Shown here in pieces: positions 1 to 64,000 of a DNA stretch of 64,000 nucleotides. Source of the DNA: Reichenbachiella agarivorans (lineage in GTDB: Bacteria; Bacteroidota; Bacteroidia; Cytophagales; Cyclobacteriaceae); the NCBI RefSeq assembly GCF_025502585.1, contig NZ_CP106679.1, positions 1,829,501 through 1,893,500 of the forward strand. Reading direction: 5' to 3'. The notes under the pieces are model-generated. The model was not told where the DNA came from, searched no databases, and saw nothing but the letters and a program-made list of their open reading frames with translations. Made by a program: the position numbers and the translations under genes. Numbering within the stretch: the stretch's first letter is position 1; each line of letters opens with the position of its first letter.

Positions 1-139
1 CGGGCACGGGATCTTTGGGCAGAAAACCAGTGTCCCAACCAAAGGGCGCTGTAACCAGTCCCCAGCCCACCAATGCGACCAGCAGCAAGCTGGTGACCAA
101 TGGATTGTCCAAAAAGTAACGGATGATTTTGTTAAGCAT
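1..139 (-). CDS. cusA: CusA/CzcA-type RND heavy-metal efflux permease, N-terminal part (runs off the window)
   Basis: Reading leftward from the ATG at 139, the frame stays open to the window edge. It encodes a start resembling CusA proteins: a short amphipathic N-terminus, a hydrophobic first membrane helix (about residues 14-28) and then a WGLVTAPFGWD stretch followed by LPKDPVPV, the sequence that precedes the first periplasmic loop in this family. These inner-membrane proton antiporters pump Cu(I), Ag(I) or divalent metals through a CusCBA tripartite complex. Only about 46 residues are visible, so substrate and integrity cannot be judged. An HYC_CC_PP protein lies upstream on the same strand, a pairing commonly seen beside metal-efflux genes in Bacteroidota. 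Confidence 0.85.
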   Translation of the reverse strand, partial: MLNKIIRYFLDNPLVTSLLLVALVGWGLVTAPFGWDTGFLPKDPVP

Positions 140-188
140 GTTCTTTTCTTAATGCTATGAAATAGATGAATTACGCTGTGGTAACCTT

Positions 189-271
189 GATTTGTGATTC
201 GCAAATCTTAACCATGGTTTGTGACGCACAAACCAAAATACTGCTACGGTGTTCTGTGACACACAGAACAC
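189..271. repeat. Three consecutive short palindromes (8-3-8 stems)
   Basis: Three 19-nt inverted repeats lie in a row: GATTTGTG-ATT-CGCAAATC (189-207, one G-T pair), GGTTTGTG-ACG-CACAAACC (216-234, perfect) and GTTCTGTG-ACA-CACAGAAC (251-269, perfect, extendable to a 10-bp stem over 249-271). All have 8-bp arms and a 3-nt loop, and all have TGTGA at the end of the left arm. Their geometry matches the 19-nt palindromes near 53.97 and 55.02 kb, so I treat them as REP-like. A binding site for a metal regulator ahead of cusA is the alternative reading. Confidence 0.8.
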
Positions 272-313
272 GGGGCATTATTAAAATCCTAATAGGATTA
301 ACTCAGAGGAATA

Positions 314-724
314 TCAAATAAGAAAAGACTGAAACAAGACGGGAATGTCCTGATGCAGTAGTGGGGGAGAGTAATCCGAGTATGCTACGAATTGGTCTAC
401 ATCAGATAAATGAAAATCAATGAAAGTGAATGCCAATACATAGACAAAATCTAGGTTGATAGAGAAACTAGATAGTGCAAGCTTGAAGTCATCTTGCAGC
501 TCGTAAGACAGGTAGCTGTTTTCACAGCAGTTCATGGTCTTGCTCAGTTGTGTTTGTGTGCAGACTGGAGGTAGAGTCTCCATCATGCCACAGTCCAAAT
601 GCGCCTGACCTATCGCGAGCTGAGATTGCACCACCTTGCCTCCACAGTAGTGCGTGGAGACAGCTAGTCCCATGTTGCTGAGCAGCAAGAGCATGGAGAG
701 CGATATGGCGATGATTCTTTTCAC
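314..724 (-). CDS. HYC_CC_PP family small secreted protein
   Basis: A 136-residue protein with an N-terminal signal peptide (about residues 1-23). It carries the three landmarks that name this Bacteroidota family: HYC at 25-27, adjacent cysteines at 66-67, and PP at 120-121 near the C-terminus. Further cysteines at 45 and 55 suggest a metal- or redox-related role. The family has no established biochemical function but is typically encoded next to heavy-metal efflux (CusA/CzcA) operons, as here. It may be co-transcribed with the cusA-like gene, although the 174-bp palindrome-bearing gap could hold a separate promoter. A TACATTTG (-7-like) element lies just upstream of the ATG on the coding strand (730-737) without a clear -33 partner. 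Confidence 0.8.
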   Translation of the reverse strand: MKRIIAISLSMLLLLSNMGLAVSTHYCGGKVVQSQLAIGQAHLDCGMMETLPPVCTQTQLSKTMNCCENSYLSYELQDDFKLALSSFSINLDFVYVLAFTFIDFHLSDVDQFVAYSDYSPPLLHQDIPVLFQSFLI

Positions 725-1029
725 TGCTACAAATGTACGGAAATTTGCTAATTGGGATTTATAGAATTTTGATTTGCTTTTATAGCATTGAGTGGCTGCT
801 CAAGTCAATCACCCAACCATCATGCACTAAGACCACTCCCATTAAGTGTGTTTAGTCTGTTTCTCTGATTATTATAGAAGACCTTTGATTAGAAATCCGT
901 AAACTTGGTAAGATTTTAGATAGTAAGCTTTCGTTGAGTACAATATCTTTACATTCTAAAGCCAGATTCAAAAGGAGAAGATGAAGGGATATATGGCGTG
1001 TTCAAATAATTATATCAAAAAAATAAGCT
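725..1029. other. Intergenic gap, nothing recognised
   Basis: The 305-bp divergent gap between the HYC_CC_PP gene and the small lipoprotein gene must contain promoters for both. I see no repeat, RNA gene or complete TTTG-N19-TAnnTTTG pair in it. Confidence 0.5.
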
Positions 1030-1356
1030 ATGAAAAATGTTAGAATATTCGGATTGTTGTTGGTTTTTGGGCTGACGGCAGTGATGTTGACGAACTGTGA
1101 TAGCGCAGTTGATGCTCTAGAATCTTGTTCTCAGGAAGAAATTTGTCCCTCAAAGGATGTAACAGCTTGTTGCGACAATAAAGAATGTGTCTATAAATAC
1201 GATGGGAAAGAATATCCCGAAGATGACATAGATCAGTTGGCGGATGATCTTGGATGTGGTAGTTCATCCAATGCCAGAGTGGCAAGTACAGAAGGAGCTG
1301 AACTCATAGGTAGGTTACAAGACCTGCTGGCTGAAGCCAAAGCAGGGTTAAAATAA
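1030..1356 (+). CDS. Small cysteine-rich lipoprotein, unknown function
   Basis: A 108-residue protein with a lipoprotein-type N-terminus: basic start, hydrophobic core and an LTNC lipobox placing the lipidated cysteine at 23. The mature part is acidic and has six more cysteines (33, 39, 47, 48, 53, 76) within about 55 residues, which suggests disulfides or metal binding in the periplasm or at the outer membrane. The tail is a predicted helix rich in Ala, Glu and Leu. I do not recognise a family. It is monocistronic, with a terminator-like hairpin 29 bp after the stop. The ATG at 1030 is chosen because it begins the signal sequence directly. Confidence 0.7.
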   Translation: MKNVRIFGLLLVFGLTAVMLTNCDSAVDALESCSQEEICPSKDVTACCDNKECVYKYDGKEYPEDDIDQLADDLGCGSSSNARVASTEGAELIGRLQDLLAEAKAGLK

Positions 1357-1384
1357 CCTGAGTAGTCAGAAGATTATAAGATCA

Positions 1385-1418
1385 AGGGTATAGAGCATTG
1401 GCTTTGCACCCTTTTTTT
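1385..1418 (+). terminator. Probable intrinsic terminator of the small lipoprotein gene
   Basis: An imperfect hairpin (AGGGT...ACCCT outer stem, then a 2x2 internal loop and AGAGC/GCTTT inner stem) is followed by seven T residues on the + strand, shortly after the lipoprotein stop codon. Confidence 0.6.
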
Positions 1419-1975
1419 CTGAAAGCCCTAATCTATGCTGAAGCAAAGTGTGGATCACCTTAAATGATATGGGGAGAAGGTAAATTGGTTTACATGAAAA
1501 TGATGTGGAGTAGTTTTATAGTCGAGTACAAAAATCGAATTATTTTAATAGCGTACAATTTGGCAGGGTAAAAAAAGAGGAGCGTTGCTCTGAAATCATA
1601 GTAGTTAAAGAGGAGTCGGAAAGACAAAGGGGCGCTAGCCCTGACACCTTAAAAAATACCTGCCTCTGCATGGTGTTTATCCCATTAGCTTTTTCTATTT
1701 TAGATGTCAGAACTAAAGTCCCTCAATCCCTCATTAATCGCACAAATTGCTACGAAGAAGGCAGGGCTACGCCCCTTACTTCTCTTCTAAATACAATCGA
1801 CCCAGAATATTCTCACTTGTTTCAACCACAGAAATGCATTTGCAGAATCTTTACTACTGTTACAGTTGAAAAATCAATTCGCCTCAGTAGGAGTCCTATG
1901 GACAAGTTCCCATAATTTTTCATGTGACCCCAACGTAGTCTCAAGTGGGGCTTACAAAGATTAGTTCAGGAAAGT
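1419..1975. other. Gene-free stretch containing a dispersed repeat
   Basis: No credible gene is present. A motif close to AGGGGCGCTAGCCCTGACA occurs near 1630, and a longer repeat covers 1708-1813 (listed separately). The one open frame of about 80 codons here overlaps the repeat and resembles no family. Confidence 0.6.
1708..1813 (-). repeat. Dispersed repeat, copy 1 (related copy near 58.4 kb)
   Basis: The minus strand here aligns with the + strand at 58328-58432 over about 105 bp. Shared blocks include TATTCTGG-TCGATTG, GTAAGGGGC-TAGCCCTG, TCTTCGTAGCAATTTGTG and GAGGGAC...CTGACATC, with a few substitutions and 1-3-nt indels. The GGGGC-GTA-GCCCT core is a small palindrome. Confidence 0.75.
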
Positions 1976-2515
1976 CTACTCGTTCATAAAGAAGAAAGTT
2001 CTTTTGCTGAATTTCCTAAGCTCTTTTTCCAAAGACTCCCCGCGGGGGTTGATGCTGATGACTTGCCCTTCTCCATCGATGAGATAGCTCTGGGGAATAC
2101 TTTTGATTCCATACATTTTAGCCACTTCACCATTCCACCCCTTCAGGTCACTCACTTGATATGGCCATGTCAGATGGTCGGTAGCGATCGCCTTTTTCCA
2201 TGCCGATTCTTTATGATCCAACGAGACACTGAATACAGTGAAACCATTGCCATTTTTGAATGTTTTGTCCTTGTAGGCTTCATAGGTTTTTATGATTTCT
2301 GGATTTTCTTTTCGGCAGGGTTTGCACCAAGAGGCCCAAAAGTCAATCAAAACCACCTGACCCCTCAGAGAAGATAATTTGATCTCCACTCCCTCTGTAT
2401 CTTTGAGCACAATATCAGGGACTACATCGCCTATTTGAAGGTCTTGCGCAGCGACCTTCATAGAGAATACGCTTAGTAGAATCAGCAGGTATTTTTTAAT
2501 TTTATGTGCTTTCAT
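1976..2515 (-). CDS. TlpA/ResA-like thiol-disulfide oxidoreductase
   Basis: A 179-residue secreted thioredoxin-fold protein of the TlpA/AhpC-TSA type. It has a signal peptide (cleavage after about Ala23), the strand-helix opening DFWASWCKPC with redox cysteines at 64 and 67, and a later SIPQSYLID segment holding the cis-proline. Such proteins reduce periplasmic disulfides, for instance in cytochrome c maturation or in stress responses. The C-terminus is short and lysine/phenylalanine-rich. It lies downstream of the AsmA-like gene on the same strand with a 59-bp gap, so the two may share a transcript. The precise substrate cannot be inferred. Confidence 0.88.
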   Translation of the reverse strand: MKAHKIKKYLLILLSVFSMKVAAQDLQIGDVVPDIVLKDTEGVEIKLSSLRGQVVLIDFWASWCKPCRKENPEIIKTYEAYKDKTFKNGNGFTVFSVSLDHKESAWKKAIATDHLTWPYQVSDLKGWNGEVAKMYGIKSIPQSYLIDGEGQVISINPRGESLEKELRKFSKRTFFFMNE

Positions 2516-2574
2516 AGTCTTTTTTGCTAATCAGTGAGATGAAGACATCATATGGTTTCTTGTCCGAATCCAGG

Positions 2575-5562
2575 TTATTCTACCACTCCAGTGTCAAATG
2601 TGATAAACTTGGGATGAAAGATGAGGTTCAACAGTTTTTCCTGAGTCCTCACTTTGATTTTCATGCCTGTCCGGCTCTGTCTGTTATCCAGACCATTGCC
2701 ATCCTTACCATTCAGGCTATATGATTTCAAGAAGATAGAATTGCGGCTACTTTCTGATGTTACATCGTCCATATCTTCTTGTTGTTTGAGTGTTTTTTTG
2801 GATTTCCCTAATAGTATTTCCCCGAGAACTACTTGTAGATGGTATTCATAATCTTCCCCGAAGCTTTGCATCCCAAAGGCGGTAATATCGAAAGCATTAC
2901 TGACCACATAGGTTTTGGGTACATAGATGGCATTTTTAAAGATAAAAATGCTGCTGTTTACCGTTTTTAACTCCAATGTGTCGAGATTATTGACACCTGG
3001 CAAAGATGAAGCCATAGCCTGCACGGGCTTATATTTATAGACAGCCCCTTTCTCCAGCGTAAGGTCTCCAGAGACTCTCATGTCAGGATAGATGATGGAG
3101 TCTCCTCTCATGACCACTCGGGTAAAAAACTCTTTGGTGGAAAGAATACCATTGATGTTTTGATAGGTCATTTCGGTCTGATCAAAATTGTCCATGTCAT
3201 GGAGTAGTTTTCGGATGTCCATTTTATCGATTTGGTTTTTTATATCGATTTCCATTATATCGTTCTCTTGCCTTACCACTTTAATGGACGAGTTCATCGT
3301 ACCATTAAATGCCTTGAACTTGAGTTGATCAATCGTGTACACATCCTTTTTCAGGTTAAAGAGTGTCGAGATATCTTCAACCAAAGCATTATTGTACCGG
3401 ACACTGTTTACATAAACCTTGCCTTTTATTTCATAATCCAGTTCATATGAAGTGCTAGATGCTTCATCCACAGGGATTGAATCATTGACCTTCGTCGTGT
3501 CCATCCAATAACCCAACATGTCGTAATTCAAATCACCCAATCTCCAGACGCCACTGATCTCCAATTTCCCTGGTTTGTTTTTTACCAAGGTAGTGACTAG
3601 GTTTTTGATGGTAGTCTTGTCTATCTCTATTTTGACATGACTGTAAACACCGCTGAAGTGATCTATGCTGATCAACTCTGGTGCTATATTGATATGACCG
3701 CTCAGTTGTTGGACGTTGAGCAAGGTGTCAGGCATTTCGAGCCAGAGGTCTTGCAGGTATATATCGAAGAGACTTTGGTCATAGACCAGATCCAAAATCT
3801 GCTCAGGAATGGAATCTAAATCAATGGTTCCTTTTGATTGAATGGTAGCACTGATTTTTCCTCTGATGTCCTTGACGACAGAGTCTGATATGAATGGTCT
3901 CATAGCGGCAAGATCCACGATGAGCGTATCATTCAGCTCGATCGACGGATGGTTGAGGTTACTTATCCTTGCTGTTCCTTTGAGGGAGCCTCCTGGCATT
4001 TCTATAGCCTGGAAGGTGAAGAGTGCTTCTAGCGAGTCTCTATGACTGATCGAACCGATGAGTTTCGCGGATAGCGAATTATTCATCAAATGGATGTTGT
4101 ATTGAGGAACATTGATCGAAAAGCTGTCCATGCGCAATTCCTTCTGACGATAATGCAGCTGACCAGAGACGTGTTGCAAGGACAAGGTGGTATCCCAGTC
4201 CATATTTACATCCTGCAGCAGCAAGTGTGCCTGACTGGATGCCAGGACATCGTCCATATAATCCAAGGTGATGGAATCGGGCAGTACACCCGTGGTTTGA
4301 AAATCCAGCTCTGCCCTACCCGATAGGTGGCGTATCAAGCTGTCGGGTAGATAAGGTTTAGAAGTTGCCAGATTGAGGATTACATGGGATTTAAGCTTGT
4401 AGTGCAGTTGGTCAAGGTTGTAAACGCTACCAGTCAATGTGATCGTATTGCCAGCAGTTTTTAGTCTCATTTCATCTACATTGATAGCAGTCGTCATCGG
4501 GTTGTTTAAGCGGCCATTGGTGGCTGATCCATGGATGAAAATACTGGTTAATGCAGGGTATGCTTTTACTTTCACTCGTGCCTGTGAGAGGTCATAGGTA
4601 CATTCGTAATGCGGCATGTTCTGATCCGATACAGGGCCCTGCACACGAGCACTGACATGTAACATCCCAGCTATGTCACCGAGTCCAAGGGCGGCAAGAT
4701 ACCCTGATGGCAGATACTTGCTGAGTAGAGCTAGGTCAAGCTCGGTAGCTGATAGAGAGAGGTCTGTATCTATCTGTTCAGCAAAGGTCAGTTTACCCAA
4801 GACACTTAGTGACGCACCCTCAGTTGTTAGTTTCATTTCCTCAATAGAAAGCGTATCCGTATGGTAGTGGATTTTCAATTGTAGATCTGTTCGTTCCATT
4901 TGGTACAGATTGGTTTGCGCATACTCACAGGCTGACAGACCTATGTTCCCATCTGCTGAGATAGCCAGTGCCTGGGGAGTTATTTTGAGCTCTCCATTGA
5001 TTTGGTCAAGATGGAGTCGCGCCTTCGCTTTGATTTGGTCATCTTGATAATAGCAGATCAGGTTACTGATGGTGACTTGGTCAAGGCTAAGATGAAGTGG
5101 CTGTGCTACATCATCCTGATCATCAACGGTAGAATCTTGTTTCAGTAAAAAATCATAACAAGAAACACCCTTTTCATTGACTAGGTACTTAGCTACTCCA
5201 CCATCTATGTCTATTTTGCGGATGTTAAAAATGTTGTCCAATAAAGGTCTGGACTCTACCGATACATACAGTTTGTTGAATCTCACCAAAGTGTCAAATG
5301 ATTGAGCAGCCAATGAATCCTCCAATGATGGAGAAGAACCCAGCCAGATTCCTTCAAATTGCACAGTGGCCAGAGGAAAATCACGAATGAGTGAAAAAGA
5401 AACCTTTTCGACCCCCAAAGGTGCCTCAACGATCCTGCTGATTTCATCTATAGCCAATTTGGTTATTTTGTCCTGCATCAACCATGCCGTGACAGTCAGG
5501 ACTATGAAAAGACCAAAAACCAGTATGATTGTGACCTTGATTAGGGTAAAAAGCTTTTTCAT
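2575..5562 (-). CDS. AsmA-like family protein (outer-membrane biogenesis)
   Basis: A 995-residue protein with one N-terminal membrane anchor (about residues 5-30), followed at once by the AsmA-type opening in which residues after the helix read VEAPLGVEKVSFSL. A long beta-rich body carries repeated short strands and ends in the AsmA_2-like C-terminal region. AsmA/TamB-like proteins form elongated grooves spanning the periplasm and are thought to move lipids to the outer membrane. This fits the size, single anchor and lack of catalytic motifs. On the minus strand a TAGATTTG -7-like element sits about 30 bp upstream (5591-5598) without a clear -33 match. No frameshift is seen along the 3 kb. 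Confidence 0.82.
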   Translation of the reverse strand: MKKLFTLIKVTIILVFGLFIVLTVTAWLMQDKITKLAIDEISRIVEAPLGVEKVSFSLIRDFPLATVQFEGIWLGSSPSLEDSLAAQSFDTLVRFNKLYVSVESRPLLDNIFNIRKIDIDGGVAKYLVNEKGVSCYDFLLKQDSTVDDQDDVAQPLHLSLDQVTISNLICYYQDDQIKAKARLHLDQINGELKITPQALAISADGNIGLSACEYAQTNLYQMERTDLQLKIHYHTDTLSIEEMKLTTEGASLSVLGKLTFAEQIDTDLSLSATELDLALLSKYLPSGYLAALGLGDIAGMLHVSARVQGPVSDQNMPHYECTYDLSQARVKVKAYPALTSIFIHGSATNGRLNNPMTTAINVDEMRLKTAGNTITLTGSVYNLDQLHYKLKSHVILNLATSKPYLPDSLIRHLSGRAELDFQTTGVLPDSITLDYMDDVLASSQAHLLLQDVNMDWDTTLSLQHVSGQLHYRQKELRMDSFSINVPQYNIHLMNNSLSAKLIGSISHRDSLEALFTFQAIEMPGGSLKGTARISNLNHPSIELNDTLIVDLAAMRPFISDSVVKDIRGKISATIQSKGTIDLDSIPEQILDLVYDQSLFDIYLQDLWLEMPDTLLNVQQLSGHINIAPELISIDHFSGVYSHVKIEIDKTTIKNLVTTLVKNKPGKLEISGVWRLGDLNYDMLGYWMDTTKVNDSIPVDEASSTSYELDYEIKGKVYVNSVRYNNALVEDISTLFNLKKDVYTIDQLKFKAFNGTMNSSIKVVRQENDIMEIDIKNQIDKMDIRKLLHDMDNFDQTEMTYQNINGILSTKEFFTRVVMRGDSIIYPDMRVSGDLTLEKGAVYKYKPVQAMASSLPGVNNLDTLELKTVNSSIFIFKNAIYVPKTYVVSNAFDITAFGMQSFGEDYEYHLQVVLGEILLGKSKKTLKQQEDMDDVTSESSRNSIFLKSYSLNGKDGNGLDNRQSRTGMKIKVRTQEKLLNLIFHPKFITFDTGVVE

Positions 5563-5850
5563 ATTTGGATAGTACAGAGTGCCTCCATGTCAAATCTAAA
5601 AGTATTCTTACAGATCATTCTCATAAACGATCGAAATGCGACAAAAATGGCTGTGTCATGGTACGAGAACCTCATCATGACCGGGGGTAACTTCCCGTTT
5701 TAGGTCAAAAGAATCTTATGCTAAACCTTTTTAAAGAGCCATTGAAAAGATCTTGAGTTCAAAATGTTGGGGTTTAATTATTTGCCAATAATCTGGAGAA
5801 CTTACGATTAATTTCAATTTTTTCGGAAAATGGTCGGGGATACTAAAACA
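5563..5850. other. Intergenic gap, nothing recognised beyond a -7-like element
   Basis: The 288-bp gap between the AsmA-like start and the tRNA-Arg terminator shows only the TAGATTTG element on the minus strand at 5591-5598. No gene or repeat is visible. Confidence 0.5.
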
Positions 5851-5889
5851 AAAAAGGCTAACACATTGTTTTTTTTAATGTGTTAGCCT
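5851..5889 (-). terminator. Intrinsic terminator after tRNA-Arg
   Basis: A perfect 13-bp stem (5855-5867 with 5877-5889) is followed on the minus strand by a T-rich run (TTTTTTG). It lies about 10 bp beyond the 3' end of the tRNA. Confidence 0.88.
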
Positions 5890-5899
5890 AGTGTGATTG

Positions 5900-5973
5900 T
5901 GCACGCGGAAGGATTCGAACCCTCAACCCCCAGAGCCGAAATCTGGTATTCTATCCAGTTGAACTACGCATGC
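5900..5973 (-). tRNA. tRNA-Arg (anticodon TCG)
   Basis: A full cloverleaf can be drawn on the minus strand: acceptor GCATGCG with CGCGTGC (one G-U), D-arm GTTC/GAAT, anticodon stem CCAGA/TCTGG around the loop TTTCGGC (anticodon TCG, reading CGA), and T-arm GAGGG-TTCGAAT-CCTTC. The discriminator base is A and CCA is not encoded. The GIY-YIG gene upstream on the same strand reads into this tRNA, overlapping its 5' 51 nt. A degenerate second copy of the same tRNA lies about 300 bp upstream, beyond that gene. Confidence 0.93.
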
Positions 5974-6219
5974 ATTTTTTATATCAATAGTATGGTTCAG
6001 AAACTCTCTGTCTGTACCTGATTTAAAATACTTTTCTCTAGCCAGAGCTTCTTCTCTTGACTTTATAACCTCGTAATAGACAAGATCTAACGGTCTATAA
6101 CCTTTTGTGGATCTTGTCTTTCCAGCATTGTGCTGTTTAATTCTAGATACTAAGTTCTGTGTTTGACCAATATAATGCCAATCACTTTTTTTACTTCTAA
6201 GAATGTAAACAAAAAACAT
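5923..6219 (-). CDS. GIY-YIG single-domain nuclease, 3' end overlapping tRNA-Arg
   Basis: A 98-residue protein. It opens with MFFVYILRSKK and continues WHYIGQT, the GIY-YIG core pair, followed by the conserved arginine helix (LVSRIKQHNAGKT) and a downstream glutamate in the segment SREEALAREKYFKSG. Small stand-alone GIY-YIG proteins of this UvrC/Slx1-like type are common beside tRNA genes in Bacteroidota. The start at 6219 is preferred because the 14 codons upstream of it lie in a pseudo-tRNA. The last 16 residues (ACVVQLDRIPDFGSGG) are encoded by the 5' part of tRNA-Arg, so gene and tRNA share 51 nt on the same strand. The arrangement suggests a homing-type element that targets this tRNA. 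Activity is inferred from the motif only. Confidence 0.85.
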   Translation of the reverse strand: MFFVYILRSKKSDWHYIGQTQNLVSRIKQHNAGKTRSTKGYRPLDLVYYEVIKSREEALAREKYFKSGTDREFLNHTIDIKNACVVQLDRIPDFGSGG

Positions 6220-6231
6220 TCTACAAACATA

Positions 6232-6328
6232 GCACGCACAGGTAACAATTCGAACCCTCAATCTCCAGAGCCGAAATCTAGTATTCCCTGCCTGTCGGCA
6301 GACAGGTATCCAGTTGAACTACGCATGC
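6232..6328 (-). pseudogene. Pseudo-tRNA-Arg interrupted by a 20-bp palindrome
   Basis: This is a second copy of the tRNA-Arg sequence in the same orientation. The acceptor 5' strand GCATGCG, the D-arm start, the anticodon loop TTTCGGC and GAGGGTTCGAAT are intact. The D-arm is split by a 20-bp palindrome (6287-6306), one anticodon-stem pair is lost (CTAGA against TCTGG), and the 3' acceptor side is degenerate (GTGCGTGC instead of CCGCGTGC). It cannot fold into a functional tRNA. The upstream GIY-YIG start codon lies 12 bp beyond its 3' end. Confidence 0.85.
6287..6306. repeat. 20-bp palindromic repeat (P20), copy 1, inserted in pseudo-tRNA
   Basis: CCTGCCTGTCGGCAGACAGG forms an 8-4-8 hairpin with one mismatch. 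It interrupts the tRNA sequence exactly between GTATTC and TATCCAG with no target duplication and no base lost. The same 20-mer occurs in inverse orientation at 54963-54982, and a variant with two substitutions is at 56813-56832. Confidence 0.9.
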
Positions 6329-6342
6329 ATTATTAGATAATA

Positions 6343-6396
6343 GTACTGAGTATCTAGTACTTAGACCAAAAGTCTCAATACTAGATACTCAATACT
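6343..6396 (-). terminator. Long hairpin just after sucC, probable terminator
   Basis: An inverted repeat with a perfect 12-bp core (GAGTATCTAGTA at 6348-6359 with TACTAGATACTC at 6379-6390), extendable outward by about 6 bp with one G-U, starts 2 bp after the sucC stop. No strong T-run follows on the minus strand, so it may stabilise the 3' end rather than terminate strictly. Confidence 0.6.
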
Positions 6397-6397
6397 C

Positions 6398-7606
6398 TTA
6401 TATCAATTCTTTCACCTTGGCAGCAGCATCTTTCAATACGATCGCTGAGTAAACTTTCAAGCCTGACTCTTCGATGATTTTAGCACCTTCTTCTGCGTTG
6501 GTTCCTTGTAGTCTCACGATGATCGGGATGTTGATTTCTCCGATGTTTTTGTAAGCTTCCACGACACCATTGGCTACTCTGTCACATCTCACGATACCGC
6601 CGAAGATGTTGATCAAAATAGCTTTGACGTTTGGATCTTTCATGATGATACGGAAACCAGCTTCTACAGTCTGTGCATTGGCTGAGCCTCCTACATCTAG
6701 GAAGTTGGCAGGCTCTCCACCTGACAATTTGATGATGTCCATAGTCGCCATCGCTAGTCCAGCTCCGTTGACCATACAGCCGACGTTACCATCTAGCTTC
6801 ACGTAGTTCAATCCAGACTTACCAGCTTCTACTTCGGCAGGATCTTCCTCTGACAAGTCTCTCAACTCCATCAAATCTCTGTGTCTGAATAGCGCATTGT
6901 CATCCAAATCTACTTTGGCGTCTACTGCCAAGATTTTGTTGTCAGATGTTTTCAATACGGGGTTGATCTCAAACATAGATGAATCAGTGCCTTCATATGC
7001 TTTGTACAAAGAGAAGATGAATTTCACCATTCCTTTAAATGCCTCACCTTCTAGACCCAAAGCAAAAGCTACTTTTCTAGCTTGGAAACCTTGCAATCCT
7101 ACTGCTGGATTGATCCATTCTTTGATGATTTTCTCTGGTGTGTTTTCTGCCACTGTTTCGATATCCATACCACCTTCGGTAGATGCCATGATTACATTAC
7201 ATCCTTTGGCTCTATCTAGTAGGATACTTAGATAATATTCTTTTGGCTCAGACTCGCCTGGGTAGTACACATCCTGTGCGATCAATACCTTGTTTACTTT
7301 TTTGCCTTCTGGACCAGTTTGGTGCGTTACCAAAGTCCCGTTGAGGATAGCTTTTGCTTTGTCAGAAACTTCACCTAGGTTTTTAGCAAGCACGACACCA
7401 TGTGATCCCGTTTCATTGATTGTACCTTTTCCTCTACCTCCAGCATGAATCTGTGCTTTGATGACAAACCATTCTGTGCCAGTTTGGGCGTTTAGTTCTT
7501 TCGCAGCTACTAGGGCAGCTTCAGGAGTATCTGCAACAATTCCTTCTTGAATTGTTACGCCATATCCTTTGAGGATTTCTTTTGATTGATATTCGTGAAT
7601 GTTCAT
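6398..7606 (-). CDS. sucC: Succinyl-CoA synthetase (ADP-forming) beta subunit
   Basis: A 402-residue protein matching SucC from end to end. The N-terminal [12 protein letters not shown] starts the ATP-grasp domain. AGGRGKGT is the glycine-rich nucleotide loop. [20 protein letters not shown] holds the metal-binding Asn/Asp region. A CoA-ligase-type domain with NFLDVGG and [11 protein letters not shown] lies at the C-terminus. With SucD it catalyses reversible substrate-level phosphorylation in the TCA cycle (succinyl-CoA + ADP + Pi to succinate + ATP + CoA). The alpha-subunit gene is not adjacent, as is usual in Bacteroidota. Length is normal, and no damage is seen. Confidence 0.97.
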
Positions 7607-7900
7607 GTGCTATAATTTTTGTGCCCCGTAGGGATACCTTCGGCGCGAATCTAGTTCAATACGAGCTTATTTTCAAGAAAGCATTTTCTAAACTCACTTC
7701 AGAATAGAAACTATTGTCAGAATTGTGGGTTCTAAGTCTACCTTGTTCTATAAATGCTCCTATCTTTTCTTAGAAATATGTTCCGTCAAACAATTTTCTT
7801 GGTTCAAAAAAACAGTGAAGCATCGATGCTTTGTCGTTAGCTTGATTATCTTCTGTTAAATTTACATTACAGACCTATTCTATATTATTCAAATTAGAAA
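7607..7900. other. Divergent gap between sucC and the histidine kinase gene
   Basis: The 294 bp must hold promoters for both genes. I find no full consensus promoter on either strand and no repeat. An in-frame TAG at 7895-7897 lies two codons upstream of the kinase start and helps fix it. Confidence 0.4.
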
Positions 7901-9673
7901 TTGGAATACAAAAAACTGAACATACTGCTGCTAGAAGACTCTGTTGAGGATGCAGAGTTGGCAATTTATGAGTTGAACCGTGCGGGGCTGGACAATGATG
8001 CGGTCACGGTCAATAATTTGAAATCCTTTAGAGAAAATCTTTATGATTTTTTACCACATGTGGTGATCTCTGATTATCACCTGCCTAGCTGTACGGCATT
8101 GGATGCTTTTGATGTGTTGGGAGACATAGACATTCCTTTTATCATCGTGTCTCGATTGGTAGGAGAGGAAACGGCCGTAGAGGCATTGAAAAAGGGCGTG
8201 ACAGACTACGTATCCAAAGACCACCTCTCCAGATTACCTCTGGTAATCGAGCGAGCACTTAACGAAGCAAAGGCACTGCGTCACCGCAAAACAGTAGAAC
8301 ATGAATTGATCCAAAGCAAGGAGCGTTTAGAATTGGCTTTGGAAGGAACCAATTTGGGAGTTTGGGATTTGGATTTTATGTCCAACACCATTGTCTATAA
8401 CAGTCGTAGCTTGTCTATTTTGGGACTCCCTCCTGAGGAAGGAATACAGGCATTCAATTATTTTCAAGGATATGAAAATGTAGAAAGAGAAAGGCTCAAA
8501 CAAGAAATGGATGAGCACGTGGCAGGTAGATCCGCGATCTTTGACCAAGAATTCTCCATTCGCAATGACGATGCAGAGACCGCTAAATGGGTTTTGGTGA
8601 GAGGTAAAGTCATACGCAGAGCACCAGATGGCACGCCATTGCGTGCGTCTGGTACACTCATGGATATCACCGAGAAAAAAGTGAACGAAGAGAAACTCAA
8701 AAAAAACCAAGCAATCCTCGAAAACGCAGAGGCAGTCGCACATATAGGTAGTTTTGAGTGGATGCCGCGTAGTGGACGCTTTATTTACTCAGACGGATTT
8801 GCTGAGATATTTGAGTTAAAAAACAAACCTGAACTGTCCGTACGAGAATTGTATAGAGATAGGATACATAGTCAAGACAGACCTTATCTCAGAGAAGTAC
8901 TGTTCAACGGAAAGGGCTTTTATGACATTGAGCATCGGATCAAAACACCCAATGACGATGATGTAAGAATACTCCGCAATTCGGGCAACATTAAGTACAA
9001 CAACAAAGGGAATATTGTTTCCATCATGGGAATCGTGCAGGATATCACCGAGCAGCGCGAAATCAGCAAGTCGATCTTCAATGCCCAACAATACGAAAGA
9101 AGCCGAATGGCTAGAGATATACATGATGGGATTGGACAAATGCTTGTAGCTACAAAATTTAAAATTTCTTCGCTCGAAACGGATCACAGTGAGATCATGG
9201 AAGCCAAAAAAGAAGAGATAGAAGATCTGATGGCCACTACACTAGAGGAGGTGAGACGTGTGTCGCGCAACATGTCCAATCGTCATTTAGAGGAATTTGG
9301 ACTCAAAAAGACCATGGAGTATCTCGTAGAACAGATTCAGTATGTAGGGGACTTTGTAGTGACGCACTATATAGATATACCCGACGACTACAACATGGAG
9401 CTGTCAAATGCCATCTATAGAATAGCCCAAGAGGCCACCAACAATATCATCAAGTATGCCCATGCAAGTAATGTGTCAATAAAAGTGGAATCTACGAATC
9501 AAAATATTATCTTAGAAGTCACAGATGATGGAGTAGGCTTTGATACAGAAAATAATTGGAATGGCATTAAAAATATGAAAGAAAGAACATCTTTGCAGAA
9601 CGGACATTTTGAGATTAGTTCGTCCGTGGGCAAGGGCACTGTAATCAAATCCTGGTTTCCACTCAATACTTAG
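7901..9673 (+). CDS. Receiver-PAS-PAS histidine kinase (NarX/HisKA_3 class)
   Basis: A 590-residue cytoplasmic sensor without membrane segments. Residues 6-125 form a receiver domain with acidic pocket E12/D13 and phosphoacceptor D58. PAS domains occupy roughly 140-265 and 275-390. A HisKA_3 dimerisation domain follows, with phosphoacceptor H408 in RDIHDGIGQML. The C-terminal HATPase domain has NAIYRIAQEATNN and DDGVGFD. The start is taken as TTG at 7901: an in-frame TAG lies just upstream and a later start would cut the receiver's first strand. A NarL-type regulator begins 13 bp after the stop and is almost certainly its partner. The N-terminal receiver suggests input from a second phosphorelay. 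The signal is unknown. Confidence 0.9.
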   Translation: MEYKKLNILLLEDSVEDAELAIYELNRAGLDNDAVTVNNLKSFRENLYDFLPHVVISDYHLPSCTALDAFDVLGDIDIPFIIVSRLVGEETAVEALKKGVTDYVSKDHLSRLPLVIERALNEAKALRHRKTVEHELIQSKERLELALEGTNLGVWDLDFMSNTIVYNSRSLSILGLPPEEGIQAFNYFQGYENVERERLKQEMDEHVAGRSAIFDQEFSIRNDDAETAKWVLVRGKVIRRAPDGTPLRASGTLMDITEKKVNEEKLKKNQAILENAEAVAHIGSFEWMPRSGRFIYSDGFAEIFELKNKPELSVRELYRDRIHSQDRPYLREVLFNGKGFYDIEHRIKTPNDDDVRILRNSGNIKYNNKGNIVSIMGIVQDITEQREISKSIFNAQQYERSRMARDIHDGIGQMLVATKFKISSLETDHSEIMEAKKEEIEDLMATTLEEVRRVSRNMSNRHLEEFGLKKTMEYLVEQIQYVGDFVVTHYIDIPDDYNMELSNAIYRIAQEATNNIIKYAHASNVSIKVESTNQNIILEVTDDGVGFDTENNWNGIKNMKERTSLQNGHFEISSSVGKGTVIKSWFPLNT

Positions 9674-9685
9674 ACCGATAAACCT

Positions 9686-10342
9686 ATGTCAAAAATCAAT
9701 ATCCTCGTTGTAGACGATCATTCATTAGTAAGAGAAGGAATTATTACCATGTTATCTATTTATGATGATTTTGAAATCATCGGTGATGCAGAGAGTGGTG
9801 AGCAAGCCCTTGTCAAGATTGCAGCACAAAAACCAGACGTGATGCTATTGGATATCAATATGCCCGGCATGAATGGTATAGAAACTGCCAAAAAGGTCAT
9901 AGAGGATTATGACGGTATCAGGATTATCATTTTGTCGATGGAAGTAACCCAAGATCATATCTCAGAAGCCATCAAAGCGGGCGTTTCGGGATATCTCGCC
10001 AAAGACACCAAAAAAGAAGTACTAGCAGAGGCCATCCGAAAAGTAATGACAGGAGAGCAGTATTTTGGAGACAAAATATCTGAGGTAATCTTCAAAGGCT
10101 TCTACAAACAAAGTAAGGGTGAGCAAGTTGCGAAGGAAAACAAAGATCTCAGCAAGCGTGAAGTAGAGGTATTGCGTCAGATTGCATCGGGTCTGTCCAA
10201 TCGTGAAATTGCAGACAAACTCTTTATTTCTATCCGTACTGTGGATGCACATAGGAATCATATCATGCAAAAATTGAGCATGAAGAGCACCGCACAGCTA
10301 GTCAAATACGCGATCAAGGAGAGAATCATAGACCTTGAATAG
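9686..10342 (+). CDS. NarL/FixJ-family response regulator
   Basis: A 218-residue two-domain regulator. The receiver domain (residues 4-120) has acidic residues D10/D11, phosphoacceptor D56 in LLDINMPGMNG, and the conserved lysine in LAKDTKKE. The LuxR-type helix-turn-helix (about 150-215) reads LSKREVEVLRQIASGLSNREIA and then RTVDAHRNHIMQKL, both characteristic. It is co-directional with and 13 bp behind the HisKA_3 kinase gene, giving a complete two-component pair. The tandem RNA-like array begins 375 bp downstream on the same strand. A regulatory link is possible but not shown. Confidence 0.95.
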   Translation: MSKINILVVDDHSLVREGIITMLSIYDDFEIIGDAESGEQALVKIAAQKPDVMLLDINMPGMNGIETAKKVIEDYDGIRIIILSMEVTQDHISEAIKAGVSGYLAKDTKKEVLAEAIRKVMTGEQYFGDKISEVIFKGFYKQSKGEQVAKENKDLSKREVEVLRQIASGLSNREIADKLFISIRTVDAHRNHIMQKLSMKSTAQLVKYAIKERIIDLE

Positions 10343-10716
10343 CCAACAAGACTACTCAAAACCATAAAATCCTAGGTAATTTTCTTAGTCAACTAATAGA
10401 AATTTATTCATCTTACTTAGTAGGGCATGATCACTATGTCCTTTGGACTAAATTTAATCACATGACATTACCTGTATTGTTTCAATAAATATTGGAATAG
10501 TTATATTTTTTCAATCAATAGTCTTCGCTAATCCGAATTTTCTAGCCATAATTCCTAATTTTTTTTTTACGTATATCCTCTATTTTTTCAGCTTCATTTT
10601 CCCTCTACTTTTGAATTGTAATTAAAACACAAAGTATTAATTACTTGACTCTCAGGTGAGATCTTGAGATCAGCTACAAAGAAAGAAAACTAGTCACAGC
10701 GGTGACTTTATAAGAT
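10343..10716. other. AT-rich leader region ahead of the tandem RNA array
   Basis: No gene is visible. A TACTTTTG motif at 10606-10613 fits the Bacteroidota -7 element, with only a TTTT at the -33 position, so it could start a transcript about 100 nt ahead of the array. A small hairpin (AGTCAC-AGCG-GTGACT, 10692-10707) followed by TTAT lies 9 bp before the first array unit. Confidence 0.45.
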
Positions 10717-11093
10717 ACGGGATAATACAGGTGGATTAAAAGGGTTGTTACAAAGTGACAACTCTTTTTTAAACTTCTACACAAAGTCCAAAAAAACGGG
10801 ATAATACAGGTGGATTAAAGGGGTTGTTACAAAGTGACAACTCCCTTTTTAAACTTCGCTGGTTGTCACAAAGATACGGGATAATACAGGTGGATTAAAA
10901 GGACTGTTACAGAGTGACAGTTCTTTTTTAAACGCTACTTCAAAAGTCCAAAAAAAAACGGGATAATACAGGTGGATTAAAGGGGTTGTTACAAAGTGAC
11001 AACTCCCTTTTTAAACTTCACTGGTTGTCACAAAGACACGGGATAATACAGGTGGATTAAAAAGGGTTGTTCGATAGAATAGCCTTTTTTTTT
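10717..11093 (+). ncRNA. Tandem array of five ~80-nt RNA-like units, each ending in a terminator-like hairpin
   Basis: Units start at 10717, 10796, 10876, 10958 and 11038 (spacing 79, 80, 82, 80). Each begins with the same 24 nt, including GGGATAATACAGGTGGATTA, followed by a 10-14-bp hairpin and a T-run on the + strand. Stems are GGGTTGTTAC/GTGACAACTC in units 1, 2 and 4, and GGACTGTTAC/GTGACAGTTC in unit 3, where two adjacent pairs changed on both sides (GT/AC to AC/GT). Unit 5 has a different 14-bp stem (11059-11072 with 11077-11090) with a GATA loop and nine Ts. Spacers alternate between two types (1 and 3; 2 and 4), so the array looks like duplicated 160-bp dimers. No reading frame is maintained. 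I infer structured RNAs or stacked terminators; function is unknown. Confidence 0.8.
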
Positions 11094-11149
11094 GCTCAGA
11101 CGCCAAAGTTCATTTTCGATACATATCTTTGTTGGCAAACGTATATTCC

Positions 11150-11806
11150 ATGCTCCAAGCCAAAAATATTCATAAATCATACGGGAAGCTCGAAGTACTG
11201 AAAGGCATAGACCTCAGTGTAGAAAGGAGTGAAATCATCTCCATAGTAGGAGAGTCAGGAGCAGGTAAAAGTACCCTGCTGCAGATTTTAGGCACATTGG
11301 ATACACCTGATGCTGGAGTTGTGGAGATCAACGGCAAAAACACAGTGGGACTGAAACCCAATGATTTGGCTAATTTTCGTAACCGTGAGATTGGTTTTAT
11401 CTTCCAGTTTCACAATTTATTGCCAGAGTTTACCCTCAAAGAAAACATATGCATGCCAGCGTTCATTCAGGGGCGCAATGGTCGGGATTTGGATCAATAT
11501 GCCGAATATTTGCTGGATCTATTAGGGATTGCTGAGCGGCGAGACCATAAGCCCGCTCAAGTATCTGGCGGTGAGCTACAACGTGCGGCAGTGGCGCGAT
11601 CACTGATCAACAAGCCATCACTGATCTTTGCAGATGAGCCAAGTGGCAATTTGGATTCAAAAAATGCCGAAGAACTTCACAAACTCTTTTTCAAGCTGCA
11701 AAAGGAGTTTGCTCAGGCTTTTGTCATTGTGACACACAACCAGTCTCTTGCTGAGATGGCAGACAGGAAGATCACAATACAGGATGGAATGATTCTCAAC
11801 GCCTAG
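11150..11806 (+). CDS. lolD: ABC transporter ATP-binding protein, LolD type
   Basis: A 218-residue ATPase. It has Walker A GESGAGKST at 34-42, a FQFHNLLPEFT Q-loop, the ABC signature SGGELQRAAVARSL, Walker B LIFADEPSGNLD and the H-loop in VIVTHNQSL. The QFHNLLPEFT and EPSGNLD patterns match LolD, which powers release of lipoproteins from the inner membrane, although MacB-type ATPases look similar. No permease gene is adjacent; in Bacteroidota LolCE-like partners are usually elsewhere. The ATG at 11150 is preferred over a TTG 21 nt upstream because MLQAKNIHKSYG is a typical first strand. A TATCTTTG -7-like element lies at 11124-11131, immediately after the RNA array. Confidence 0.85.
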   Translation: MLQAKNIHKSYGKLEVLKGIDLSVERSEIISIVGESGAGKSTLLQILGTLDTPDAGVVEINGKNTVGLKPNDLANFRNREIGFIFQFHNLLPEFTLKENICMPAFIQGRNGRDLDQYAEYLLDLLGIAERRDHKPAQVSGGELQRAAVARSLINKPSLIFADEPSGNLDSKNAEELHKLFFKLQKEFAQAFVIVTHNQSLAEMADRKITIQDGMILNA

Positions 11807-11809
11807 AGA

Positions 11810-12643
11810 ATGCAGCTATCCAAAGGAGTTCAATACATGATCATCGCAGCCTTTGTATTTTCGCTGATGAAAGTATGTATCAAGCAAGTTTCGCATATCC
11901 CAGCAGTCGAGGTTATCCTGTTTCGCTCAATCATCTCACTGGTGATCAGTGGTTATTTTTTGATGCGACAGAAGGTCTCCTTTTGGGGGAATAATCGCAA
12001 AGTTTTGATCCTCAGAGGAGCAACGGGAGCTCTATCGTTGGTGTTATTTTTTTCACTCTTGCAGCAGATTCCTCTTGCAGCTGCTGCCAGCATGCAGTAC
12101 TTGTCTCCAGTTTTTTCTGCCATTTTAGGGGTGTATATCGTCAAAGAGAAAGTGAATTGGAAACAATATCTTTTCTTTGGTATATCATTTTTAGGGGTGC
12201 TGGTGATACAAGGTTTTGACACGAGGATTTCTATGTTACATCTAGCCATGGGGTTGGGAGCTTCCTTTTTTGCGGGCTTGGCTTACAATTGGGTGCGCTT
12301 GCTCAAAACCTCTGAACATCCATTGGTCATCATACTTTATTTCCCTTTGGTGACAATTCCCCTAGCGGGTATAGCAACATGTTTTGATTGGGTCACACCC
12401 GTTGGATGGGATTGGTTTTTTCTCCTTTTAGTAGGAATTTTTACCCAAATCGCACAATTCTATATGACCAAATCTTACCAATTAGAGGAGATTTCTAAAG
12501 TCTCAATCATCAATTACACGGGATTGCTTTATTCACTTGGTTTTGGCTTTTTTATCTTCGGAGAGACTTATGATTGGATGAGTTACACAGGGATGTTTCT
12601 GGTGATCCTCGGGGTGATTTTGAATGTAAGGTTTAAGAAGTGA
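11810..12643 (+). CDS. EamA/DMT-family transporter
   Basis: A 277-residue integral membrane protein with about ten hydrophobic segments arranged as two EamA repeats (residues about 5-135 and 145-275). The first repeat opens with KGVQYMIIAAFVFSLMKVCIK and the second with MLHLAMGLGASFFAGLAYNWVR. Drug/metabolite transporters of this kind exchange or export small metabolites across the inner membrane; the substrate cannot be told. It starts 3 bp after the LolD stop and is probably co-transcribed. The gene ends 136 bp before the outer-membrane barrel gene. Confidence 0.88.
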   Translation: MQLSKGVQYMIIAAFVFSLMKVCIKQVSHIPAVEVILFRSIISLVISGYFLMRQKVSFWGNNRKVLILRGATGALSLVLFFSLLQQIPLAAAASMQYLSPVFSAILGVYIVKEKVNWKQYLFFGISFLGVLVIQGFDTRISMLHLAMGLGASFFAGLAYNWVRLLKTSEHPLVIILYFPLVTIPLAGIATCFDWVTPVGWDWFFLLLVGIFTQIAQFYMTKSYQLEEISKVSIINYTGLLYSLGFGFFIFGETYDWMSYTGMFLVILGVILNVRFKK

Positions 12644-12779
12644 TTTCTTGATAAAGTATGATTGCTTGGAATTCAAGAATGGGCGAAATGTGATGATGTT
12701 AGCGTAAATTTTTAAGGAAATTGATGATTAGGTATTAACTTGAAACCTGAATTAGTAATCTCAGATTTATTCTACCTCT

Positions 12780-13946
12780 ATGAACTACAAAAACCTCAGC
12801 CTAAGCATTTTATTATTTGTATTAATAACTCAAACAACGATAGCGCAAGACAAAAGTATCGAGCAGGCTGCCGATACACTTACTGCAGAGTCTCCAGCTA
12901 TTTCAAAATTTGATGCTTTCAACAAGAAGGCGGAGGTGTTGTTTCAGTTCATACCCTTTCCTATTTATTCCTACTCACAAGAAACAGGTCAAGTGTATGG
13001 TTTGGTCAAATACAACCTGATCAATATCGTCAAGGGGGATACAGTCAGTGCAGCATCTAGCTTTAGTGCGTTGGCCTCCGCTTCGTCATTTGGTCAGATC
13101 AAGTTTGTATTGGGTAGTAGAGTATATCTCAATGAGGATAAAATTGTGATTCAGGGTGAGGCCAGTTATATCAACTTTCCTCAGTTTTTTCTAGGAATAG
13201 GCAATGATGTGACCAGAGATGGTCTGGAAGAGATCGCTACCAAGAGCTACAATGCAGTCAATTCGGCATTTATGGCTGTTACAGATTCAAAAACTATGTA
13301 TGCGGGCGTAGCTCAGGAATACCGCAGCTATGTCGATGTAGAGTTGGATTCGAGTAGTTATTTGGATCAAAATAACGTACCAGGTTATGAAGGAGGAGCT
13401 ATTTCAGGTTTAGGGCCAGCTTTTATTTTTGACACCAGAGACCATAAGTACAACAGTCGTACGGGAGCTTATATCGCTACCAGTTACAAATATTTCGGAG
13501 GGTATTTGGGAAGTGATTTTGATTATGGCTCTTTTGTGTTGGATATGCGAAAATTCATCAATCCTTGGATGAATCACGTCATAGGTGTGCAGGCATATAC
13601 AGAACTCAATACAGGGACTGTGCCATTTTATGCACTGGCGCTATTGGGAGGGTCAGAGCGGATGAGAGGCTATTATCAAGGTGCAATTAGAGACAAAGCT
13701 ATTGCAGATGTGCAGGTAGAATACCGTATGCCGATCTGGAAGATTTTTGGCATGGTTGCCTTTGCTGGAGCAGGGCGCGTAGCACCCGACTATGGAACTA
13801 TGAATCTCAAAGATGTATGGGTCAGTGGTGGTGTGGGGTTGCGTATCATGGTAGACAGTAATAACCGAGCCAACTTGAGAATGGATTTTGGTTGGGGAGA
13901 ACAAGATGCCAAGGCATTTGTTATCGGTTTTACTGAATCGTTTTAA
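12780..13946 (+). CDS. Outer-membrane beta-barrel protein, Omp85/BamA-TamA-like barrel without POTRA (first of a tandem pair)
   Basis: A 388-residue protein with a signal peptide (about 1-22), a short linker, then alternating beta strands to the C-terminus. It ends in VIGFTESF, the aromatic terminal strand recognised by the BAM complex. The internal GLGPAFIFDTRDHKYNSRTG segment and the late MRGYYQGAIRDK (resembling the RGY motif in Omp85 barrels) support assignment to the bacterial surface antigen (Omp85-like) barrel family. There is no space for POTRA domains, so a role in protein assembly is doubtful. The next gene is a clear paralog, and they probably form an operon. Confidence 0.78.
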   Translation: MNYKNLSLSILLFVLITQTTIAQDKSIEQAADTLTAESPAISKFDAFNKKAEVLFQFIPFPIYSYSQETGQVYGLVKYNLINIVKGDTVSAASSFSALASASSFGQIKFVLGSRVYLNEDKIVIQGEASYINFPQFFLGIGNDVTRDGLEEIATKSYNAVNSAFMAVTDSKTMYAGVAQEYRSYVDVELDSSSYLDQNNVPGYEGGAISGLGPAFIFDTRDHKYNSRTGAYIATSYKYFGGYLGSDFDYGSFVLDMRKFINPWMNHVIGVQAYTELNTGTVPFYALALLGGSERMRGYYQGAIRDKAIADVQVEYRMPIWKIFGMVAFAGAGRVAPDYGTMNLKDVWVSGGVGLRIMVDSNNRANLRMDFGWGEQDAKAFVIGFTESF

Positions 13947-13994
13947 TCTTTATTTCATAGCTTCACGACTTGTATTGCAGTAATAGATGTTTTC

Positions 13995-15140
13995 GTGAAG
14001 AAAATTTTATTTTTACTATTCTTATTTGTCAATGTGAATACATCCCGAGCCCAACTTAGTTCGGCTAATTGGGACAGTGTGCATCAGTCAGTCAAACATG
14101 AGCTGACTGTGTTCAATAAAAAAGCAGAGTTGTTTTTTCAATTTATTCCATTTCCAATTTACTCTTATGCACAAGAAACGGGTCATGTCTATGGTTTGGT
14201 CAAGTACAATATGGTGGATTTGGTCGAAGGAGATAGTGTCAGTGCAGCATCTAATTTCACAGTCCTAGCTTCTCTGTCTAGTAAGGGACAGTCAAAAGTG
14301 ATACTGAGTAGTAGGAGTTACTTCAAAGAGAATAAATGGATATGGAATGCAGAATCAGGATTTATAGATTTTCCTGAGCATTTGTTTGGGATAGGAAATG
14401 AAATCAATAGCGAGAAAGAAGAGACTGTCCAAACAACGACCGTCAACTTTGTGAATTCAATTTTGATGTCCAAAGATGATTATAAGCGGTTTTATATTGG
14501 TGTGTCTCAAGCTTTCAATGCATACTATTCGGTTAAGACTGATTCTGTTAGTTTTATTACTGAAAACCAAGTGCCAGGCTATCAAGGAGGAGCAATTTCG
14601 GGGCTTGGGCCTGCTTTGATTTGGGATACACGCGATCATCGCTATAACAGCATGAAGGGAACCTTTGTGGAAGTCGATTTTAAATACTTTACTTCTTTGA
14701 TTGGGAGTGATTTTGAGTACGCTTCATTCAAAATTGACTTTAGAAAGTTCATTCGACCTTGGTATCAACATGTGATAGCATTTCAAGGAGTAACCTCAGC
14801 CAATATAGGAGAGGTTCCGTTTTATGCACTGAGCCAAATTGGGGGAATTAGTCGAATGCGGGGTTATTTCAAAGGAGCCATTCGAGACAAAGTGCTATTT
14901 GATAGCCAAGTGGAGTATCGCATTCCTGTTTGGAAAATATTTGGAGCGGTAGCTTTTGCAAGTGCAGGCAGAGTGGCGCCCAACTATGCTTCGATGGCAC
15001 TATCTGACCTATGGTACGGCGGAGGATTGGGCTTGCGTGTACTCGTGGATAGTAAAAACAAGGCTAACCTGAGATTGGATTATGGCTGGGGACAGGGTAA
15101 TTCTAGCGCCTTTATCATAGGTTTTACCGAGGCATTTTGA
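13995..15140 (+). CDS. Outer-membrane beta-barrel protein, paralog of the upstream gene
   Basis: A 381-residue paralog of the preceding protein. Shared landmarks in the same order include FQFIPFPIYSY, GLVKYN, GAISGLGPA, the DTRDH motif, the RMRGY(Y/F)(Q/K)GAIRDK segment and a terminal strand ending IIGFTEAF. The signal peptide starts MKKILFLLFLFVN. The start codon is GTG at 13995, because the nearest upstream ATG (13987) hits a stop within three codons. The gap to the first gene is 48 bp. The two have diverged substantially, so the duplication is not recent. Confidence 0.78.
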   Translation: MKKILFLLFLFVNVNTSRAQLSSANWDSVHQSVKHELTVFNKKAELFFQFIPFPIYSYAQETGHVYGLVKYNMVDLVEGDSVSAASNFTVLASLSSKGQSKVILSSRSYFKENKWIWNAESGFIDFPEHLFGIGNEINSEKEETVQTTTVNFVNSILMSKDDYKRFYIGVSQAFNAYYSVKTDSVSFITENQVPGYQGGAISGLGPALIWDTRDHRYNSMKGTFVEVDFKYFTSLIGSDFEYASFKIDFRKFIRPWYQHVIAFQGVTSANIGEVPFYALSQIGGISRMRGYFKGAIRDKVLFDSQVEYRIPVWKIFGAVAFASAGRVAPNYASMALSDLWYGGGLGLRVLVDSKNKANLRLDYGWGQGNSSAFIIGFTEAF

Positions 15141-15173
15141 TGCAGCAGCCCTAATTTGACTTTCTTGATGAAC

Positions 15174-15205
15174 CCCAAAAAAAACCCTGACAATAGCCAG
15201 GGTTT
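15174..15205 (-). terminator. Bidirectional terminator between the OMP gene and gapA
   Basis: The stem AAACCCTG (15182-15189) pairs perfectly with CAGGGTTT (15198-15205). On the minus strand it is followed by eight or more T residues, which suits gapA. The hairpin can also end the convergent OMP transcript. Confidence 0.9.
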
Positions 15206-15237
15206 CAATATCTATTCCTTTTTATTCAAAGAAAATC

Positions 15238-16224
15238 TTAGCCAATCTTAGAGATCAAGTCAGCTGCTCTGTTAGAATAGCCAGCCTCGTTATCATACCA
15301 AGAAGCAACTTTTACCATCTTACCATTTACCGAAGTAATACCCGCATCAAAGATAGAAGAGTGTGGGTCACCTACGATATCAGAAGATACGATTGGATCT
15401 TCAGTATATCTCAAGATACCTTTCATTGGGCCTTCAGCGGCAGCTTTCATTGCAGCGTTTACTTCAGCAACTGTCACCTCTCTAGAAAGAACTGCAACCA
15501 AGTCAGTGATAGACCCTGTTGGAGTAGGTACTCTCATTGAGTTACCGTCCAACTTGCCATTCAATTCTGGAAGAACCAAACCTACAGCCTTAGCAGCTCC
15601 AGTTGATGTTGGTACCATGTTGATGCCAGCAGCTCTTGATCTTCTCAAGTCAGCATGTGGAGCATCCTGCAGATTTTGATCCGCAGTGTAGGCGTGGATA
15701 GTTGTGATGAATCCTTGCTCTAGTCCGAAGCTATCATGCAATACTTTAGCGATTGGAGCTAGACAGTTAGTAGTACATGACGCATTTGACATGATTGTTT
15801 CTTTACCAGTCAAGATGTTGTCATTCACACCCAATACGACAGTTGGAATGTTTCCTTTTGCAGGAGCAGAAATCACCACTTTCTTAGCACCAGCTGTCAA
15901 GTGTTGGCTTGCGCCAGCTTCGTCTACGAATCTACCTGTTGACTCCAATACCACGTCGATTCCTAGGGCTTTCCAAGGTAGGTCAGCAGGAACTCGCTCG
16001 GCAGTGATGCCGATTTTCTTTCCGTTGACGATGATGCCATCTGCAGCAGCCTCGACAGTTCCGTCAAATTTGCCTTGAGTAGAATCATATTTCAACAAGT
16101 GCGCTAGTGTCTTAGTGTCCGTTAGGTCGTTGATCGCAACTACCTCTACATTTTCTTTTTTTAATAATGCTCTGAACGCTAACCTTCCGATACGCCCAAA
16201 TCCGTTGATTGCAACTTTAATCAT
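15238..16224 (-). CDS. gapA: Glyceraldehyde-3-phosphate dehydrogenase, type I
   Basis: A 328-residue glycolytic/gluconeogenic enzyme that converts glyceraldehyde-3-phosphate, phosphate and NAD+ to 1,3-bisphosphoglycerate. The NAD-binding loop GFGRIGR is at residues 8-14, aspartate 33 (in INDL) indicates NAD rather than NADP preference, and the catalytic cysteine is C150 in SNASCTTNC. Further conserved segments are [22 protein letters not shown] and [10 protein letters not shown] near the C-terminus. Length is a little under the usual 330-336 without missing motifs. A consensus promoter lies 32 bp upstream and a strong terminator follows, so it is monocistronic. Confidence 0.97.
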
Positions 16225-16255
16225 TGATCAATAATTTAGTGTTTGAATTTTTTTG

Positions 16256-16286
16256 CAAATCTAATACTATGAACCACATATTCAAA
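16256..16286 (-). promoter_or_regulatory. Bacteroidota-type promoter of gapA
   Basis: Read on the minus strand, TTTG (16283-16286), a 19-bp spacer and TAGATTTG (16256-16263) match the -33/-7 consensus TTTG-N19-TAnnTTTG exactly. Transcription would start about 25 nt ahead of the gapA ATG. Confidence 0.85.
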
Positions 16287-16564
16287 GATTAATACCTAAA
16301 GCATTCTTTATTGTTTTGTGATTCTAAACAGCAAACAAGCTCATCCATTGGATAGTTCAAAACAAATGGTATATTTTATTGAATTGAATGAAATGTTGAA
16401 GTGTATTTGTGCGACTCGTCGCTTTGATTTGCAATGCTCGTCTATCATGGGGATTTTGTATCCAAAGGTAAAAACCTTCTTTGATATCAATATTTCTGAT
16501 AGGCTTCCGATCAATTACCCATCATTCATTGCTAATATTAAACTTATATTCAACTATCAGCCTT
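16287..16564. other. Rest of the gapA-DUF2147 divergent gap
   Basis: Apart from the gapA promoter the gap holds no gene I can support. Open frames here read into the DUF2147 gene in the wrong frame or add an unlikely N-terminal extension to it. Confidence 0.5.
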
Positions 16565-17002
16565 ATGAAAATGAAAAAGACATGTATGATTATTGCTACC
16601 TCGCTACTGCTGCAAGGGGTGGTTTGTGCCCAAAGTATTGTAGGCAAATGGAAAACCATCGATGACGAATCAGGGAAGCCCAAGTCAGTTGTGGAGATTT
16701 TCCAAAAGGGAGATAAATATTATGGAAAGGTGATAAAACTCTACAGAACCTCAGGCGAGGAGCAAGACCCAATTTGTGTCGAATGTAGCACCAAGGATGA
16801 TCGATACAAACAAAAGGTAATCGGCATGGAGATCATCCGTGATTTGATAAAAAGCGACAATGAATATGAGGATGGGACAATCTTGGATCCCGAAAATGGA
16901 AAAATATACGATTGCAAGCTATGGGTGGAAGATGGGAAGCTTCAAGTCAGAGGCTACATTTCGTTTCTATTTAGAACCCAAACTTGGCTTCCTTACCAAT
17001 GA
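16565..17002 (+). CDS. DUF2147 family secreted protein
   Basis: A 145-residue exported protein: signal peptide of about 22 residues ending VVCAQ, then the DUF2147 core. It shows the family's GKWKTIDDESGKPKSVVEI opening, a central Asp-rich segment and the late GTILDPENGKIYDCKLW and LQVRGYISF motifs. It is a small beta-rich, lipocalin-like fold of unknown function. ATG 16565 is chosen over upstream in-frame codons since it directly precedes the signal peptide. Its stop overlaps the next start in an ATGA, implying translational coupling with the 2H phosphoesterase-like gene. Confidence 0.88.
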   Translation: MKMKKTCMIIATSLLLQGVVCAQSIVGKWKTIDDESGKPKSVVEIFQKGDKYYGKVIKLYRTSGEEQDPICVECSTKDDRYKQKVIGMEIIRDLIKSDNEYEDGTILDPENGKIYDCKLWVEDGKLQVRGYISFLFRTQTWLPYQ

Positions 17003-17685
17003 GCGAACTCCAAACGCACTATGACTTGATGTGGAAGGAGTCTTGGGAGAACCTGAAAGAAGGGAGGCTTTTCAAAGACCCATATTTGAAATCCAAGGAA
17101 GACAAAAGAATTGGTATCACACTGAGAATTAGACCCAATCAAGAAGTCTTAGACACTATATTGGCTTTTCAACGGGAGTTGAAGAAAATAGAACCTAGTC
17201 AATATTACTATCCGATTGAGACAGTGCATTGGACTGTGCTGTCCATTATTTCATGCTCTGCAGATGTGCGAACAGATCAATTGAAAGTGCTGACTGAGTA
17301 CGAATATGTCATTTCGGAAGAATTGAGAAACATAGGATCTTTTGAGATACTGCTACGAGGTTTGACCTTGTCCAAGGTTGGCCCGTTGATTCAGGGATAC
17401 CCACAAAGTGCCGATTTGGATCGCTTGCGTGATGGACTGAGAGAGCGATTTAGAAAGAGTGATTTGATGCACAGCATCGATACTCGTTATGCCATTCGGA
17501 CTGCTCACTCTACGGTGATGCGGTATCAGGAGGATTTGGTCGATCAGAAGGCATACATGAAATTTCTCTCCCATCACAAGAATATCGACTTTGGCACTGC
17601 GCATATCAATCAATTTGAACTGGTGATCAATGATTGGTACCACCGATCAGACAAGACAGAGATCATGCGTACATTCTCTCTATGA
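16999..17685 (+). CDS. 2H phosphoesterase-like (LigT/2'-5' RNA ligase superfamily) protein
   Basis: A 228-residue protein with the two HxTx signatures of the 2H phosphoesterase fold: HWTV at 77-80 and HSTV at 170-173, spaced as expected for the two lobes. Family members hydrolyse cyclic phosphodiesters in RNA ends or nucleotide derivatives. The substrate of this branch is unknown; Bacteroidota homologs are sometimes labelled 'mutarotase' without good basis. The start at 16999 overlaps the DUF2147 stop (ATGA). There is no signal peptide, so it is cytoplasmic, unlike its coupled neighbour. Confidence 0.72.
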   Translation: MSELQTHYDLMWKESWENLKEGRLFKDPYLKSKEDKRIGITLRIRPNQEVLDTILAFQRELKKIEPSQYYYPIETVHWTVLSIISCSADVRTDQLKVLTEYEYVISEELRNIGSFEILLRGLTLSKVGPLIQGYPQSADLDRLRDGLRERFRKSDLMHSIDTRYAIRTAHSTVMRYQEDLVDQKAYMKFLSHHKNIDFGTAHINQFELVINDWYHRSDKTEIMRTFSL

Positions 17686-17694
17686 CGTCAGCTC

Positions 17695-17994
17695 TTAGTT
17701 GACCATGCTCGTAATCGCCAAAGCAACAGCCAACAATGCCACTATCGTGGTAAATAGTAATAGACCCTTGAGTCGTGTGTTTTCTTTGGTGATTTGCTCG
17801 ATGACAGCAGAGGTCTTTTGATTGAATTCAAATTGTTTTTCGAACAATTGTTCTATTTCTGCAGAGCTCAATGCACTTTTCTTGTTACTAAGTTTTTTTA
17901 ATAAGCCGAGGGCTTCTGGTAGCAAACTGATTGCTAACTGTGTGAGATGGATGCTCATGTTCGTTGTTTGTTTTCTGTTGTGTTGTTTTCCCAT
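17695..17994 (-). CDS. Small protein with coiled coil and C-terminal membrane anchor
   Basis: A 99-residue protein of unknown family (87 residues if the second ATG at 17958 is used). The central part is heptad-like and rich in Lys, Glu and Gln. The last 25 residues form one hydrophobic helix (LLLFTTIVALLAVALAI), giving a tail-anchored topology. It converges with the 2H phosphoesterase gene, 9 bp apart. Sequence character is consistent with a real gene, but I cannot name a function. Confidence 0.6.
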   Translation of the reverse strand: MGKQHNRKQTTNMSIHLTQLAISLLPEALGLLKKLSNKKSALSSAEIEQLFEKQFEFNQKTSAVIEQITKENTRLKGLLLFTTIVALLAVALAITSMVN

Positions 17995-18325
17995 TTATAC
18001 CCTTTTCATATAGTCATTTTACAAAATACATATAAAACATCACCCCTACTAGACTATTGAGTTGGTGATAATGTTTTGATTTTGCTTGTTTTTTTATGAT
18101 GGAGAGGTGTCAATGAGCGACTTAAAAAACTTTTTTCCATCCGTAAAACAACTGAAATTTTATAGGAGATATTACCTAATTGTAAGTTGAGAAACCTTGC
18201 AATCAGGCCAATATATTGGATTTACCTATATTTTGACATAATTTAGGTCTTACACCGATTTTACCTAGCAAGGGTTACATTTTAATCTATATCAGTATCT
18301 AAACAAAAGCTGCGGCTTTTATCCG
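17995..18325. other. Divergent gap upstream of the sigma factor gene, nothing firm
   Basis: This is 331 bp of AT-rich sequence. A weak inverted motif (ACCTAT...TTTAGGT near 18220-18250) is the only structure I see. No gene or full promoter match. Confidence 0.4.
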
Positions 18326-18865
18326 ATGAAGGATCATGAAATATTGGAACGGGTAAGCAGAGGAGACGAAGCTGCCTTGGACTATCTCTACAAGAAGTAC
18401 TACAAGATGATGACACGCATCGTGTTGAACAATAGTGGTACCGAAGATGAGGCCAAGGATGTGTTTCAAGATGCTTTGCTAGTCTTTTGGCAGAAAGCGA
18501 TTTCTGGCAATCTGGTATTGACTTCTAAGATCAGCACATTCATTTACAGCATATGTTTGAATTTGTGGAGGAAAGAATTGGATAGAAAAAGTCGTAACTC
18601 TGGCGAGATGGTAGAGGCGTCGGTCTTTCAAGATCACGAAAGACAAGAGAAAATTAAGATCATCAACGATTGTATTGATCAACTCGGAGAGACTTGTAGA
18701 AAAATATTAACATACCACTATTTCGACGGACTGTCGATGCAGGATATAGCCGAAAAGCTAGATTTTGCCAACACAGACACCGCCAAGACTAAGAAATATA
18801 AATGCAAAAAGAAGCTTGATATGATGATTAAAAGGAATTATACATCAAGTGATTTTTTAGATTAG
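18326..18865 (+). CDS. ECF-type RNA polymerase sigma factor
   Basis: A 179-residue sigma-70-family protein. Region 2 covers roughly residues 10-80, with LYKKYYKMMTRIVLNN and EDEAKDVFQDALLVFW. Region 4 (about 118-170) has CRKILTYHYFDGLSMQDIAEKLDF, the helix-turn-helix that reads the -35-like element. Region 3 is missing, as in ECF factors. The next gene begins 1 bp after the stop and encodes a single-span protein, the usual arrangement for an ECF sigma and its membrane-bound regulator. The target regulon is unknown. Confidence 0.92.
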   Translation: MKDHEILERVSRGDEAALDYLYKKYYKMMTRIVLNNSGTEDEAKDVFQDALLVFWQKAISGNLVLTSKISTFIYSICLNLWRKELDRKSRNSGEMVEASVFQDHERQEKIKIINDCIDQLGETCRKILTYHYFDGLSMQDIAEKLDFANTDTAKTKKYKCKKKLDMMIKRNYTSSDFLD

Positions 18866-18866
18866 T

Positions 18867-19761
18867 ATGTCGATTAGAAGTAATTATAGCGAACAGTTGG
18901 ATGCCTATTTCAGTGGAGAAATGAAGGGGGCTGATAGACTTGTCTTTGAAGGCAGAGTTGAGAGTGATCCTATGCTCAAGGCAGAGTTCGAGAATCAACA
19001 CGATATCATCAGCAGTCTCAAATCACGCAGAGCACTGGAGCTCAAATCGAGACTGAATAATATTGCCGTAGAAACAACCTTGGTTGGTTCTCTCATGCAG
19101 AGTTCAATTTTCAAACCTGCGGTGTATGCAGTGACAGGATTGGCAGTCAGCATCGGTTCGTATATGTATTACAACACAGAGACAGCGACTGAGTTTCATT
19201 TGCAATCGCTAGATGCTAAGTCCCAATACTCTATCAGTAGCGGTGTGGGAGCCAACATCACTCCTGATTTGAATTTCCGCTATGTACACAAAGACATCGA
19301 AGAGCCTAAAATAGAATTGGTAATCGAGGAGGTAGAGGAGTCTTCCGAGGTGGAAGCGGTAGTTGCCAATGAAATCAACTTTGAGTTGCCAGTGGTAGAT
19401 GCTGGATATCAACAGGACGAATTCGAAGGAGCAGCGGTCTCATTGGAAAGTCCCCAACGCATAGAAAAGGTGCCTTCTGTATCTAAAATTGATCGAATCA
19501 ACATTCAGACCATCACCTCTCGCAAGTACAATTTCCATTACAGAATGGAAGACAATAGATTGTATCTCTATGGGAGGTTCAATGAGTCGCCTTATGAAAT
19601 CATCGAGATCAATACGCCGGGAGCAAAAAAATTGTTTTTCTACTATGATGGAGATTTTTTTCAGACTAGACAAAACTGCAGCACTGGTCACACCACTTTC
19701 TAAAATAGAAAACAAGAAGCTTATTGTCGAATTGGACAGTATCAAGAGCAATAATCTCTGA
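18867..19761 (+). pseudogene. Single-span sigma-partner protein with a frameshift at a T7 run
   Basis: The primary frame gives 278 residues (stop at 19703): a cytoplasmic N-terminus (about 1-80), one membrane helix (about 83-100) and an acidic periplasmic domain. At 19655-19661 there is a run of seven Ts. Reading six Ts instead gives DGDFFRLDKTAALVTPLSKI and continues to a stop at 19761, a more protein-like ending than QTRQNCSTGHTTF. So either one T was gained, the run is a sequencing error, or slippage makes both forms. Position directly behind the ECF sigma gene suggests an anti-sigma-like role, but no classical zinc-binding HxxxCxxC motif is seen. Labelled pseudogene because of the frame break; it may well be functional. 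Confidence 0.6.
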
Positions 19762-19838
19762 TCATACCTTTTCCTTCGTTGAAATGTCTTAGAATTGAAA
19801 GTAATTTCATGGAATGAAACTATTTTTGATTTCGCAAA

Positions 19839-20732
19839 ATGGCTAAGGAAAAAAAATATCGTAAGAAAAAGCTTGGAAGCTACCCTTTCGCAAGTGTCGT
19901 GTTTAGTATCACCCTGGCACTGTTCGTCATGGGACTATTCGGTCTGCTCATCATGACTACCAAGAACTTGACTCGCTTGATTCAAGAGAATGTCGAGATG
20001 CAGGTCTTCCTTCACAAAAACCTGAGTGAAAACGAGATTGTCAAAATCACTAAAATCCTGTCGAGCAAAGACTATGTGACCAAAAAGGCAGGAATGGCTC
20101 AGATAGAACACATCACCAAGGAAGCAGCAGCCAAGGCATTCGTCAAAGAGACGGGAGAAGATTTTGTAGATTTTTTAGGAGACAATCCGCTCAGGGATGT
20201 GATTATCATCAAAGTTGATCCAGATTTTCAGGCAGCTGCCAACCTCAGTGAAATCAAAAAGGAGATAGAGTTCATACGAGGAGTCTATGAAGTTACCTAT
20301 ATTGAAAACCTCGTACAGAGCATCAATGCCAATGTGAAGAAAATTAGCTTTGTATTGATTGGTTTTAGTGTAATCCTATTGATCGTGGTAGTTATATTGA
20401 TCAACAATACCATCAAGCTTGCTTTGTTTTCGCAGCGGTTTTTGATCCGCAGTATGCAATTGGTAGGAGCTACTTCATCATTCATCCGAAAGCCTTTCTT
20501 GTCAAGAGCCTCTATCTTTGGATTGCTCTCTGGCTTTTTAGCAGTGGGACTGTTGTGGGCACTATTACATTTTGTAGAGAGACAAGTAGAAGGAATTATG
20601 GATTTGCTGAAGCCAGAGCAGTTGTTAGTATTGGCAGGAGCTATCTTGATGGTTGGGTTACTTGTGGGTTTTATGAGTACATTTGCAGCCATTAAAAAAT
20701 ACATGAAAATGTCGCTTGACGAATTATATTGA
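19839..20732 (+). CDS. ftsX: Cell-division ABC-like permease FtsX
   Basis: A 297-residue protein with FtsX topology: cytoplasmic basic N-terminus, TM1 (about 20-45), a periplasmic domain (about 50-165), then three TM helices (about 170-195, 220-245, 265-290). The segment NVEMQVFLHKNLSENEI is the family's first periplasmic strand. With FtsE it regulates septal peptidoglycan hydrolases. ftsE is not adjacent. It heads a tightly packed cluster (DUF3098, uppP, truB, ribF, gldC), a gene order common in Bacteroidota. A TATTTTTG element lies about 10 bp before the ATG, but the spacing to the nearest TTG is poor. Confidence 0.93.
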   Translation: MAKEKKYRKKKLGSYPFASVVFSITLALFVMGLFGLLIMTTKNLTRLIQENVEMQVFLHKNLSENEIVKITKILSSKDYVTKKAGMAQIEHITKEAAAKAFVKETGEDFVDFLGDNPLRDVIIIKVDPDFQAAANLSEIKKEIEFIRGVYEVTYIENLVQSINANVKKISFVLIGFSVILLIVVVILINNTIKLALFSQRFLIRSMQLVGATSSFIRKPFLSRASIFGLLSGFLAVGLLWALLHFVERQVEGIMDLLKPEQLLVLAGAILMVGLLVGFMSTFAAIKKYMKMSLDELY

Positions 20733-20733
20733 T

Positions 20734-20946
20734 ATGAGCAATAACAAATTAGCGTTTTCCAAAATCAACTACATCATCATGTTGATCGGTATAGCAGTTC
20801 TAGTTCTAGGATTTTTCATCATGACTTTGGATACCGAGCCTTATGGTTTTGGGTTTTTGGGACTGACATTGGGTCCTATCGTGGTAATTCTTGGGTTTGT
20901 CATTGAGTTTGTAGCCATATTGTACAAAGCGAAGCAGGATCAATGA
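20734..20946 (+). CDS. DUF3098 family small membrane protein
   Basis: A 70-residue protein with two membrane helices joined by a short loop (LDTEPYGFGFLGLTLGPIVV), matching the DUF3098 family found between ftsX and uppP in Bacteroidota. The ATG at 20734 starts 1 bp after the ftsX stop. Its own stop overlaps the uppP start (ATGA). Function unknown; conserved position suggests a link to envelope or division. Confidence 0.9.
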   Translation: MSNNKLAFSKINYIIMLIGIAVLVLGFFIMTLDTEPYGFGFLGLTLGPIVVILGFVIEFVAILYKAKQDQ

Positions 20947-21740
20947 GCATAATTGAAGCACTGATCCTTGGAATCATACAGGGATTGACAGAGTTTTTGC
21001 CAGTCAGTAGTAGTGGACACCTGGAGTTAGGTAGCTACTTTTTGGGTGTAGAGTCTGAAAACAATCTGTTATTCTCCATTTTGGTGCATGGCGCAACGGC
21101 ACTGAGTACCATCGTAATATTCAGAAAAGACATCCTCCAGATCATCCTAGGTTTATTCAAGTTCCAATGGAACGAGGAGACAATTTTTGCTTCCAAAATC
21201 GTATTGTCTATGATTCCTGTGGGATTGGTAGGCTTACTATTTGAGGATCAAGTTGAAGCTTTGTTTGGCGGCAAAATATTGCTGGTAGGCTGCATGCTTG
21301 TGGTGACAGCATTGCTTCTTTCTTTTACCTACTTCAACAAAAATCATGAGGGCGAAGTGACCTTTAAAAGTGCCTTGATTATAGGGATTGCTCAAGCCAT
21401 TGCGATCTTGCCAGGTATTTCTAGGTCTGGTTCTACCATTTCTACAGCGCTCTTATTGGGTGTCAACAGAGAGAGAGCAGCTAGGTTTTCCTTTCTGATG
21501 GTGCTCCCTCCGATTATGGGGGCGATGTTGCTCAAAATCAAAGACGTAGCAGAAGCTCCTAGTTTAGCATCCGATATACCCGTTTTGAGTTTGGTGGTAG
21601 GCTTTGTTGCGGCATTTGTTGCAGGGCTGTTGGCATGTCAATGGATGATATCCATTGTGAAAAAAGGTAAGCTGATTTATTTCGCAGTGTATTGTGGGGT
21701 TATCGGTATTTTGACAGTAATAGGAAGTTTGTTATTTTGA
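20943..21740 (+). CDS. uppP: Undecaprenyl-diphosphatase
   Basis: A 265-residue membrane enzyme (BacA/UppP) that recycles undecaprenyl pyrophosphate to the lipid carrier used for peptidoglycan and O-antigen synthesis. Signature motifs are EFLPVSSSGHLELG near the N-terminus and PGISRSGSTIS in the middle, both lining the active site. About eight hydrophobic segments are visible. It overlaps the DUF3098 stop by ATGA, and the truB start probably overlaps its own stop (TTGA), so translation of the three is likely coupled. Confidence 0.97.
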   Translation: MSIIEALILGIIQGLTEFLPVSSSGHLELGSYFLGVESENNLLFSILVHGATALSTIVIFRKDILQIILGLFKFQWNEETIFASKIVLSMIPVGLVGLLFEDQVEALFGGKILLVGCMLVVTALLLSFTYFNKNHEGEVTFKSALIIGIAQAIAILPGISRSGSTISTALLLGVNRERAARFSFLMVLPPIMGAMLLKIKDVAEAPSLASDIPVLSLVVGFVAAFVAGLLACQWMISIVKKGKLIYFAVYCGVIGILTVIGSLLF

Positions 21741-22426
21741 ATCAGATAAATATTTCAACATTAGATTTTGATAAGGGAGAAGTATTCCTGATTGACAAAC
21801 CCTATGAATGGACTTCATTTGACGTAGTGAAGAAAATACGGGGAAAACTCAAGGTCAAAAAAGTTGGTCACGCAGGTACTTTGGATCCATTGGCAACAGG
21901 CTTACTAATCGTATGTGCGGGTAAAGCCACAAAAAAAATCAATGAGTATCAAGACATGGGAAAGAGTTACTCAGGCACATTGGTACTGGGCAAGACTACA
22001 CCATCGGTTGATTTAGAAACCGCGTTTGATTCGGAGACGGACTATTCCCATGTCACGAGTGATATGGTGAAGAAAGCCGCAGATCAGCTCACAGGAGATA
22101 TCATGCAAATCCCTCCTATATATAGTGCCATCAAGGTAGATGGAGAGCGTGCCTACAAAATGGCAAGACGAAAGGAAGACGCAAAATTAGATCCTCGCCC
22201 AGTATCAGTGACTAAATTTGAGGTAGATACATCTGCCTTGCCAGAGGTCAGATTTGAGATTGATTGCTCCAAAGGGACTTACATCAGGAGTCTGGTGAGG
22301 GACTTGGGAGAGGCATTGTCTTGTGGTGCGTATATGTCCTCTCTTTGCAGGACAGCGATTGGACACCATAAGCTTGACGATGCATATAATCTGGAAGAGT
22401 TTATTTCCAGTCTGCATAGAGATTAG
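21737..22426 (+). CDS. truB: tRNA pseudouridine-55 synthase TruB
   Basis: A 229-residue enzyme that makes pseudouridine at position 55 in the T-loop of tRNAs. The catalytic aspartate is D50 in GHAGTLDPLATG. KPYEWTSFDVVKKIRG precedes it, IPPIYSAIKVDGERAY follows, and the RNA-binding SKGTYIRSLVRDLG motif is towards the C-terminus. No ATG is available before the first conserved strand. I take TTG 21737, which overlaps the uppP stop as TTGA and gives a normal-length N-terminus. A start further upstream would add an unrelated tail within uppP. Confidence 0.93.
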   Translation: MNQINISTLDFDKGEVFLIDKPYEWTSFDVVKKIRGKLKVKKVGHAGTLDPLATGLLIVCAGKATKKINEYQDMGKSYSGTLVLGKTTPSVDLETAFDSETDYSHVTSDMVKKAADQLTGDIMQIPPIYSAIKVDGERAYKMARRKEDAKLDPRPVSVTKFEVDTSALPEVRFEIDCSKGTYIRSLVRDLGEALSCGAYMSSLCRTAIGHHKLDDAYNLEEFISSLHRD

Positions 22427-22460
22427 TTTTGCAAAGAAAATTTTTTGAACCCCAATTTTA

Positions 22461-23393
22461 ATGATCGTACTCGAAGGAATTGATCAAATTCGACATATAC
22501 CCAACGCCATTGTGACGAGTGGGACCTTTGATGGTGTGCATATAGGGCATCAAAAGATTCTAAAAAGGATCGTACAAGCTGCCAAAGAAGAAAACGGGCA
22601 TAGTGTAGTACTCACCTTTTGGCCTCACCCAAGATTTATTTTATTTCCAGAAGATGATACACTCAAACTCTTAAGCAATTTTGAAGAGAAGGCGGCCATC
22701 ATGGACGAAGTAGGCATTGACTACATCATCAAAATTGAATTTACAGCAGAATTTTCTCAATTGAGTTCAGAGCAATTCATCCAAGAGGTGTTGGTAGATA
22801 GGTTGGGAACTAAAAAGCTGATCATCGGGTATGATCATAAGTTTGGTAAGAATAGAGAGGGCAGCTTCGAATACCTCAAGGAAAACAACAAAAGGTTCAA
22901 GTTTGAGGTGGAAGAAATTCCTCGACAGGACATTGATGATGTAGGGGTGAGTTCTACCAAGATAAGAAAGGCGCTTCTACAGGGAAATGTTGATCAAGCC
23001 AGTGAATACATGGGCAGACACTATTCCTTGATAGGTACAGTGGTTTCGGGTAAAAAAATAGGTACAGGTCTAGGATTCCCTACGGCCAATATTCAACTCA
23101 AGGCGGCCTATAAAGTGGTGCCTAAAGATGGCGTGTATGCAGTCAAGGTTCACATGAAGGAAGGGACATTTGACGCCATGCTCAATATCGGCGTAAGGCC
23201 TACAGTCGATGGCGTGAATCGTGTGATCGAAGTGCATATTTTTGATTTTGACGAAGATATTTATGGACAAGAATTGAAAATTTCTTTCATCAATTACCTT
23301 CGAGATGAAATGAAGTTTGACTCACTAGAATCGTTGAAAAATCAGTTGGGAAAGGATAAGAAAGAGAGTATAAGAATATTAAGACAACAATAA
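22461..23393 (+). CDS. ribF: Bifunctional riboflavin kinase / FAD synthetase
   Basis: A 310-residue two-domain enzyme that phosphorylates riboflavin to FMN and adenylylates FMN to FAD. The N-terminal nucleotidyltransferase has TSGTFDGVHIGHQKIL (the HxGH-type site) and GYDHKFGKNREG. The C-terminal flavokinase domain has GKKIGTGLGFPTANI and MLNIGVRPTVDG. A TAGTTTTG -7-like motif near the end of truB, about 20 bp before the gap, might give an internal promoter. The gap to gldC is only 4 bp. Confidence 0.97.
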   Translation: MIVLEGIDQIRHIPNAIVTSGTFDGVHIGHQKILKRIVQAAKEENGHSVVLTFWPHPRFILFPEDDTLKLLSNFEEKAAIMDEVGIDYIIKIEFTAEFSQLSSEQFIQEVLVDRLGTKKLIIGYDHKFGKNREGSFEYLKENNKRFKFEVEEIPRQDIDDVGVSSTKIRKALLQGNVDQASEYMGRHYSLIGTVVSGKKIGTGLGFPTANIQLKAAYKVVPKDGVYAVKVHMKEGTFDAMLNIGVRPTVDGVNRVIEVHIFDFDEDIYGQELKISFINYLRDEMKFDSLESLKNQLGKDKKESIRILRQQ

Positions 23394-23397
23394 GAAG

Positions 23398-23724
23398 ATG
23401 AGAAAATCAAAAATTACAGTTGACGTCACCCTAGATGAAAACAATGTTCCGGAAAGCATCGAATGGTCAGCAGAAGACAACGTAGATGGCGCTATACAGT
23501 TATCCAAGGCCATTTCTCTCTCTTTTTGGGATGATGAAAAAAAGGACACGCTAAACTTAGATTTATGGACCAAAGACATGAATGTAGATGCCATGAAGAT
23601 GTTCTATGTTAACATGTTAGGTAGTGCATCCAATACGCTACTCAATGCAACAGGCGATGAGTTTATGTCATCCGAAATAGCCAATCTTTGTGAGAAACTC
23701 GTGGAATACTTGAATCAAAAGTAG
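23398..23724 (+). CDS. gldC: Gliding-motility protein GldC
   Basis: A 108-residue cytoplasmic protein matching GldC throughout: opening KSKITVDVTLDENNVPESIEWSA, central KAISLSFWDDEKKDTLNLDLW, and the C-terminal helical part ending LCEKLVEYLNQK. GldC is an accessory gliding/T9SS protein in Bacteroidota that improves motility efficiency but is not strictly needed. It sits as the last gene of the ftsX-to-gldC cluster. It supports assignment to a gliding bacterium and agrees with the T9SS substrate at 59 kb. Confidence 0.93.
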   Translation: MRKSKITVDVTLDENNVPESIEWSAEDNVDGAIQLSKAISLSFWDDEKKDTLNLDLWTKDMNVDAMKMFYVNMLGSASNTLLNATGDEFMSSEIANLCEKLVEYLNQK

Positions 23725-23867
23725 TATGCAAGCCTACTTTTTTCGCCAAATTCATTTAAATTAAAGGTGGCTGGCGAAATCATACGAGATTTCTTGCTAT
23801 TATTATCAACTGGTTGTTCCGTTCTGTTTCAAAGACCGCCAGTTAGAGAACATTAAAAACACATGAT

Positions 23868-26681
23868 ATGATAAGACTATTTACAAAGCAACTTTTGCTT
23901 GTTTTTGCGTGTGCAGTATTGTTTGGTTTTGGAGCGATGGCACAAACCAATATTTCTGGGAGCGTTAAAGACGGCAAAAGCAACGAATCCTTACTGGGTG
24001 TAAGCATCTTGGTCAAGGACAAAGTCGTTGGTACGATCTCAGATACCAATGGTAATTTCAAACTGAAAGTCAATTCAGAGCCACCTCTGACCCTCGTGTT
24101 TTCCATGGTGGGATACACCACCGTAGAGGTAGCTATCAATGAAAACAATGTCGAAGGATTGACAGTTTCTCTCGAAGAGACCGCAATCATGGGGCAGGAA
24201 GTAGTCGTATCGGCATCCAGAGTAGAAGAGTCTGTGATGCAATCTCCTGTTTCGATCGAAAAAATGGATGTTTTGACGATCAAAGAGACCGCTGCAACCA
24301 ATTTTTATGATGCATTGATCAACTTCAAAGGTGTAGATATGAGTGCACAAAGTATCACTTTCAAATCTATCAACACCAGAGGCTTTGGCGCAAATGGCAA
24401 CAACCGATTTGTGCAACTCATCGATGGGATTGACAATGTGGCACCAGGACTCAACTTTGCAGTAGGTAATATTGTGGGGATCAATGATCTGGATTTGGAA
24501 AGTGCAGAAATGATACCTGGAGCGGCATCAGCACTATATGGCCCGAATGCATTGAATGGCGTTTTGCTCATGAAAAGTAAAAGCCCATTTGATTACCAAG
24601 GGCTAAGTGCCTATACCAAATTGGGCGTAAATCATGTCGATGGGGAAGATGATGATCCGTCCCTTTACCAAGACTATGGTATCCGCTATGCCAAAGCCTT
24701 CAATAACAAATTTGCTGTCAAAGTAACAGCCTCCTATCTCAAAGCCAATGACTTCCGTGGTGTAGATTACAGAGATCAAAGCACTACTACCAATGGTGAA
24801 GGCTCAGGGTATGTCGTAGAGTCTGAGGGGCGCAATAGACAGAATAATAGAAATTATGATGGTGTCAATACATACGGGGATTTTGGTTTCAATTTGGGTT
24901 TAATCCCAAAATTAGACCCTGCCTATCAAGCTGTAGCTGGACAACTGCCTACTGGGCCTGATGGTGCATTTTCTCCAACAGGTTATACAGAATCTTCTTT
25001 TGTGGATAATAATACAGAGAGTTTGAAGTTAGGAGCAGCTTTGCATTATAGAATTACAGATAACCTTGAAGTGTCGGGACAATTCAATTATGGATCTGGT
25101 AGTACAGTGTACACTGCCAATGATAGATTTGTTTTAGATGGCTTCTCAATTTGGACTGCCAAGTTGGAATTGAGAAACCAGAATTTTTATGTGAGAGCCT
25201 ATACGACACAAGAAAATTCAGGAGACACCTATGCTGCCAATACAATTGCTTCTTTGATCAATCAAAATAAATATGTACCAGACTACACCTTAGGATTTTT
25301 GGGAGCGAGAGGTCAGGGGGCATCTATAGATCAAGCACATGCTGCAGCAAGACAATACGCAGATGGCTTGCAGACTGCATATGCACCAGGTACGGAGCAG
25401 TGGCAAGTAGGAATGGACTCGTTGAGAAAGATTTCCATTTTTGATGGAGGAGCCAAATTCAAAGATGCATCAAGTATGAATCACTTTGAGGGCAGTTATA
25501 ATTTTAGTCATTTGGTCGATTTTGTAGAGATTGTCGCTGGCGCGAATTACCGTAAGTATAATTTGGATTCTGGGGGGACTTTGTTTGCCTTAGATGATGA
25601 TGGTGAAGAGCAATCATATGGTGAATATGGTGCCTATGTGCAACTCTCAAAGGCATTTTTAAACAACAGGCTAAAAGTACAAGCATCAGGGAGATATGAC
25701 AAGAATGAAAATTTTGATGGACAATTCTCTCCGAGAGTATCTGTCGTAGGGACAGTGGCAAGGAATCATAATTTCCGAGGATCTTTCCAGAGAGGTTTTA
25801 GAATCCCGACTACACAAGATCAATTCATAGACCTAGATGTACAAACTAGGAGATTGATTGGAAGCAATAGCTTACTGGTGGATAGGTATAAATTCAGAAC
25901 CAATACAGTTTATACGACTCAAAGTTTGGCTGATGCCAGAGCAGGGATCAGAACGGATTTGGTAAGAGCAGATAAGGTAGACGAAGATTTCACAACTGAG
26001 AAAATCAGCACGTTTGAAGTAGGATACCGAGGACTGTTTTTGCAAGACAAATTGATGATTGATGGGTACTATTACCACAGCAGTTACCAAGACTTTATTG
26101 CAGAGATTTACTTTGTGCAGGCCGTTCCGAACGGACTGCAAAATGACCCTGGATATGATCCTGATACTCAGGCTGCACAAGATGCGATCATACAAGGAAC
26201 AGTGCCTACACAAGAGTATGGCTTTGATGTGAATGCTGATGGATCGATCAAAACACATGGTTGGGGACTGCAAGCCGATTATTTCTTGACGAAGGGTTAT
26301 AAAGTGTCAGGAAATGTAGCATTCAACCGGTTGTTGGATGACCAGGCTTTACAAGACCAAGGGTTTAGATCTCAATATAATACACCTGAGTACACCTACA
26401 ACATAGGATTGAGTAATAGAGAGGTGATTGAAAATGTAGGATTCAATGTGAAATGGAGATGGCAAGAGGCCTTCCTATGGTCATCGTCTTTTGGCAATTC
26501 AGTCGTTCCTGCATTTGGTACTCTGGATGCTCAGGTGAGTTACAAATTGTCTAGTTTGAAATCTGTAGTAAAACTCGGAGGTAGTAATGTCCTCAACAAA
26601 CGATATACTACGGGCATCGGTAACCCAAGGATGGGAGCTATTTACTATGTGTCTATCACATTTGATCAATTCTTGAACTAA
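23868..26681 (+). CDS. TonB-dependent receptor with N-terminal carboxypeptidase-regulatory-like domain
   Basis: A 937-residue outer-membrane transporter. Signal peptide about 1-25 (ending GAMAQ), then the CarboxypepD_reg-like beta-sandwich (about 26-110: ISGSVKDGKSNESLLGVSI...), plug domain (about 115-235, with FVQLIDGIDNVAPGLN and AASALYGPNALNGVLL) and a 22-strand barrel ending in the typical Arg-Met...ITFDQFLN strand. It imports a substrate unknown from sequence. The gene 13 bp downstream encodes an SGNH-type lipoprotein, so the pair may bind and process an esterified nutrient at the cell surface. No SusD homolog is present. Confidence 0.93.
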   Translation: MIRLFTKQLLLVFACAVLFGFGAMAQTNISGSVKDGKSNESLLGVSILVKDKVVGTISDTNGNFKLKVNSEPPLTLVFSMVGYTTVEVAINENNVEGLTVSLEETAIMGQEVVVSASRVEESVMQSPVSIEKMDVLTIKETAATNFYDALINFKGVDMSAQSITFKSINTRGFGANGNNRFVQLIDGIDNVAPGLNFAVGNIVGINDLDLESAEMIPGAASALYGPNALNGVLLMKSKSPFDYQGLSAYTKLGVNHVDGEDDDPSLYQDYGIRYAKAFNNKFAVKVTASYLKANDFRGVDYRDQSTTTNGEGSGYVVESEGRNRQNNRNYDGVNTYGDFGFNLGLIPKLDPAYQAVAGQLPTGPDGAFSPTGYTESSFVDNNTESLKLGAALHYRITDNLEVSGQFNYGSGSTVYTANDRFVLDGFSIWTAKLELRNQNFYVRAYTTQENSGDTYAANTIASLINQNKYVPDYTLGFLGARGQGASIDQAHAAARQYADGLQTAYAPGTEQWQVGMDSLRKISIFDGGAKFKDASSMNHFEGSYNFSHLVDFVEIVAGANYRKYNLDSGGTLFALDDDGEEQSYGEYGAYVQLSKAFLNNRLKVQASGRYDKNENFDGQFSPRVSVVGTVARNHNFRGSFQRGFRIPTTQDQFIDLDVQTRRLIGSNSLLVDRYKFRTNTVYTTQSLADARAGIRTDLVRADKVDEDFTTEKISTFEVGYRGLFLQDKLMIDGYYYHSSYQDFIAEIYFVQAVPNGLQNDPGYDPDTQAAQDAIIQGTVPTQEYGFDVNADGSIKTHGWGLQADYFLTKGYKVSGNVAFNRLLDDQALQDQGFRSQYNTPEYTYNIGLSNREVIENVGFNVKWRWQEAFLWSSSFGNSVVPAFGTLDAQVSYKLSSLKSVVKLGGSNVLNKRYTTGIGNPRMGAIYYVSITFDQFLN

Positions 26682-26694
26682 AATCAATAGAAAG

Positions 26695-28227
26695 ATGAAA
26701 AGCATAAATATATATATATCCCTTTTAGCATTTTCCATCCTTGCTTTTGGTTGCGATGAGGAGGATAAGCTTATTGATGAGAGATTAGAAAATACAACTG
26801 AACCCATTGTAGTGCCTGAGACAGGTACTTCAGGAAGCCTTGATTTAAGTACCTATGTGGCTATTGGGTCTTCGATCAGTGGAGGGATGATGGATGGTGC
26901 ATTGTACACCCATGCTCAAAACAATTCATTCACAGTTTTATTGGCGAAGCAATTTGCAATTGATGGAGTCGGTGGAGGAGAATTTAACGTGCCAAGTATC
27001 GAGTCTGTTAATGGGTATCTAAGTACCAATGCAGATGGCAGCATCAACGGTAAGTACATTCTTGATTTGGATTCTAATAATGATGGTGTACTTGGTGACG
27101 CTGGATTAGTAGTATCTGTGGGAGAATTGCCTAGTCCTTACACAGGTGATAAAGCTAAACTGAACAATTTTGGAGTGCCGGGGATACAAACTGCTCAAAT
27201 GCTAACACCTTTGACAGGAGGACCAGCAGATGGCAATCCTGCTTACAATGCTTTGTATGCCAGATTCGCATCCAATCCAGGTACTTCTACCATACTGGGA
27301 GATGCCGTGGCGCGTAATCCTACTTTTTTCACGCTTTGGGCGGGATCAAATGATGTGTTGGGCTATGCGATTAGTGGCGGCACCAATGAAGCAATTTTGA
27401 CAGACCCAGCAACTTTTGATGGTTATCTCAACGCAATTGTTAATACTTTGATTTCTGGAACCACAGCCAAGGGAGTCATCTGCAATGTGCCAAATGTATT
27501 GACTTTACCACATTTTAGAGCAGTGCCTTACAATGCCATTCCTATGACAGATCAGACAACTGTAGATGCGACCAACAGCGCATATGCTAGCTACAATGGT
27601 GGTGTGCAAGCGGCTTTGACAAATGATATCATTGACGAAGATGAAGCAACATTAAGGACAATTTCTTATGTTATAGGAGGAAATGGTATTGTCATAGAAG
27701 ACCCTACTTTGACAGATGTAGCGGCGCTTTCAGGTGGTCAGATACCTATTCCAAAATACAGACAATTGAAGGATGGAGAATTGGTTCTATTGCCTGCAAG
27801 CACAGTACTGGGAACCTTGGCAGATCCTGAAAACCCTGCTTCGGTGTATGGTGTTGGAGTGCCTCTTCCGGACAAATATTCTCTGCGTACAGATGAATTG
27901 ACCAAAGTAGTTACAAATTTGACAGCTATCAATACATCCATCAAGACGATTGCTGACAATCAAGAAAGAATCGTTTTGTTTGATGCATATACTTTGTTGC
28001 TCAATGCGGCACTATCAGGCGGATATTCATCGTCAGAGACTGGTGGCTTCATGCTTACACCAGATTTTACTCCCAATGGGTTTTTCTCCAACGATGGGGT
28101 TCATCCTAATCCGAGAGGACAGGCCATTCTTACCAATGAGATTATAGATCTTTTGGAGGAAGAGTTTGATGCAAGTATTCCTAAATTGGATGTGATGCAG
28201 TACAGTTCATCGCCGTTCCAACAGTAA
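26695..28227 (+). CDS. SGNH/GDSL hydrolase-like lipoprotein
   Basis: A 510-residue lipoprotein (lipobox AFGC, Cys20). SGNH blocks are visible: block I as YVAIGSSISGGM with the candidate nucleophile serine, block III as WAGSNDVLG, and block V as NDGVHPNPRG with the Asp and His. Large insertions separate the blocks. Such enzymes cleave esters of lipids or acylated sugars. Position right after a TonB receptor suggests a surface lipoprotein working with it. The hairpin terminator follows immediately. Substrate unknown. Confidence 0.87.
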   Translation: MKSINIYISLLAFSILAFGCDEEDKLIDERLENTTEPIVVPETGTSGSLDLSTYVAIGSSISGGMMDGALYTHAQNNSFTVLLAKQFAIDGVGGGEFNVPSIESVNGYLSTNADGSINGKYILDLDSNNDGVLGDAGLVVSVGELPSPYTGDKAKLNNFGVPGIQTAQMLTPLTGGPADGNPAYNALYARFASNPGTSTILGDAVARNPTFFTLWAGSNDVLGYAISGGTNEAILTDPATFDGYLNAIVNTLISGTTAKGVICNVPNVLTLPHFRAVPYNAIPMTDQTTVDATNSAYASYNGGVQAALTNDIIDEDEATLRTISYVIGGNGIVIEDPTLTDVAALSGGQIPIPKYRQLKDGELVLLPASTVLGTLADPENPASVYGVGVPLPDKYSLRTDELTKVVTNLTAINTSIKTIADNQERIVLFDAYTLLLNAALSGGYSSSETGGFMLTPDFTPNGFFSNDGVHPNPRGQAILTNEIIDLLEEEFDASIPKLDVMQYSSSPFQQ

Positions 28228-28250
28228 GAAACACAAAAAACAATACTATG

Positions 28251-28283
28251 AAACCTCGATATTTATCGAGGTTTTTTCTTTTC
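28251..28283 (+). terminator. Intrinsic terminator after the SGNH lipoprotein gene
   Basis: The stem AAACCTCGATA (28251-28261) pairs with TATCGAGGTTT (28264-28274) and runs into TTTTTTCTTTT on the + strand. Confidence 0.9.
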
Positions 28284-28308
28284 CTAAGGATGTCTAGTTT
28301 TGCTGGCA

Positions 28309-29250
28309 ATGAACGACACAAAGGATTTAGTAGAAATATTGAGGCATGTATGCGCAAAGGCTGCTATTGCAACCATAGATCATATAGGTACAGCAGACAA
28401 AGACGCAGGCGATCAGGCGGCAGTCGATGCGATGAGAAAGGCCTTTGAGGGACAGAATCTGGATGCAGTCGTACGGGTCGGCGAAGGAGAAAAGGATGAG
28501 GCTCCCATGCTCTATGTAGGCGAAAAATTAGGTAATGGAGAAGGTCTAGCAATAGATATAGCAGTGGATCCTGTAGAAGGTACACGTCTGATGGCCGAAG
28601 GGAAAGCCAATGCCATTACTGTGATTGCAGCCACAGAGCGAGATGGTTTTTGGGACGCTGGCTCGGCATATTACATGGATAAATTGGTCGTGGGAGCTGC
28701 CGCCAAAGGTGTCATTGATATCAACCTCTCTACCCAAGAAAACCTGACAGCCATCGCCAACCAACTGAGAAAGGAGGTCAAGGAAATAGGAGTCTATGTA
28801 CTAGACAAACCACGTCACCAAGGGCTGATTGCTGAGATCAAAGCTTGTGGAGCCAAGGTCTATGCACATGAAGAAGGAGATGTAGTTGGGTCAATTTTAG
28901 CCTTGATGCCAGATTCTGGGATTGATGTCCTGATGGGGATAGGTGGAGCACCAGAGGCGGTGATTACTGCAGCAGCGGTCAAGGCACTGGGTGGAGAGAT
29001 GCAGGGAAAGCTTGTGCCACAGAAAGACGATGAAAAAATGAACCTAGAGCGACAAGGAGTCAACTTAGCACGCGTCTATCACTTGGACGATCTTGTCCAT
29101 GCAGATTGGGCAATATTTGTAGCAGCAGGAGTTACAACAGGGGCTTTGCTCAACGGCGTTCACGTATGTGAAGATGGGAGAGTCCAAGCTGAATGCATTG
29201 TCATTGGCCCAGAGCAAGGAGAGATAAATAGGAGTGTTTATCAAGTTTAG
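28309..29250 (+). CDS. glpX: Class II fructose-1,6-bisphosphatase
   Basis: A 313-residue GlpX-type phosphatase of gluconeogenesis. Motifs: KAAIATIDHIGTADKDAGDQAAVDAM near the N-terminus, the metal-binding GEGEKDEAPMLYVGE, and VDPVEGTRLMAEG, plus GIGGAPEAVITAAAVKALGG in the C-terminal half. ATG 28309 is preferred to a TTG at 28300. TAGTTTTG at 28295-28302 matches the -7 consensus and would put the transcript start almost at this ATG, but its -33 region is only TTTT. Confidence 0.95.
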   Translation: MNDTKDLVEILRHVCAKAAIATIDHIGTADKDAGDQAAVDAMRKAFEGQNLDAVVRVGEGEKDEAPMLYVGEKLGNGEGLAIDIAVDPVEGTRLMAEGKANAITVIAATERDGFWDAGSAYYMDKLVVGAAAKGVIDINLSTQENLTAIANQLRKEVKEIGVYVLDKPRHQGLIAEIKACGAKVYAHEEGDVVGSILALMPDSGIDVLMGIGGAPEAVITAAAVKALGGEMQGKLVPQKDDEKMNLERQGVNLARVYHLDDLVHADWAIFVAAGVTTGALLNGVHVCEDGRVQAECIVIGPEQGEINRSVYQV

Positions 29251-29355
29251 GTGAAAAGGACTTCCTTTCCTTTTCAGGATAGTTGTCACTATCTGTGGAT
29301 TCCAAATTTTCACTTTGAATGAAAAAAGAATAAATGCACATACTTATCACCTTTT

Positions 29356-29386
29356 TTTGTCTTCCATAGTCCATCTGTTACTTTTG
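29356..29386 (+). promoter_or_regulatory. Bacteroidota-type promoter of nadA
   Basis: TTTG (29356-29359), exactly 19 bp, then TACTTTTG (29379-29386) matches the -33/-7 consensus. The transcript would begin about 35-40 nt before the nadA ATG. Confidence 0.85.
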
Positions 29387-29429
29387 CAGGTGCGTAAAGG
29401 AAGCATGAGCATCTTTGAATAAGAAAAGT

Positions 29430-30389
29430 ATGGAGCAAGTGATAGACACCCCTCGAACAAGGAAAGAATATATGGAAGAAATCCTTCGACTCAAGAAGGA
29501 GAAAAATGCTGTGTTGCTGGCTCATTATTACCAGGAGGCAGATATTCAGGATCTGGCTGATTATGTAGGAGATAGCCTAGGACTTTCGCGCAAAGCAGCT
29601 GAGACTGATGCCGATATTATCGTTTTTGCAGGCGTACATTTCATGGCAGAGACGGCAAAAATCATCAATCCGACAAAGAAGGTTATTTTGCCTGATTTGA
29701 AAGCGGGGTGTTCATTGGCAGATTCTGCACAGCCTGAGCCATTCAAGGAGTTCCTGGATGCGCACCCTGACCATGTAGTGGTGACATATATCAACTGTTC
29801 TGCCGAGATCAAAGCATTGAGTGACATCATATGTACTTCGTCCAATGCGGTAGATATTATTAATTCTATTCCCAAGAACCAAAAGGTAATATGTGCACCA
29901 GATAGGAATCTGGGAGAGTACCTGATTCATCAGACGGGCAGAGATATGGTGCTGTGGGATGGTGCCTGTATGGTACACGAGGCTTTTTCGATGGACAAAA
30001 TTCTGAAACTTCACAAAGAACATCCTAAAGCAAAATTTATCGCTCACCCAGAGTCAACACAAAACATTTTGAGAATCTCAGCTTTCGTAGGTTCAACAGA
30101 AAAATTATTGAATTTTGTCCAAACAGATGACTCGGAAGAATTTATTGTAGCCACTGAGGCTGGTATTCTGCACGAAATGCAAAAACGTGTGCCTCATAAA
30201 AAATTGATTGCTGCTCCTTCTAAGGAAGACAATACTTGTGCATGTAGCGAATGCCATTACATGAAAATGAATACGTTAGAAAAACTATATGCTTGCCTCA
30301 AAAATGAATCGCCAGAGGTAGATGTCCCTGAAGAGATTCGTAAAAGGGCGCTCATTCCGTTGGAACGTATGCTGCAATTGTCCAAATAA
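29430..30389 (+). CDS. nadA: Quinolinate synthase NadA
   Basis: A 319-residue [4Fe-4S] enzyme that condenses iminoaspartate with dihydroxyacetone phosphate to quinolinate in de novo NAD synthesis. The three cluster cysteines are recognisable: [10 protein letters not shown], the [11 protein letters not shown] region and the C-terminal [14 protein letters not shown]. Substrate-binding motifs [19 protein letters not shown] and [11 protein letters not shown] are intact. The ATG at 29430 gives a standard N-terminus; a TTG at 29415 would add five residues. nadB follows 6 bp later, and the consensus promoter at 29356 probably drives both. Confidence 0.97.
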
Positions 30390-30395
30390 GATTAC

Positions 30396-31955
30396 ATGCC
30401 AAAGTTCGATTATTTAGTAATAGGTTCTGGTGTAGCTGGACTTACTTACGCATTGAAGGTCGCCAAGAGATTTCCCGACAAGACCTTGGCCATGGTGACC
30501 AAGTCGCACGAAACAGAATCTAATACCAAATATGCCCAAGGTGGCATGGCTGTGGTATTGGACAAAGTATCTGATTCCTATCAGCAACATATCCAGGATA
30601 CATTGGTGGCTGGTGATGGTCTGTGCGACGAAGAGGTAGTTCGTTTTGTGGTGAATGAAGCTCCCGATCGGCTAAAGGAACTTATCGATTGGGGAACCAA
30701 GTTTGACAAAGGAAAACAAGGCAAATACGATCTGGGCAAAGAAGGAGGACACTCCGCACACAGAATCGTCCATCACAAGGATATCACAGGTTTTGAAATC
30801 CAAAGAGCCTTGCTAGAGCAAGTACACGAGTGTCCTAATGTCAGTGTGTTTGCCCATCATTTTGCAGTGGATTTGATCACGGAGCATCACTTGGATGTGG
30901 AGTTGGTGGATAAATCTCGTACCTGTTTTGGTGCGTATGTTTTGGATGAAAAGACAAAAAAAATAGAGACATACAAGGCCAAAATAACCATGCTAGCTAG
31001 TGGAGGAATTGGACATGTCTATCAAAACACAACCAACCCACAGATTGCAACTGGGGATGGTATCGCGATGGCCTACCGCGCACAAGCTCATGTCAAGCAT
31101 ATGGAATTTGTGCAATTTCATCCCACAGCACTGTATGAATCTGAGCGAAAAGGACAAAATTTTTTGATCTCAGAGGCTGTGAGAGGCTTTGGCGCATTGC
31201 TACGGGACAAGAAGGGCGAGCCTTTCATGCAGAAGTATGACGACAGAGAGGAGTTGGCTTCTAGAGACATCGTGTCACGAGCGATTGATTTTGAGATGAA
31301 GAAAAGTGGAGACGAATATGTCTATTTGGATTGCCGACATTTAGATCTTGTGGCCTTCGAAAAACATTTCCCAAATATTTTGAATAAGTGCAAGTCAATT
31401 GGGATTGATTTGTCCAAAGACATGATCCCTGTGGTGCCAGCCGCACACTATGTTTGTGGAGGGGTAGAGGTCAATATTCATGGGCAGTCTAGGGTAAAAA
31501 ACTTGTTTGTCTGTGGAGAAACATCTTGTACAGGGCTGCATGGGGCCAACAGGCTAGCATCCAATTCTTTGTTGGAGGCGCTGGTGTATGCACACCGCAG
31601 TTATTTGAAGTCTGTAGAGATTTTTGATCAAATAGATGACAACCCACCTGAGCCTCCTGCTTGGAGTGAAAAGGGAACCATGCACCCCAAAGAGTTGATC
31701 TTAATCACGCACAATAGAAAGGAAGTACAAGCTATTATGTCCAATTATGTAGGAATTATTCGCTCCACTGAGCGACTGAACCGGGCAAGCAAAAGACTGA
31801 AGTTGATCATCGAAGAAACGGAGGTGTTGTACAAGAAGACAAAGATTTCACCACAGTTGTCAGAGTTGAGAAATCTTATCACAGTTGCCAACCTGATCAT
31901 CCAGCAATCTTTGAATAGAGACGAAAACAAAGGAGGGTTCTATCGGACAGATTGA
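30396..31955 (+). CDS. nadB: L-aspartate oxidase NadB
   Basis: A 519-residue flavoprotein that oxidises aspartate to iminoaspartate for NadA. The FAD-binding GSGVAGLTYALKVAK is at residues 9-23, with TKYAQGGMAVVL and the covalent-type succinate dehydrogenase/fumarate reductase fold motifs HMEFVQFHPTALY and PAAHYVCGGVEVN. The C-terminal helical domain has MSNYVGIIRSTERL. Order nadA-nadB, spaced 6 bp, indicates one operon. Confidence 0.97.
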   Translation: MPKFDYLVIGSGVAGLTYALKVAKRFPDKTLAMVTKSHETESNTKYAQGGMAVVLDKVSDSYQQHIQDTLVAGDGLCDEEVVRFVVNEAPDRLKELIDWGTKFDKGKQGKYDLGKEGGHSAHRIVHHKDITGFEIQRALLEQVHECPNVSVFAHHFAVDLITEHHLDVELVDKSRTCFGAYVLDEKTKKIETYKAKITMLASGGIGHVYQNTTNPQIATGDGIAMAYRAQAHVKHMEFVQFHPTALYESERKGQNFLISEAVRGFGALLRDKKGEPFMQKYDDREELASRDIVSRAIDFEMKKSGDEYVYLDCRHLDLVAFEKHFPNILNKCKSIGIDLSKDMIPVVPAAHYVCGGVEVNIHGQSRVKNLFVCGETSCTGLHGANRLASNSLLEALVYAHRSYLKSVEIFDQIDDNPPEPPAWSEKGTMHPKELILITHNRKEVQAIMSNYVGIIRSTERLNRASKRLKLIIEETEVLYKKTKISPQLSELRNLITVANLIIQQSLNRDENKGGFYRTD

Positions 31956-32050
31956 TCTTTAGAGGTTTACGGGTTATGTTTTTTGGTGAATCCCTTGCAG
32001 GATTGCGAAAAGAGAGGGAACTTATATGACCTTACCAAAACTTGCCTATT

Positions 32051-32422
32051 ATGAGTGTGACCTCCATTCCTTACAAGGACATTACTATTATACAGACGGA
32101 TTTATCAGGAAAATCCATTGATGAAGGGATCGATGTACTGCGAGAAGCAGTCGAGGTGATCAGTAAATATCCAGCGAACAGTGTCTTGTCGCTGATCAAT
32201 GTGACAGGACTGCGTTTCAATTCTACCTATCTCAATGAAATCAAGATGGTTGGTAAAAAGAATGCTCCCTTTGTCAAGGGTACGGCGGCAGTAGGTCTGA
32301 CTTCTATGACCAAACTCATTGCCAAGACCATGATTCAATTCACAGGTCGCAAAGCCGAACTGTTTGATGACGAGGAGTCCGCCAAAGAGTGGCTCTATCT
32401 AGTCAGCAAGGGTGAGAGGTAG
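32051..32422 (+). CDS. STAS/SpoIIAA-like domain protein
   Basis: A 123-residue cytoplasmic protein with the strand-helix alternation of STAS/SpoIIAA-like folds: an opening strand pair, a helix with a long DEGIDVLREAVEVISKY run, a central strand VLSLINVTGLRFN, and a C-terminal helix ESAKEWLYLVS. It resembles short Bacteroidota proteins of that fold with no known role. ATG at 32051 chosen over an upstream TTG. A second protein of similar fold is encoded 1.1 kb downstream. Confidence 0.6.
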   Translation: MSVTSIPYKDITIIQTDLSGKSIDEGIDVLREAVEVISKYPANSVLSLINVTGLRFNSTYLNEIKMVGKKNAPFVKGTAAVGLTSMTKLIAKTMIQFTGRKAELFDDEESAKEWLYLVSKGER

Positions 32423-32428
32423 TTGAGC

Positions 32429-33324
32429 TCATTTATACAAACTGACACCTAATTCCTGAGCCACAGGGGTGATGGCTTTGACCGCTCGGACGCTGTTGCC
32501 TGCCTTATCTAGTCTGGGGGAAAAGGCAGCAATGCCAAATTTGCCAGGTGCTACGGCGATTACGCCTCCACCCACACCACTTTTGCCAGGGAGCCCGACA
32601 TAGTAGAGCCATAGACCCGATTCTTCATACAGGTCAGCAGTTGTCATCACAGCCAAAATGTGAGGAACGAGATGGTCGTCTACTAGTTTTTCTTTGGAGA
32701 TGGGTTGATTCCGCCATTGGCGAGTGTTCCACTCATGATTGCCAGATCATGGGAATTGACATTGATGGAACATTGTTTGGTATAGAGGTCGACAGTTTCC
32801 ATAGGGTCGTTATAGATTCTACCATAGGAGGCCAATAATAGTGAAATGGCTTGGTTGTGTTGATTACTGGCAGCTTCAGATTCGTAGACTTCCGTGGTGA
32901 TGCTGAGAGGTCTCGCAGCAAATTGACTAAAAGAGTTGATGATTTGATTCCACTTCTCATCATAACTAGTGCCTGGTAGCAGGATAGTAGTAGCGATGAC
33001 GCCAGCGTTGACACAGCTATTGGAAGGGCGGTCGTGTATGTCCTCGATCGCTACGACAGAGTTGAATGCGTGTCCTGTTGCATTGACGCCTATGCTGTCG
33101 ACGATTGCTTGAGACCCCAGTTTTTGGATTGCAATGGCGAGAGTGAATACTTTGCTCATCGACTGGATGGAAAATGGATAATTTGCATCACCCACATCAT
33201 ATACTTTGTCATCTACTGTGCAGAGAGAGATGCTGAAAAATTCTGAAGGAACTGCCGCCGGTGCAGGTATATAATCAGCATTGGTACCTTCTTGCAAATC
33301 TTTGTATTGTGCATGAGCACCCAC
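32429..33324 (-). pseudogene. glsA: Glutaminase (GlsA-type), frameshifted and N-terminally shortened
   Basis: Two frames together encode a glutaminase A-type protein. The first (33324 down to 32683) has ADYIPAPAAV, the catalytic Ser/Lys motif SIQSMSK, FNSVVAIE, VNAGVI and LANGGINP. The second (to 32429) has LWLYYVGLPGKSGVGGGVIAV and FSPRLDKAGNSVR. They join if one base is restored in the CCC run at 32702-32704 (minus strand), giving NP-ISKEKLVDDHLVPHILAV. The N-terminus is also short: a TAA lies just upstream of the only possible start (GTG 33324), 14 codons before ADYIP, where homologs have more. Some conserved residues are altered (NP-x-x-NAGA reads NSCVNAGV). Two lesions favour true decay over a sequencing slip. 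Confidence 0.8.
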
Positions 33325-33500
33325 CGTTTAGGACTTGAATTGGTTTCCAATGAATAAGCCTAGAATAGAAAAGTCCCGTCCTAGTCAGATGGGACTTTTT
33401 TTGTCATGCATCAAGTTGATCATTGGATGAACCTTTGAGTGATTTGATTTCCACTTTTTCACTGAATTTTTATAAGTTTATCTAACCAAATCAAAACCCG

Positions 33501-33851
33501 ATGTACGAAATCAAAGCAGATATTCAGAAAAATATTCTCATCCTGAGACTGGAAGGTTATATGTCTGATGAAGAAATCAAAGCAGGAGTAGAATTGACGA
33601 TCTCTGAAGCCAAAAAGCTAAAATCTGGCTATACCGTGATCAATGACATTACTAAAATGAAGCCCGCCTCTCCTCTAGGAACCGAAGAGATCAAGAGGGC
33701 ACAAGCCTTTGTCGTGTCCAATGGAGCCGCCAAAATCATAAGGATTGTAGACAATCCTATTTCCAAGATGCAGTTCAATAGGACCTCAACAGCGGCAGGT
33801 TACCACGCATTGGAGGCCAAAACCGTGGAAGATGCGCTGAAATTGGTTTAG
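33501..33851 (+). CDS. STAS/SpoIIAA-like small protein
   Basis: A 116-residue cytoplasmic protein. Its pattern (KADIQKNILILRLEGYMSDEE, an amphipathic helix, SGYTVINDITKMKPASP, another helix, then a strand with KIIRIVDNP) fits the SpoIIAA-like STAS fold. It is distinct from, but similar in size and fold to, the protein at 32051. Function unknown. It stands alone between the glutaminase remnant and a convergent gene. Confidence 0.6.
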   Translation: MYEIKADIQKNILILRLEGYMSDEEIKAGVELTISEAKKLKSGYTVINDITKMKPASPLGTEEIKRAQAFVVSNGAAKIIRIVDNPISKMQFNRTSTAAGYHALEAKTVEDALKLV

Positions 33852-33912
33852 ACCTTCTTGGACAATGGTAGGAGATGCGATATTACAAAATAGCCCATTT
33901 GAGAATCCTTGG

Positions 33913-33937
33913 AGGGTTTTTTTAAAAAAGAAACCCT
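33913..33937. terminator. Possible bidirectional hairpin between convergent genes
   Basis: AGGGTTT (33913-33919) pairs with AAACCCT (33931-33937), with inner T/A-rich pairing. It lies between the convergent STAS-like and CsgG-like genes. No clear T-run follows on either strand, so confidence is modest. Confidence 0.5.
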
Positions 33938-33964
33938 GCCTTGGTTCTAGATGCTAAAATCTAA

Positions 33965-35356
33965 CTATTTTGAAACTTCTCTGGCGTAATCAGACACGCG
34001 ACTGATGATTTTGGAAGCGACTCTGCTGGCGGCACTATTTGACAAACTGGCTTCACTGATGTACTCCACCTCTGTATCACGCAAGCGAGGTATCGCTCTC
34101 TTGTCTCCAGATTTGTAAGAAAACCATGTTCCAGCCCATTTTTCTGTATGTGACACCTCATCTACTGCAATGATTCGTCCTGTGGTAATATCTACTATTT
34201 TGTAGGTCGCCGTGACTGTAGATCTGGCAATTTTGTTGTTTTCATTCATTTTGACAGTCACTTCTTCTTTGATGTCACGAGTTTTTTCTTTGCCATCTTC
34301 CATATACTTTTCTTCTCCTACTTTGACTTTGGCAGAATAACTGCGCTCGACTGGATCCAGTCTCTCTCTTTCAAAGGTTGCTTGCGTGACTTTTCCGATC
34401 ATGATGGAGTTGACACCCACCAGTTCACCCAGGTCTGCTGTCGTACCCTCTGCCATCAAACCCGAAATACTTAATTTCTGTTCCGCCAATATTCTATTCA
34501 GTGCATCTCGGTCCAGTACTTCGAAAAATTCATACACGTCACCTCGACCTGAAAAGTACGACAATATATCATAAGTGATGCTCCCTGCTACATTGTTGCC
34601 GCTGTTGGCTACATTGTCAAAATCCGAAAGACCCAAACGTGTCGTACCCAATTTTCGAGAGGTTGCATACCGATCTTTTGAATCTCGGTAATTGTCCTTG
34701 TACTCGTAGGCATAGCGAAAACTTTTGGCTGCTTGTTTACTGGATTCCAAATCTTGGTTTTGTGAGAATTCACGCCCTTTGGCATAGTGCATAGCTGCAG
34801 CTGACTCGATCGCTTCGTCCAAAGCCACCTTTGCTTCAGACAAGGCTTCATCCACATTGACGATGTTGAGTGCCATGTCAGGGTCATTCTTTTTCACAGA
34901 CTTAAACTTTTCAGGATTGGTTGTATTCAGGACGGTATTGTATTTTTTGATAACCATGTAATAATTGACGATCTCTGCCTTCTGGTTGACCGTCTCATCA
35001 TCGACGAATATTTGGCTATTTTGTTTTAGATCCTCGATGGCAGCTATATTGCTATTAGTGATCCAGTCATAATTGGTTCGTAGCAACTCCTGCAAGTCCG
35101 AAATAGACCCCTTTCTATTGGCGATTTTGAGCCCTGTGGAGGCGTTGATCAATCCTACACTTGGCTTGAAGCGTTCGGGCACATTGGCATCCTCAAAAGT
35201 GCTTTTCCCTGAATCAAAATTGCGTTTGGCTTCTCTTTCATAATAATTCTCACCTTCATCATTTTTTATATTGAATTGATAAAGTTGGTAGGTTTTCTGA
35301 GTGAAAGCAGAAAATGACAAGGTCGTGAGGAGTAAGGTCGAAATGAGTATTTTCAT
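33965..35356 (-). CDS. CsgG/HfaB-like secreted protein
   Basis: A 463-residue exported protein (signal peptide about 1-18). The N-terminal half is helical with many charged residues. The C-terminal half (about 245-463) contains the CsgG-type core: FEVLDRDALNRILAEQKLSISGLM, ELVGVNSIMIGKVTQ and ITTGRIIAVDEVSH. CsgG proteins form curli secretion pores, but many Bacteroidota members are periplasmic or outer-membrane proteins of unknown role. No lipobox is present and no curli subunit genes are nearby. A functionally similar LPP20-like protein is encoded at 45 kb. Confidence 0.72.
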   Translation of the reverse strand: MKILISTLLLTTLSFSAFTQKTYQLYQFNIKNDEGENYYEREAKRNFDSGKSTFEDANVPERFKPSVGLINASTGLKIANRKGSISDLQELLRTNYDWITNSNIAAIEDLKQNSQIFVDDETVNQKAEIVNYYMVIKKYNTVLNTTNPEKFKSVKKNDPDMALNIVNVDEALSEAKVALDEAIESAAAMHYAKGREFSQNQDLESSKQAAKSFRYAYEYKDNYRDSKDRYATSRKLGTTRLGLSDFDNVANSGNNVAGSITYDILSYFSGRGDVYEFFEVLDRDALNRILAEQKLSISGLMAEGTTADLGELVGVNSIMIGKVTQATFERERLDPVERSYSAKVKVGEEKYMEDGKEKTRDIKEEVTVKMNENNKIARSTVTATYKIVDITTGRIIAVDEVSHTEKWAGTWFSYKSGDKRAIPRLRDTEVEYISEASLSNSAASRVASKIISRVSDYAREVSK

Positions 35357-35667
35357 TGTTGATTATTCACTAAAAAGAATACTGATCAAATATGCTTGCT
35401 AAAATATGAATTTTAGATTGATAATCTAGCAACTGCTATGAAGTCCTTCTTTGATTCTTATTATATAGAAAAAGCCACTTGTCCCTAGACAAGTGGCTTG
35501 CAGATTTAGTAGTCTGAGTTCAATTATGAATATTCCTTCAAGGGCTTTCTTTGAGGGATTCTACATTTTTTATCAAATTTTATTATTTCTATTGTGGATC
35601 AAGAATCCTTTTCGAACACCGAACTACGGATGGTCGACTTGATGCTTTTTCTTTGTTGATCATTAAC
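35357..35667. other. Gap holding the hexosaminidase terminator
   Basis: This 311-bp stretch carries the hairpin at 35472-35499 and otherwise nothing I recognise. Confidence 0.5.
35461..35499 (-). terminator. Intrinsic terminator downstream of the GH20 gene
   Basis: AAGCCACTTGTC (35472-35483) and GACAAGTGGCTT (35488-35499) form a perfect 12-bp stem with a 4-nt loop. On the minus strand it is followed by TTTTTCTATAT. It lies about 170 bp beyond the hexosaminidase stop. Confidence 0.85.
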
Positions 35668-37554
35668 TCAATCTACCATCCCCACTTCGAACTCGGTCAT
35701 TTTGCCCACTGCTACCTCATCAATGAATAGTTGTGCTTTGATTGTCTGCCCTTGACTGGCGGTGATTGGCTCTACATACTCCTGTGAGGCAAGGCTTGGT
35801 TTGCTGCCATCTAGTGTATATTTCATACCAGGTTCGTTCATTTGATTGCTCAAAGTGATCTGATAATTACCCTCAGTATTTGATTCAGACTGCATCGAAA
35901 CGAAATAAATACTCTTGGCATAGTTGATGTCCAGCATATCAAAACGCGCCAATTGCTTTGGTATTCTGTTTTTGAAGTCCACCCAATCCTTGTTGGCTTC
36001 TTTTGACCAAACTACTTCTGCCAGTGCACTGACTCTTGGATAAACCTGATATTCTATTTGATCTTCAGTTGGCATGTATTCAGTCCATACATTGGCCTGC
36101 ACACCCATGATGTATTTTTGCTCGTCGACACTGAGTGCATCTGGCATAGGATCGTATGCATATACATTTTCCAAAGTCAGCAATCTACCGATAACAGTGG
36201 GTTCAAATTTTGGGTCTCCCTGATGATAATCCAAGTAAAGGAAGCGATCGGGGGACATGACTACATTGTGTTGGCTCTTGGCAGCAGCGATACCACCTGA
36301 CTCTCCTCTCCAAGACATCACAGCCGCATTGGGTGCCAATCCTCCCTCTAGTATTTCATCCCATCCGATAATTTGTCTGCCCTTAGAATTGACAAACTTC
36401 TCGATGCGAGTGATGAAATAGCTCTGCAATTCGTGCGCATCTTTCACGCCCAGTTCTTTCATCTTTGCTTGAATCTGAGCGGATTCTTCCCATTGTACTT
36501 TCATCGCCTCATCACCACCTATATGGATGTATTGGCTAGGGAACAATTCGATGACCTCAGCGAGAACATTCTCCAAGAATAAAAAGGTAGAATCCTCTAC
36601 GTTGAAAATATCAGGAAAAATACCCCAGTTGACTTCTACCTCTGGACGCTCTCCAGACGAGCCCAATTCTGGATAAGCTGCCACTGCTGCAGTTGCATGA
36701 CCTGGCAACTCTATCTCTGGAATGACCGTGATGTATCTATCCGCGGCATATGCGATGATTTCTTTGATTTGCTCTTGGGTATAGTATCCTCCATAGCGTT
36801 TGCCGTCATATACTTTGGGTTGGTTGCGAGAGGTGATGGTCAGGCTTTCTTTTCTGAATCCTCCGATCTCTGTCAACTTTGGGTATTTTTTGATTTCGAT
36901 TCTCCAACCTTGATCATCGGTCAAGTGCCAGTGAAATGTATTGAGTTTGTGCATCGCCATGTTGTCAATGTATTCTTTGATGAAAGCAATCGAGCTCATG
37001 TTGCGACAGACATCCAAATGCAAGCCTCTCCATTTGAATCGAGGTTGGTCACTGATCTGTACCAATGGCAGTGTCCAAACGACATCTTGCTGGAGTTCTT
37101 GGGCATAGATAGCTGTTGGCAGCAGTTGTTTCAAGGTCTGCATTCCATAAAACAAGCCCGAACCTGAGGTCGCTCTGATGATCACTCCCTTTTCGGTGGA
37201 CTCCAAGATATATGCTTCCTCACCTAGATCCGTTGGTACACCGACTGTGGTGAACAAAATCTGATTTTGGTCTGGCAATTGGTCTGTATCAAGTGTTGTC
37301 ACCTGAATGTCCCAACCAGTGACGCGACTCATATCAGTTGCAAATCGATTAGCCACTTTCAGCGCCTCATCATTGTCTTTTTTCGCAAAAACAACCAACC
37401 CTTCAGATAATGAAAGTTGACCAGAGGATTTTTTCATGTCCAATGGTCTTGGGATTATGCTTATTTCTTCCTGATAATCAGTCTGCTTTTGGGGAGTACA
37501 AGACATCACCAAACTGATGAGTCCTAGGATTAATATTTGATTGCGTATTTTCAT
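35668..37554 (-). CDS. Beta-N-acetylhexosaminidase, glycoside hydrolase family 20, lipoprotein
   Basis: A 628-residue lipoprotein (lipobox VMSC, Cys19). It has the GH20b N-terminal domain (about 30-165) and the catalytic TIM barrel (about 170-520) with RGLHLDVCRN, FHWHLTDDQGWRIEIKKYP and the catalytic Asp348-Glu349 pair in HIGGDEA. The C-terminal 70 residues form a small beta domain common in Bacteroidota members. It releases terminal GlcNAc or GalNAc from chitin oligomers, glycans or peptidoglycan fragments. The next gene upstream on the strand encodes a NagX-like acyltransferase (gap 56 bp), and a LacI regulator is divergent from both, so this is an amino-sugar catabolic unit. Confidence 0.95.
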   Translation of the reverse strand: MKIRNQILILGLISLVMSCTPQKQTDYQEEISIIPRPLDMKKSSGQLSLSEGLVVFAKKDNDEALKVANRFATDMSRVTGWDIQVTTLDTDQLPDQNQILFTTVGVPTDLGEEAYILESTEKGVIIRATSGSGLFYGMQTLKQLLPTAIYAQELQQDVVWTLPLVQISDQPRFKWRGLHLDVCRNMSSIAFIKEYIDNMAMHKLNTFHWHLTDDQGWRIEIKKYPKLTEIGGFRKESLTITSRNQPKVYDGKRYGGYYTQEQIKEIIAYAADRYITVIPEIELPGHATAAVAAYPELGSSGERPEVEVNWGIFPDIFNVEDSTFLFLENVLAEVIELFPSQYIHIGGDEAMKVQWEESAQIQAKMKELGVKDAHELQSYFITRIEKFVNSKGRQIIGWDEILEGGLAPNAAVMSWRGESGGIAAAKSQHNVVMSPDRFLYLDYHQGDPKFEPTVIGRLLTLENVYAYDPMPDALSVDEQKYIMGVQANVWTEYMPTEDQIEYQVYPRVSALAEVVWSKEANKDWVDFKNRIPKQLARFDMLDINYAKSIYFVSMQSESNTEGNYQITLSNQMNEPGMKYTLDGSKPSLASQEYVEPITASQGQTIKAQLFIDEVAVGKMTEFEVGMVD

Positions 37555-37610
37555 TTTATTGAATAAATAGGGTTTTGGAATGGCGGTCTAACTGACTCAA
37601 TACTTGTTAG

Positions 37611-38735
37611 TTAGACCTTGATATAAATTTTATTTTTGTCCATGAGGTATCCCATGCACCAATTGATCAGCATGAATCCAGTGGCAAACAAGAATGAAGC
37701 ATGGGCTGGAGGCAAAAAAGATGTCATGGACTGATATGCTATAGCTGCTATGCTGACATTCTTGATCTTGATCAAATGAAAAAGGGTAATCAATACACCA
37801 GAAAATGCATAGATAATCAAGGGGTTTCTACCAAATACTTCAAAAAAGTAGGTGCCTCCTTTCATTTTTTTGACTTCAATCACATAGACCAAAGCTGCCA
37901 ATGCCATCATATCAATACCTGAGGTCAATAGCACAAACGAACTCGTCCATATTTTTTTATTGATTGGGAAAAACAAGTCCCACCACAGACCAATTACCAC
38001 CAAGGCAACACCAGCGATCATGAGCTTGGCGATGGATTCGTAGTTGTTGCCCAACGACCGCAGCAAAGACCCTGTAAAATAGCCCAAAACCACATTGACA
38101 ATCGCTGGCAAGGTACTCAACATACCTTCTGGATCGAAAGGTACTCCCTCTCCAGTATAGAGATGATTCGCTCCGATGAGCGCATGATCAATAGGATTGC
38201 CCACAAACCCCATCAAACTATAAGGGTCATCTCCTCCGCAGAAATACAAAATCGCCCAATAACCTAGGAGCAAAACCACTGAGACAATCACTACTATTTG
38301 CCGACTGGCATAATGTACCAACGTCACCGTCAATGCATAACATATGGCGATCCTTTGTAGCACTCCAGGAATCCTCGTCGTGGAAAGTGAATAAAAACTA
38401 CCTGATTCAAAATCATAGAAGGGAAACCAATTGAGCAAAAATCCAATCAGGAAGATCAAGAAAGTACGTTTGAGTACTTTGCGCCAAAAAGCAGCATCCC
38501 CTTGCTCTGCAAATCTGTCCATGACAAAAGCCATGGCATTGCCGACCGCAAAAAGAAAGGAAGGAAAAACCAAATCTGTCAAGGTGAACCCATGCCAAGA
38601 AGCGTGCTGCAAGGGGCCATACTGTACACCCCACTCTCCAGGTGTATTCACCACTATCATGAGGCAAACCGTCGCACCTCTGAATACATCAAGAGCTAAG
38701 TATCTCGTCTTATTAATCATTGGCTTCATTTCCAT
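37611..38735 (-). CDS. NagX-like membrane acyltransferase (heparan-alpha-glucosaminide N-acetyltransferase family)
   Basis: A 374-residue membrane protein with about ten helices. The N-terminus RYLALDVFRGATVCLMIVVN and PSFLFAVGNAMAF are hallmarks of the COG4299/DUF5009 group to which NagX belongs. Relatives include lysosomal HGSNAT, which acetylates terminal glucosamine using cytosolic acetyl-CoA. Pairing with a GH20 hexosaminidase and a divergent LacI regulator supports a role in amino-sugar uptake or processing. Transport rather than acyl transfer has also been suggested for bacterial members. The start may be the second Met (37 nt from the 5' end region), which affects only a few residues. 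Confidence 0.83.
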   Translation of the reverse strand: MEMKPMINKTRYLALDVFRGATVCLMIVVNTPGEWGVQYGPLQHASWHGFTLTDLVFPSFLFAVGNAMAFVMDRFAEQGDAAFWRKVLKRTFLIFLIGFLLNWFPFYDFESGSFYSLSTTRIPGVLQRIAICYALTVTLVHYASRQIVVIVSVVLLLGYWAILYFCGGDDPYSLMGFVGNPIDHALIGANHLYTGEGVPFDPEGMLSTLPAIVNVVLGYFTGSLLRSLGNNYESIAKLMIAGVALVVIGLWWDLFFPINKKIWTSSFVLLTSGIDMMALAALVYVIEVKKMKGGTYFFEVFGRNPLIIYAFSGVLITLFHLIKIKNVSIAAIAYQSMTSFLPPAHASFLFATGFMLINWCMGYLMDKNKIYIKV

Positions 38736-38820
38736 TTCGCATCACAAACCATATTCCTGAGATGTTTCTGCGAACAAGATAAAGATACCTCTTTTAATTA
38801 AAAAGCATTTTAATATAAAT

Positions 38821-38834
38821 TGTGTGCGCACACA
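38821..38834. promoter_or_regulatory. Perfect palindrome, putative LacI-family operator
   Basis: TGTGTGCGCACACA is a perfect 14-bp palindrome with a central CG pair, the usual geometry of LacI/GalR operators. It lies in the divergent region between the NagX/GH20 operon and the LacI-family regulator gene, 86 bp from the nagX start and 98 bp from the regulator start. Confidence 0.65.
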
Positions 38835-38931
38835 TTGAGCGTAATGAATTAACTATCCAGATTGCTCTTTCAAAATCTGGACTTTATATCCATGCCGTTT
38901 GACTATTTTTGGAATCCAAATGACTATATAG

Positions 38932-39990
38932 ATGAGTGACAACAAAAATATCCGAATCAAGGATATCGCCAAGATGGCAGGAGTATCAGTGGGAACGGTT
39001 GATCGTGTCATCCACAAGCGGGGAAAGGTAGCTGAGGATATTCAGAAAAAAATCGAGAAGGTACTCAAAGAAACGGGTTACAAACCCAACCTGCTTGCTC
39101 GTACCCTTGGTTCCAACAAGGCTGTCAAAATCGCCATCCTAATCCCCGACCCAGATCAAGATGAGTATTGGGCACTGTCGCAGGCTGGAATCGACCAAAG
39201 CCTACAAGAGTGGTCTCAATACAATCTAGAGTTGTCTGCGCATCATTTTGATCTCTATGATAGCTCGTCCTTTGCCTCCATCGCCCAGTCCGTACTGGAT
39301 TTGCAGCCAGATGGAGTAGTCGCTGCCCCGATATTTCATCATGAGTCATTGGATTTCTTTGGGCAGCTCAAGAAGCAGAATATCCCGTTTGTACTCTTCA
39401 ACACCAACCTGACCGAACTGAACCCTTTGTCATTCATTGGTCAAGATCTGTATCAGAGTGGCAAAGTCGCGGGTGAACTGCTCAGCTACTGTATCGAACC
39501 TGATGATCAGATTGCGGTCTTGCACATCTCAGAAAGCATCGAAAACTCCGTTCACCTCAAGGCCAAGGAAAGTGGATTGCGTGATTTTGTTCAAAAAGAC
39601 TACCTTGTACAAAGCCATGATCTCAACAATGTAGATGATCCTAATTTTGAAACAGAGGTAGAAAGAATTCTGCGTGAACCTGAATTAGGAGGTGTGTTCG
39701 TGTCGACATCCAAAGGCACGCACATCATCGCTTCGATCCTGGAACAATGCGACCTCAGACATATCAAACTCGTAGGCTATGATCTCCTCGCCAAAAACCT
39801 CGAACATCTACAAAGAGGAAACGTCAACTTTTTGATCAACCAAAACCCAAAACGAATGACACTGGTAGGAATCAGCCATCTGACCAACTACCTACTCTTT
39901 CACAAAGACATGCCCAGCAAAGAGCTCTTCCCTCTAGAAATTATCACGCCACAAAATGTAGATTCCTACATTCAATCTAGGATTCACTGA
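38932..39990 (+). CDS. LacI-family transcriptional regulator
   Basis: A 352-residue repressor-type protein. The N-terminal LacI helix-turn-helix reads IRIKDIAKMAGVSVGTVDRVIHKRGKV, with the hinge-helix NLLARTLGSNK. The remainder is a periplasmic-binding-protein-like domain with VKIAILIPDPDQDEYW and FNTNLTELNPLSFIGQDLYQSG, typical of the Bacteroidota subgroup with GTVDRV instead of the commoner STVSRV. It is divergent from the nagX/GH20 genes with a palindromic operator between them, so it probably senses an amino-sugar and regulates that unit. The downstream Xus operon has its own promoter. Confidence 0.93.
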   Translation: MSDNKNIRIKDIAKMAGVSVGTVDRVIHKRGKVAEDIQKKIEKVLKETGYKPNLLARTLGSNKAVKIAILIPDPDQDEYWALSQAGIDQSLQEWSQYNLELSAHHFDLYDSSSFASIAQSVLDLQPDGVVAAPIFHHESLDFFGQLKKQNIPFVLFNTNLTELNPLSFIGQDLYQSGKVAGELLSYCIEPDDQIAVLHISESIENSVHLKAKESGLRDFVQKDYLVQSHDLNNVDDPNFETEVERILREPELGGVFVSTSKGTHIIASILEQCDLRHIKLVGYDLLAKNLEHLQRGNVNFLINQNPKRMTLVGISHLTNYLLFHKDMPSKELFPLEIITPQNVDSYIQSRIH

Positions 39991-40006
39991 CATTCATTTC
40001 TGCAAT

Positions 40007-40055
40007 AATCACTACAAGTAGTGATTGTACCCAACATATTTCAGGGCTAAGTTTG
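40007..40055 (+). promoter_or_regulatory. Promoter of the xus-like operon with overlapping palindrome
   Basis: TTG (40025-40027), a 20-bp spacer and TAAGTTTG (40048-40055) fit the -33/-7 pattern, placing the transcript start about 25 nt before the GTG at 40085. A perfect 9-2-9 inverted repeat, AATCACTAC-AA-GTAGTGATT (40007-40026), overlaps the -33 element, as expected for a repressor operator. It is not a terminator, since no T-run follows. Confidence 0.65.
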
Positions 40056-40084
40056 CGCTTGTTATTTTTAATCAGTCTTAATAA

Positions 40085-42496
40085 GTGTTTAAAACTTCTG
40101 CTTTTTTCCTCTCGATTTGCCTCTTGCTGTTGGCACAAACGGTTTCTGCACAAAACGGAATCGTACATGGCGTCATCGTCGATGAAAACAGTCAGCCATT
40201 ACCTGGGATTAGTATTAGACTAGGAGATACGGGTACGGGAGCTGCCACAGATATTGATGGCAACTTCATGATCCGAGGATTGCATGCAGGTACTCACACC
40301 TTCCACATTAGTGGGTTAGGCTATCAAAAGCAAAGCCTGAAACATACGCTATCTGCCAACCAAAAACTGGAAATAAAAATCCAGTTGAAAGAGGATACCA
40401 AAGAGATGGACGAAGTTGTCATTCATGGCAAGTCAGAGGCAAGAGAAATCATGGAAACGGGGTTTGCTGTCAATGTGATTGAGGCAAAAGAAGCTAGTCT
40501 AAGAAACATTCAAACAAACGAATTGTTAAACACTACGGTAGGAGTGAAGATTCGTCAAAATGGAGGCTTAGGTTCTGAAGTTAGTTATAGTCTAAATGGG
40601 TTGTCAGGAAGTTCTGTACGAATTTTTATCGATGGAATTCCTATCTCCATATATGGCAATTCATTTAACCTGAATAGCATTCCGCCTTCAATGATTAAAA
40701 ATATTGAAGTGTACAAAGGGGTGGTTCCAGGTCATTTGGCTGACGATGCTTTGGGTGGAGCCATCAATATTGTACTTCACAAAGAAACCAAAACCAATTT
40801 CAACGCTTCGGTTTCTTACGGGTCGTTCAACACCCTACAGGCCAGTGCCAATGGTTTGTACCGTTTTGAAAAATCAGGACTTACGGTCAAGGCATCCGCT
40901 TTTTATAATTATTCTGACAATGATTATGAAGTTTCAGGTCGAAGTGTTGTAGTAACCGGAATAGGGGGCGTGCAAACACCTATTACAGCCAAAAGATTTA
41001 ACGATGCCTATAAATCTACAGGGGGAATGGTTCAAATAGGTTATACCAATGTAAAATGGGCAGATCAATTTTTCATTGGTTTTACAGGTTCCAGTGATTA
41101 CAAAGAAGTTCAACATGGTGCTTTTATGACCATTACACCTTACAAGGACAGGTTTTTGGAGTCAAATGCCATGCTAGCAAACTTAACCTACCAAAAGAAA
41201 GACCTTTTTGTGAAAGGATTGGATATAAATGTGAATGGGTTGTATGGCAAACGAAATCGTGCTGTTAACGACACGGTGGCATGGGCTTATAGCTGGAATG
41301 GGGAAAGAGCTACTGATTTTAGAGGAAATGAGTACCAATATTCATGGAGATCACAACAAGAAGGTGGACCTACCTTGGCCAAAATAGATAGAAACGTAGC
41401 GTCCATTCGAACAGGCTTGTCTTATACCATTAGTAATCACCATAAAATATTGCTAAACCATGTTTACAGCAGTATTGACAGAGAAGATAGTGATGCTTTA
41501 AGATCGGTTTTGGAGAATACATTTAGAGGAACAAGAGATTTACATAAAAACATCGTTTCTGCAACTTATGAGGTCAACGCTTTTAACGAGAAACTAAAAG
41601 CCAATGTGTTTGGGAAGTACTACCAACAAAAAACCGTAAACATAGATCCTGAAATCAATGAAGTAACCAATGAGGTAGAAGATGATATTACCAGTGTCAA
41701 TACAAAAGATCAAGGTTATGGATACACGGTTTCCTATGCCATTCTTCCAAACGTTATTTTGCTGACTTCTGCAGAAAAGGCCGTCAGGTTGCCAAATGAA
41801 AGTGAAGTGTTTGGTGATGACGGTGACAATGTAGTCGCCAACCCAAGTATCAGACCCGAGCTGAGCAACAACTATAACCTAGGGTTTAGGCTTGGGACAT
41901 TTACAATCAAAAAGCATGACTTTACTGTCTCTACCAATTTCTTTACAAGAAATATTAAAGACAGAATTGGTCTGCCTATTGAAACATCTTTGAATGTCAA
42001 CGATGAAACCATACTTTATGAAAACCAAGGCAACGGCACATCCAAAGGAGTAGAGGCACAATTGGAGTACACATACAACAACAATCTTGGATTCAATTTC
42101 AATGTTTCCCATTTCGATTTGAAGGTGGTAAACCGAGGCGTAGAAATAGACGTGCCAAACACTCCTTTTTTTACCATGAATGGTAGTTTGCGCTACTCGT
42201 TTAAGGATCTAATTCAAAAAAACGCGAGGTTAAACCTCTTCTACACCATGTACTTTACGGATGAGTTTTCATACTTGGTACCTCAAGGATCAAATACTGT
42301 AGGAGATGATTTTTTTAAAATACCTACACAATTGGCGCAAGATTTTGGGATGAGCTATGTATTCCCAAACAACCAACTTGTAGCGAGTTTTGACATCAAA
42401 AATATATTAGATAAACCCGTATATGACAACCTGTCTGTGCAAAAACCAGGTAGGGCTTTTTATCTAAAAATAAATTACAGAATCAATAAATTTTAA
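40085..42496 (+). CDS. xusA: TonB-dependent receptor, XusA-like (siderophore uptake)
   Basis: An 803-residue outer-membrane receptor: signal peptide about 1-22 (ending TVSAQ), carboxypeptidase-regulatory-like domain (about 24-105), plug (about 115-225 with VRIFIDGIPISIYG and DDALGGAINIVL) and a barrel ending in RAFYLKINYRINKF. The start codon is GTG at 40085, directly before the signal peptide. It is followed by a DUF4374 lipoprotein and a PepSY membrane protein. That trio equals the XusABC xenosiderophore system described in Bacteroides. I infer ferric-siderophore uptake from this context; the ligand is unknown. Confidence 0.83.
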   Translation: MFKTSAFFLSICLLLLAQTVSAQNGIVHGVIVDENSQPLPGISIRLGDTGTGAATDIDGNFMIRGLHAGTHTFHISGLGYQKQSLKHTLSANQKLEIKIQLKEDTKEMDEVVIHGKSEAREIMETGFAVNVIEAKEASLRNIQTNELLNTTVGVKIRQNGGLGSEVSYSLNGLSGSSVRIFIDGIPISIYGNSFNLNSIPPSMIKNIEVYKGVVPGHLADDALGGAINIVLHKETKTNFNASVSYGSFNTLQASANGLYRFEKSGLTVKASAFYNYSDNDYEVSGRSVVVTGIGGVQTPITAKRFNDAYKSTGGMVQIGYTNVKWADQFFIGFTGSSDYKEVQHGAFMTITPYKDRFLESNAMLANLTYQKKDLFVKGLDINVNGLYGKRNRAVNDTVAWAYSWNGERATDFRGNEYQYSWRSQQEGGPTLAKIDRNVASIRTGLSYTISNHHKILLNHVYSSIDREDSDALRSVLENTFRGTRDLHKNIVSATYEVNAFNEKLKANVFGKYYQQKTVNIDPEINEVTNEVEDDITSVNTKDQGYGYTVSYAILPNVILLTSAEKAVRLPNESEVFGDDGDNVVANPSIRPELSNNYNLGFRLGTFTIKKHDFTVSTNFFTRNIKDRIGLPIETSLNVNDETILYENQGNGTSKGVEAQLEYTYNNNLGFNFNVSHFDLKVVNRGVEIDVPNTPFFTMNGSLRYSFKDLIQKNARLNLFYTMYFTDEFSYLVPQGSNTVGDDFFKIPTQLAQDFGMSYVFPNNQLVASFDIKNILDKPVYDNLSVQKPGRAFYLKINYRINKF

Positions 42497-42516
42497 CTTT
42501 ACTAATATACCTACAT

Positions 42517-43872
42517 ATGAAACGAAGCTTTTTGAATTATAAAACGTTGAGCTCCATTGTACTACTTACAATTGGACTAACGACAGCTTGTACTACTGAC
42601 GACAATGGCTTAGATCCAGTAGAACCAACCGAATCTAGATGGATTACTGTTGCCGCAGCAAGAATGGGAGACAATCCTGGTGACGGAAATGGAGGAACAT
42701 TGATTTACTCACTAAGCAGTGAAGAGGCCAAAGACCCTACGGTATCCATAGCACCTTTTGACAATGGATTTATTGTACCATCTAACAGAACAGCCAGATT
42801 GCAGTCTTCTGAAGATGGCAGCACCATGTTCAACATTAGCTATGCCGGTGATACGGGTGGACAATATTCGAAATACACTGTGGAAGGCGGACAAACTTTC
42901 ACTCAAGATGGTACTGGTATCAATATAGCCCCTTATGTAGGCACAGCACCAAGATGGATTAAATTGTTTGATGGGGATCAAACAGGGGCTGCTGTATATG
43001 TAAATACAGAAAGTGTTGTTGATGACAATGGCACACCAGAAGATGTAACAGACGATATTTACCATACTGAAGCTACCATGGGTGTAGTGACGATCAATTT
43101 GCAGAATTCATGGATCACGGGTTTCGAGGAAAGCTTAATTCCTTTGAGTGAAGAAGAAGAAGCTAATGGCTACTATATCTCTAGAATTGACATGCCTACT
43201 TTGAACGCCGCTGGTGATAAACTGTATATCGGTGCACGATTGAGCAAAGTAGATCCTGCTACAGGAGAATCAGATAACGATTACGATAATTTAGGATCTA
43301 AAACAATTGTATTGGACTATCCTTCACTTTCAAATCCATCTATCATTACATCTGCTGTTGGACACGGAAACACGAATGGCTATCGTAGTATCAATTCTTT
43401 CGAATACAACGGCAGTGTCTACCAGGCCAACCAAGATGATCCGAATGGTTCATACATCTTAAAGATTGATGCAAACAATCAATATGACGATTCTTATGTA
43501 TTTAATTTAGATGCTGCTTTAGGTGTAGAAGAGTCCTATGTTTTGGCATGGAGACCAGCTGCCAATGGAAAAGCCGTAGTAGCCTACCGAGATGCTAGCT
43601 CTGAAGAAGGTGTCGCAGGAGCACAAGGATTTTTTGCTTTGGTAGATTTAAATGCAAAAACAGCTCAAAAAATTGATGCTATCCCATACGAGGCAGACTT
43701 TTACTTATTCCAGTACCAAGGTTTTGTAGTGGATGGAACAGAAATTTACCTTACTCAAGCTCCTGTAGGGAAAAACGGAAACATCTACGTGGTAGATACT
43801 GAAACTGGTGATGTAACCAAAGGTGCCGAGTTAGTAAACGTTGAAGGAAGTCACTACATCGGAGTATTCTAA
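42517..43872 (+). CDS. xusB: DUF4374 lipoprotein, XusB-like
   Basis: A 451-residue lipoprotein (lipobox TTAC, Cys25) of the DUF4374 family: after a short acidic linker, repeated beta blades run to the C-terminus, consistent with a propeller. In XusABC the B component is a surface lipoprotein that captures siderophores and works with the TonB receptor. Segments such as SRWITVAAARMGDNPGDGNG and GNIYVVDTETGDVTKGAELV are typical family boundaries. The gap to xusA is 20 bp and to xusC 27 bp, so all three are one operon. Confidence 0.83.
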   Translation: MKRSFLNYKTLSSIVLLTIGLTTACTTDDNGLDPVEPTESRWITVAAARMGDNPGDGNGGTLIYSLSSEEAKDPTVSIAPFDNGFIVPSNRTARLQSSEDGSTMFNISYAGDTGGQYSKYTVEGGQTFTQDGTGINIAPYVGTAPRWIKLFDGDQTGAAVYVNTESVVDDNGTPEDVTDDIYHTEATMGVVTINLQNSWITGFEESLIPLSEEEEANGYYISRIDMPTLNAAGDKLYIGARLSKVDPATGESDNDYDNLGSKTIVLDYPSLSNPSIITSAVGHGNTNGYRSINSFEYNGSVYQANQDDPNGSYILKIDANNQYDDSYVFNLDAALGVEESYVLAWRPAANGKAVVAYRDASSEEGVAGAQGFFALVDLNAKTAQKIDAIPYEADFYLFQYQGFVVDGTEIYLTQAPVGKNGNIYVVDTETGDVTKGAELVNVEGSHYIGVF

Positions 43873-43899
43873 AATTAAATAAACAAATAAGGTCAGAAC

Positions 43900-45105
43900 A
43901 TGAATAGCGATAAGAAATCCCTTTGGAAAAAAACCAGAAAATTATTCAATGACATTCATTTGTGGTTGGGTATTGGGGCGGGTCTGATCCTATTTGTGGT
44001 GTGTCTCACGGGTACTATATATACCTTTTATCATGAGATCGAAGAGACCCTCCATGCTGATATTTACAAAGTAGATGTTCCCCTCGGGGCATCTACTTTG
44101 CCTTTAAACGAATTGATCACACAGGTAGAAAGCAGTGTAAAAGAAGGAAAAGCCACAGCTATCAGCATACCAGCTGACCTACAAGAAACTTATACTGTAT
44201 CTGTACAAAAGGAAGGTGAGCGACGAGGTACCAGCTACCTAATCAATCCATACACAGGTGCTGTGATGGGCAACAGCAAAACAGCCTCTAGCGAGTTTTT
44301 CATGATCGTTTTTAGACTGCATCGCTGGCTGATGCTGGATACCGAAATCGGCCGCCCCATTGTCGGCTGGGCTACAGTCATTTTTACCCTCCTGACGATC
44401 ACAGGCTTGGTCATTTGGATCCCCCAAAAAGTAAAATCATGGAAACAAGGACTAAAAATCAAATGGTCTGCCAACTGGAAACGCATCAACCATGACCTGC
44501 ACAATGCTCTAGGATTTTATGCAGCGTTTATCCTACTCATCATGTCTCTTACTGGACTATATTGGTCGTTTGACTGGTACAGAGACGGGCTGTATGCCAC
44601 CTTTGGTGTGGAGCGACCTCAGCGAGGGCCAAAAGGTGACGATAAAAACAAAGAAGAAAAAATCATTCAAATCAGTACGCTCAAACTTGAGGACTACCTA
44701 AATGTTGCCAATACCGAACTGAACTATGCTGGCGATACTAGAATCAGTCTACCATCCGACGATAAACCCACCATCTCCATTGCCAAATCCAAAGTCGGTT
44801 TCTTTGCCGTATCAGGCAGAGATGAACTCACGCTAGACAAAATGACGGGCGAAGTGAAGAAAAAAGAGCTTTTCGCCGACGAACCGCTCAACCACAAGAT
44901 CATGCATTCTATCAGATCTATCCATACAGGTGAAATCTTCGGCACATTCTCCAAGATCATCTATTTTATCTCCTGTCTGATAGCCACTTCACTCCCAGTG
45001 ACAGGTACGATTATTTGGATCAACAAACTCAAGAAAAAATCTCAACGCAAGGTCAAAAAAAGAGGTTTCAAAGAGAATAGAAAGGATGTGGCCTTCGCTG
45101 AATAA
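43900..45105 (+). CDS. xusC: PepSY-domain membrane protein, XusC-like ferric reductase/permease
   Basis: A 401-residue inner-membrane protein with four main helices. TM1 comes in DIHLWLGIGAGLILFVVCLTG, a large periplasmic PepSY region follows, then FRLHRWLMLDTEIGRPIVGW with paired histidine/arginine, then TM2-TM3 and a C-terminal TM4 after HSIRSIHTGEIFG. Histidines on the helices resemble the haem- or iron-ligating residues of PiuB/PepSY-type ferric reductases. It is expected to release iron from imported siderophore in the periplasm or inner membrane. Third gene of the xus-like operon. Confidence 0.83.
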   Translation: MNSDKKSLWKKTRKLFNDIHLWLGIGAGLILFVVCLTGTIYTFYHEIEETLHADIYKVDVPLGASTLPLNELITQVESSVKEGKATAISIPADLQETYTVSVQKEGERRGTSYLINPYTGAVMGNSKTASSEFFMIVFRLHRWLMLDTEIGRPIVGWATVIFTLLTITGLVIWIPQKVKSWKQGLKIKWSANWKRINHDLHNALGFYAAFILLIMSLTGLYWSFDWYRDGLYATFGVERPQRGPKGDDKNKEEKIIQISTLKLEDYLNVANTELNYAGDTRISLPSDDKPTISIAKSKVGFFAVSGRDELTLDKMTGEVKKKELFADEPLNHKIMHSIRSIHTGEIFGTFSKIIYFISCLIATSLPVTGTIIWINKLKKKSQRKVKKRGFKENRKDVAFAE

Positions 45106-45125
45106 GGCAAGTATTGATAGTTCAC

Positions 45126-46889
45126 TCAACGCTTGTATTCCAGATTGTAGGTGATATCATCTGCGATTTGGCTTTTGGCTTTTTGAAACGCCTTGGCCTG
45201 CGCATCATCGTGATTGGCTCCAATCCCTTTGATGTCAAAAAAGGAATTTTTATACACTTCTTTGCCACTTTGCTTGTCTACCAAGGATACGGTTGCATCC
45301 ACATATGCCAGTGTGGCGATCTCTCCAGTCTGCCCTTTGCGAGCAGCAGCCTCTATTATTAGTTCATAATCTGCTGTAGTACCATCATTGACAAACGCGT
45401 AGTGTAGCTCTGCCAAACCACTTTTGACGGCTGGTTCGATGACTTTGATGCTCAGTGGGCTGCTGATTCCTTCTTCTTTGCTTTGGATGTACACCGTAGG
45501 TGAGTTGATGATCACCTCTGTACTCGTCTCAGGGATCGTTTGATTGGCTTTGATGTCTTGAAGGAAGGAGCTTTTTGGCGATAGTGACAGATATTTTTCT
45601 AGGTTGAGATTGATTTTGACCAGGTAGCTTTGACCCGGTACAACCATGGATTTATCTAGATTAAAGGTCGCAATACCTTTGTCAGAAGTGATGAGCGAAT
45701 AGTTTTTTGATTTCCCGTCTTTTTCTAGTGCCAAGTCCAATGGAACATTGTCCATTGCCGATCCATCGAGTATGCAGCTGATGAGCAATGGACGATTTAC
45801 AAATTCAGATGGTTTAATCGTGAAAGTTTTAGGTGCGGAGAGGGTCATTCTAGAAATCCTCGGAATGAAATTAAAATTCGGAGGAAGCAAGGCTAAACCT
45901 TGAGTTTGGATGATTTGTGTGGCTACAGGAAAGGTAGTTGCTGAGATGATGTCGTTGTTGGGGGCTGTGATACTTGCTGTGAAGATGGTTTCTGTAGCGT
46001 TTTGGAAAAAGCTTCCTATCAATTTTCCTTTCCCATCAGGGGAGAAAGTAAGACGATTGTCGCTAGACAAAGTGTTTTTTAGTTCGTTGTAGAGCACCAC
46101 ACTAAATGCGCTGGATACTTCTGAACTCCCATATCCGAATTTTGAATCAGAGATAGGAGATAAATCTCCTGTAGGGAGTGTCAGTAGCAATTCGCCATGG
46201 AGACGTGTGACGATGTCTGTCATGCTCACATTTCCTTGGGTAAACAATTCTGCTAATCTTCTGCTATTTTCTGTGGCTGTGATTTGGAGACGGTTGATGT
46301 CAGCACCATGAGGCTTGGACAGTGCGTTCAGGATTCTGACTGATTTTTGGATTCCTTCTAGGAGTTGTTTGTTGCCTATTAGCAGACGAATTTGGTCTGA
46401 TTTGTTTTGGATAGATGCATAGCGCTCATTGTTTTGATTGATCTGCGTTGTGTTTTTGGAGATGATGTTGCGGTTGTACTGAGTCAATTCATCAATGGAA
46501 ACATAGCCGAATACATACAGGGAGTTTTTACGCTTGTCGTAATAGTTGTCTAGTTTGAGTCCAACCAAATCCACATCCGATACTGAGGTGGATCGCTGTT
46601 TCAGGCGTTCGTCGGTTGCAGTATTTTCTACGGTGACATTGAGCTCTGTTTTGCTATTGATAGAGACCAATATGGCATCAGAGAGCTGAGATTTGATCAT
46701 CTGATAGAGTTTGCTTTGTGCATCAGATTGACTCTGGTTTTTGGGGATGATCTCCGTCGCAAAAGCAGTCAAAAATGCACTTTCCTGCCATTGTGAAGCT
46801 CTGGAGATTGGATCCATCCATGCTGGTTCTTGTGCCCAAGTTTGAAAAAATAGACAGATAGAAAGAAATAAAAGCGTAATCTTTTTCAT
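45126..46889 (-). CDS. LPP20-like secreted protein of unknown function
   Basis: A 587-residue exported protein. The start at 46889 (MKKITLLFLSICLFFQTWAQ) directly gives a signal peptide; an upstream in-frame ATG would add nine unlikely residues. The N-terminal third resembles LPP20/LptE-like modules (ending in residues such as YVFGYVSIDELTQYNR). Two beta-rich domains follow, and the C-terminus repeats the LPP20-like theme (AQAKAFQKAKSQIADDITYNLEY). Such proteins often accompany CsgG-type proteins at the outer membrane; one is encoded at 34-35 kb. It converges with the xus operon 20 bp away. Confidence 0.65.
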   Translation of the reverse strand: MKKITLLFLSICLFFQTWAQEPAWMDPISRASQWQESAFLTAFATEIIPKNQSQSDAQSKLYQMIKSQLSDAILVSINSKTELNVTVENTATDERLKQRSTSVSDVDLVGLKLDNYYDKRKNSLYVFGYVSIDELTQYNRNIISKNTTQINQNNERYASIQNKSDQIRLLIGNKQLLEGIQKSVRILNALSKPHGADINRLQITATENSRRLAELFTQGNVSMTDIVTRLHGELLLTLPTGDLSPISDSKFGYGSSEVSSAFSVVLYNELKNTLSSDNRLTFSPDGKGKLIGSFFQNATETIFTASITAPNNDIISATTFPVATQIIQTQGLALLPPNFNFIPRISRMTLSAPKTFTIKPSEFVNRPLLISCILDGSAMDNVPLDLALEKDGKSKNYSLITSDKGIATFNLDKSMVVPGQSYLVKINLNLEKYLSLSPKSSFLQDIKANQTIPETSTEVIINSPTVYIQSKEEGISSPLSIKVIEPAVKSGLAELHYAFVNDGTTADYELIIEAAARKGQTGEIATLAYVDATVSLVDKQSGKEVYKNSFFDIKGIGANHDDAQAKAFQKAKSQIADDITYNLEYKR

Positions 46890-47083
46890 GACCAGTATTT
46901 TGCAGCTAAAATACAAAACACCATGAGCAAAGACGAACGATTCTAAAATTCAATCTCGCAATTAGTTAGATAGAGGGAACAAAAATTTTACCAAGTGTAG
47001 ATAGACCAAAAAGGAGGGCGGTTTGTATCATGAGTGCGAAGTAGCCACAATAATTGATCATCTTTAGGGTACGATAAAATGAT

Positions 47084-50000
47084 ATGAGTATTAGAAGTAT
47101 GCGTTCTTGGAAGCGCTTGTTTTTTCCAAGTTGGGGGTTTATATCCTTGTTAGTTTTGTGGGCTTGTGAGCGGCAGCCTTCTCTGTTGCTGATTCGGGCA
47201 GATGCTACATCGGAGACTCAGGCCTTGGGTTTTGATACAGTAGCTGTCGTGACGCAGGTCTTGCCAGAGGATTTAATTGCGGCAAGTCACTTGCTGATCG
47301 AGTCGGCTCCTGCCACTTTGGACTTCAATGAGCGCAACAGTATCGAGCGATATTTGGAAGCTGGCGGTGAGGTGACTTTTGCCTGTCAGGACACGATCTA
47401 CAACTGGGGACAATTGCTGCCGTTCTTCAAATCAGGTCAGGTTGTCATTGATTGCGATGAGCAAAACCTGAGCTTACGTCTGGCTGATTTGGATTACAGT
47501 TTGATCAAAACACCTGAAAAACCCGCTCCTGATCGATTGAAACGTCAGGTGCTGGTTGCTCCCTTGCGCGAACCGATGTGTATCGCAGTGACGGAGGAGT
47601 CCATGGTGTATTGGATCGAGCGAAAGGGCACCATCAATCTCTACAATCCACGTACGGATGATTATAAGGAAATCGACAGTTTGGCTGTTTATACAGGAGA
47701 AGAAGATGGACTCTTGGGATTGGTTTTAGATCCTAATTACAAACACAACCAATGGGCCTATGTCTTTTATTCTCCTCCTGGAGACGAACCCAAACAGCAT
47801 GTATCTCGCTTTCGCTTGACACCAGAGGGACTAGATCATGATTCTGAAATTGTCATCATAGAGATACCCACACAGCGTGATGAGTGCTGTCACTCAGCGG
47901 GAGATTTGGAAATTGACTTAGAGGGCAATTTGTATCTCAGTACGGGTGATGATACTTTTTCTAGGGATTCAGATGGATTTACGCCCTTGGATGAGCGTCC
48001 CGGTCGTTCGGCTTGGGATTCCCAAAAATCTTCCTCGAACACGCTTGACTTACGAGGGAAAATATTAAGAATCCATCCAGAAGCTGACGGCAGCTACACG
48101 ATTCCTGATGGCAATTTGTTTGCAAAGGACGGTTCAGAGGGTCGTCCAGAAATCTACGTCATGGGTGCTCGAAATCCCTTTACGCTCGGGATGAACAAAA
48201 AGAAAAATTGGTTGTTTTGGGGAGATGTCGGGCCTGATGGCAATGTCACCAGCGAAAGAGGCCCATCCGCACATGATGAGATCAACATCGCCAAAGCACC
48301 GGGCAACTACGGCTGGCCATACTTCAATGCCGACAACAAAGCTTATGCAGACTATGATTTTGAGACGGGTGTATTGGGCCCAAAATTTGATCCACAGCAT
48401 CCTGTGAATACTTCCGTGAATAATACCGGAGCGAAAGATTTGCCTCCTGCTGTGCCAGCGATGCTTTACTATACTTTTGATGAGACGGAGCAGTTTCCGA
48501 GAGTGGGCAAAGGCTCACGGTCGGTTGGTGTAGGGGATGTCTATGACTACTACGAGATGAAACGCAAGGGTTTTCAATTTCCACTTTACTATCACAACAA
48601 ACTCTTTGCTTTTGATTGGGCGAGGGATTGGATCATGGTGATTTCTCTCGATGAAGAAGGCAATTTTCTGTCCATTGAGCCATTTTTGGACAAGTCCGTT
48701 TTGGCATCCCCGATCAACATGACCTTTGGTCCTGATGGCGCACTCTATGTGTTGGAGTATGGGATTGGTTACTTCACGGACAACTATGACTCGAAGTTGA
48801 TTCGTCTGGATTTTACGTATGGCAACCGTGCGCCAGAGGCCAATATTGAGTTATCAGCTACTAATGGCAGTGTACCGCTAGAGGTGACTTTTTCCGCCAA
48901 GGGCAGTTTGGATCTCGACGAAACGGACGAGTTGGAATACATCTGGCTCATCGAAGGCCCTCAGGAAATTAACCTGACAGGCGCAGAAGCAAAGACCACC
49001 ATTGCCGAACCAGGAGAATACGAAGTACTGCTGGTCGTCAAGGACAACCACAATGCCAGTGCAACCAGTCGTGCGACCCTCATCGCTGGCAATGCCAAAC
49101 CAGAGCTTACTTTCGAGTTTGCAGACAACAGCACATTCTATTGGCCAGGACGTTCTATTCAATATCAATTATCCGTGAAGGACAAAGAAGATGGCACTTT
49201 AGAGAATGGGATTGATGAAAATGAGGTAGCTATCAGTCTGACACACTATGAAGGAAGTGACAACCGAGCACCCGCCAGTTTGGCGTTGTTGGACGGGATG
49301 AGTCAAGAAGGAATCGTGCCAGGGCTGCGGTTGATACAGTTGAGTGATTGTCGTAGCTGTCACAAAATCAACGAGAAGTCGATCGGTCCGAGCTTTCACG
49401 ATGTAGCAGATCGCTACGACAAAGATTACATTGCCAAAGAAGTTCTCGCGAAGAAAATCATCGGCGGAGGTGTCGGAAATTGGGGCGATGGTGCCATGCC
49501 AGCTCATCCAGATTTCACCGTCAAGGCTGCCAAGGAGATCGTAGATTTTATCTTTTCTGTCAACGATGCCCCAGCACAAGAGGCAGAAAGAATCAAAGCC
49601 AGCGGAGCAATCCCAACGGGTACTAAGAGTAAATCAAATTATCGTTTCGAGGCGAAATATACCGATCATGGTGGGGTGAAAAACACGGCCTCTTTGACGA
49701 CTATTACAGAAGTGACGTTGACCTTGCCAGTCAAACAAGCTGAGTCTGCGGATAGCTACAATGGGTTTGGCGTTGAAGGTGGTGTAGAGGATGGAGATCG
49801 TAGATACTTGCTTTCAAAGGAGGCAGTGGAGGAGGGTGAAGTAATTTATTTTGCTTTTGAAGACATTGACCTTACGCATATTCGACGGTTGGAATTGACC
49901 TACTTTTTCATGGCTAAGGATGCTGACATACCCGTGAAAGTGGAGTTGCACCGAGGCAGTGCCAATGGACAACTTCTTTCCTCCTGCGAATTAAATCCTA

Positions 50001-50122
50001 AGGATAAGCAAGCCTATATGAGTTTGGACTCCAAAGGATCTAGCGATATCTATTTTGTATTTTCATCCCAAGACCCTAATTTCCGAATAGGAATTGATCA
50101 AATAAAATTTCACCTCAACTAA
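47084..50122 (+). CDS. Sugar-dehydrogenase-like lipoprotein with PKD and cytochrome c domains
   Basis: A 1012-residue lipoprotein (lipobox LWAC, Cys28). A small ThuA-like N-terminal part (about 30-150) precedes a glucose/sorbosone-dehydrogenase propeller (about 160-590; EEDGLLGLVLDPNY, HSAGDLEIDLEGNLYLSTGDD, GARNPFTLG, GNYGWPYF). A PKD domain (about 590-670), a c-type cytochrome with the haem motif C756-R-S-C-H760 and a C-terminal carbohydrate-binding-like beta sandwich follow. This is the ThuA/PQQ-dehydrogenase/cytochrome plan seen in Bacteroidota. It would oxidise a sugar at the cell surface or in the periplasm and pass electrons to its own haem. The quinone cofactor is inferred from the family. 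Confidence 0.85.
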   Translation: MSIRSMRSWKRLFFPSWGFISLLVLWACERQPSLLLIRADATSETQALGFDTVAVVTQVLPEDLIAASHLLIESAPATLDFNERNSIERYLEAGGEVTFACQDTIYNWGQLLPFFKSGQVVIDCDEQNLSLRLADLDYSLIKTPEKPAPDRLKRQVLVAPLREPMCIAVTEESMVYWIERKGTINLYNPRTDDYKEIDSLAVYTGEEDGLLGLVLDPNYKHNQWAYVFYSPPGDEPKQHVSRFRLTPEGLDHDSEIVIIEIPTQRDECCHSAGDLEIDLEGNLYLSTGDDTFSRDSDGFTPLDERPGRSAWDSQKSSSNTLDLRGKILRIHPEADGSYTIPDGNLFAKDGSEGRPEIYVMGARNPFTLGMNKKKNWLFWGDVGPDGNVTSERGPSAHDEINIAKAPGNYGWPYFNADNKAYADYDFETGVLGPKFDPQHPVNTSVNNTGAKDLPPAVPAMLYYTFDETEQFPRVGKGSRSVGVGDVYDYYEMKRKGFQFPLYYHNKLFAFDWARDWIMVISLDEEGNFLSIEPFLDKSVLASPINMTFGPDGALYVLEYGIGYFTDNYDSKLIRLDFTYGNRAPEANIELSATNGSVPLEVTFSAKGSLDLDETDELEYIWLIEGPQEINLTGAEAKTTIAEPGEYEVLLVVKDNHNASATSRATLIAGNAKPELTFEFADNSTFYWPGRSIQYQLSVKDKEDGTLENGIDENEVAISLTHYEGSDNRAPASLALLDGMSQEGIVPGLRLIQLSDCRSCHKINEKSIGPSFHDVADRYDKDYIAKEVLAKKIIGGGVGNWGDGAMPAHPDFTVKAAKEIVDFIFSVNDAPAQEAERIKASGAIPTGTKSKSNYRFEAKYTDHGGVKNTASLTTITEVTLTLPVKQAESADSYNGFGVEGGVEDGDRRYLLSKEAVEEGEVIYFAFEDIDLTHIRRLELTYFFMAKDADIPVKVELHRGSANGQLLSSCELNPKDKQAYMSLDSKGSSDIYFVFSSQDPNFRIGIDQIKFHLN

Positions 50123-50285
50123 AAGCATCAACAATGAAAAACGACAGAAGAAAGTGTCAAATCGAGCATTGGAATAGTTTCTAGTTTTGTGCAATCAATC
50201 TAAATTTCAGGGATGAGAGGTTTCTAATTATTAATTTCCAACTTATTCGATTAACCTTTTACATTTACGATTCCGTTAAACGACT

Positions 50286-50858
50286 ATGTCTCAAACCCTA
50301 CACATCAAAAATATGGTTTGTCCTCGATGCATCGCATCGGTGGGGGATATTCTGGCAGAGCTGAATATCCAAATCAGTCAACTGGAACTGGGAGAGGTCA
50401 AGACTGTTGAAGACTTATCCGAGCAGCAAAGTGAAGAACTGGCGAAGTGTTTGGCAGAACGAGGTTTTGAGCTACTACAAGACCACAAATCCAAAATGAT
50501 TGCACAGATCAAAGCCATCATTATCGAAACGATTCATCTATCCAAAGAGCATCTACAAGTCAATTATTCCACTTTGCTATCCGAAAAATTGCATCATGAT
50601 TATGCTTCGTTGAGTAGGCTTTTTTCTTCCGTAGAGGGCTTGACTATTGAAAAATTTGTCCTCAAACAAAAAATAGAGCGAGTCAAGGAGTTGATATTTT
50701 ATGACGAAATGAATCTGTCCGAAATCGCCTATGATGTGCACTACAGCAGTGTCGCTCATCTGTCTACTCAATTCAAGAAAGAGACGGGCATGACTCCCTC
50801 ACAATTCAAGAAACTTAAACAGCCCGGTCACAGTTCGCGTGAGCAAGTCGGGTCATAA
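50286..50858 (+). CDS. AraC-family regulator with HMA-like N-terminus (copper-responsive)
   Basis: A 190-residue protein. The first 65 residues begin like a heavy-metal-associated domain (LHIKNMVCPRCIASV, cysteines 12 and 15, the same positions as in the CopA HMA domain). The C-terminal region (about 85-180) is an AraC-type double helix-turn-helix: LLSEKLHHDYASLSRLFSSVEG, then LSEIAYDVHYSSVAHLSTQFKKETGMTPSQFKK. So a metal-binding module is joined to a DNA-binding module. It stands 63 bp upstream of the copper ATPase gene on the same strand and probably controls it. The ligand is inferred, most likely Cu(I). Confidence 0.87.
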   Translation: MSQTLHIKNMVCPRCIASVGDILAELNIQISQLELGEVKTVEDLSEQQSEELAKCLAERGFELLQDHKSKMIAQIKAIIIETIHLSKEHLQVNYSTLLSEKLHHDYASLSRLFSSVEGLTIEKFVLKQKIERVKELIFYDEMNLSEIAYDVHYSSVAHLSTQFKKETGMTPSQFKKLKQPGHSSREQVGS

Positions 50859-50921
50859 TTCCATAAGGCATACTCAAAATCATGTAAGGCTATTCCAGTC
50901 AAAAGGGATCAACTTTGGTTC

Positions 50922-53420
50922 ATGAAAAAGGAATATACGGTATCAGGGATGACATGTACTGGATGTCAGTCTCACGTACAGCAGGCATTGCAAGACCTAG
51001 CTGGAGTCCAACATGTCACAGTTGATTTAGCGAATAAGAAAGCAGCTATTGAGATGGAAGATGAAGTTCCATTCCAAGAGTTGCAAGCTGCTTTGCAAGA
51101 TTCAAAATACAAAATACACGAGGGAGAATACAAAGAAGAGTTGGCTCCTTTGCCTGCTATTCGCAAAAAGAAGGACAACAAAAAAGGTACATTCTACTGC
51201 CCGATGCACTGTGAGGGAGAGAAGACTTACGACCAAGCAGGTGATTGTCCTGTCTGTGGGATGGACTTGGTTGAGGAAGCAAGCAATAGCACTGCAAAAG
51301 ACACGCAATACACTTGTCCGATGCATCCAGAGGTGATCAAAGACGAGCCAGGCTCATGCCCCAAGTGTGGAATGGATTTGGTGCCCAAAGACGTCGACGA
51401 ATCTGCAGAGGACAAGACTTATCATAAGCTACTTAAGAAATTTTGGATCTCCTGTGTATTTACGATTCCCATCTTTTTGATTGCCATGTCGGACATGATT
51501 CCTAACAATCCAGTACTAGACTTGCTACCTATGAAGGTCTGGAACTGGATTCAATTTGGACTGTCATTGCCTGTGGTGTTTTATGCGACTTGGATGTTTT
51601 TCGAGCGGGCTTATCGCTCTATCGTTACTTGGCATCTCAACATGTTTACTTTGGTTGGGATTGGCTCTGGAGTGGCTTGGTTCTTTAGTTTGGTGGGCTT
51701 GTTGATCCCAGATGTGTTTCCAGCGCAATTCAAAACTGAGTCAGGTGCTGTGCACATGTATTTTGAGGCAGCTACCGTGATTCTGACCTTGGTACTGTTG
51801 GGACAACTGCTAGAAGCGAGAGCCCATAGCAAGACCAATTCTGCGGTGAAAGAACTACTGAAACTGGCGCCCAACAAAGCGATCATCATCAAAGATGGCG
51901 AAGAGAGAGAAATAGCTATTGATGAGATTCAGGTAGGAGACATGCTACGAGTTAAACCTGGAGACAAAATCCCTGTGGATGGCGTGATCACAGAGGGCAA
52001 AAGTACCATCGACGAATCTATGATTTCGGGTGAACCGATCCCTGTAGACAAAGCGGTAGATGACAAAGTAAGCTCTGGTACCATCAACGGCAAGGAATCA
52101 TTTGTGATGAAGGCTGAAAAAGTAGGCTCAGACACCCTGCTGTCCCAAATCATCGACATGGTCAATAGTGCCAGTCGCAGCAAAGCTCCTATTCAGCAAT
52201 TGGCGGATAAAATTTCGAGTTATTTTGTACCTGTGGTGATTGGAATCTCGGTATTGACTTTTATCGCCTGGATGATTTTTGGTCCTGAGCCCAGATTGGT
52301 TTATGCCTTTGTCAATGCGATTGCGGTCTTGATTATTGCCTGTCCATGTGCTTTGGGTTTGGCGACTCCCATGTCCGTGATGGTGGGTGTAGGCAAAGGC
52401 GCAGAATTGGGCGTATTGATCAAAAATGCTGAAGCACTGCAAAAAATGAATCAAATCGACACTTTGATCATTGACAAAACAGGTACGGTCACTGAGGGGA
52501 AGCCTTCAGTAGAGCAGGTGTTTGGTTCCGAATCATTTTCCGACAAGGAAATCATCCAAATCGTAGCATCCGTGAATCAGCAGAGTGAACATCCGTTGGC
52601 GGAGGCCACTGTTCGATATGCCAAAGATCAAGGAGTCAAAACTGCTGCTATCGATGGGTTTGAGTCCGTGACAGGGATGGGCGTCAAGGCTACCCTAGAC
52701 GGAAAGAAAGTATGGGTGGGCAATGACAAACTGATGGAGACAGAAGCGATCGACTGCCCAGAAGCATTGCTTGCAAAAGCCACTGAGCAGCAAGCCAAAG
52801 GCAAAACAGTGCCCTTTGTGGCGGTGGATGGTCTTTTGGTGGGCTTTGTTGTGATAGCAGATGCGATCAAATCCACGAGCAAACAGGCGATTGCTGATCT
52901 GCAAGCTTTGGGGATGGAAGTGATCATGATGACGGGCGACAATCAGCACACTGCCAAAGCGGTGGCGGACGAACTGCATTTGGATGGTTATCATGCGGAT
53001 TGCCTGCCGCAAGACAAACAGGACAAAGTCAAGGAACTGCAAGCAGCTGGTAAAATTGTAGCCATGGCAGGAGATGGCATCAATGACGCACCAGCACTGG
53101 CATTGGCGGATATTGGTATTGCGATGGGGACAGGTACTGACGTAGCTATACAAAGTGCAGCGATCACACTGGTCAAAGGGGATTTGCATGGAATCGTCAA
53201 AGCGAAGCACCTGAGTCAGGCAGTCATGTCCAACATCAAACAGAATTTGTTCTTCGCTTTGGGTTACAATACACTCGGTGTGCCTATTGCAGCTGGAGTT
53301 TTGTATCCTGTGTTTGGCGTTTTGTTGTCACCGATGATAGCAGCGGTTGCGATGAGTTTTAGTTCGGTGTCTGTGATCGGAAATGCCTTGAGGTTGAGAA
53401 CAAAAAGGGTGGGGAAATGA
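50922..53420 (+). CDS. copA: Copper-translocating P-type ATPase (CopA type)
   Basis: An 832-residue P1B ATPase. N-terminal HMA domain with GMTCTGC (Cys12/15), then two heavy-metal-binding modules (YCPMHCEGEKTY...CPVCGMDLVE and YTCPMHPEVIKDE...CPKCGMDLVP). Eight membrane helices carry the CPC motif at 474-476. The phosphorylation site is D518 in DKTGT, the actuator has MISGEPIPV, the nucleotide domain has SEHPLAEA, and the hinge is GDGINDAPAL. It exports Cu(I) from the cytoplasm. Preceded by its AraC-HMA regulator; the CusA-type pump at the left edge is a separate metal-efflux unit. Confidence 0.96.
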   Translation: MKKEYTVSGMTCTGCQSHVQQALQDLAGVQHVTVDLANKKAAIEMEDEVPFQELQAALQDSKYKIHEGEYKEELAPLPAIRKKKDNKKGTFYCPMHCEGEKTYDQAGDCPVCGMDLVEEASNSTAKDTQYTCPMHPEVIKDEPGSCPKCGMDLVPKDVDESAEDKTYHKLLKKFWISCVFTIPIFLIAMSDMIPNNPVLDLLPMKVWNWIQFGLSLPVVFYATWMFFERAYRSIVTWHLNMFTLVGIGSGVAWFFSLVGLLIPDVFPAQFKTESGAVHMYFEAATVILTLVLLGQLLEARAHSKTNSAVKELLKLAPNKAIIIKDGEEREIAIDEIQVGDMLRVKPGDKIPVDGVITEGKSTIDESMISGEPIPVDKAVDDKVSSGTINGKESFVMKAEKVGSDTLLSQIIDMVNSASRSKAPIQQLADKISSYFVPVVIGISVLTFIAWMIFGPEPRLVYAFVNAIAVLIIACPCALGLATPMSVMVGVGKGAELGVLIKNAEALQKMNQIDTLIIDKTGTVTEGKPSVEQVFGSESFSDKEIIQIVASVNQQSEHPLAEATVRYAKDQGVKTAAIDGFESVTGMGVKATLDGKKVWVGNDKLMETEAIDCPEALLAKATEQQAKGKTVPFVAVDGLLVGFVVIADAIKSTSKQAIADLQALGMEVIMMTGDNQHTAKAVADELHLDGYHADCLPQDKQDKVKELQAAGKIVAMAGDGINDAPALALADIGIAMGTGTDVAIQSAAITLVKGDLHGIVKAKHLSQAVMSNIKQNLFFALGYNTLGVPIAAGVLYPVFGVLLSPMIAAVAMSFSSVSVIGNALRLRTKRVGK

Positions 53421-53533
53421 AGTTTTTTTGATATAGCCAAATGCACTATCCTGACGCACCCGTCTGTTTTATGAAGCAGGAAAAAGAAATTGCAAGAAAA
53501 ATTTCCAATTTAGGATCACTTTGGTGTTTTTGA

Positions 53534-53564
53534 TTTGGAAAAACAAAAAGGAAAATTATCTTTG
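53534..53564 (+). promoter_or_regulatory. Bacteroidota-type promoter of tRNA-Glu
   Basis: TTTG (53534-53537), exactly 19 bp, then TATCTTTG (53557-53564). This matches the -33/-7 consensus and places the start just before the mature tRNA 5' end. Confidence 0.88.
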
Positions 53565-53580
53565 CACTCCATTACGAAAT

Positions 53581-53652
53581 GGTCCGTTCGTCTAGGGGTT
53601 AGGACGCCAGGTTTTCATCCTGGTAACAGGGGTTCGATTCCCCTACGGACTA
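53581..53652 (+). tRNA. tRNA-Glu (anticodon TTC)
   Basis: Full cloverleaf: acceptor GGTCCGT with ACGGACT (one G-U), anticodon stem CCAGG/CCTGG around TTTTCAT (anticodon TTC), T-arm AGGGG-TTCGATT-CCCCT, discriminator A, no encoded CCA. It has its own consensus promoter and terminator. It marks the left border of the repeat-rich accessory region. Confidence 0.96.
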
Positions 53653-53656
53653 CTTC

Positions 53657-53692
53657 AAAAAGCCACTCTGTTGAGTGGCTTTTTTGTTTTTT
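53657..53692 (+). terminator. Intrinsic terminator of tRNA-Glu
   Basis: AAAAAGCCACTC (53657-53668) pairs with GAGTGGCTTTTT (53673-53684), followed by GTTTTTT on the + strand. Confidence 0.93.
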
Positions 53693-53731
53693 AGGTTCCT
53701 GAGTCGGATCAATCGTGTCATAGCTGCTGGA

Positions 53732-53980
53732 TCGCAATTGCATTGCGGCTGCAATCTTCCTGAGACATTTGCAATGCCGATACAATCAAATTATCTTTCC
53801 TTATGGTCAACTTACATCCACAACAATCCAGTTGCGCAACGATTGTAAGCCAACCAGAGGATTATGTCTATAGTAGTGCTAGGAACTATTGTGGGGAAAT
53901 GGGTGTAATGAATGTGGGTTTATTGTAATATTTACGGCATTACAAATGCCCAAAAGATTAAGTCGCAATGCAATTGCGAC
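53732..53980 (+). mobile_element. Miniature RAYT-derived element A flanked by inverted palindrome pairs
   Basis: The left end carries TCGCAAT-TGC-ATTGCGG (53732-53748) and GACATT-TGC-AATGCC (53764-53778). The right end carries the inverted order: GGCATT-ACA-AATGCC (53936-53950) and GTCGCAAT-GCA-ATTGCGAC (53962-53980). Between them are the start region of a REP-associated tyrosine transposase gene (identical to that at 55.06-55.09 kb) and, after an internal deletion, its C-terminal end. The small frame inside is listed separately. Size is 249 bp. It looks like a non-autonomous derivative mobilised by a full RAYT elsewhere. Confidence 0.78.
53803..53928 (+). pseudogene. Internally deleted RAYT transposase gene, 41-codon open frame
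   Basis: The ATG (53803) with MVN is the same start as the RAYT fragment at 55079 (MVNRYKIRDK...). Nine bases later the sequence jumps to the transposase C-terminus: another frame reads YIHNNPVAQ, the conserved RAYT/IS200-like motif, and the ATG frame then reads IVSQPEDYVYSSARNYCGE and ends in MNVGLL at the natural-looking stop. So start and stop are kept, nearly all catalytic sequence (HUH and Tyr) is gone, and there is a small indel at the HNNPV site. It is too short to be an active transposase. Confidence 0.78.
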
Positions 53981-54023
53981 CTAGCGGAAAAATTGTCAAA
54001 ATAACCATAGATATCAATAGATA

Positions 54024-54845
54024 ATGAAGAAATTATTCATTCCAATTTTGTCCATTTTTATTACTTTTCAAGCCCTCTCTCAAGCTGGGGTAAATAATAG
54101 TATCAATGTTGATATTGATTTTGGAAATGGTAGTGATGCAATTAAAGCCTCTATTAAAGAAGATTTGTATAACCTAAACCTCTACGAGTATGCACATTCA
54201 TTGCCAGAGCTTTACGATCTGTTCGATAATGACCAGCTAACATTTGAGGCTTGGAAAGAGCATATTGATTCATTGTCACATAGAGTTGCTATCAATCGAT
54301 ACGATTCGATAAAGCCTTATTATGTTGTTGATTATGTGGGTTTTATCCCATTACAGGCTAAGTTTTTTGTTCAATCTCTCGAATTAAGTGAAGATCTAAA
54401 GGAACGCTTTCCCAGCATTTATGAGACTCTCATTACTTTAACAGAATCTCTTACAAGGAACGGATACAAAAGGGATGAGTATGACTCGATTTTTGCCTAT
54501 TACGGATCACAAGTTGGAGGTAACAATATTTGGTACTTTTTGCAGGTTGAAGACTGCTATTTTATCGAATATATTTTAGAGCACGAACTGCTTCCTAAGT
54601 TAACTTTAGATTATGTAATAGACGACTATGAAATTAGTAGTCATCGTAAATTGCCAATATATTTGCAAAAAAGAAAGTGGCAGAGTATTGCCCGACGTCT
54701 AAAAGAAAGTTCTAATCCCACCTGTCAGAAATATGGAGAAATCATGCTGGAAACTATTGATTATGCCCTTTTTGATAACGACAATAATTTTTATAGGAAA
54801 TACGAACTTGAGGGGATGAATTGGTTTGAATTCAAAGAATTTTAA
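54024..54845 (+). CDS. Secreted protein of unknown function
   Basis: A 273-residue protein with a signal peptide (about 1-19, FQALSQ end) and a mostly helical, acidic mature part rich in Tyr, Asp and Leu. I recognise no domain, metal site or repeats. AT-rich codon use differs from the neighbouring chromosomal genes, and repeats flank it on both sides, which suggests acquisition by transfer. The ATG follows mini-element A by about 44 bp. Confidence 0.65.
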   Translation: MKKLFIPILSIFITFQALSQAGVNNSINVDIDFGNGSDAIKASIKEDLYNLNLYEYAHSLPELYDLFDNDQLTFEAWKEHIDSLSHRVAINRYDSIKPYYVVDYVGFIPLQAKFFVQSLELSEDLKERFPSIYETLITLTESLTRNGYKRDEYDSIFAYYGSQVGGNNIWYFLQVEDCYFIEYILEHELLPKLTLDYVIDDYEISSHRKLPIYLQKRKWQSIARRLKESSNPTCQKYGEIMLETIDYALFDNDNNFYRKYELEGMNWFEFKEF

Positions 54846-55007
54846 GAATGCTTTACCCCCTGGTTGTAGAGTCCGCTAAGACCTAAAATGTAGAAGGGCG
54901 TCCGCCCGTTGTTGATGTTTTGCAGGATGTGATTATCTTGTAGTTATGGGTAGAAAATATGCCCTGTCTGCCGACAGGCAGGGATACGAGATCAGCTGTT
55001 CCGCTGG
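54846..55007. other. Repeat-rich gap, possible RAYT start remnant
   Basis: It contains a short hairpin GGGCG-TC-CGCCC near 54897 and the 20-bp palindrome at 54963-54982. ATGGGTAGAAAATATGC at 54946 would translate to MGRKY, which resembles RAYT N-termini, and breaks off at that palindrome. This last point is weak. Confidence 0.4.
54963..54982. repeat. 20-bp palindromic repeat (P20), copy 2
   Basis: CCTGTCTGCCGACAGGCAGG is the exact reverse complement of the 20-mer inserted in the pseudo-tRNA at 6287-6306. Confidence 0.9.
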
Positions 55008-55132
55008 GTCGCAAATGATTTGCGACTGAAACCTTAATAGGCATTTGCAATGCCAGTACAATCAAATTATCTTTCCTTATGGTCAACCGATACAAAATCA
55101 GGGATAAGGAAGGATTGTATTTTGTGACTTTC
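55008..55132 (+). pseudogene. RAYT 5' fragment with palindrome pair
   Basis: GTCGCAAA-TGA-TTTGCGAC (55008-55026) and GGCATT-TGC-AATGCC (55040-55054) form the same pair as the left end of element A. A block nearly identical to 53779-53811 then leads to the ATG at 55079, giving MVNRYKIRDKEGLYFVTF, a typical RAYT N-terminus. The frame then ends abruptly at CCCCCGCTGG, where element B begins. Confidence 0.8.
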
Positions 55133-55408
55133 CCCCGCTGGCCCCCGCTGGCGCGAGCTTGTAGCTCGTGCATCTTCTCAAGAAAGACTGAATATCATGA
55201 TATTTGTATGAAGCTATAAATCGAAGATAAAAAGTAGTTTATTTTTAGATGATGAACCCTGTTGAATCAGGTTTTGTATTAGAGCCAGAGCATTGGAAAT
55301 ATAGCAGTGCGATAGATTATGCAGGAGGAAAAGGGTTATTGGATATCGACTATATTTGACTGTGGCATGACCAAGGTACGAGCTGCAAGCTCGCACCAGC
55401 AGGGGGGG
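55132..55408 (+). mobile_element. Miniature RAYT-derived element B with terminal inverted repeats
   Basis: The left end has CCCCCGCTGG (twice) followed by CGCGAGCTTGTAGCTCGTGC, itself a hairpin. The right end (about 55375-55408) is its inverted, slightly diverged copy containing GTACGAGCTGCAAGCTCGC and CCAGC then seven Gs. Inside is a short frame encoding a RAYT C-terminus (listed next). The left 119 bp (55142-55260) recur without any change at 56900-57018. Confidence 0.78.
55249..55359 (+). pseudogene. RAYT C-terminal remnant, 36-codon frame
   Basis: From ATG 55249 the frame reads MMNPVESGFVLEPEHWKYSS and then AIDYAGGKGLLDIDYI before TGA. NPVxxGFVxxPExWxYSSAxDY-GxKGLL is the characteristic end of REP-associated tyrosine transposases. 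An in-frame TAG precedes the ATG. Upstream catalytic regions are absent. As in element A, a start codon is joined to the gene end at the NPV motif. Confidence 0.8.
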
Positions 55409-55442
55409 TAGAGCAACGAATGCACCTTAATTTTTACTACTT

Positions 55443-56312
55443 ATGAAGATAAAAGACACGTTTGAAAGTATTTCAGAAAATCAGCTTGTTGATTTAGAAA
55501 ATCAGCTTGGAAAACCATTACCTAATGACTATAAATCATTTTTATTAAAGAATAATGGAGGAAGACCTGAACCAAATTTTTTTAGGACTTTGAGTGGTGA
55601 TTATGAAACAGATATTCAATTTTTCTATGGAATAACAAAAGGTATCTATAGTATTCAAGATAATTTATTTCAATTAAAATCAAGGCTTCCCAAAGGAAAA
55701 GTGGCTATAGCAAATGATAGTGGAGGGAATTATATTTTATTAGATATAAATACTAATCAAATATTCTTTTTTGATCACGAGATAGAAGAAGTTTTTTTTG
55801 TTTCAGAAAGCTTTACTGATTTTGTTAATAGCTTGTTTAATGTTGATCAAGGAGAAAGTGAGCTTGATAGAGCTATAGAATCTCAGAATATCGAGTTTTT
55901 TAAATCTATCCTTAGCTCAGGTACTGATATAAACAATATTACAAATGAGTTTGATCAGTCGGCGTTTATAGCTATTTGTTTGCGAGGTAAGTTAAAATTG
56001 GCTCGTTTTTTTGTGGAAAATGGAGTGAGTATTGGTGGAGGTCTTTTTGCTTCAAGCTCAAATGGGCATGTTAATTTAGTAGAATATTTGCTTCAAAAGG
56101 GAGCTAATCCAAATGAGAGAGATGCAACTCAGAATAATGATACAGCATTGATTCAAGCAAGTATGGGTGGGTATTTAAAAGTGGTAAAACAGCTTATATC
56201 TAAAGGGGCTGATATAAATGCTACTGATGATCATGGTCAAACAGCCTTGAATAAATCTTATTGGTCAGACAATCAAGAGTTAATAGATTATCTTGAAAAA
56301 GAGGTTTATTAA
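55443..56312 (+). CDS. SUKH (SMI1/KNR4)-ankyrin fusion, immunity-like protein
   Basis: A 289-residue cytoplasmic protein. Residues about 10-135 form a SUKH-1 (SMI1/KNR4) domain: ISENQLVDLENQLGKPLPNDYKSFLLKNNGG at its start and VAIANDSGGNYILLDINTNQIFFFDHE in its core. Residues about 145-285 form four or so ankyrin repeats (for example SSSNGHVNLVEYLLQKGANPN and ASMGGYLKVVKQLISKGADIN). SUKH and ankyrin proteins are both frequent immunity proteins in polymorphic toxin systems. No toxin gene is adjacent. Codon use is markedly AT-rich, and it lies among mobile repeats, so it is probably an orphan immunity gene gained by transfer. Confidence 0.87.
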   Translation: MKIKDTFESISENQLVDLENQLGKPLPNDYKSFLLKNNGGRPEPNFFRTLSGDYETDIQFFYGITKGIYSIQDNLFQLKSRLPKGKVAIANDSGGNYILLDINTNQIFFFDHEIEEVFFVSESFTDFVNSLFNVDQGESELDRAIESQNIEFFKSILSSGTDINNITNEFDQSAFIAICLRGKLKLARFFVENGVSIGGGLFASSSNGHVNLVEYLLQKGANPNERDATQNNDTALIQASMGGYLKVVKQLISKGADINATDDHGQTALNKSYWSDNQELIDYLEKEVY

Positions 56313-56343
56313 CCCCTACGACCCCCATCTGGTCGTAGGTGTG
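56313..56343. other. Spacer with short TGGTCGTAG-like direct repeats
   Basis: Two CATCTG(G/A)(T/G)CGTAG-like words occur just after the SUKH stop and lead into the macro-repeat array. Confidence 0.4.
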
Positions 56344-56465
56344 CCCCATCTGAGCGTAGAATAGAAAATCACTAGGCGTAGTATTCACTACGCCTTCTTA
56401 TCATTGGGAGGCAGAAAGTAGCATTTTACAAATGCGTTTTTGATCAAAGGTACTTGCATGATGAG

Positions 56466-56633
56466 TTATACTTAGAGCGCCGTACATTACGATTAATGCG
56501 TGGTTAGTTATACCTAGAGCACCGTACACTACGATTATTGCATGGTGACTTATACTTAGAGCACCGTACACTACGATTATTGCATGGTGACTTATACTTA
56601 GAGCATGGTTCATTACTATTATTACATGGTGAG
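56466..56633. repeat. 42-bp tandem repeat (four units)
   Basis: TTATAC begins each unit at 56466, 56508, 56550 and 56592, an exact 42-bp period. Units 2 and 3 are nearly identical and units 1 and 4 are more diverged. Because 42 is a multiple of three, several frames stay open across it, but none looks like a gene. Confidence 0.9.
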
Positions 56634-56812
56634 GTAGAACCCCCAATCGTCCTCGTCTGTGACGAGGATGTCATGGTAGAGCATTTGTCTGCGATAAGAA
56701 GCACAAGTAAGAATACCTGCATTTTTCATTAACTTTCCTAGATGTCTGGAGATAGATATTTAATAGCAGATCAACAAGCCACTTACTTTCTGACATTCAC
56801 GGTGGTTGATTG

Positions 56813-56832
56813 CCTGCCTGACGGTAGACAGG
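56813..56832. repeat. 20-bp palindromic repeat (P20), copy 3 (variant)
   Basis: CCTGCCTGACGGTAGACAGG differs from the copy in the pseudo-tRNA at two positions, both in or next to the loop. Confidence 0.85.
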
Positions 56833-56899
56833 GGTTGATGTTTTTACCAGAAAGGAACATAGACTGAAAATAGCAGAAAGTCTATCCTACTGCCAATCA

Positions 56900-57018
56900 C
56901 CCCCGCTGGCGCGAGCTTGTAGCTCGTGCATCTTCTCAAGAAAGACTGAATATCATGATATTTGTATGAAGCTATAAATCGAAGATAAAAAGTAGTTTAT
57001 TTTTAGATGATGAACCCT
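56900..57018 (+). repeat. Perfect 119-bp direct repeat of the left part of element B
   Basis: Identical to 55142-55260, from CCCCCGCTGG through the ATGATGAACCCT codons at the start of the RAYT remnant, where identity stops. It joins directly to a core copy of the macro-repeat array. Total identity implies recent copying or gene conversion. Confidence 0.93.
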
Positions 57019-57950
57019 CCACTGGTCGTAGAATAGAAAAGCACTAGGCATAGTATTCACTACGCCTTCTTATCATTGGGGGCAGAAAGTAGGGTTCTCA
57101 CCTTGTCATTCTGAGGTTCCCTCCTTGTCACGCTGAGGTTCTCGAAGAGTGGACAAGCAGTACCGAAGCATCAGCACTACCTGCCTATGGTTCGAGTTTA
57201 CCCGCCGAGGCGTGTACTCACCATGACAGGGGGAGACTAGAGGAAAAGGGTACAGAACTGCAGCTCCACTGAGCATAGAATAAAAATCACTAGACGTAGT
57301 ATTCACTACACCTTTCTTATCATTGGGGGCAGAAAGTAGGGTTCTCACCTTGTCACGCTGAGGTTCTCTCCTTGTCACTCTGAGGTTCTCGAAGAGTAAA
57401 CAAGCAGTACCGAAGCATCAGTACTACCTGCCTATGGTTCGAGTTTAACCGCCGAGGCGGTTACCTCACTATGACAGGGAGAGACTAGAGGAAGAGGGCA
57501 CAGAACTGCAGCTCCACTGGTCGTAGAATAAAAATCACTAGGCGTAGTATTCACTACGCCTTCTTATCATTGGGGCAGAAAGTAGCATTTTGCAAATGCG
57601 TTTTTCATCAAAGGGACTATCTTGTGATGCAGCATCAAAACCTTAGCGACATGGGATCAGCCTATCCAATCAGAGATCAGGAAGCTGAGGATTATTATGC
57701 CCTCCACTGGTCGTAGAATAGAAAATCACTAGGCGTAGTATTCACTACGCCTTCTTATCATTGGGGGCAGAAGGTAGGGTTCTCACCTTGTGTCACTCTG
57801 AGGTTCTCTCCTTGTCACTCTGAGGTTCTCGAAGAGTAGACAAGCAGTACCGAAGCATCAGCACTACCTGCCTATGGTTCGAGTTTACTCGCCGAGGCGT
57901 GTACCTCACCATGACAGGGAGAGACTAGAGGAAGAGGGTAAACAACAACC

Positions 57951-58100
57951 CCACCCAGACAAAATGTCTTCCTTTTTAACTCCCATAGCAGATAGATCAC
58001 GAACTAGATATGAGCACCTGAGGGTTTGCGCTGTGTCGTGCCTAGTCTCTCCTAAAAATGCCGTTTGCACGACCTGGATAGGGTTTTTGTCGTTCCTTTT
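57951..58100. other. Gene-free stretch between repeats
   Basis: No gene, RNA or clear repeat is visible in these 150 bp. Confidence 0.4.
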
Positions 58101-58182
58101 TAAACACAGGTGTTTGATCGATCAAACACCTGTGTTCCGAGCTCCAAACACCTGTGTTTCGACGGCCGAACACACGTGTTTG
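58101..58182. repeat. Four 16-bp palindromes phased at exactly 22 bp
   Basis: Sites with consensus CAAACAC-NN-GTGTTTG occupy 58101-58116, 58123-58138, 58145-58160 and 58167-58182. Six-bp spacers are ATCGAT, GAGCTC and GACGGC; the first two are themselves palindromes. The first two sites with their spacer form a perfect palindrome over 58103-58136. The 22-bp step is close to two helical turns, so all sites would face the same side of the DNA. Confidence 0.85.
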
Positions 58183-58327
58183 TTTTGACGATCACTTGTG
58201 ATCCTTTCATGCCCTACTTTATGAGGCTCAATATGGCTCAATTGATGGATCTAAAACTGTACTTCTTGCTTGCGTATGGACTGCAGTCTGCCAGATTGTC
58301 TGTGATCATATTCTGATCTTAGCGAAG

Positions 58328-58432
58328 TATTCTGGATCGATTGCATGTAGAGAGTAAGGGGCATAGCCCTGTAATCTTCGTAGCAATTTGTGAGATGAAT
58401 GAATGATGGAGGGACGTTAATCCTGACATCTT
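58328..58432 (+). repeat. Dispersed repeat, copy 2
   Basis: Aligns with the minus strand of 1708-1813, sharing TATTCTGG-TCGATTG, AGTAAGGGGCATAGCCCTG and TCTTCGTAGCAATTTGTGAG, followed by GAGGGACGTTAATCCTGACATC-type sequence. Confidence 0.75.
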
Positions 58433-58468
58433 TGATATTTTTAAGATCCCAGGACTAACGTCCCTTTT
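58411..58468 (+). terminator. Terminator-like hairpin at the end of dispersed repeat copy 2
   Basis: GGGACGTTAATCCTG (58411-58425) pairs with CAGGACTAACGTCCC (58450-58464) with a single mismatch, followed by TTTT. There is no gene just upstream, so it may be part of the repeat or of an unannotated RNA. Confidence 0.5.
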
Positions 58469-59064
58469 GTATTTCTGACGCTTTTATATCTGCGATGATT
58501 CTTCTAGTGGATGGGTCTTAGCTGACGTACGACCAGCGGGGTGGAAAATGAGAGAAGCAAAAAAGCCCACATACCAACTGAGTACGTGCGTAAGATATTT
58601 GAAGCCGTTAAGAACTAAGTCAGTCTTAAAAAATGTAGCAACCGAAACAATCATAGCCCTGATATCATAAGTACGTAAATTATCTGCAAAGGAGAGAAAG
58701 GAGATTAGAGACACCTTGAACCAGGTAATTGAGAAGTAGCCTAAAGGAGTAGAAAGAAGTAAACAACGAGAGACATTGCAGTGTGGTGATGTTTGCAGCG
58801 ATGGATCACGTAGGTTCTACTCTCAAGACAAGTGACCCTATGCCAGCTCTGAGATTACTGTGAATGCGCAGGAAAGATGTAACAGGACACTGGGTAAAAG
58901 GATACATTGTTACCATCAATGTATCATACAACAGGTAATTATGGATAATTTAACTGTTCTCTTGCATGTGCATATGAAGCAAGTTTGTACAAAACAAAAT
59001 TGTCAACCATATTTTACCATCCAGGTGGATTGGTTACAGGAAGGTAAAATTACAAAGCAAGATT
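58469..59064. other. Gene-free region upstream of the T9SS beta-helix gene
   Basis: About 600 bp with no recognisable gene. Short frames on both strands (near 58484-58714 minus and 58860-59144 plus) have no family resemblance, and the second runs into the true gene in another frame. I see no full promoter consensus. Confidence 0.5.
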
Positions 59065-61971
59065 ATGAGGAAAACATATTTACTATTGGCTGTGATAGTA
59101 TCACATATTTTTATGCCTTTGATGGGTTATGCGCAGGTGCTTAATCCTACGGCAGATAGTTACGTACGAGGAGGAAGTTTCTCAAGCCAAAACTTCGGTA
59201 CGGACGTACTATTAGATTGTAAGCTAGGTGCTACATCTGATGAATGGACACGACATTCGTATTTGAAGTTTGATTTATCTTCGGTGACAGAACCAGTTGT
59301 TGTCAGTGCTACACTTCGTTTGAAAGTGGCTCAGGGCAGTGGAAATGTGGATATACATACTTCTCATTTTGTAACTGACGATAGTTGGACTGAGTCCAAT
59401 ATCAATTGGGACAACAAGCCTGCTTATTCTACAACTTTGGGATCAGTGTTGAGTCCATCCAAGGATGCGTGGATAGAAATGGATCTAACTGACATAGTCA
59501 CATCAGAATATGGGGGAGATCAGGTCATTTCTATCGTGCTTACTTCTAATGGTGGGTCCGTGGCAGCATATCATTCCAATGATGCCAGTTCAGCACTGGA
59601 TCATCCGCAGCTAGTGCTAGTGATGAGCAATGATCAAGTTGCACCTGCAACACCTACAGGCCTGACCGCTACTTCACAAAGTGACAGCCAAATCGACTTG
59701 GCATGGGATGACAATGCAGAAGAAGATTTGTCACACTACAATATCAGCCGTTCTACGGACAATGGTGCCAATTACACGCTATTAGTCGAAGATGTCGAGG
59801 ACAATGCATACAGTGATTTGGATTTGTCACCATCCACGACCTATTATTATCAAATATCCGCTGTGGATGAATCACACAATGAATCTGTATCTAGTGCAGC
59901 GGTATCTGCCACCACAGATGTCCCTCCTGCAGTGCCAACTGCACCGTCGGGATTGGCCATTGTCAGTCAGACTGCCTATCATGCCGAGCTGTCATGGGAT
60001 GACAATTCTGGTACGGAGCGGGGTTTTTCGATAGAGAGAAAAACAACGGGTGAATTTGTAGAGATTCATGTTTTGGATGAAAATGTAGCAACCTATACAG
60101 ATGAGCCATTGAATCCGTCTACTACATACATCTACCGTGTACGGGCATTCAATTCGGGAGGGAATTCGGCGTACTCCAATGAAATTTCACTGACCACAGA
60201 TGCTCCAGACAGTTATTATATAGATGCTGTAGCTGGCAATGATGCCAATGCTGGTACGAGTGCATCTGCTCCTTGGAAAACCTTGCAGAAGGTCAGTACT
60301 CATACGTTTAATCCTGGAGAAAAAGTATTGTTCAAAGCAGGGTCAGTCTGGAACGAAAGGTTGTCTTTGCATGGATCAGGGATCGAGGGAAGTCCTATAG
60401 TAGTAGACATGTATGGTACGGGAAACAAGCCAGTCTTCAATGGAGGAGGAGGTAGTGGTGGCAATCCTACAGTGTTGCTAGAGAATGAAGAGTATTGGGA
60501 AATCAATAACCTTGAAATTACTAATTCTGACGGAACCGCAACCTATCAGAGCGATTTGTGGGGTATTAGGGTAGATGTCACCGAGGCTGGTGAGTTCAAT
60601 CATATCTATATCAGGGACTGTTATATTCACATGATCAATGGAGAGGTTCCTCTCCTCGATGCTCCCAATGAAGGCAAAGAAACAGGAGGAATCTATGTCA
60701 CGGTCAGCAGTAGCTCATCCAAGCCTGCCTGGTACAGGGATCTAAAAATCCAGAACAATAGAATCGGAGGAGAAGTAGGGGGAGATTTGGTAAGTGGTCT
60801 AGGAATTGCCACAGAATCAACTCATGGTAGGATTCAACTAGGAGAAGAACGTAAATTGTTTCAGGAAGTAGTGGTAAGTGAAAATGTCGTCGGTCCCACT
60901 GGTCGCAACAACTGTGTAGTGAGAGTAAGTGAGAATGCACTTGTAGAGCACAATCTATTCAAAGATGCGGGGCAGTTTATGACAGGACACAGTGTCTACA
61001 ATTTCAATACATACAATTTTGTGATCCAATACAATGAAGCATATGGCAATGTAGGTCCATCTACTGACAAGGATCGTGGAGGGTATGACGCTGATTATCA
61101 AGCTCAAAATACTTACATCCAGTACAATTATAGTCATGACAACAATTGGACATTGGGCATCATGAAAAGAGAGACAAATGAAAATGTGGTATTTAGATAC
61201 AATATTGCTCAGAATGATAAAATGTCCATTTTTCGCTATGGTTTCAATACTGACAGAGGGTTGACTGATGCCCATGTGTACAACAATACTTTCTATGTTT
61301 CGGCTGATTACAATATCGAGGTGTTTGGAATTAGGACTGCACTCAATACAGAATTCTACAACAACATTTTTTACTTTGAGAATGAAGCTACATGGGGGAC
61401 TAGTTCACAGGGACTTCCAATCAATTGTACTTTCGAAAACAACAGTTTTTACAACTTGGCTCCCAAGGGAAGTAACTATATAACAACAAATCCACAATTG
61501 GTTGATCCTGGCACTGGAGGGTCAGATATTGATTGGAATGATTATCCCAACATTTTATTGGGTTACAAGCTGATGGCCACATCTCCGTGTATTGATGCTG
61601 GGAAAGTCATTGAAAATAATGGTGGGCGTGATTTCTGGGGCAATACATTGTATAACGGAGCTCCAGATATAGGTGCTCATGAGTTTCAGGAAGAAAAGGT
61701 AGTACTAAATTCAGATGAGTTATCCACTCCCTTCTTGGTTTATCCCAATCCATTTACTGGCATGACCAACTTTAATCTTCCACATGATACGGAAAGCGTT
61801 GTGATTTATGACATGTTGGGTCAAGTGGTGGAAAAAATAAGCCCAGATGCAAGTAGCAAAACATTGATATGGAGTCCTACAGTAAATGCTGCGACTGGCA
61901 CATTGATTTACCACATCCATCGCAAAAATGGTGAAGTAATAGTGGGCAAGTTGATTCATCTATCAGAATGA
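59065..61971 (+). CDS. T9SS-exported right-handed beta-helix protein with CBM96-like and FN3 domains (candidate polysaccharide lyase)
   Basis: A 968-residue extracellular protein. Signal peptide about 1-24 (MGYAQ end). A DNRLRE/CBM96-like domain (about 26-190) has LNPTADSYVRGGSFSSQNFG and WTESNINWDNKP. Two fibronectin type III domains (about 193-283 and 290-378) follow. A long right-handed parallel beta-helix (about 382-870) has the opening DAVAGNDANAGTSASAPWKTLQ typical of polysaccharide-degrading helices. A type IX sorting domain (about 885-968) has VYPNPF and YDMLGQVVEKI. The fold resembles alginate, pectate or chondroitin lyases, but I cannot place the catalytic residues. The next gene overlaps its stop by 4 bp. 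Confidence 0.85.
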   Translation: MRKTYLLLAVIVSHIFMPLMGYAQVLNPTADSYVRGGSFSSQNFGTDVLLDCKLGATSDEWTRHSYLKFDLSSVTEPVVVSATLRLKVAQGSGNVDIHTSHFVTDDSWTESNINWDNKPAYSTTLGSVLSPSKDAWIEMDLTDIVTSEYGGDQVISIVLTSNGGSVAAYHSNDASSALDHPQLVLVMSNDQVAPATPTGLTATSQSDSQIDLAWDDNAEEDLSHYNISRSTDNGANYTLLVEDVEDNAYSDLDLSPSTTYYYQISAVDESHNESVSSAAVSATTDVPPAVPTAPSGLAIVSQTAYHAELSWDDNSGTERGFSIERKTTGEFVEIHVLDENVATYTDEPLNPSTTYIYRVRAFNSGGNSAYSNEISLTTDAPDSYYIDAVAGNDANAGTSASAPWKTLQKVSTHTFNPGEKVLFKAGSVWNERLSLHGSGIEGSPIVVDMYGTGNKPVFNGGGGSGGNPTVLLENEEYWEINNLEITNSDGTATYQSDLWGIRVDVTEAGEFNHIYIRDCYIHMINGEVPLLDAPNEGKETGGIYVTVSSSSSKPAWYRDLKIQNNRIGGEVGGDLVSGLGIATESTHGRIQLGEERKLFQEVVVSENVVGPTGRNNCVVRVSENALVEHNLFKDAGQFMTGHSVYNFNTYNFVIQYNEAYGNVGPSTDKDRGGYDADYQAQNTYIQYNYSHDNNWTLGIMKRETNENVVFRYNIAQNDKMSIFRYGFNTDRGLTDAHVYNNTFYVSADYNIEVFGIRTALNTEFYNNIFYFENEATWGTSSQGLPINCTFENNSFYNLAPKGSNYITTNPQLVDPGTGGSDIDWNDYPNILLGYKLMATSPCIDAGKVIENNGGRDFWGNTLYNGAPDIGAHEFQEEKVVLNSDELSTPFLVYPNPFTGMTNFNLPHDTESVVIYDMLGQVVEKISPDASSKTLIWSPTVNAATGTLIYHIHRKNGEVIVGKLIHLSE

Positions 61972-63029
61972 AATCCCCACAGATTTCATATAAACATAAA
62001 ATGGTATCATACCTCCGACTGTTATTGATCGGAGGTATGATGTCATTCTTTATATCCTTGAGATCCTTTGCTCTTTCGGTTGATTCATATGTAGTTGAGA
62101 TCAATTCAATGCGAGTCACGGATTCAGAATTCAGAATACACCTCAACCGCAACATAGCTGGCACATACAATTATTATTATCAGCAGTGGGGTGTACATCC
62201 TCATGCGGCTTTTTGGGAGACTCAGTATGGGGAGAAGACCCCCCAATCCTACATCCTAGAGAAAACCCTGTCACAGCTCGTTGATATCAAATTGAAACAG
62301 CAATTGGCTACTCAAATGGGATTAATAGTAGAGTTTACATTTGATTCATTACAAGGCTGGTGGGTGCAGGACAATAAGGACAGGAAACTAAAAAAATCAC
62401 AGGGAGGAGTAGTGTATGGACCCGTAGAGAGAACTTTTGCTGATTTCTATGATTATTTTTATGACCGTCTGTTTATTAAACTACAAGAAGAGGTGAATCA
62501 AAATCTACTCTCTGCTAGTACATCACAACTGGAAGCATATTATGAATTGAACAAGGAGAGATGGTTTCAGTATAGTCCTGATGCAGAAGTAGAGTATATC
62601 GAGTTTCAATATGACGGATCATCCGACAGGGATCAAGTAGCTCATCTCGTAGAGCTAACCTATGACAAACTCTCGAAAGGAATGGAGATGAGTACGCTAT
62701 TGTCAGCATTTCCTCAATACAGCTATCGTCATCAAACATACGTCAAAACGGACGATGTCTTGGGAGAAGAAGATGTGGAGGGTCAGCTTATAGCCTGGGC
62801 ATTGGAGCTCGATGTTGACGAGTTGAAAATTTTTAATGGGAGATCGTCCATGTATATCATGCATTGTATAAAAAAATCACCCAAACAAACATACTCCTAT
62901 GACGAGATCAAAAGAGATGTACAGTGGTATTATCAAAAGTATCGTTACCAAGAATTGTTGGACACATTGAAACAAAATGCCAAGATTAATGTCAACGATG
63001 AAGTTCTCGACAACATAGAGATTCAATAG
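61968..63029 (+). CDS. SurA/parvulin-like secreted peptidyl-prolyl isomerase-type chaperone
   Basis: A 353-residue exported protein with a membrane-proximal hydrophobic start (about 14-36). The N-terminal helical half resembles SurA: VVEINSMRVTDSEFRIHLNRN..., EKTLSQLVDIKLKQQLATQMGL and KLQEEVNQNLLSASTSQLEAYYELNKE. A degenerate parvulin-like domain follows (about 200-320; AEVEYIEFQYDG... and ...IMHCIKKSPKQTYSYDEIKRDV). The start overlaps the stop of the beta-helix gene as ATGA, so the two are translationally coupled. I infer a dedicated periplasmic chaperone for that large T9SS substrate. Isomerase activity is doubtful because the parvulin core is divergent. Confidence 0.72.
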   Translation: MKSPQISYKHKMVSYLRLLLIGGMMSFFISLRSFALSVDSYVVEINSMRVTDSEFRIHLNRNIAGTYNYYYQQWGVHPHAAFWETQYGEKTPQSYILEKTLSQLVDIKLKQQLATQMGLIVEFTFDSLQGWWVQDNKDRKLKKSQGGVVYGPVERTFADFYDYFYDRLFIKLQEEVNQNLLSASTSQLEAYYELNKERWFQYSPDAEVEYIEFQYDGSSDRDQVAHLVELTYDKLSKGMEMSTLLSAFPQYSYRHQTYVKTDDVLGEEDVEGQLIAWALELDVDELKIFNGRSSMYIMHCIKKSPKQTYSYDEIKRDVQWYYQKYRYQELLDTLKQNAKINVNDEVLDNIEIQ

Positions 63030-63051
63030 CGGAGTAACTATCAGTCAAATA

Positions 63052-64000
63052 TTATTGCTCCACATTTTTCTTGTTGTATTCCGAAGGAGTCATTCCATAT
63101 TCTTTTTTGAAACAAGATCTAAAATAATCTGAATCATTGAATCCTACCATGTGTCGGATTTGATCAATATTTACCTTCTTCTGTGAGAGCAATTGACCTG
63201 CCTTCCTAATACGATAGGATCTAATAAACTCATTTGGGGACATGTTCATCAGTGATTTGATTTTTCGATAAAAATGCACCCTACTGATTCCGATTTCTTT
63301 GCTCAATCGATCTACGGACAGGTTGGTGTCTGAGATATTGTCATCGATGTATTTAATGGCATCTTTAATCAAATTTTCTTCATGAGATGAAATCTGCTCC
63401 GGCATCAACAATGATTTTTTCTCAAACTGTTTGCGTAGGTTTTCTCGACGTGAAATCAGCGTATCTACTCTGGTTTTAATCGTTTCCAGGCTTTTGCTTA
63501 TAATCAGATACTCCTCTGCATTGAGGTCATTGTGAAAACTATCATCCATCTTTTCTTTCATAAGGAAAATGATAGGGATATTCAAGGTACGCTCGTCAGA
63601 TTTTATCTTTTGACATAGTTCGAGTCCATCAATCACATCCAATTCTTCATTGATGATGATGAGTCTAGGGACAAGATCCAAGGCCACTTTCCAACCTTCC
63701 ATGCCATCTGTGGCAGAATAGATATGGTAATAATCCTGCAATTGATTTCGCAAAATCTCAGTGATGCTTTCGTCTTGTTGTATGATGAGAATGTTATGAT
63801 GGATTGCGACTTCATTGGTGATTTCCAACTTGTCTTTAGGATTGTAATTTTCTTTTGATACGATGGTATCCTCATATATTTTGTAGGTTTCGTCTACAAT
63901 GTCTGACGCATCAAAGTGTGCGTGTCCAGTCTTCAAGGTCACGCATATTTTTGTCAATCCAGCTTGCTTTTCATTGCCTTGGATACTCTCTACGTGAACT
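63052..64000 (-). CDS. Hybrid two-component regulator (HTCS-like), C-terminal part, with degenerate receiver
   Basis: The frame is open to the right edge. The first visible residues (VHVESIQGNEKQAG) match the end of a histidine-kinase ATPase domain. A receiver domain follows (about 67-185 counted from the TTG at 63957) and then an AraC helix-turn-helix (about 205-300; LSVDRLSKEIGISRVHFYRKIKSL, VGFNDSDYFRSCFKKEYGMTPSEY). Order and content match the hybrid regulators of polysaccharide loci. The receiver is unusual: acidic residues of strand 1 are replaced (ILIIQQDES) and the phosphoacceptor site reads LIIINEELDVIDG, with Asn in place of Asp. It converges with the SurA-like gene and probably governs the beta-helix locus. 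Confidence 0.87.
   Translation of the reverse strand, partial: VHVESIQGNEKQAGLTKICVTLKTGHAHFDASDIVDETYKIYEDTIVSKENYNPKDKLEITNEVAIHHNILIIQQDESITEILRNQLQDYYHIYSATDGMEGWKVALDLVPRLIIINEELDVIDGLELCQKIKSDERTLNIPIIFLMKEKMDDSFHNDLNAEEYLIISKSLETIKTRVDTLISRRENLRKQFEKKSLLMPEQISSHEENLIKDAIKYIDDNISDTNLSVDRLSKEIGISRVHFYRKIKSLMNMSPNEFIRSYRIRKAGQLLSQKKVNIDQIRHMVGFNDSDYFRSCFKKEYGMTPSEYNKKNVEQ

Follow-up and report, generated by a model that had tools for sequence, protein, structure and literature searches.

What does a row of five similar, hairpin-bearing units do beside a signalling gene, and where did it come from? The question is raised by a locus of Reichenbachiella agarivorans in the window, the whole 64,000-nucleotide stretch of DNA analysed here, where the array neighbours a response-regulator gene and occupies 10713-11093 with five units on the + strand, each consisting of a 24-nt head, a 14-pair hairpin and a T-run (Table 1). 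We think it somewhat probable that the locus encodes a multi-site non-coding RNA acting in trans, namely a regulatory RNA of the 3'-UTR type that has become a stand-alone tandem array.

Architecture and folding of the units

The earlier note, made from the letters of this DNA, had described five units at 79-82 bp spacing with an identical 24-nt head, hairpin and T-run, two adjacent compensated stem pairs in unit 3 and a different stem in unit 5, and all of these features were found. The 24-nt stretch ACGGGATAATACAGGTGGATTAAA is identical in all five units, and its 20-mer GGGATAATACAGGTGGATTA occurs exactly five times in the window (10719-11059, + strand), with no match in 100 shuffles. Outside the array, the window's own genome holds no exact head and a single match at three mismatches. 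Relative to unit 1, unit 3 differs in two adjacent stem pairs, with both arms changed. Units 1-4 are 77-99% identical overall (units 1 and 3, 87%; units 2 and 4, 99%), and a tandem-repeat row of period 162 shows 92% matches. Since units 2 and 4 are 99% alike, growth of the array through a duplication of about 162 bp is supported, in line with the 160 bp proposed before.

Table 1. Features of the array locus, in positions of the window.
Feature	Position	Strand	Remarks
Response regulator, LuxR-type (GerE) DNA-binding domain	9686-10342	+	Pfam PF00072 and PF00196
Palindrome-like block TAGGTAATTTTCTTA	10373-10387	+	3' of the response-regulator gene; recognisable, with changes, in the 8-genome alignment
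TCCTCTATTTTTTC block of putative array promoter P1	10576-10589	+	8-genome alignment
TACTTTTG, putative -7 element of P1 (TAnnTTTG)	10606-10613	+	predicted transcription start near 10618
Predicted leader	10618-10716	+	last part TTATAAGAT resembles siaC start in three relatives
Unit 1	10717-10770	+	head 10717-10740, hairpin 10738-10768, T6
Unit 2	10796-10850	+	head 10796-10819, hairpin 10817-10848, T5
Unit 3	10876-10929	+	head 10876-10899, hairpin 10897-10927, two compensated pairs, T6
Unit 4	10958-11012	+	head 10958-10981, hairpin 10979-11010, T5
Unit 5 (last)	11038-11093	+	head 11038-11061, different hairpin 11059-11090 (centroid), T9
20-mer of the head (starts)	10719, 10798, 10878, 10960, 11040	+	spacing 79, 80, 82, 80
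TATCTTTG, putative -7 element of promoter P2, ABC-transporter gene	11124-11131	+	
ABC transporter ATPase	11150-11806	+	Pfam PF00005; ATG at 11150

Folded singly, the units show an unpaired head and a 14-pair stem, with z values of -2.7 to -4.0; the numbers of shuffles that fold as well as units 1-5 are 0, 0, 0, 3 and 0 of 200, respectively. In unit 5, some of the head is paired to the tail in the minimum-energy fold, and the centroid leaves the head free. The whole predicted strand (472 nt) folds at z -7.4, keeping the hairpins of units 1, 3 and 5 and rearranging units 2 and 4 via long-range pairing. Of the five units, a simple terminator scan picks out just two, units 2 and 4; it also flags one - strand site in the leader.

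The spacers after units 2 and 4 (10851-10875 and 11013-11037) contain GGTTGTCACAAAG, a potential pairing partner for the 3' arm in the adjacent hairpins; by eye, this stretch is absent from the spacers of the other genomes. Two further tandem arrays lie in the window, one at 57017-57585 with units of about 247 bp (2.3 copies) and nested 22-bp repeats, the other at 56454-56632 with 42-bp units (4.3 copies).

Conservation within the genus and beyond

In all eight Reichenbachiella genomes examined, the unit occupies the corresponding locus, with the response-regulator gene on one side and the ABC-transporter gene on the other. The genomes hold 29 units in total, one to seven each: five in the window's genome (G000), seven in G068, six in G197, four each in G154 and G198, and one each in G124, G175 and G196. 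The last units of the eight genomes agree in 19 of the 20 head columns; over all 29 units, 13 of 20 are invariant, the variation including three G068 units with a variant head start and two G198 units with GGATAA at the head end. Three genes flanking the array, by comparison, have no invariant position among 115 fourfold sites, and 3-6% of their third codon positions are invariant. The head is under strong constraint.

The hairpin evolves in another manner. Among the 29 units (24 of them distinct, pair counts uncorrected for relatedness), a 13-pair helix is paired in 95.5% of 312 cells, and 8 of the 13 pairs have changed on both sides. None of 500 shuffles reaches the observed value on any of five measures, and slid structures score far lower. 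The earlier note had read the array as keeping its structure while the sequence varies, which the relatives bear out, and had named as a contrary outcome relatives that retain the DNA repeat and lose the hairpins; no such case occurred, and the hairpin covaries. A repeat acting at the DNA level, as a protein-binding array or cruciform with no function in RNA, is very unlikely in our view, even if tandem copies and a 162-bp duplication are what such a repeat would show. Summed from the pair table, G-U pairs on the + strand fill 73 of the 312 stem cells; on the other strand they would be A-C mismatches, so that selection seems to act on + strand RNA, and neither the other strand nor a DNA cruciform could form such pairs. 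In addition, a unit spacing of 66-85 bp gives no helical phasing, and the array has a promoter-like block upstream and T-runs downstream.

Outside the genus, the unit fades. A blastn-type search of 59 genomes recovered the head in all eight genus genomes and in none of the other 51. Judged by the head letters alone, with hairpins not part of the criterion, 92 of 196 family genomes hold a match at up to three mismatches, exact only in the five genus genomes included. At up to one mismatch, the head pattern was found among 390 family genomes in the eight of the genus and in 10 of the 382 others; in two of these ten, G114 and G075, a T-run stands behind the head-like match, and the G075 match falls within a 388-codon frame. 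The covariance-model search that the earlier note had called for recovered the 29 genus units, its own training set, at E 7.9e-10 or better; beyond the genus, its matches were weak (E 4.1e-5 at best) and came from 62 of 237 other family genomes. Twenty of the 22 non-genus loci inspected match the head in no more than 13 of its 20 letters; the loci of G114 and G247 combine 16 of 20 head letters with a hairpin and a T-run, and two others (L099 and L102) hold head pieces with a gap. The head-like matches outside the genus may be chance or stray relatives.

At the G114 locus (L097 1501-1555, G114:C1:2678957-2679011), a hairpin and T8 come after the head-like ACAGGTGGATTGAAA, which lies between a transposase-like frame, presumably IS66, and another gene. 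The G247 locus (L113, - strand, G247:C20:389-434) has TGGATAAAACAGGTTGATTT, then a hairpin and T-run, and its head-like match overlaps the end of a 506-codon frame. Phages and plasmids searched for the unit gave no match. Two exact 18-nt matches in viral contigs were rejected, the 121 nt read around each having neither hairpin nor T-run.

Promoter-like sequences and the link to siaC

Upstream of siaC or the array, CCTCTATTT and TCTACTTTTGA are invariant in all eight genomes, and the latter fits TAnnTTTG, given with this numbering as the -7 element consensus of Bacteroidetes in the section cited (PMC6847099). When an A is required after one further base, the -7 motif is about as frequent in the window as in shuffles (17 versus 15.7). 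The pattern CCTSTATTTT stands upstream of six of the eight siaC genes of the genus, taking one per genome (three of four at this locus, three of four paralogs), at none of 22 loci from other genera (L071 misplaced) and in 2 of 6000 shuffled controls; in G198, the block is present in a changed form that the pattern misses. Further upstream, TAGGTAATTTTCTTA is a possible operator of the neighbouring response regulator, and a TAGGAA-type block is also found upstream of the siaC paralogs L060 and L063.

In all eight genomes, a second promoter-like element, TATNTTTG, follows the last T-run and precedes the ABC-transporter gene, whose product we take to be LolD-like; the element starts 26 nt before the ATG in seven and 13 nt before it in G198. 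The ABC-transporter gene thus has a promoter-like site of its own, and the array looks like a separate transcription unit; this speaks against an attenuator. A tandem set of attenuators or riboswitch-like switches, acting in cis on that gene, would suit terminator-like hairpins placed upstream of it, yet we give such switches scarcely any credence: besides the TATNTTTG element, the single-unit folds leave the head unpaired (bar the minimum-energy fold of unit 5), and in four genomes the unit follows siaC.

The position between two promoter-like sites also bears on the stack of graded terminators that the earlier note had offered beside a small-RNA family. Such a stack would insulate the ABC-transporter gene from upstream transcription and leave the head without a role. 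Every unit has the required hairpin and T-run, and in four of the five multi-unit genomes (G000, G068, G197 and G198) the last unit has the longest T-run; in G154, all four are equal. Termination, however, does not need a conserved head of about 20 nt, three relatives make do with one unit, and 20 of the 22 model-like hairpins in other genera are preceded by no more than 13 of the 20 head letters. We therefore regard insulation as improbable. Of the two readings offered before, the RNA reading holds on covariation and head conservation, and the stack alone is insufficient, as it leaves the conserved head and the single-copy genomes unexplained.

The relatives suggest where the unit came from. 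In G124, G175, G196 and G198, the response-regulator gene is followed by siaC (Pfam PF09345, assigned on the G124 copy), whose stop codon comes just before the first head of the unit(s). In these four genomes siaC separates the promoter-like block from the unit, and the latter carries both marks of a 3' UTR-derived sRNA, a position directly 3' of a coding gene and a terminator-like hairpin; the window does not show this combination. In the other four (G000, G068, G154 and G197), siaC was not found at the locus, its best matches lying elsewhere at 63-65% identity, and the promoter-like block leads into four to seven units. The last part of the leader, TTATAAGAT, also occurs near the siaC start in three genomes, not in G198, where the siaC stop region offers a similar stretch. 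This placement is as expected if siaC had been deleted between short repeats, TTATAAGAT then marking the presumed junction.

In a tree of three flanking proteins, rooted by midpoint only, the four genomes without siaC at the locus form a clade (support 100/99), as do G124, G175 and G196 (100/100), with G198 alone on a long branch. This fits a single loss of siaC at the locus; under the midpoint root, a single gain could also account for it. On our preferred reading, the array would descend from the 3' end of the siaC mRNA: siaC would have been lost in the window's lineage, the promoter and the 3' unit would have stayed, and the unit would have multiplied. The pattern suggests a conversion of the tail of a gene into a repeated regulatory RNA, and the relatives seem to show the steps side by side, namely siaC followed by a single 3' unit, siaC followed by four, and four to seven units with no siaC. 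How an mRNA 3' end gives rise to an independent multicopy sRNA would thereby be directly testable.

Proposed mode of action and comparison with known systems

We propose the following hypothetical course of events, in which transcription would begin at P1 (about 10618), pass through a leader of about 100 nt and the five units, and stop at unit 5. The internal hairpins would end or pause some transcripts, giving a ladder of ends, and would keep the heads apart. Every unit would expose the identical unpaired head as the functional site, so that a single promoter would deliver several copies of one site per transcript, and the head would most likely pair in trans with target RNAs, as in FopS or LhrC.

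Complementarity of the head to gene starts, which the earlier note had suggested looking for, yielded no consistent picture. The 13-nt 3' part of the head has 80 non-self near-matches in the eight genomes, all of them read (reversed pattern, 43). In five, a possible start codon follows the complement at a distance of 12-53 nt and no opposite frame overlaps; each of the five belongs to a different gene. Five more with a start nearby were set aside for an overlapping opposite frame, and no target gene recurs among the 80 in the eight genomes. Pairing was not unusual either with the start regions of neighbouring genes (z -0.99 to +2.53) or with those of four siaC paralogs (z -1.37 to -0.03). Mimicry of or pairing with rRNA was rejected, the head doing no better than shuffles (134/300; 10/60) on a 6.5-kb rRNA stretch that lacks the exact 16S start and end motifs and surely covers only the 23S side.

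The main rival to a pairing sRNA is a multivalent decoy, whose heads would bind and titrate an RNA-binding protein or another sRNA while the hairpins space and protect the sites. The decoy RNAs CsrB, RsmY and RsmZ carry repeated unpaired sites between hairpins on one RNA; likewise, the head of the array, which we take to resemble a CsrA site, holds GGA motifs and its sites lie between hairpins. A long unpaired site between hairpins, a copy number that varies from one to seven with the site nearly fixed, and strict conservation with no recurrent target, which suits a protein site, all speak for such a decoy. We nevertheless consider it possible rather than probable: three genomes have a single unit, and the partners expected were scarce. 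CsrA was detected in none of 59 genomes searched (the family was found in 3 of 14 control genomes), which sets the array apart from CsrB-type decoys and led us to reject the CsrA-site idea; Hfq was found in none of the eight genus genomes in a search that included positive control genomes; and RRM_1 appeared in one of the eight, that of the window (L087, G000:C1:855417-855626). A conserved head in bacteria where neither Hfq nor CsrA was detected points to some other partner, which could be fished with a short RNA bait. A more speculative version, which we rate as rather unlikely, joins this decoy to the history of siaC: the coding region would have gone while the regulated promoter and the 3' unit stayed, and the multiplied unit would titrate some RNA-binding regulator in a Csr-like manner, within one genus in which the searches found neither CsrA nor Hfq.

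Returning to the preferred trans-acting RNA, we compared the array with described repeats and sRNA families. In CRISPR arrays, unique unrelated spacers lie between the repeats; here, the segments between heads are homologous hairpins (units 1-4, 77-99% alike), and this class was rejected. Type III toxin-antitoxin RNAs, tandem repeats followed by a ToxN-type toxin gene, were rejected as well, the two downstream genes being ABC_tran and EamA. A literature search found no paper with both the genus name and 'small RNA', most subscription journals lying outside the search, and no paper on the array locus among the matches listed.

Bacteroides belongs to the same phylum as Reichenbachiella, and the RRM-type protein RbpB is the partner of its FopS RNAs. 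The sections of the FopS report cited here (PMC11697453) describe FopS/GibS sRNAs of Bacteroides with a conserved single-stranded 5' part and a terminator hairpin, 14 FopS copies in B. thetaiotaomicron as separate genes with canonical promoters, and one FopS that is 3' UTR-derived. The earlier statement that no described family has this pattern was thus too strong. The array shares with FopS the multiple copies and the single-stranded conserved 5' part with terminator hairpin; it differs in forming one array behind one promoter-like block instead of separate genes, and in that the RRM domain of RbpB is represented in only one of eight genus genomes. Membership of FopS was rejected, as no FopS family appears among the matches up to E 5 when 10300-11300 is searched against Rfam, the presence of FopS in the Rfam copy searched resting on the deposit statement in the part of PMC11697453 cited. 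Only BTnc060 and BTnc231 were listed, neither near its gathering cut-off: BTnc231 scored 26.8 bits (E 0.0035) and 18.9 bits against 80.4, and BTnc060 27.5 bits (E 0.052) against 228.9, and both were rejected.

For Listeria, the passages cited (PMC6794450) describe LhrC1-5 as five sRNA copies of 111-114 nt with a repeated short target-binding motif (C-rich UCCC), said to be additive and not to require Hfq, and for Pseudomonas they describe a tandem sRNA structure, PrrF1/PrrF2/PrrH, that also yields a longer RNA. The array resembles LhrC in having several sRNA copies with a repeated short site, but its site is purine-rich and its unit about 55 nt. By analogy, it would work most like a multicopy sRNA of the FopS or LhrC type, and would differ from these in its tandem array behind one promoter-like block and in the apparent descent from the siaC mRNA 3' end. 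Tandem sRNA units are also found in PrrF, which in contrast has two units with separate promoters.
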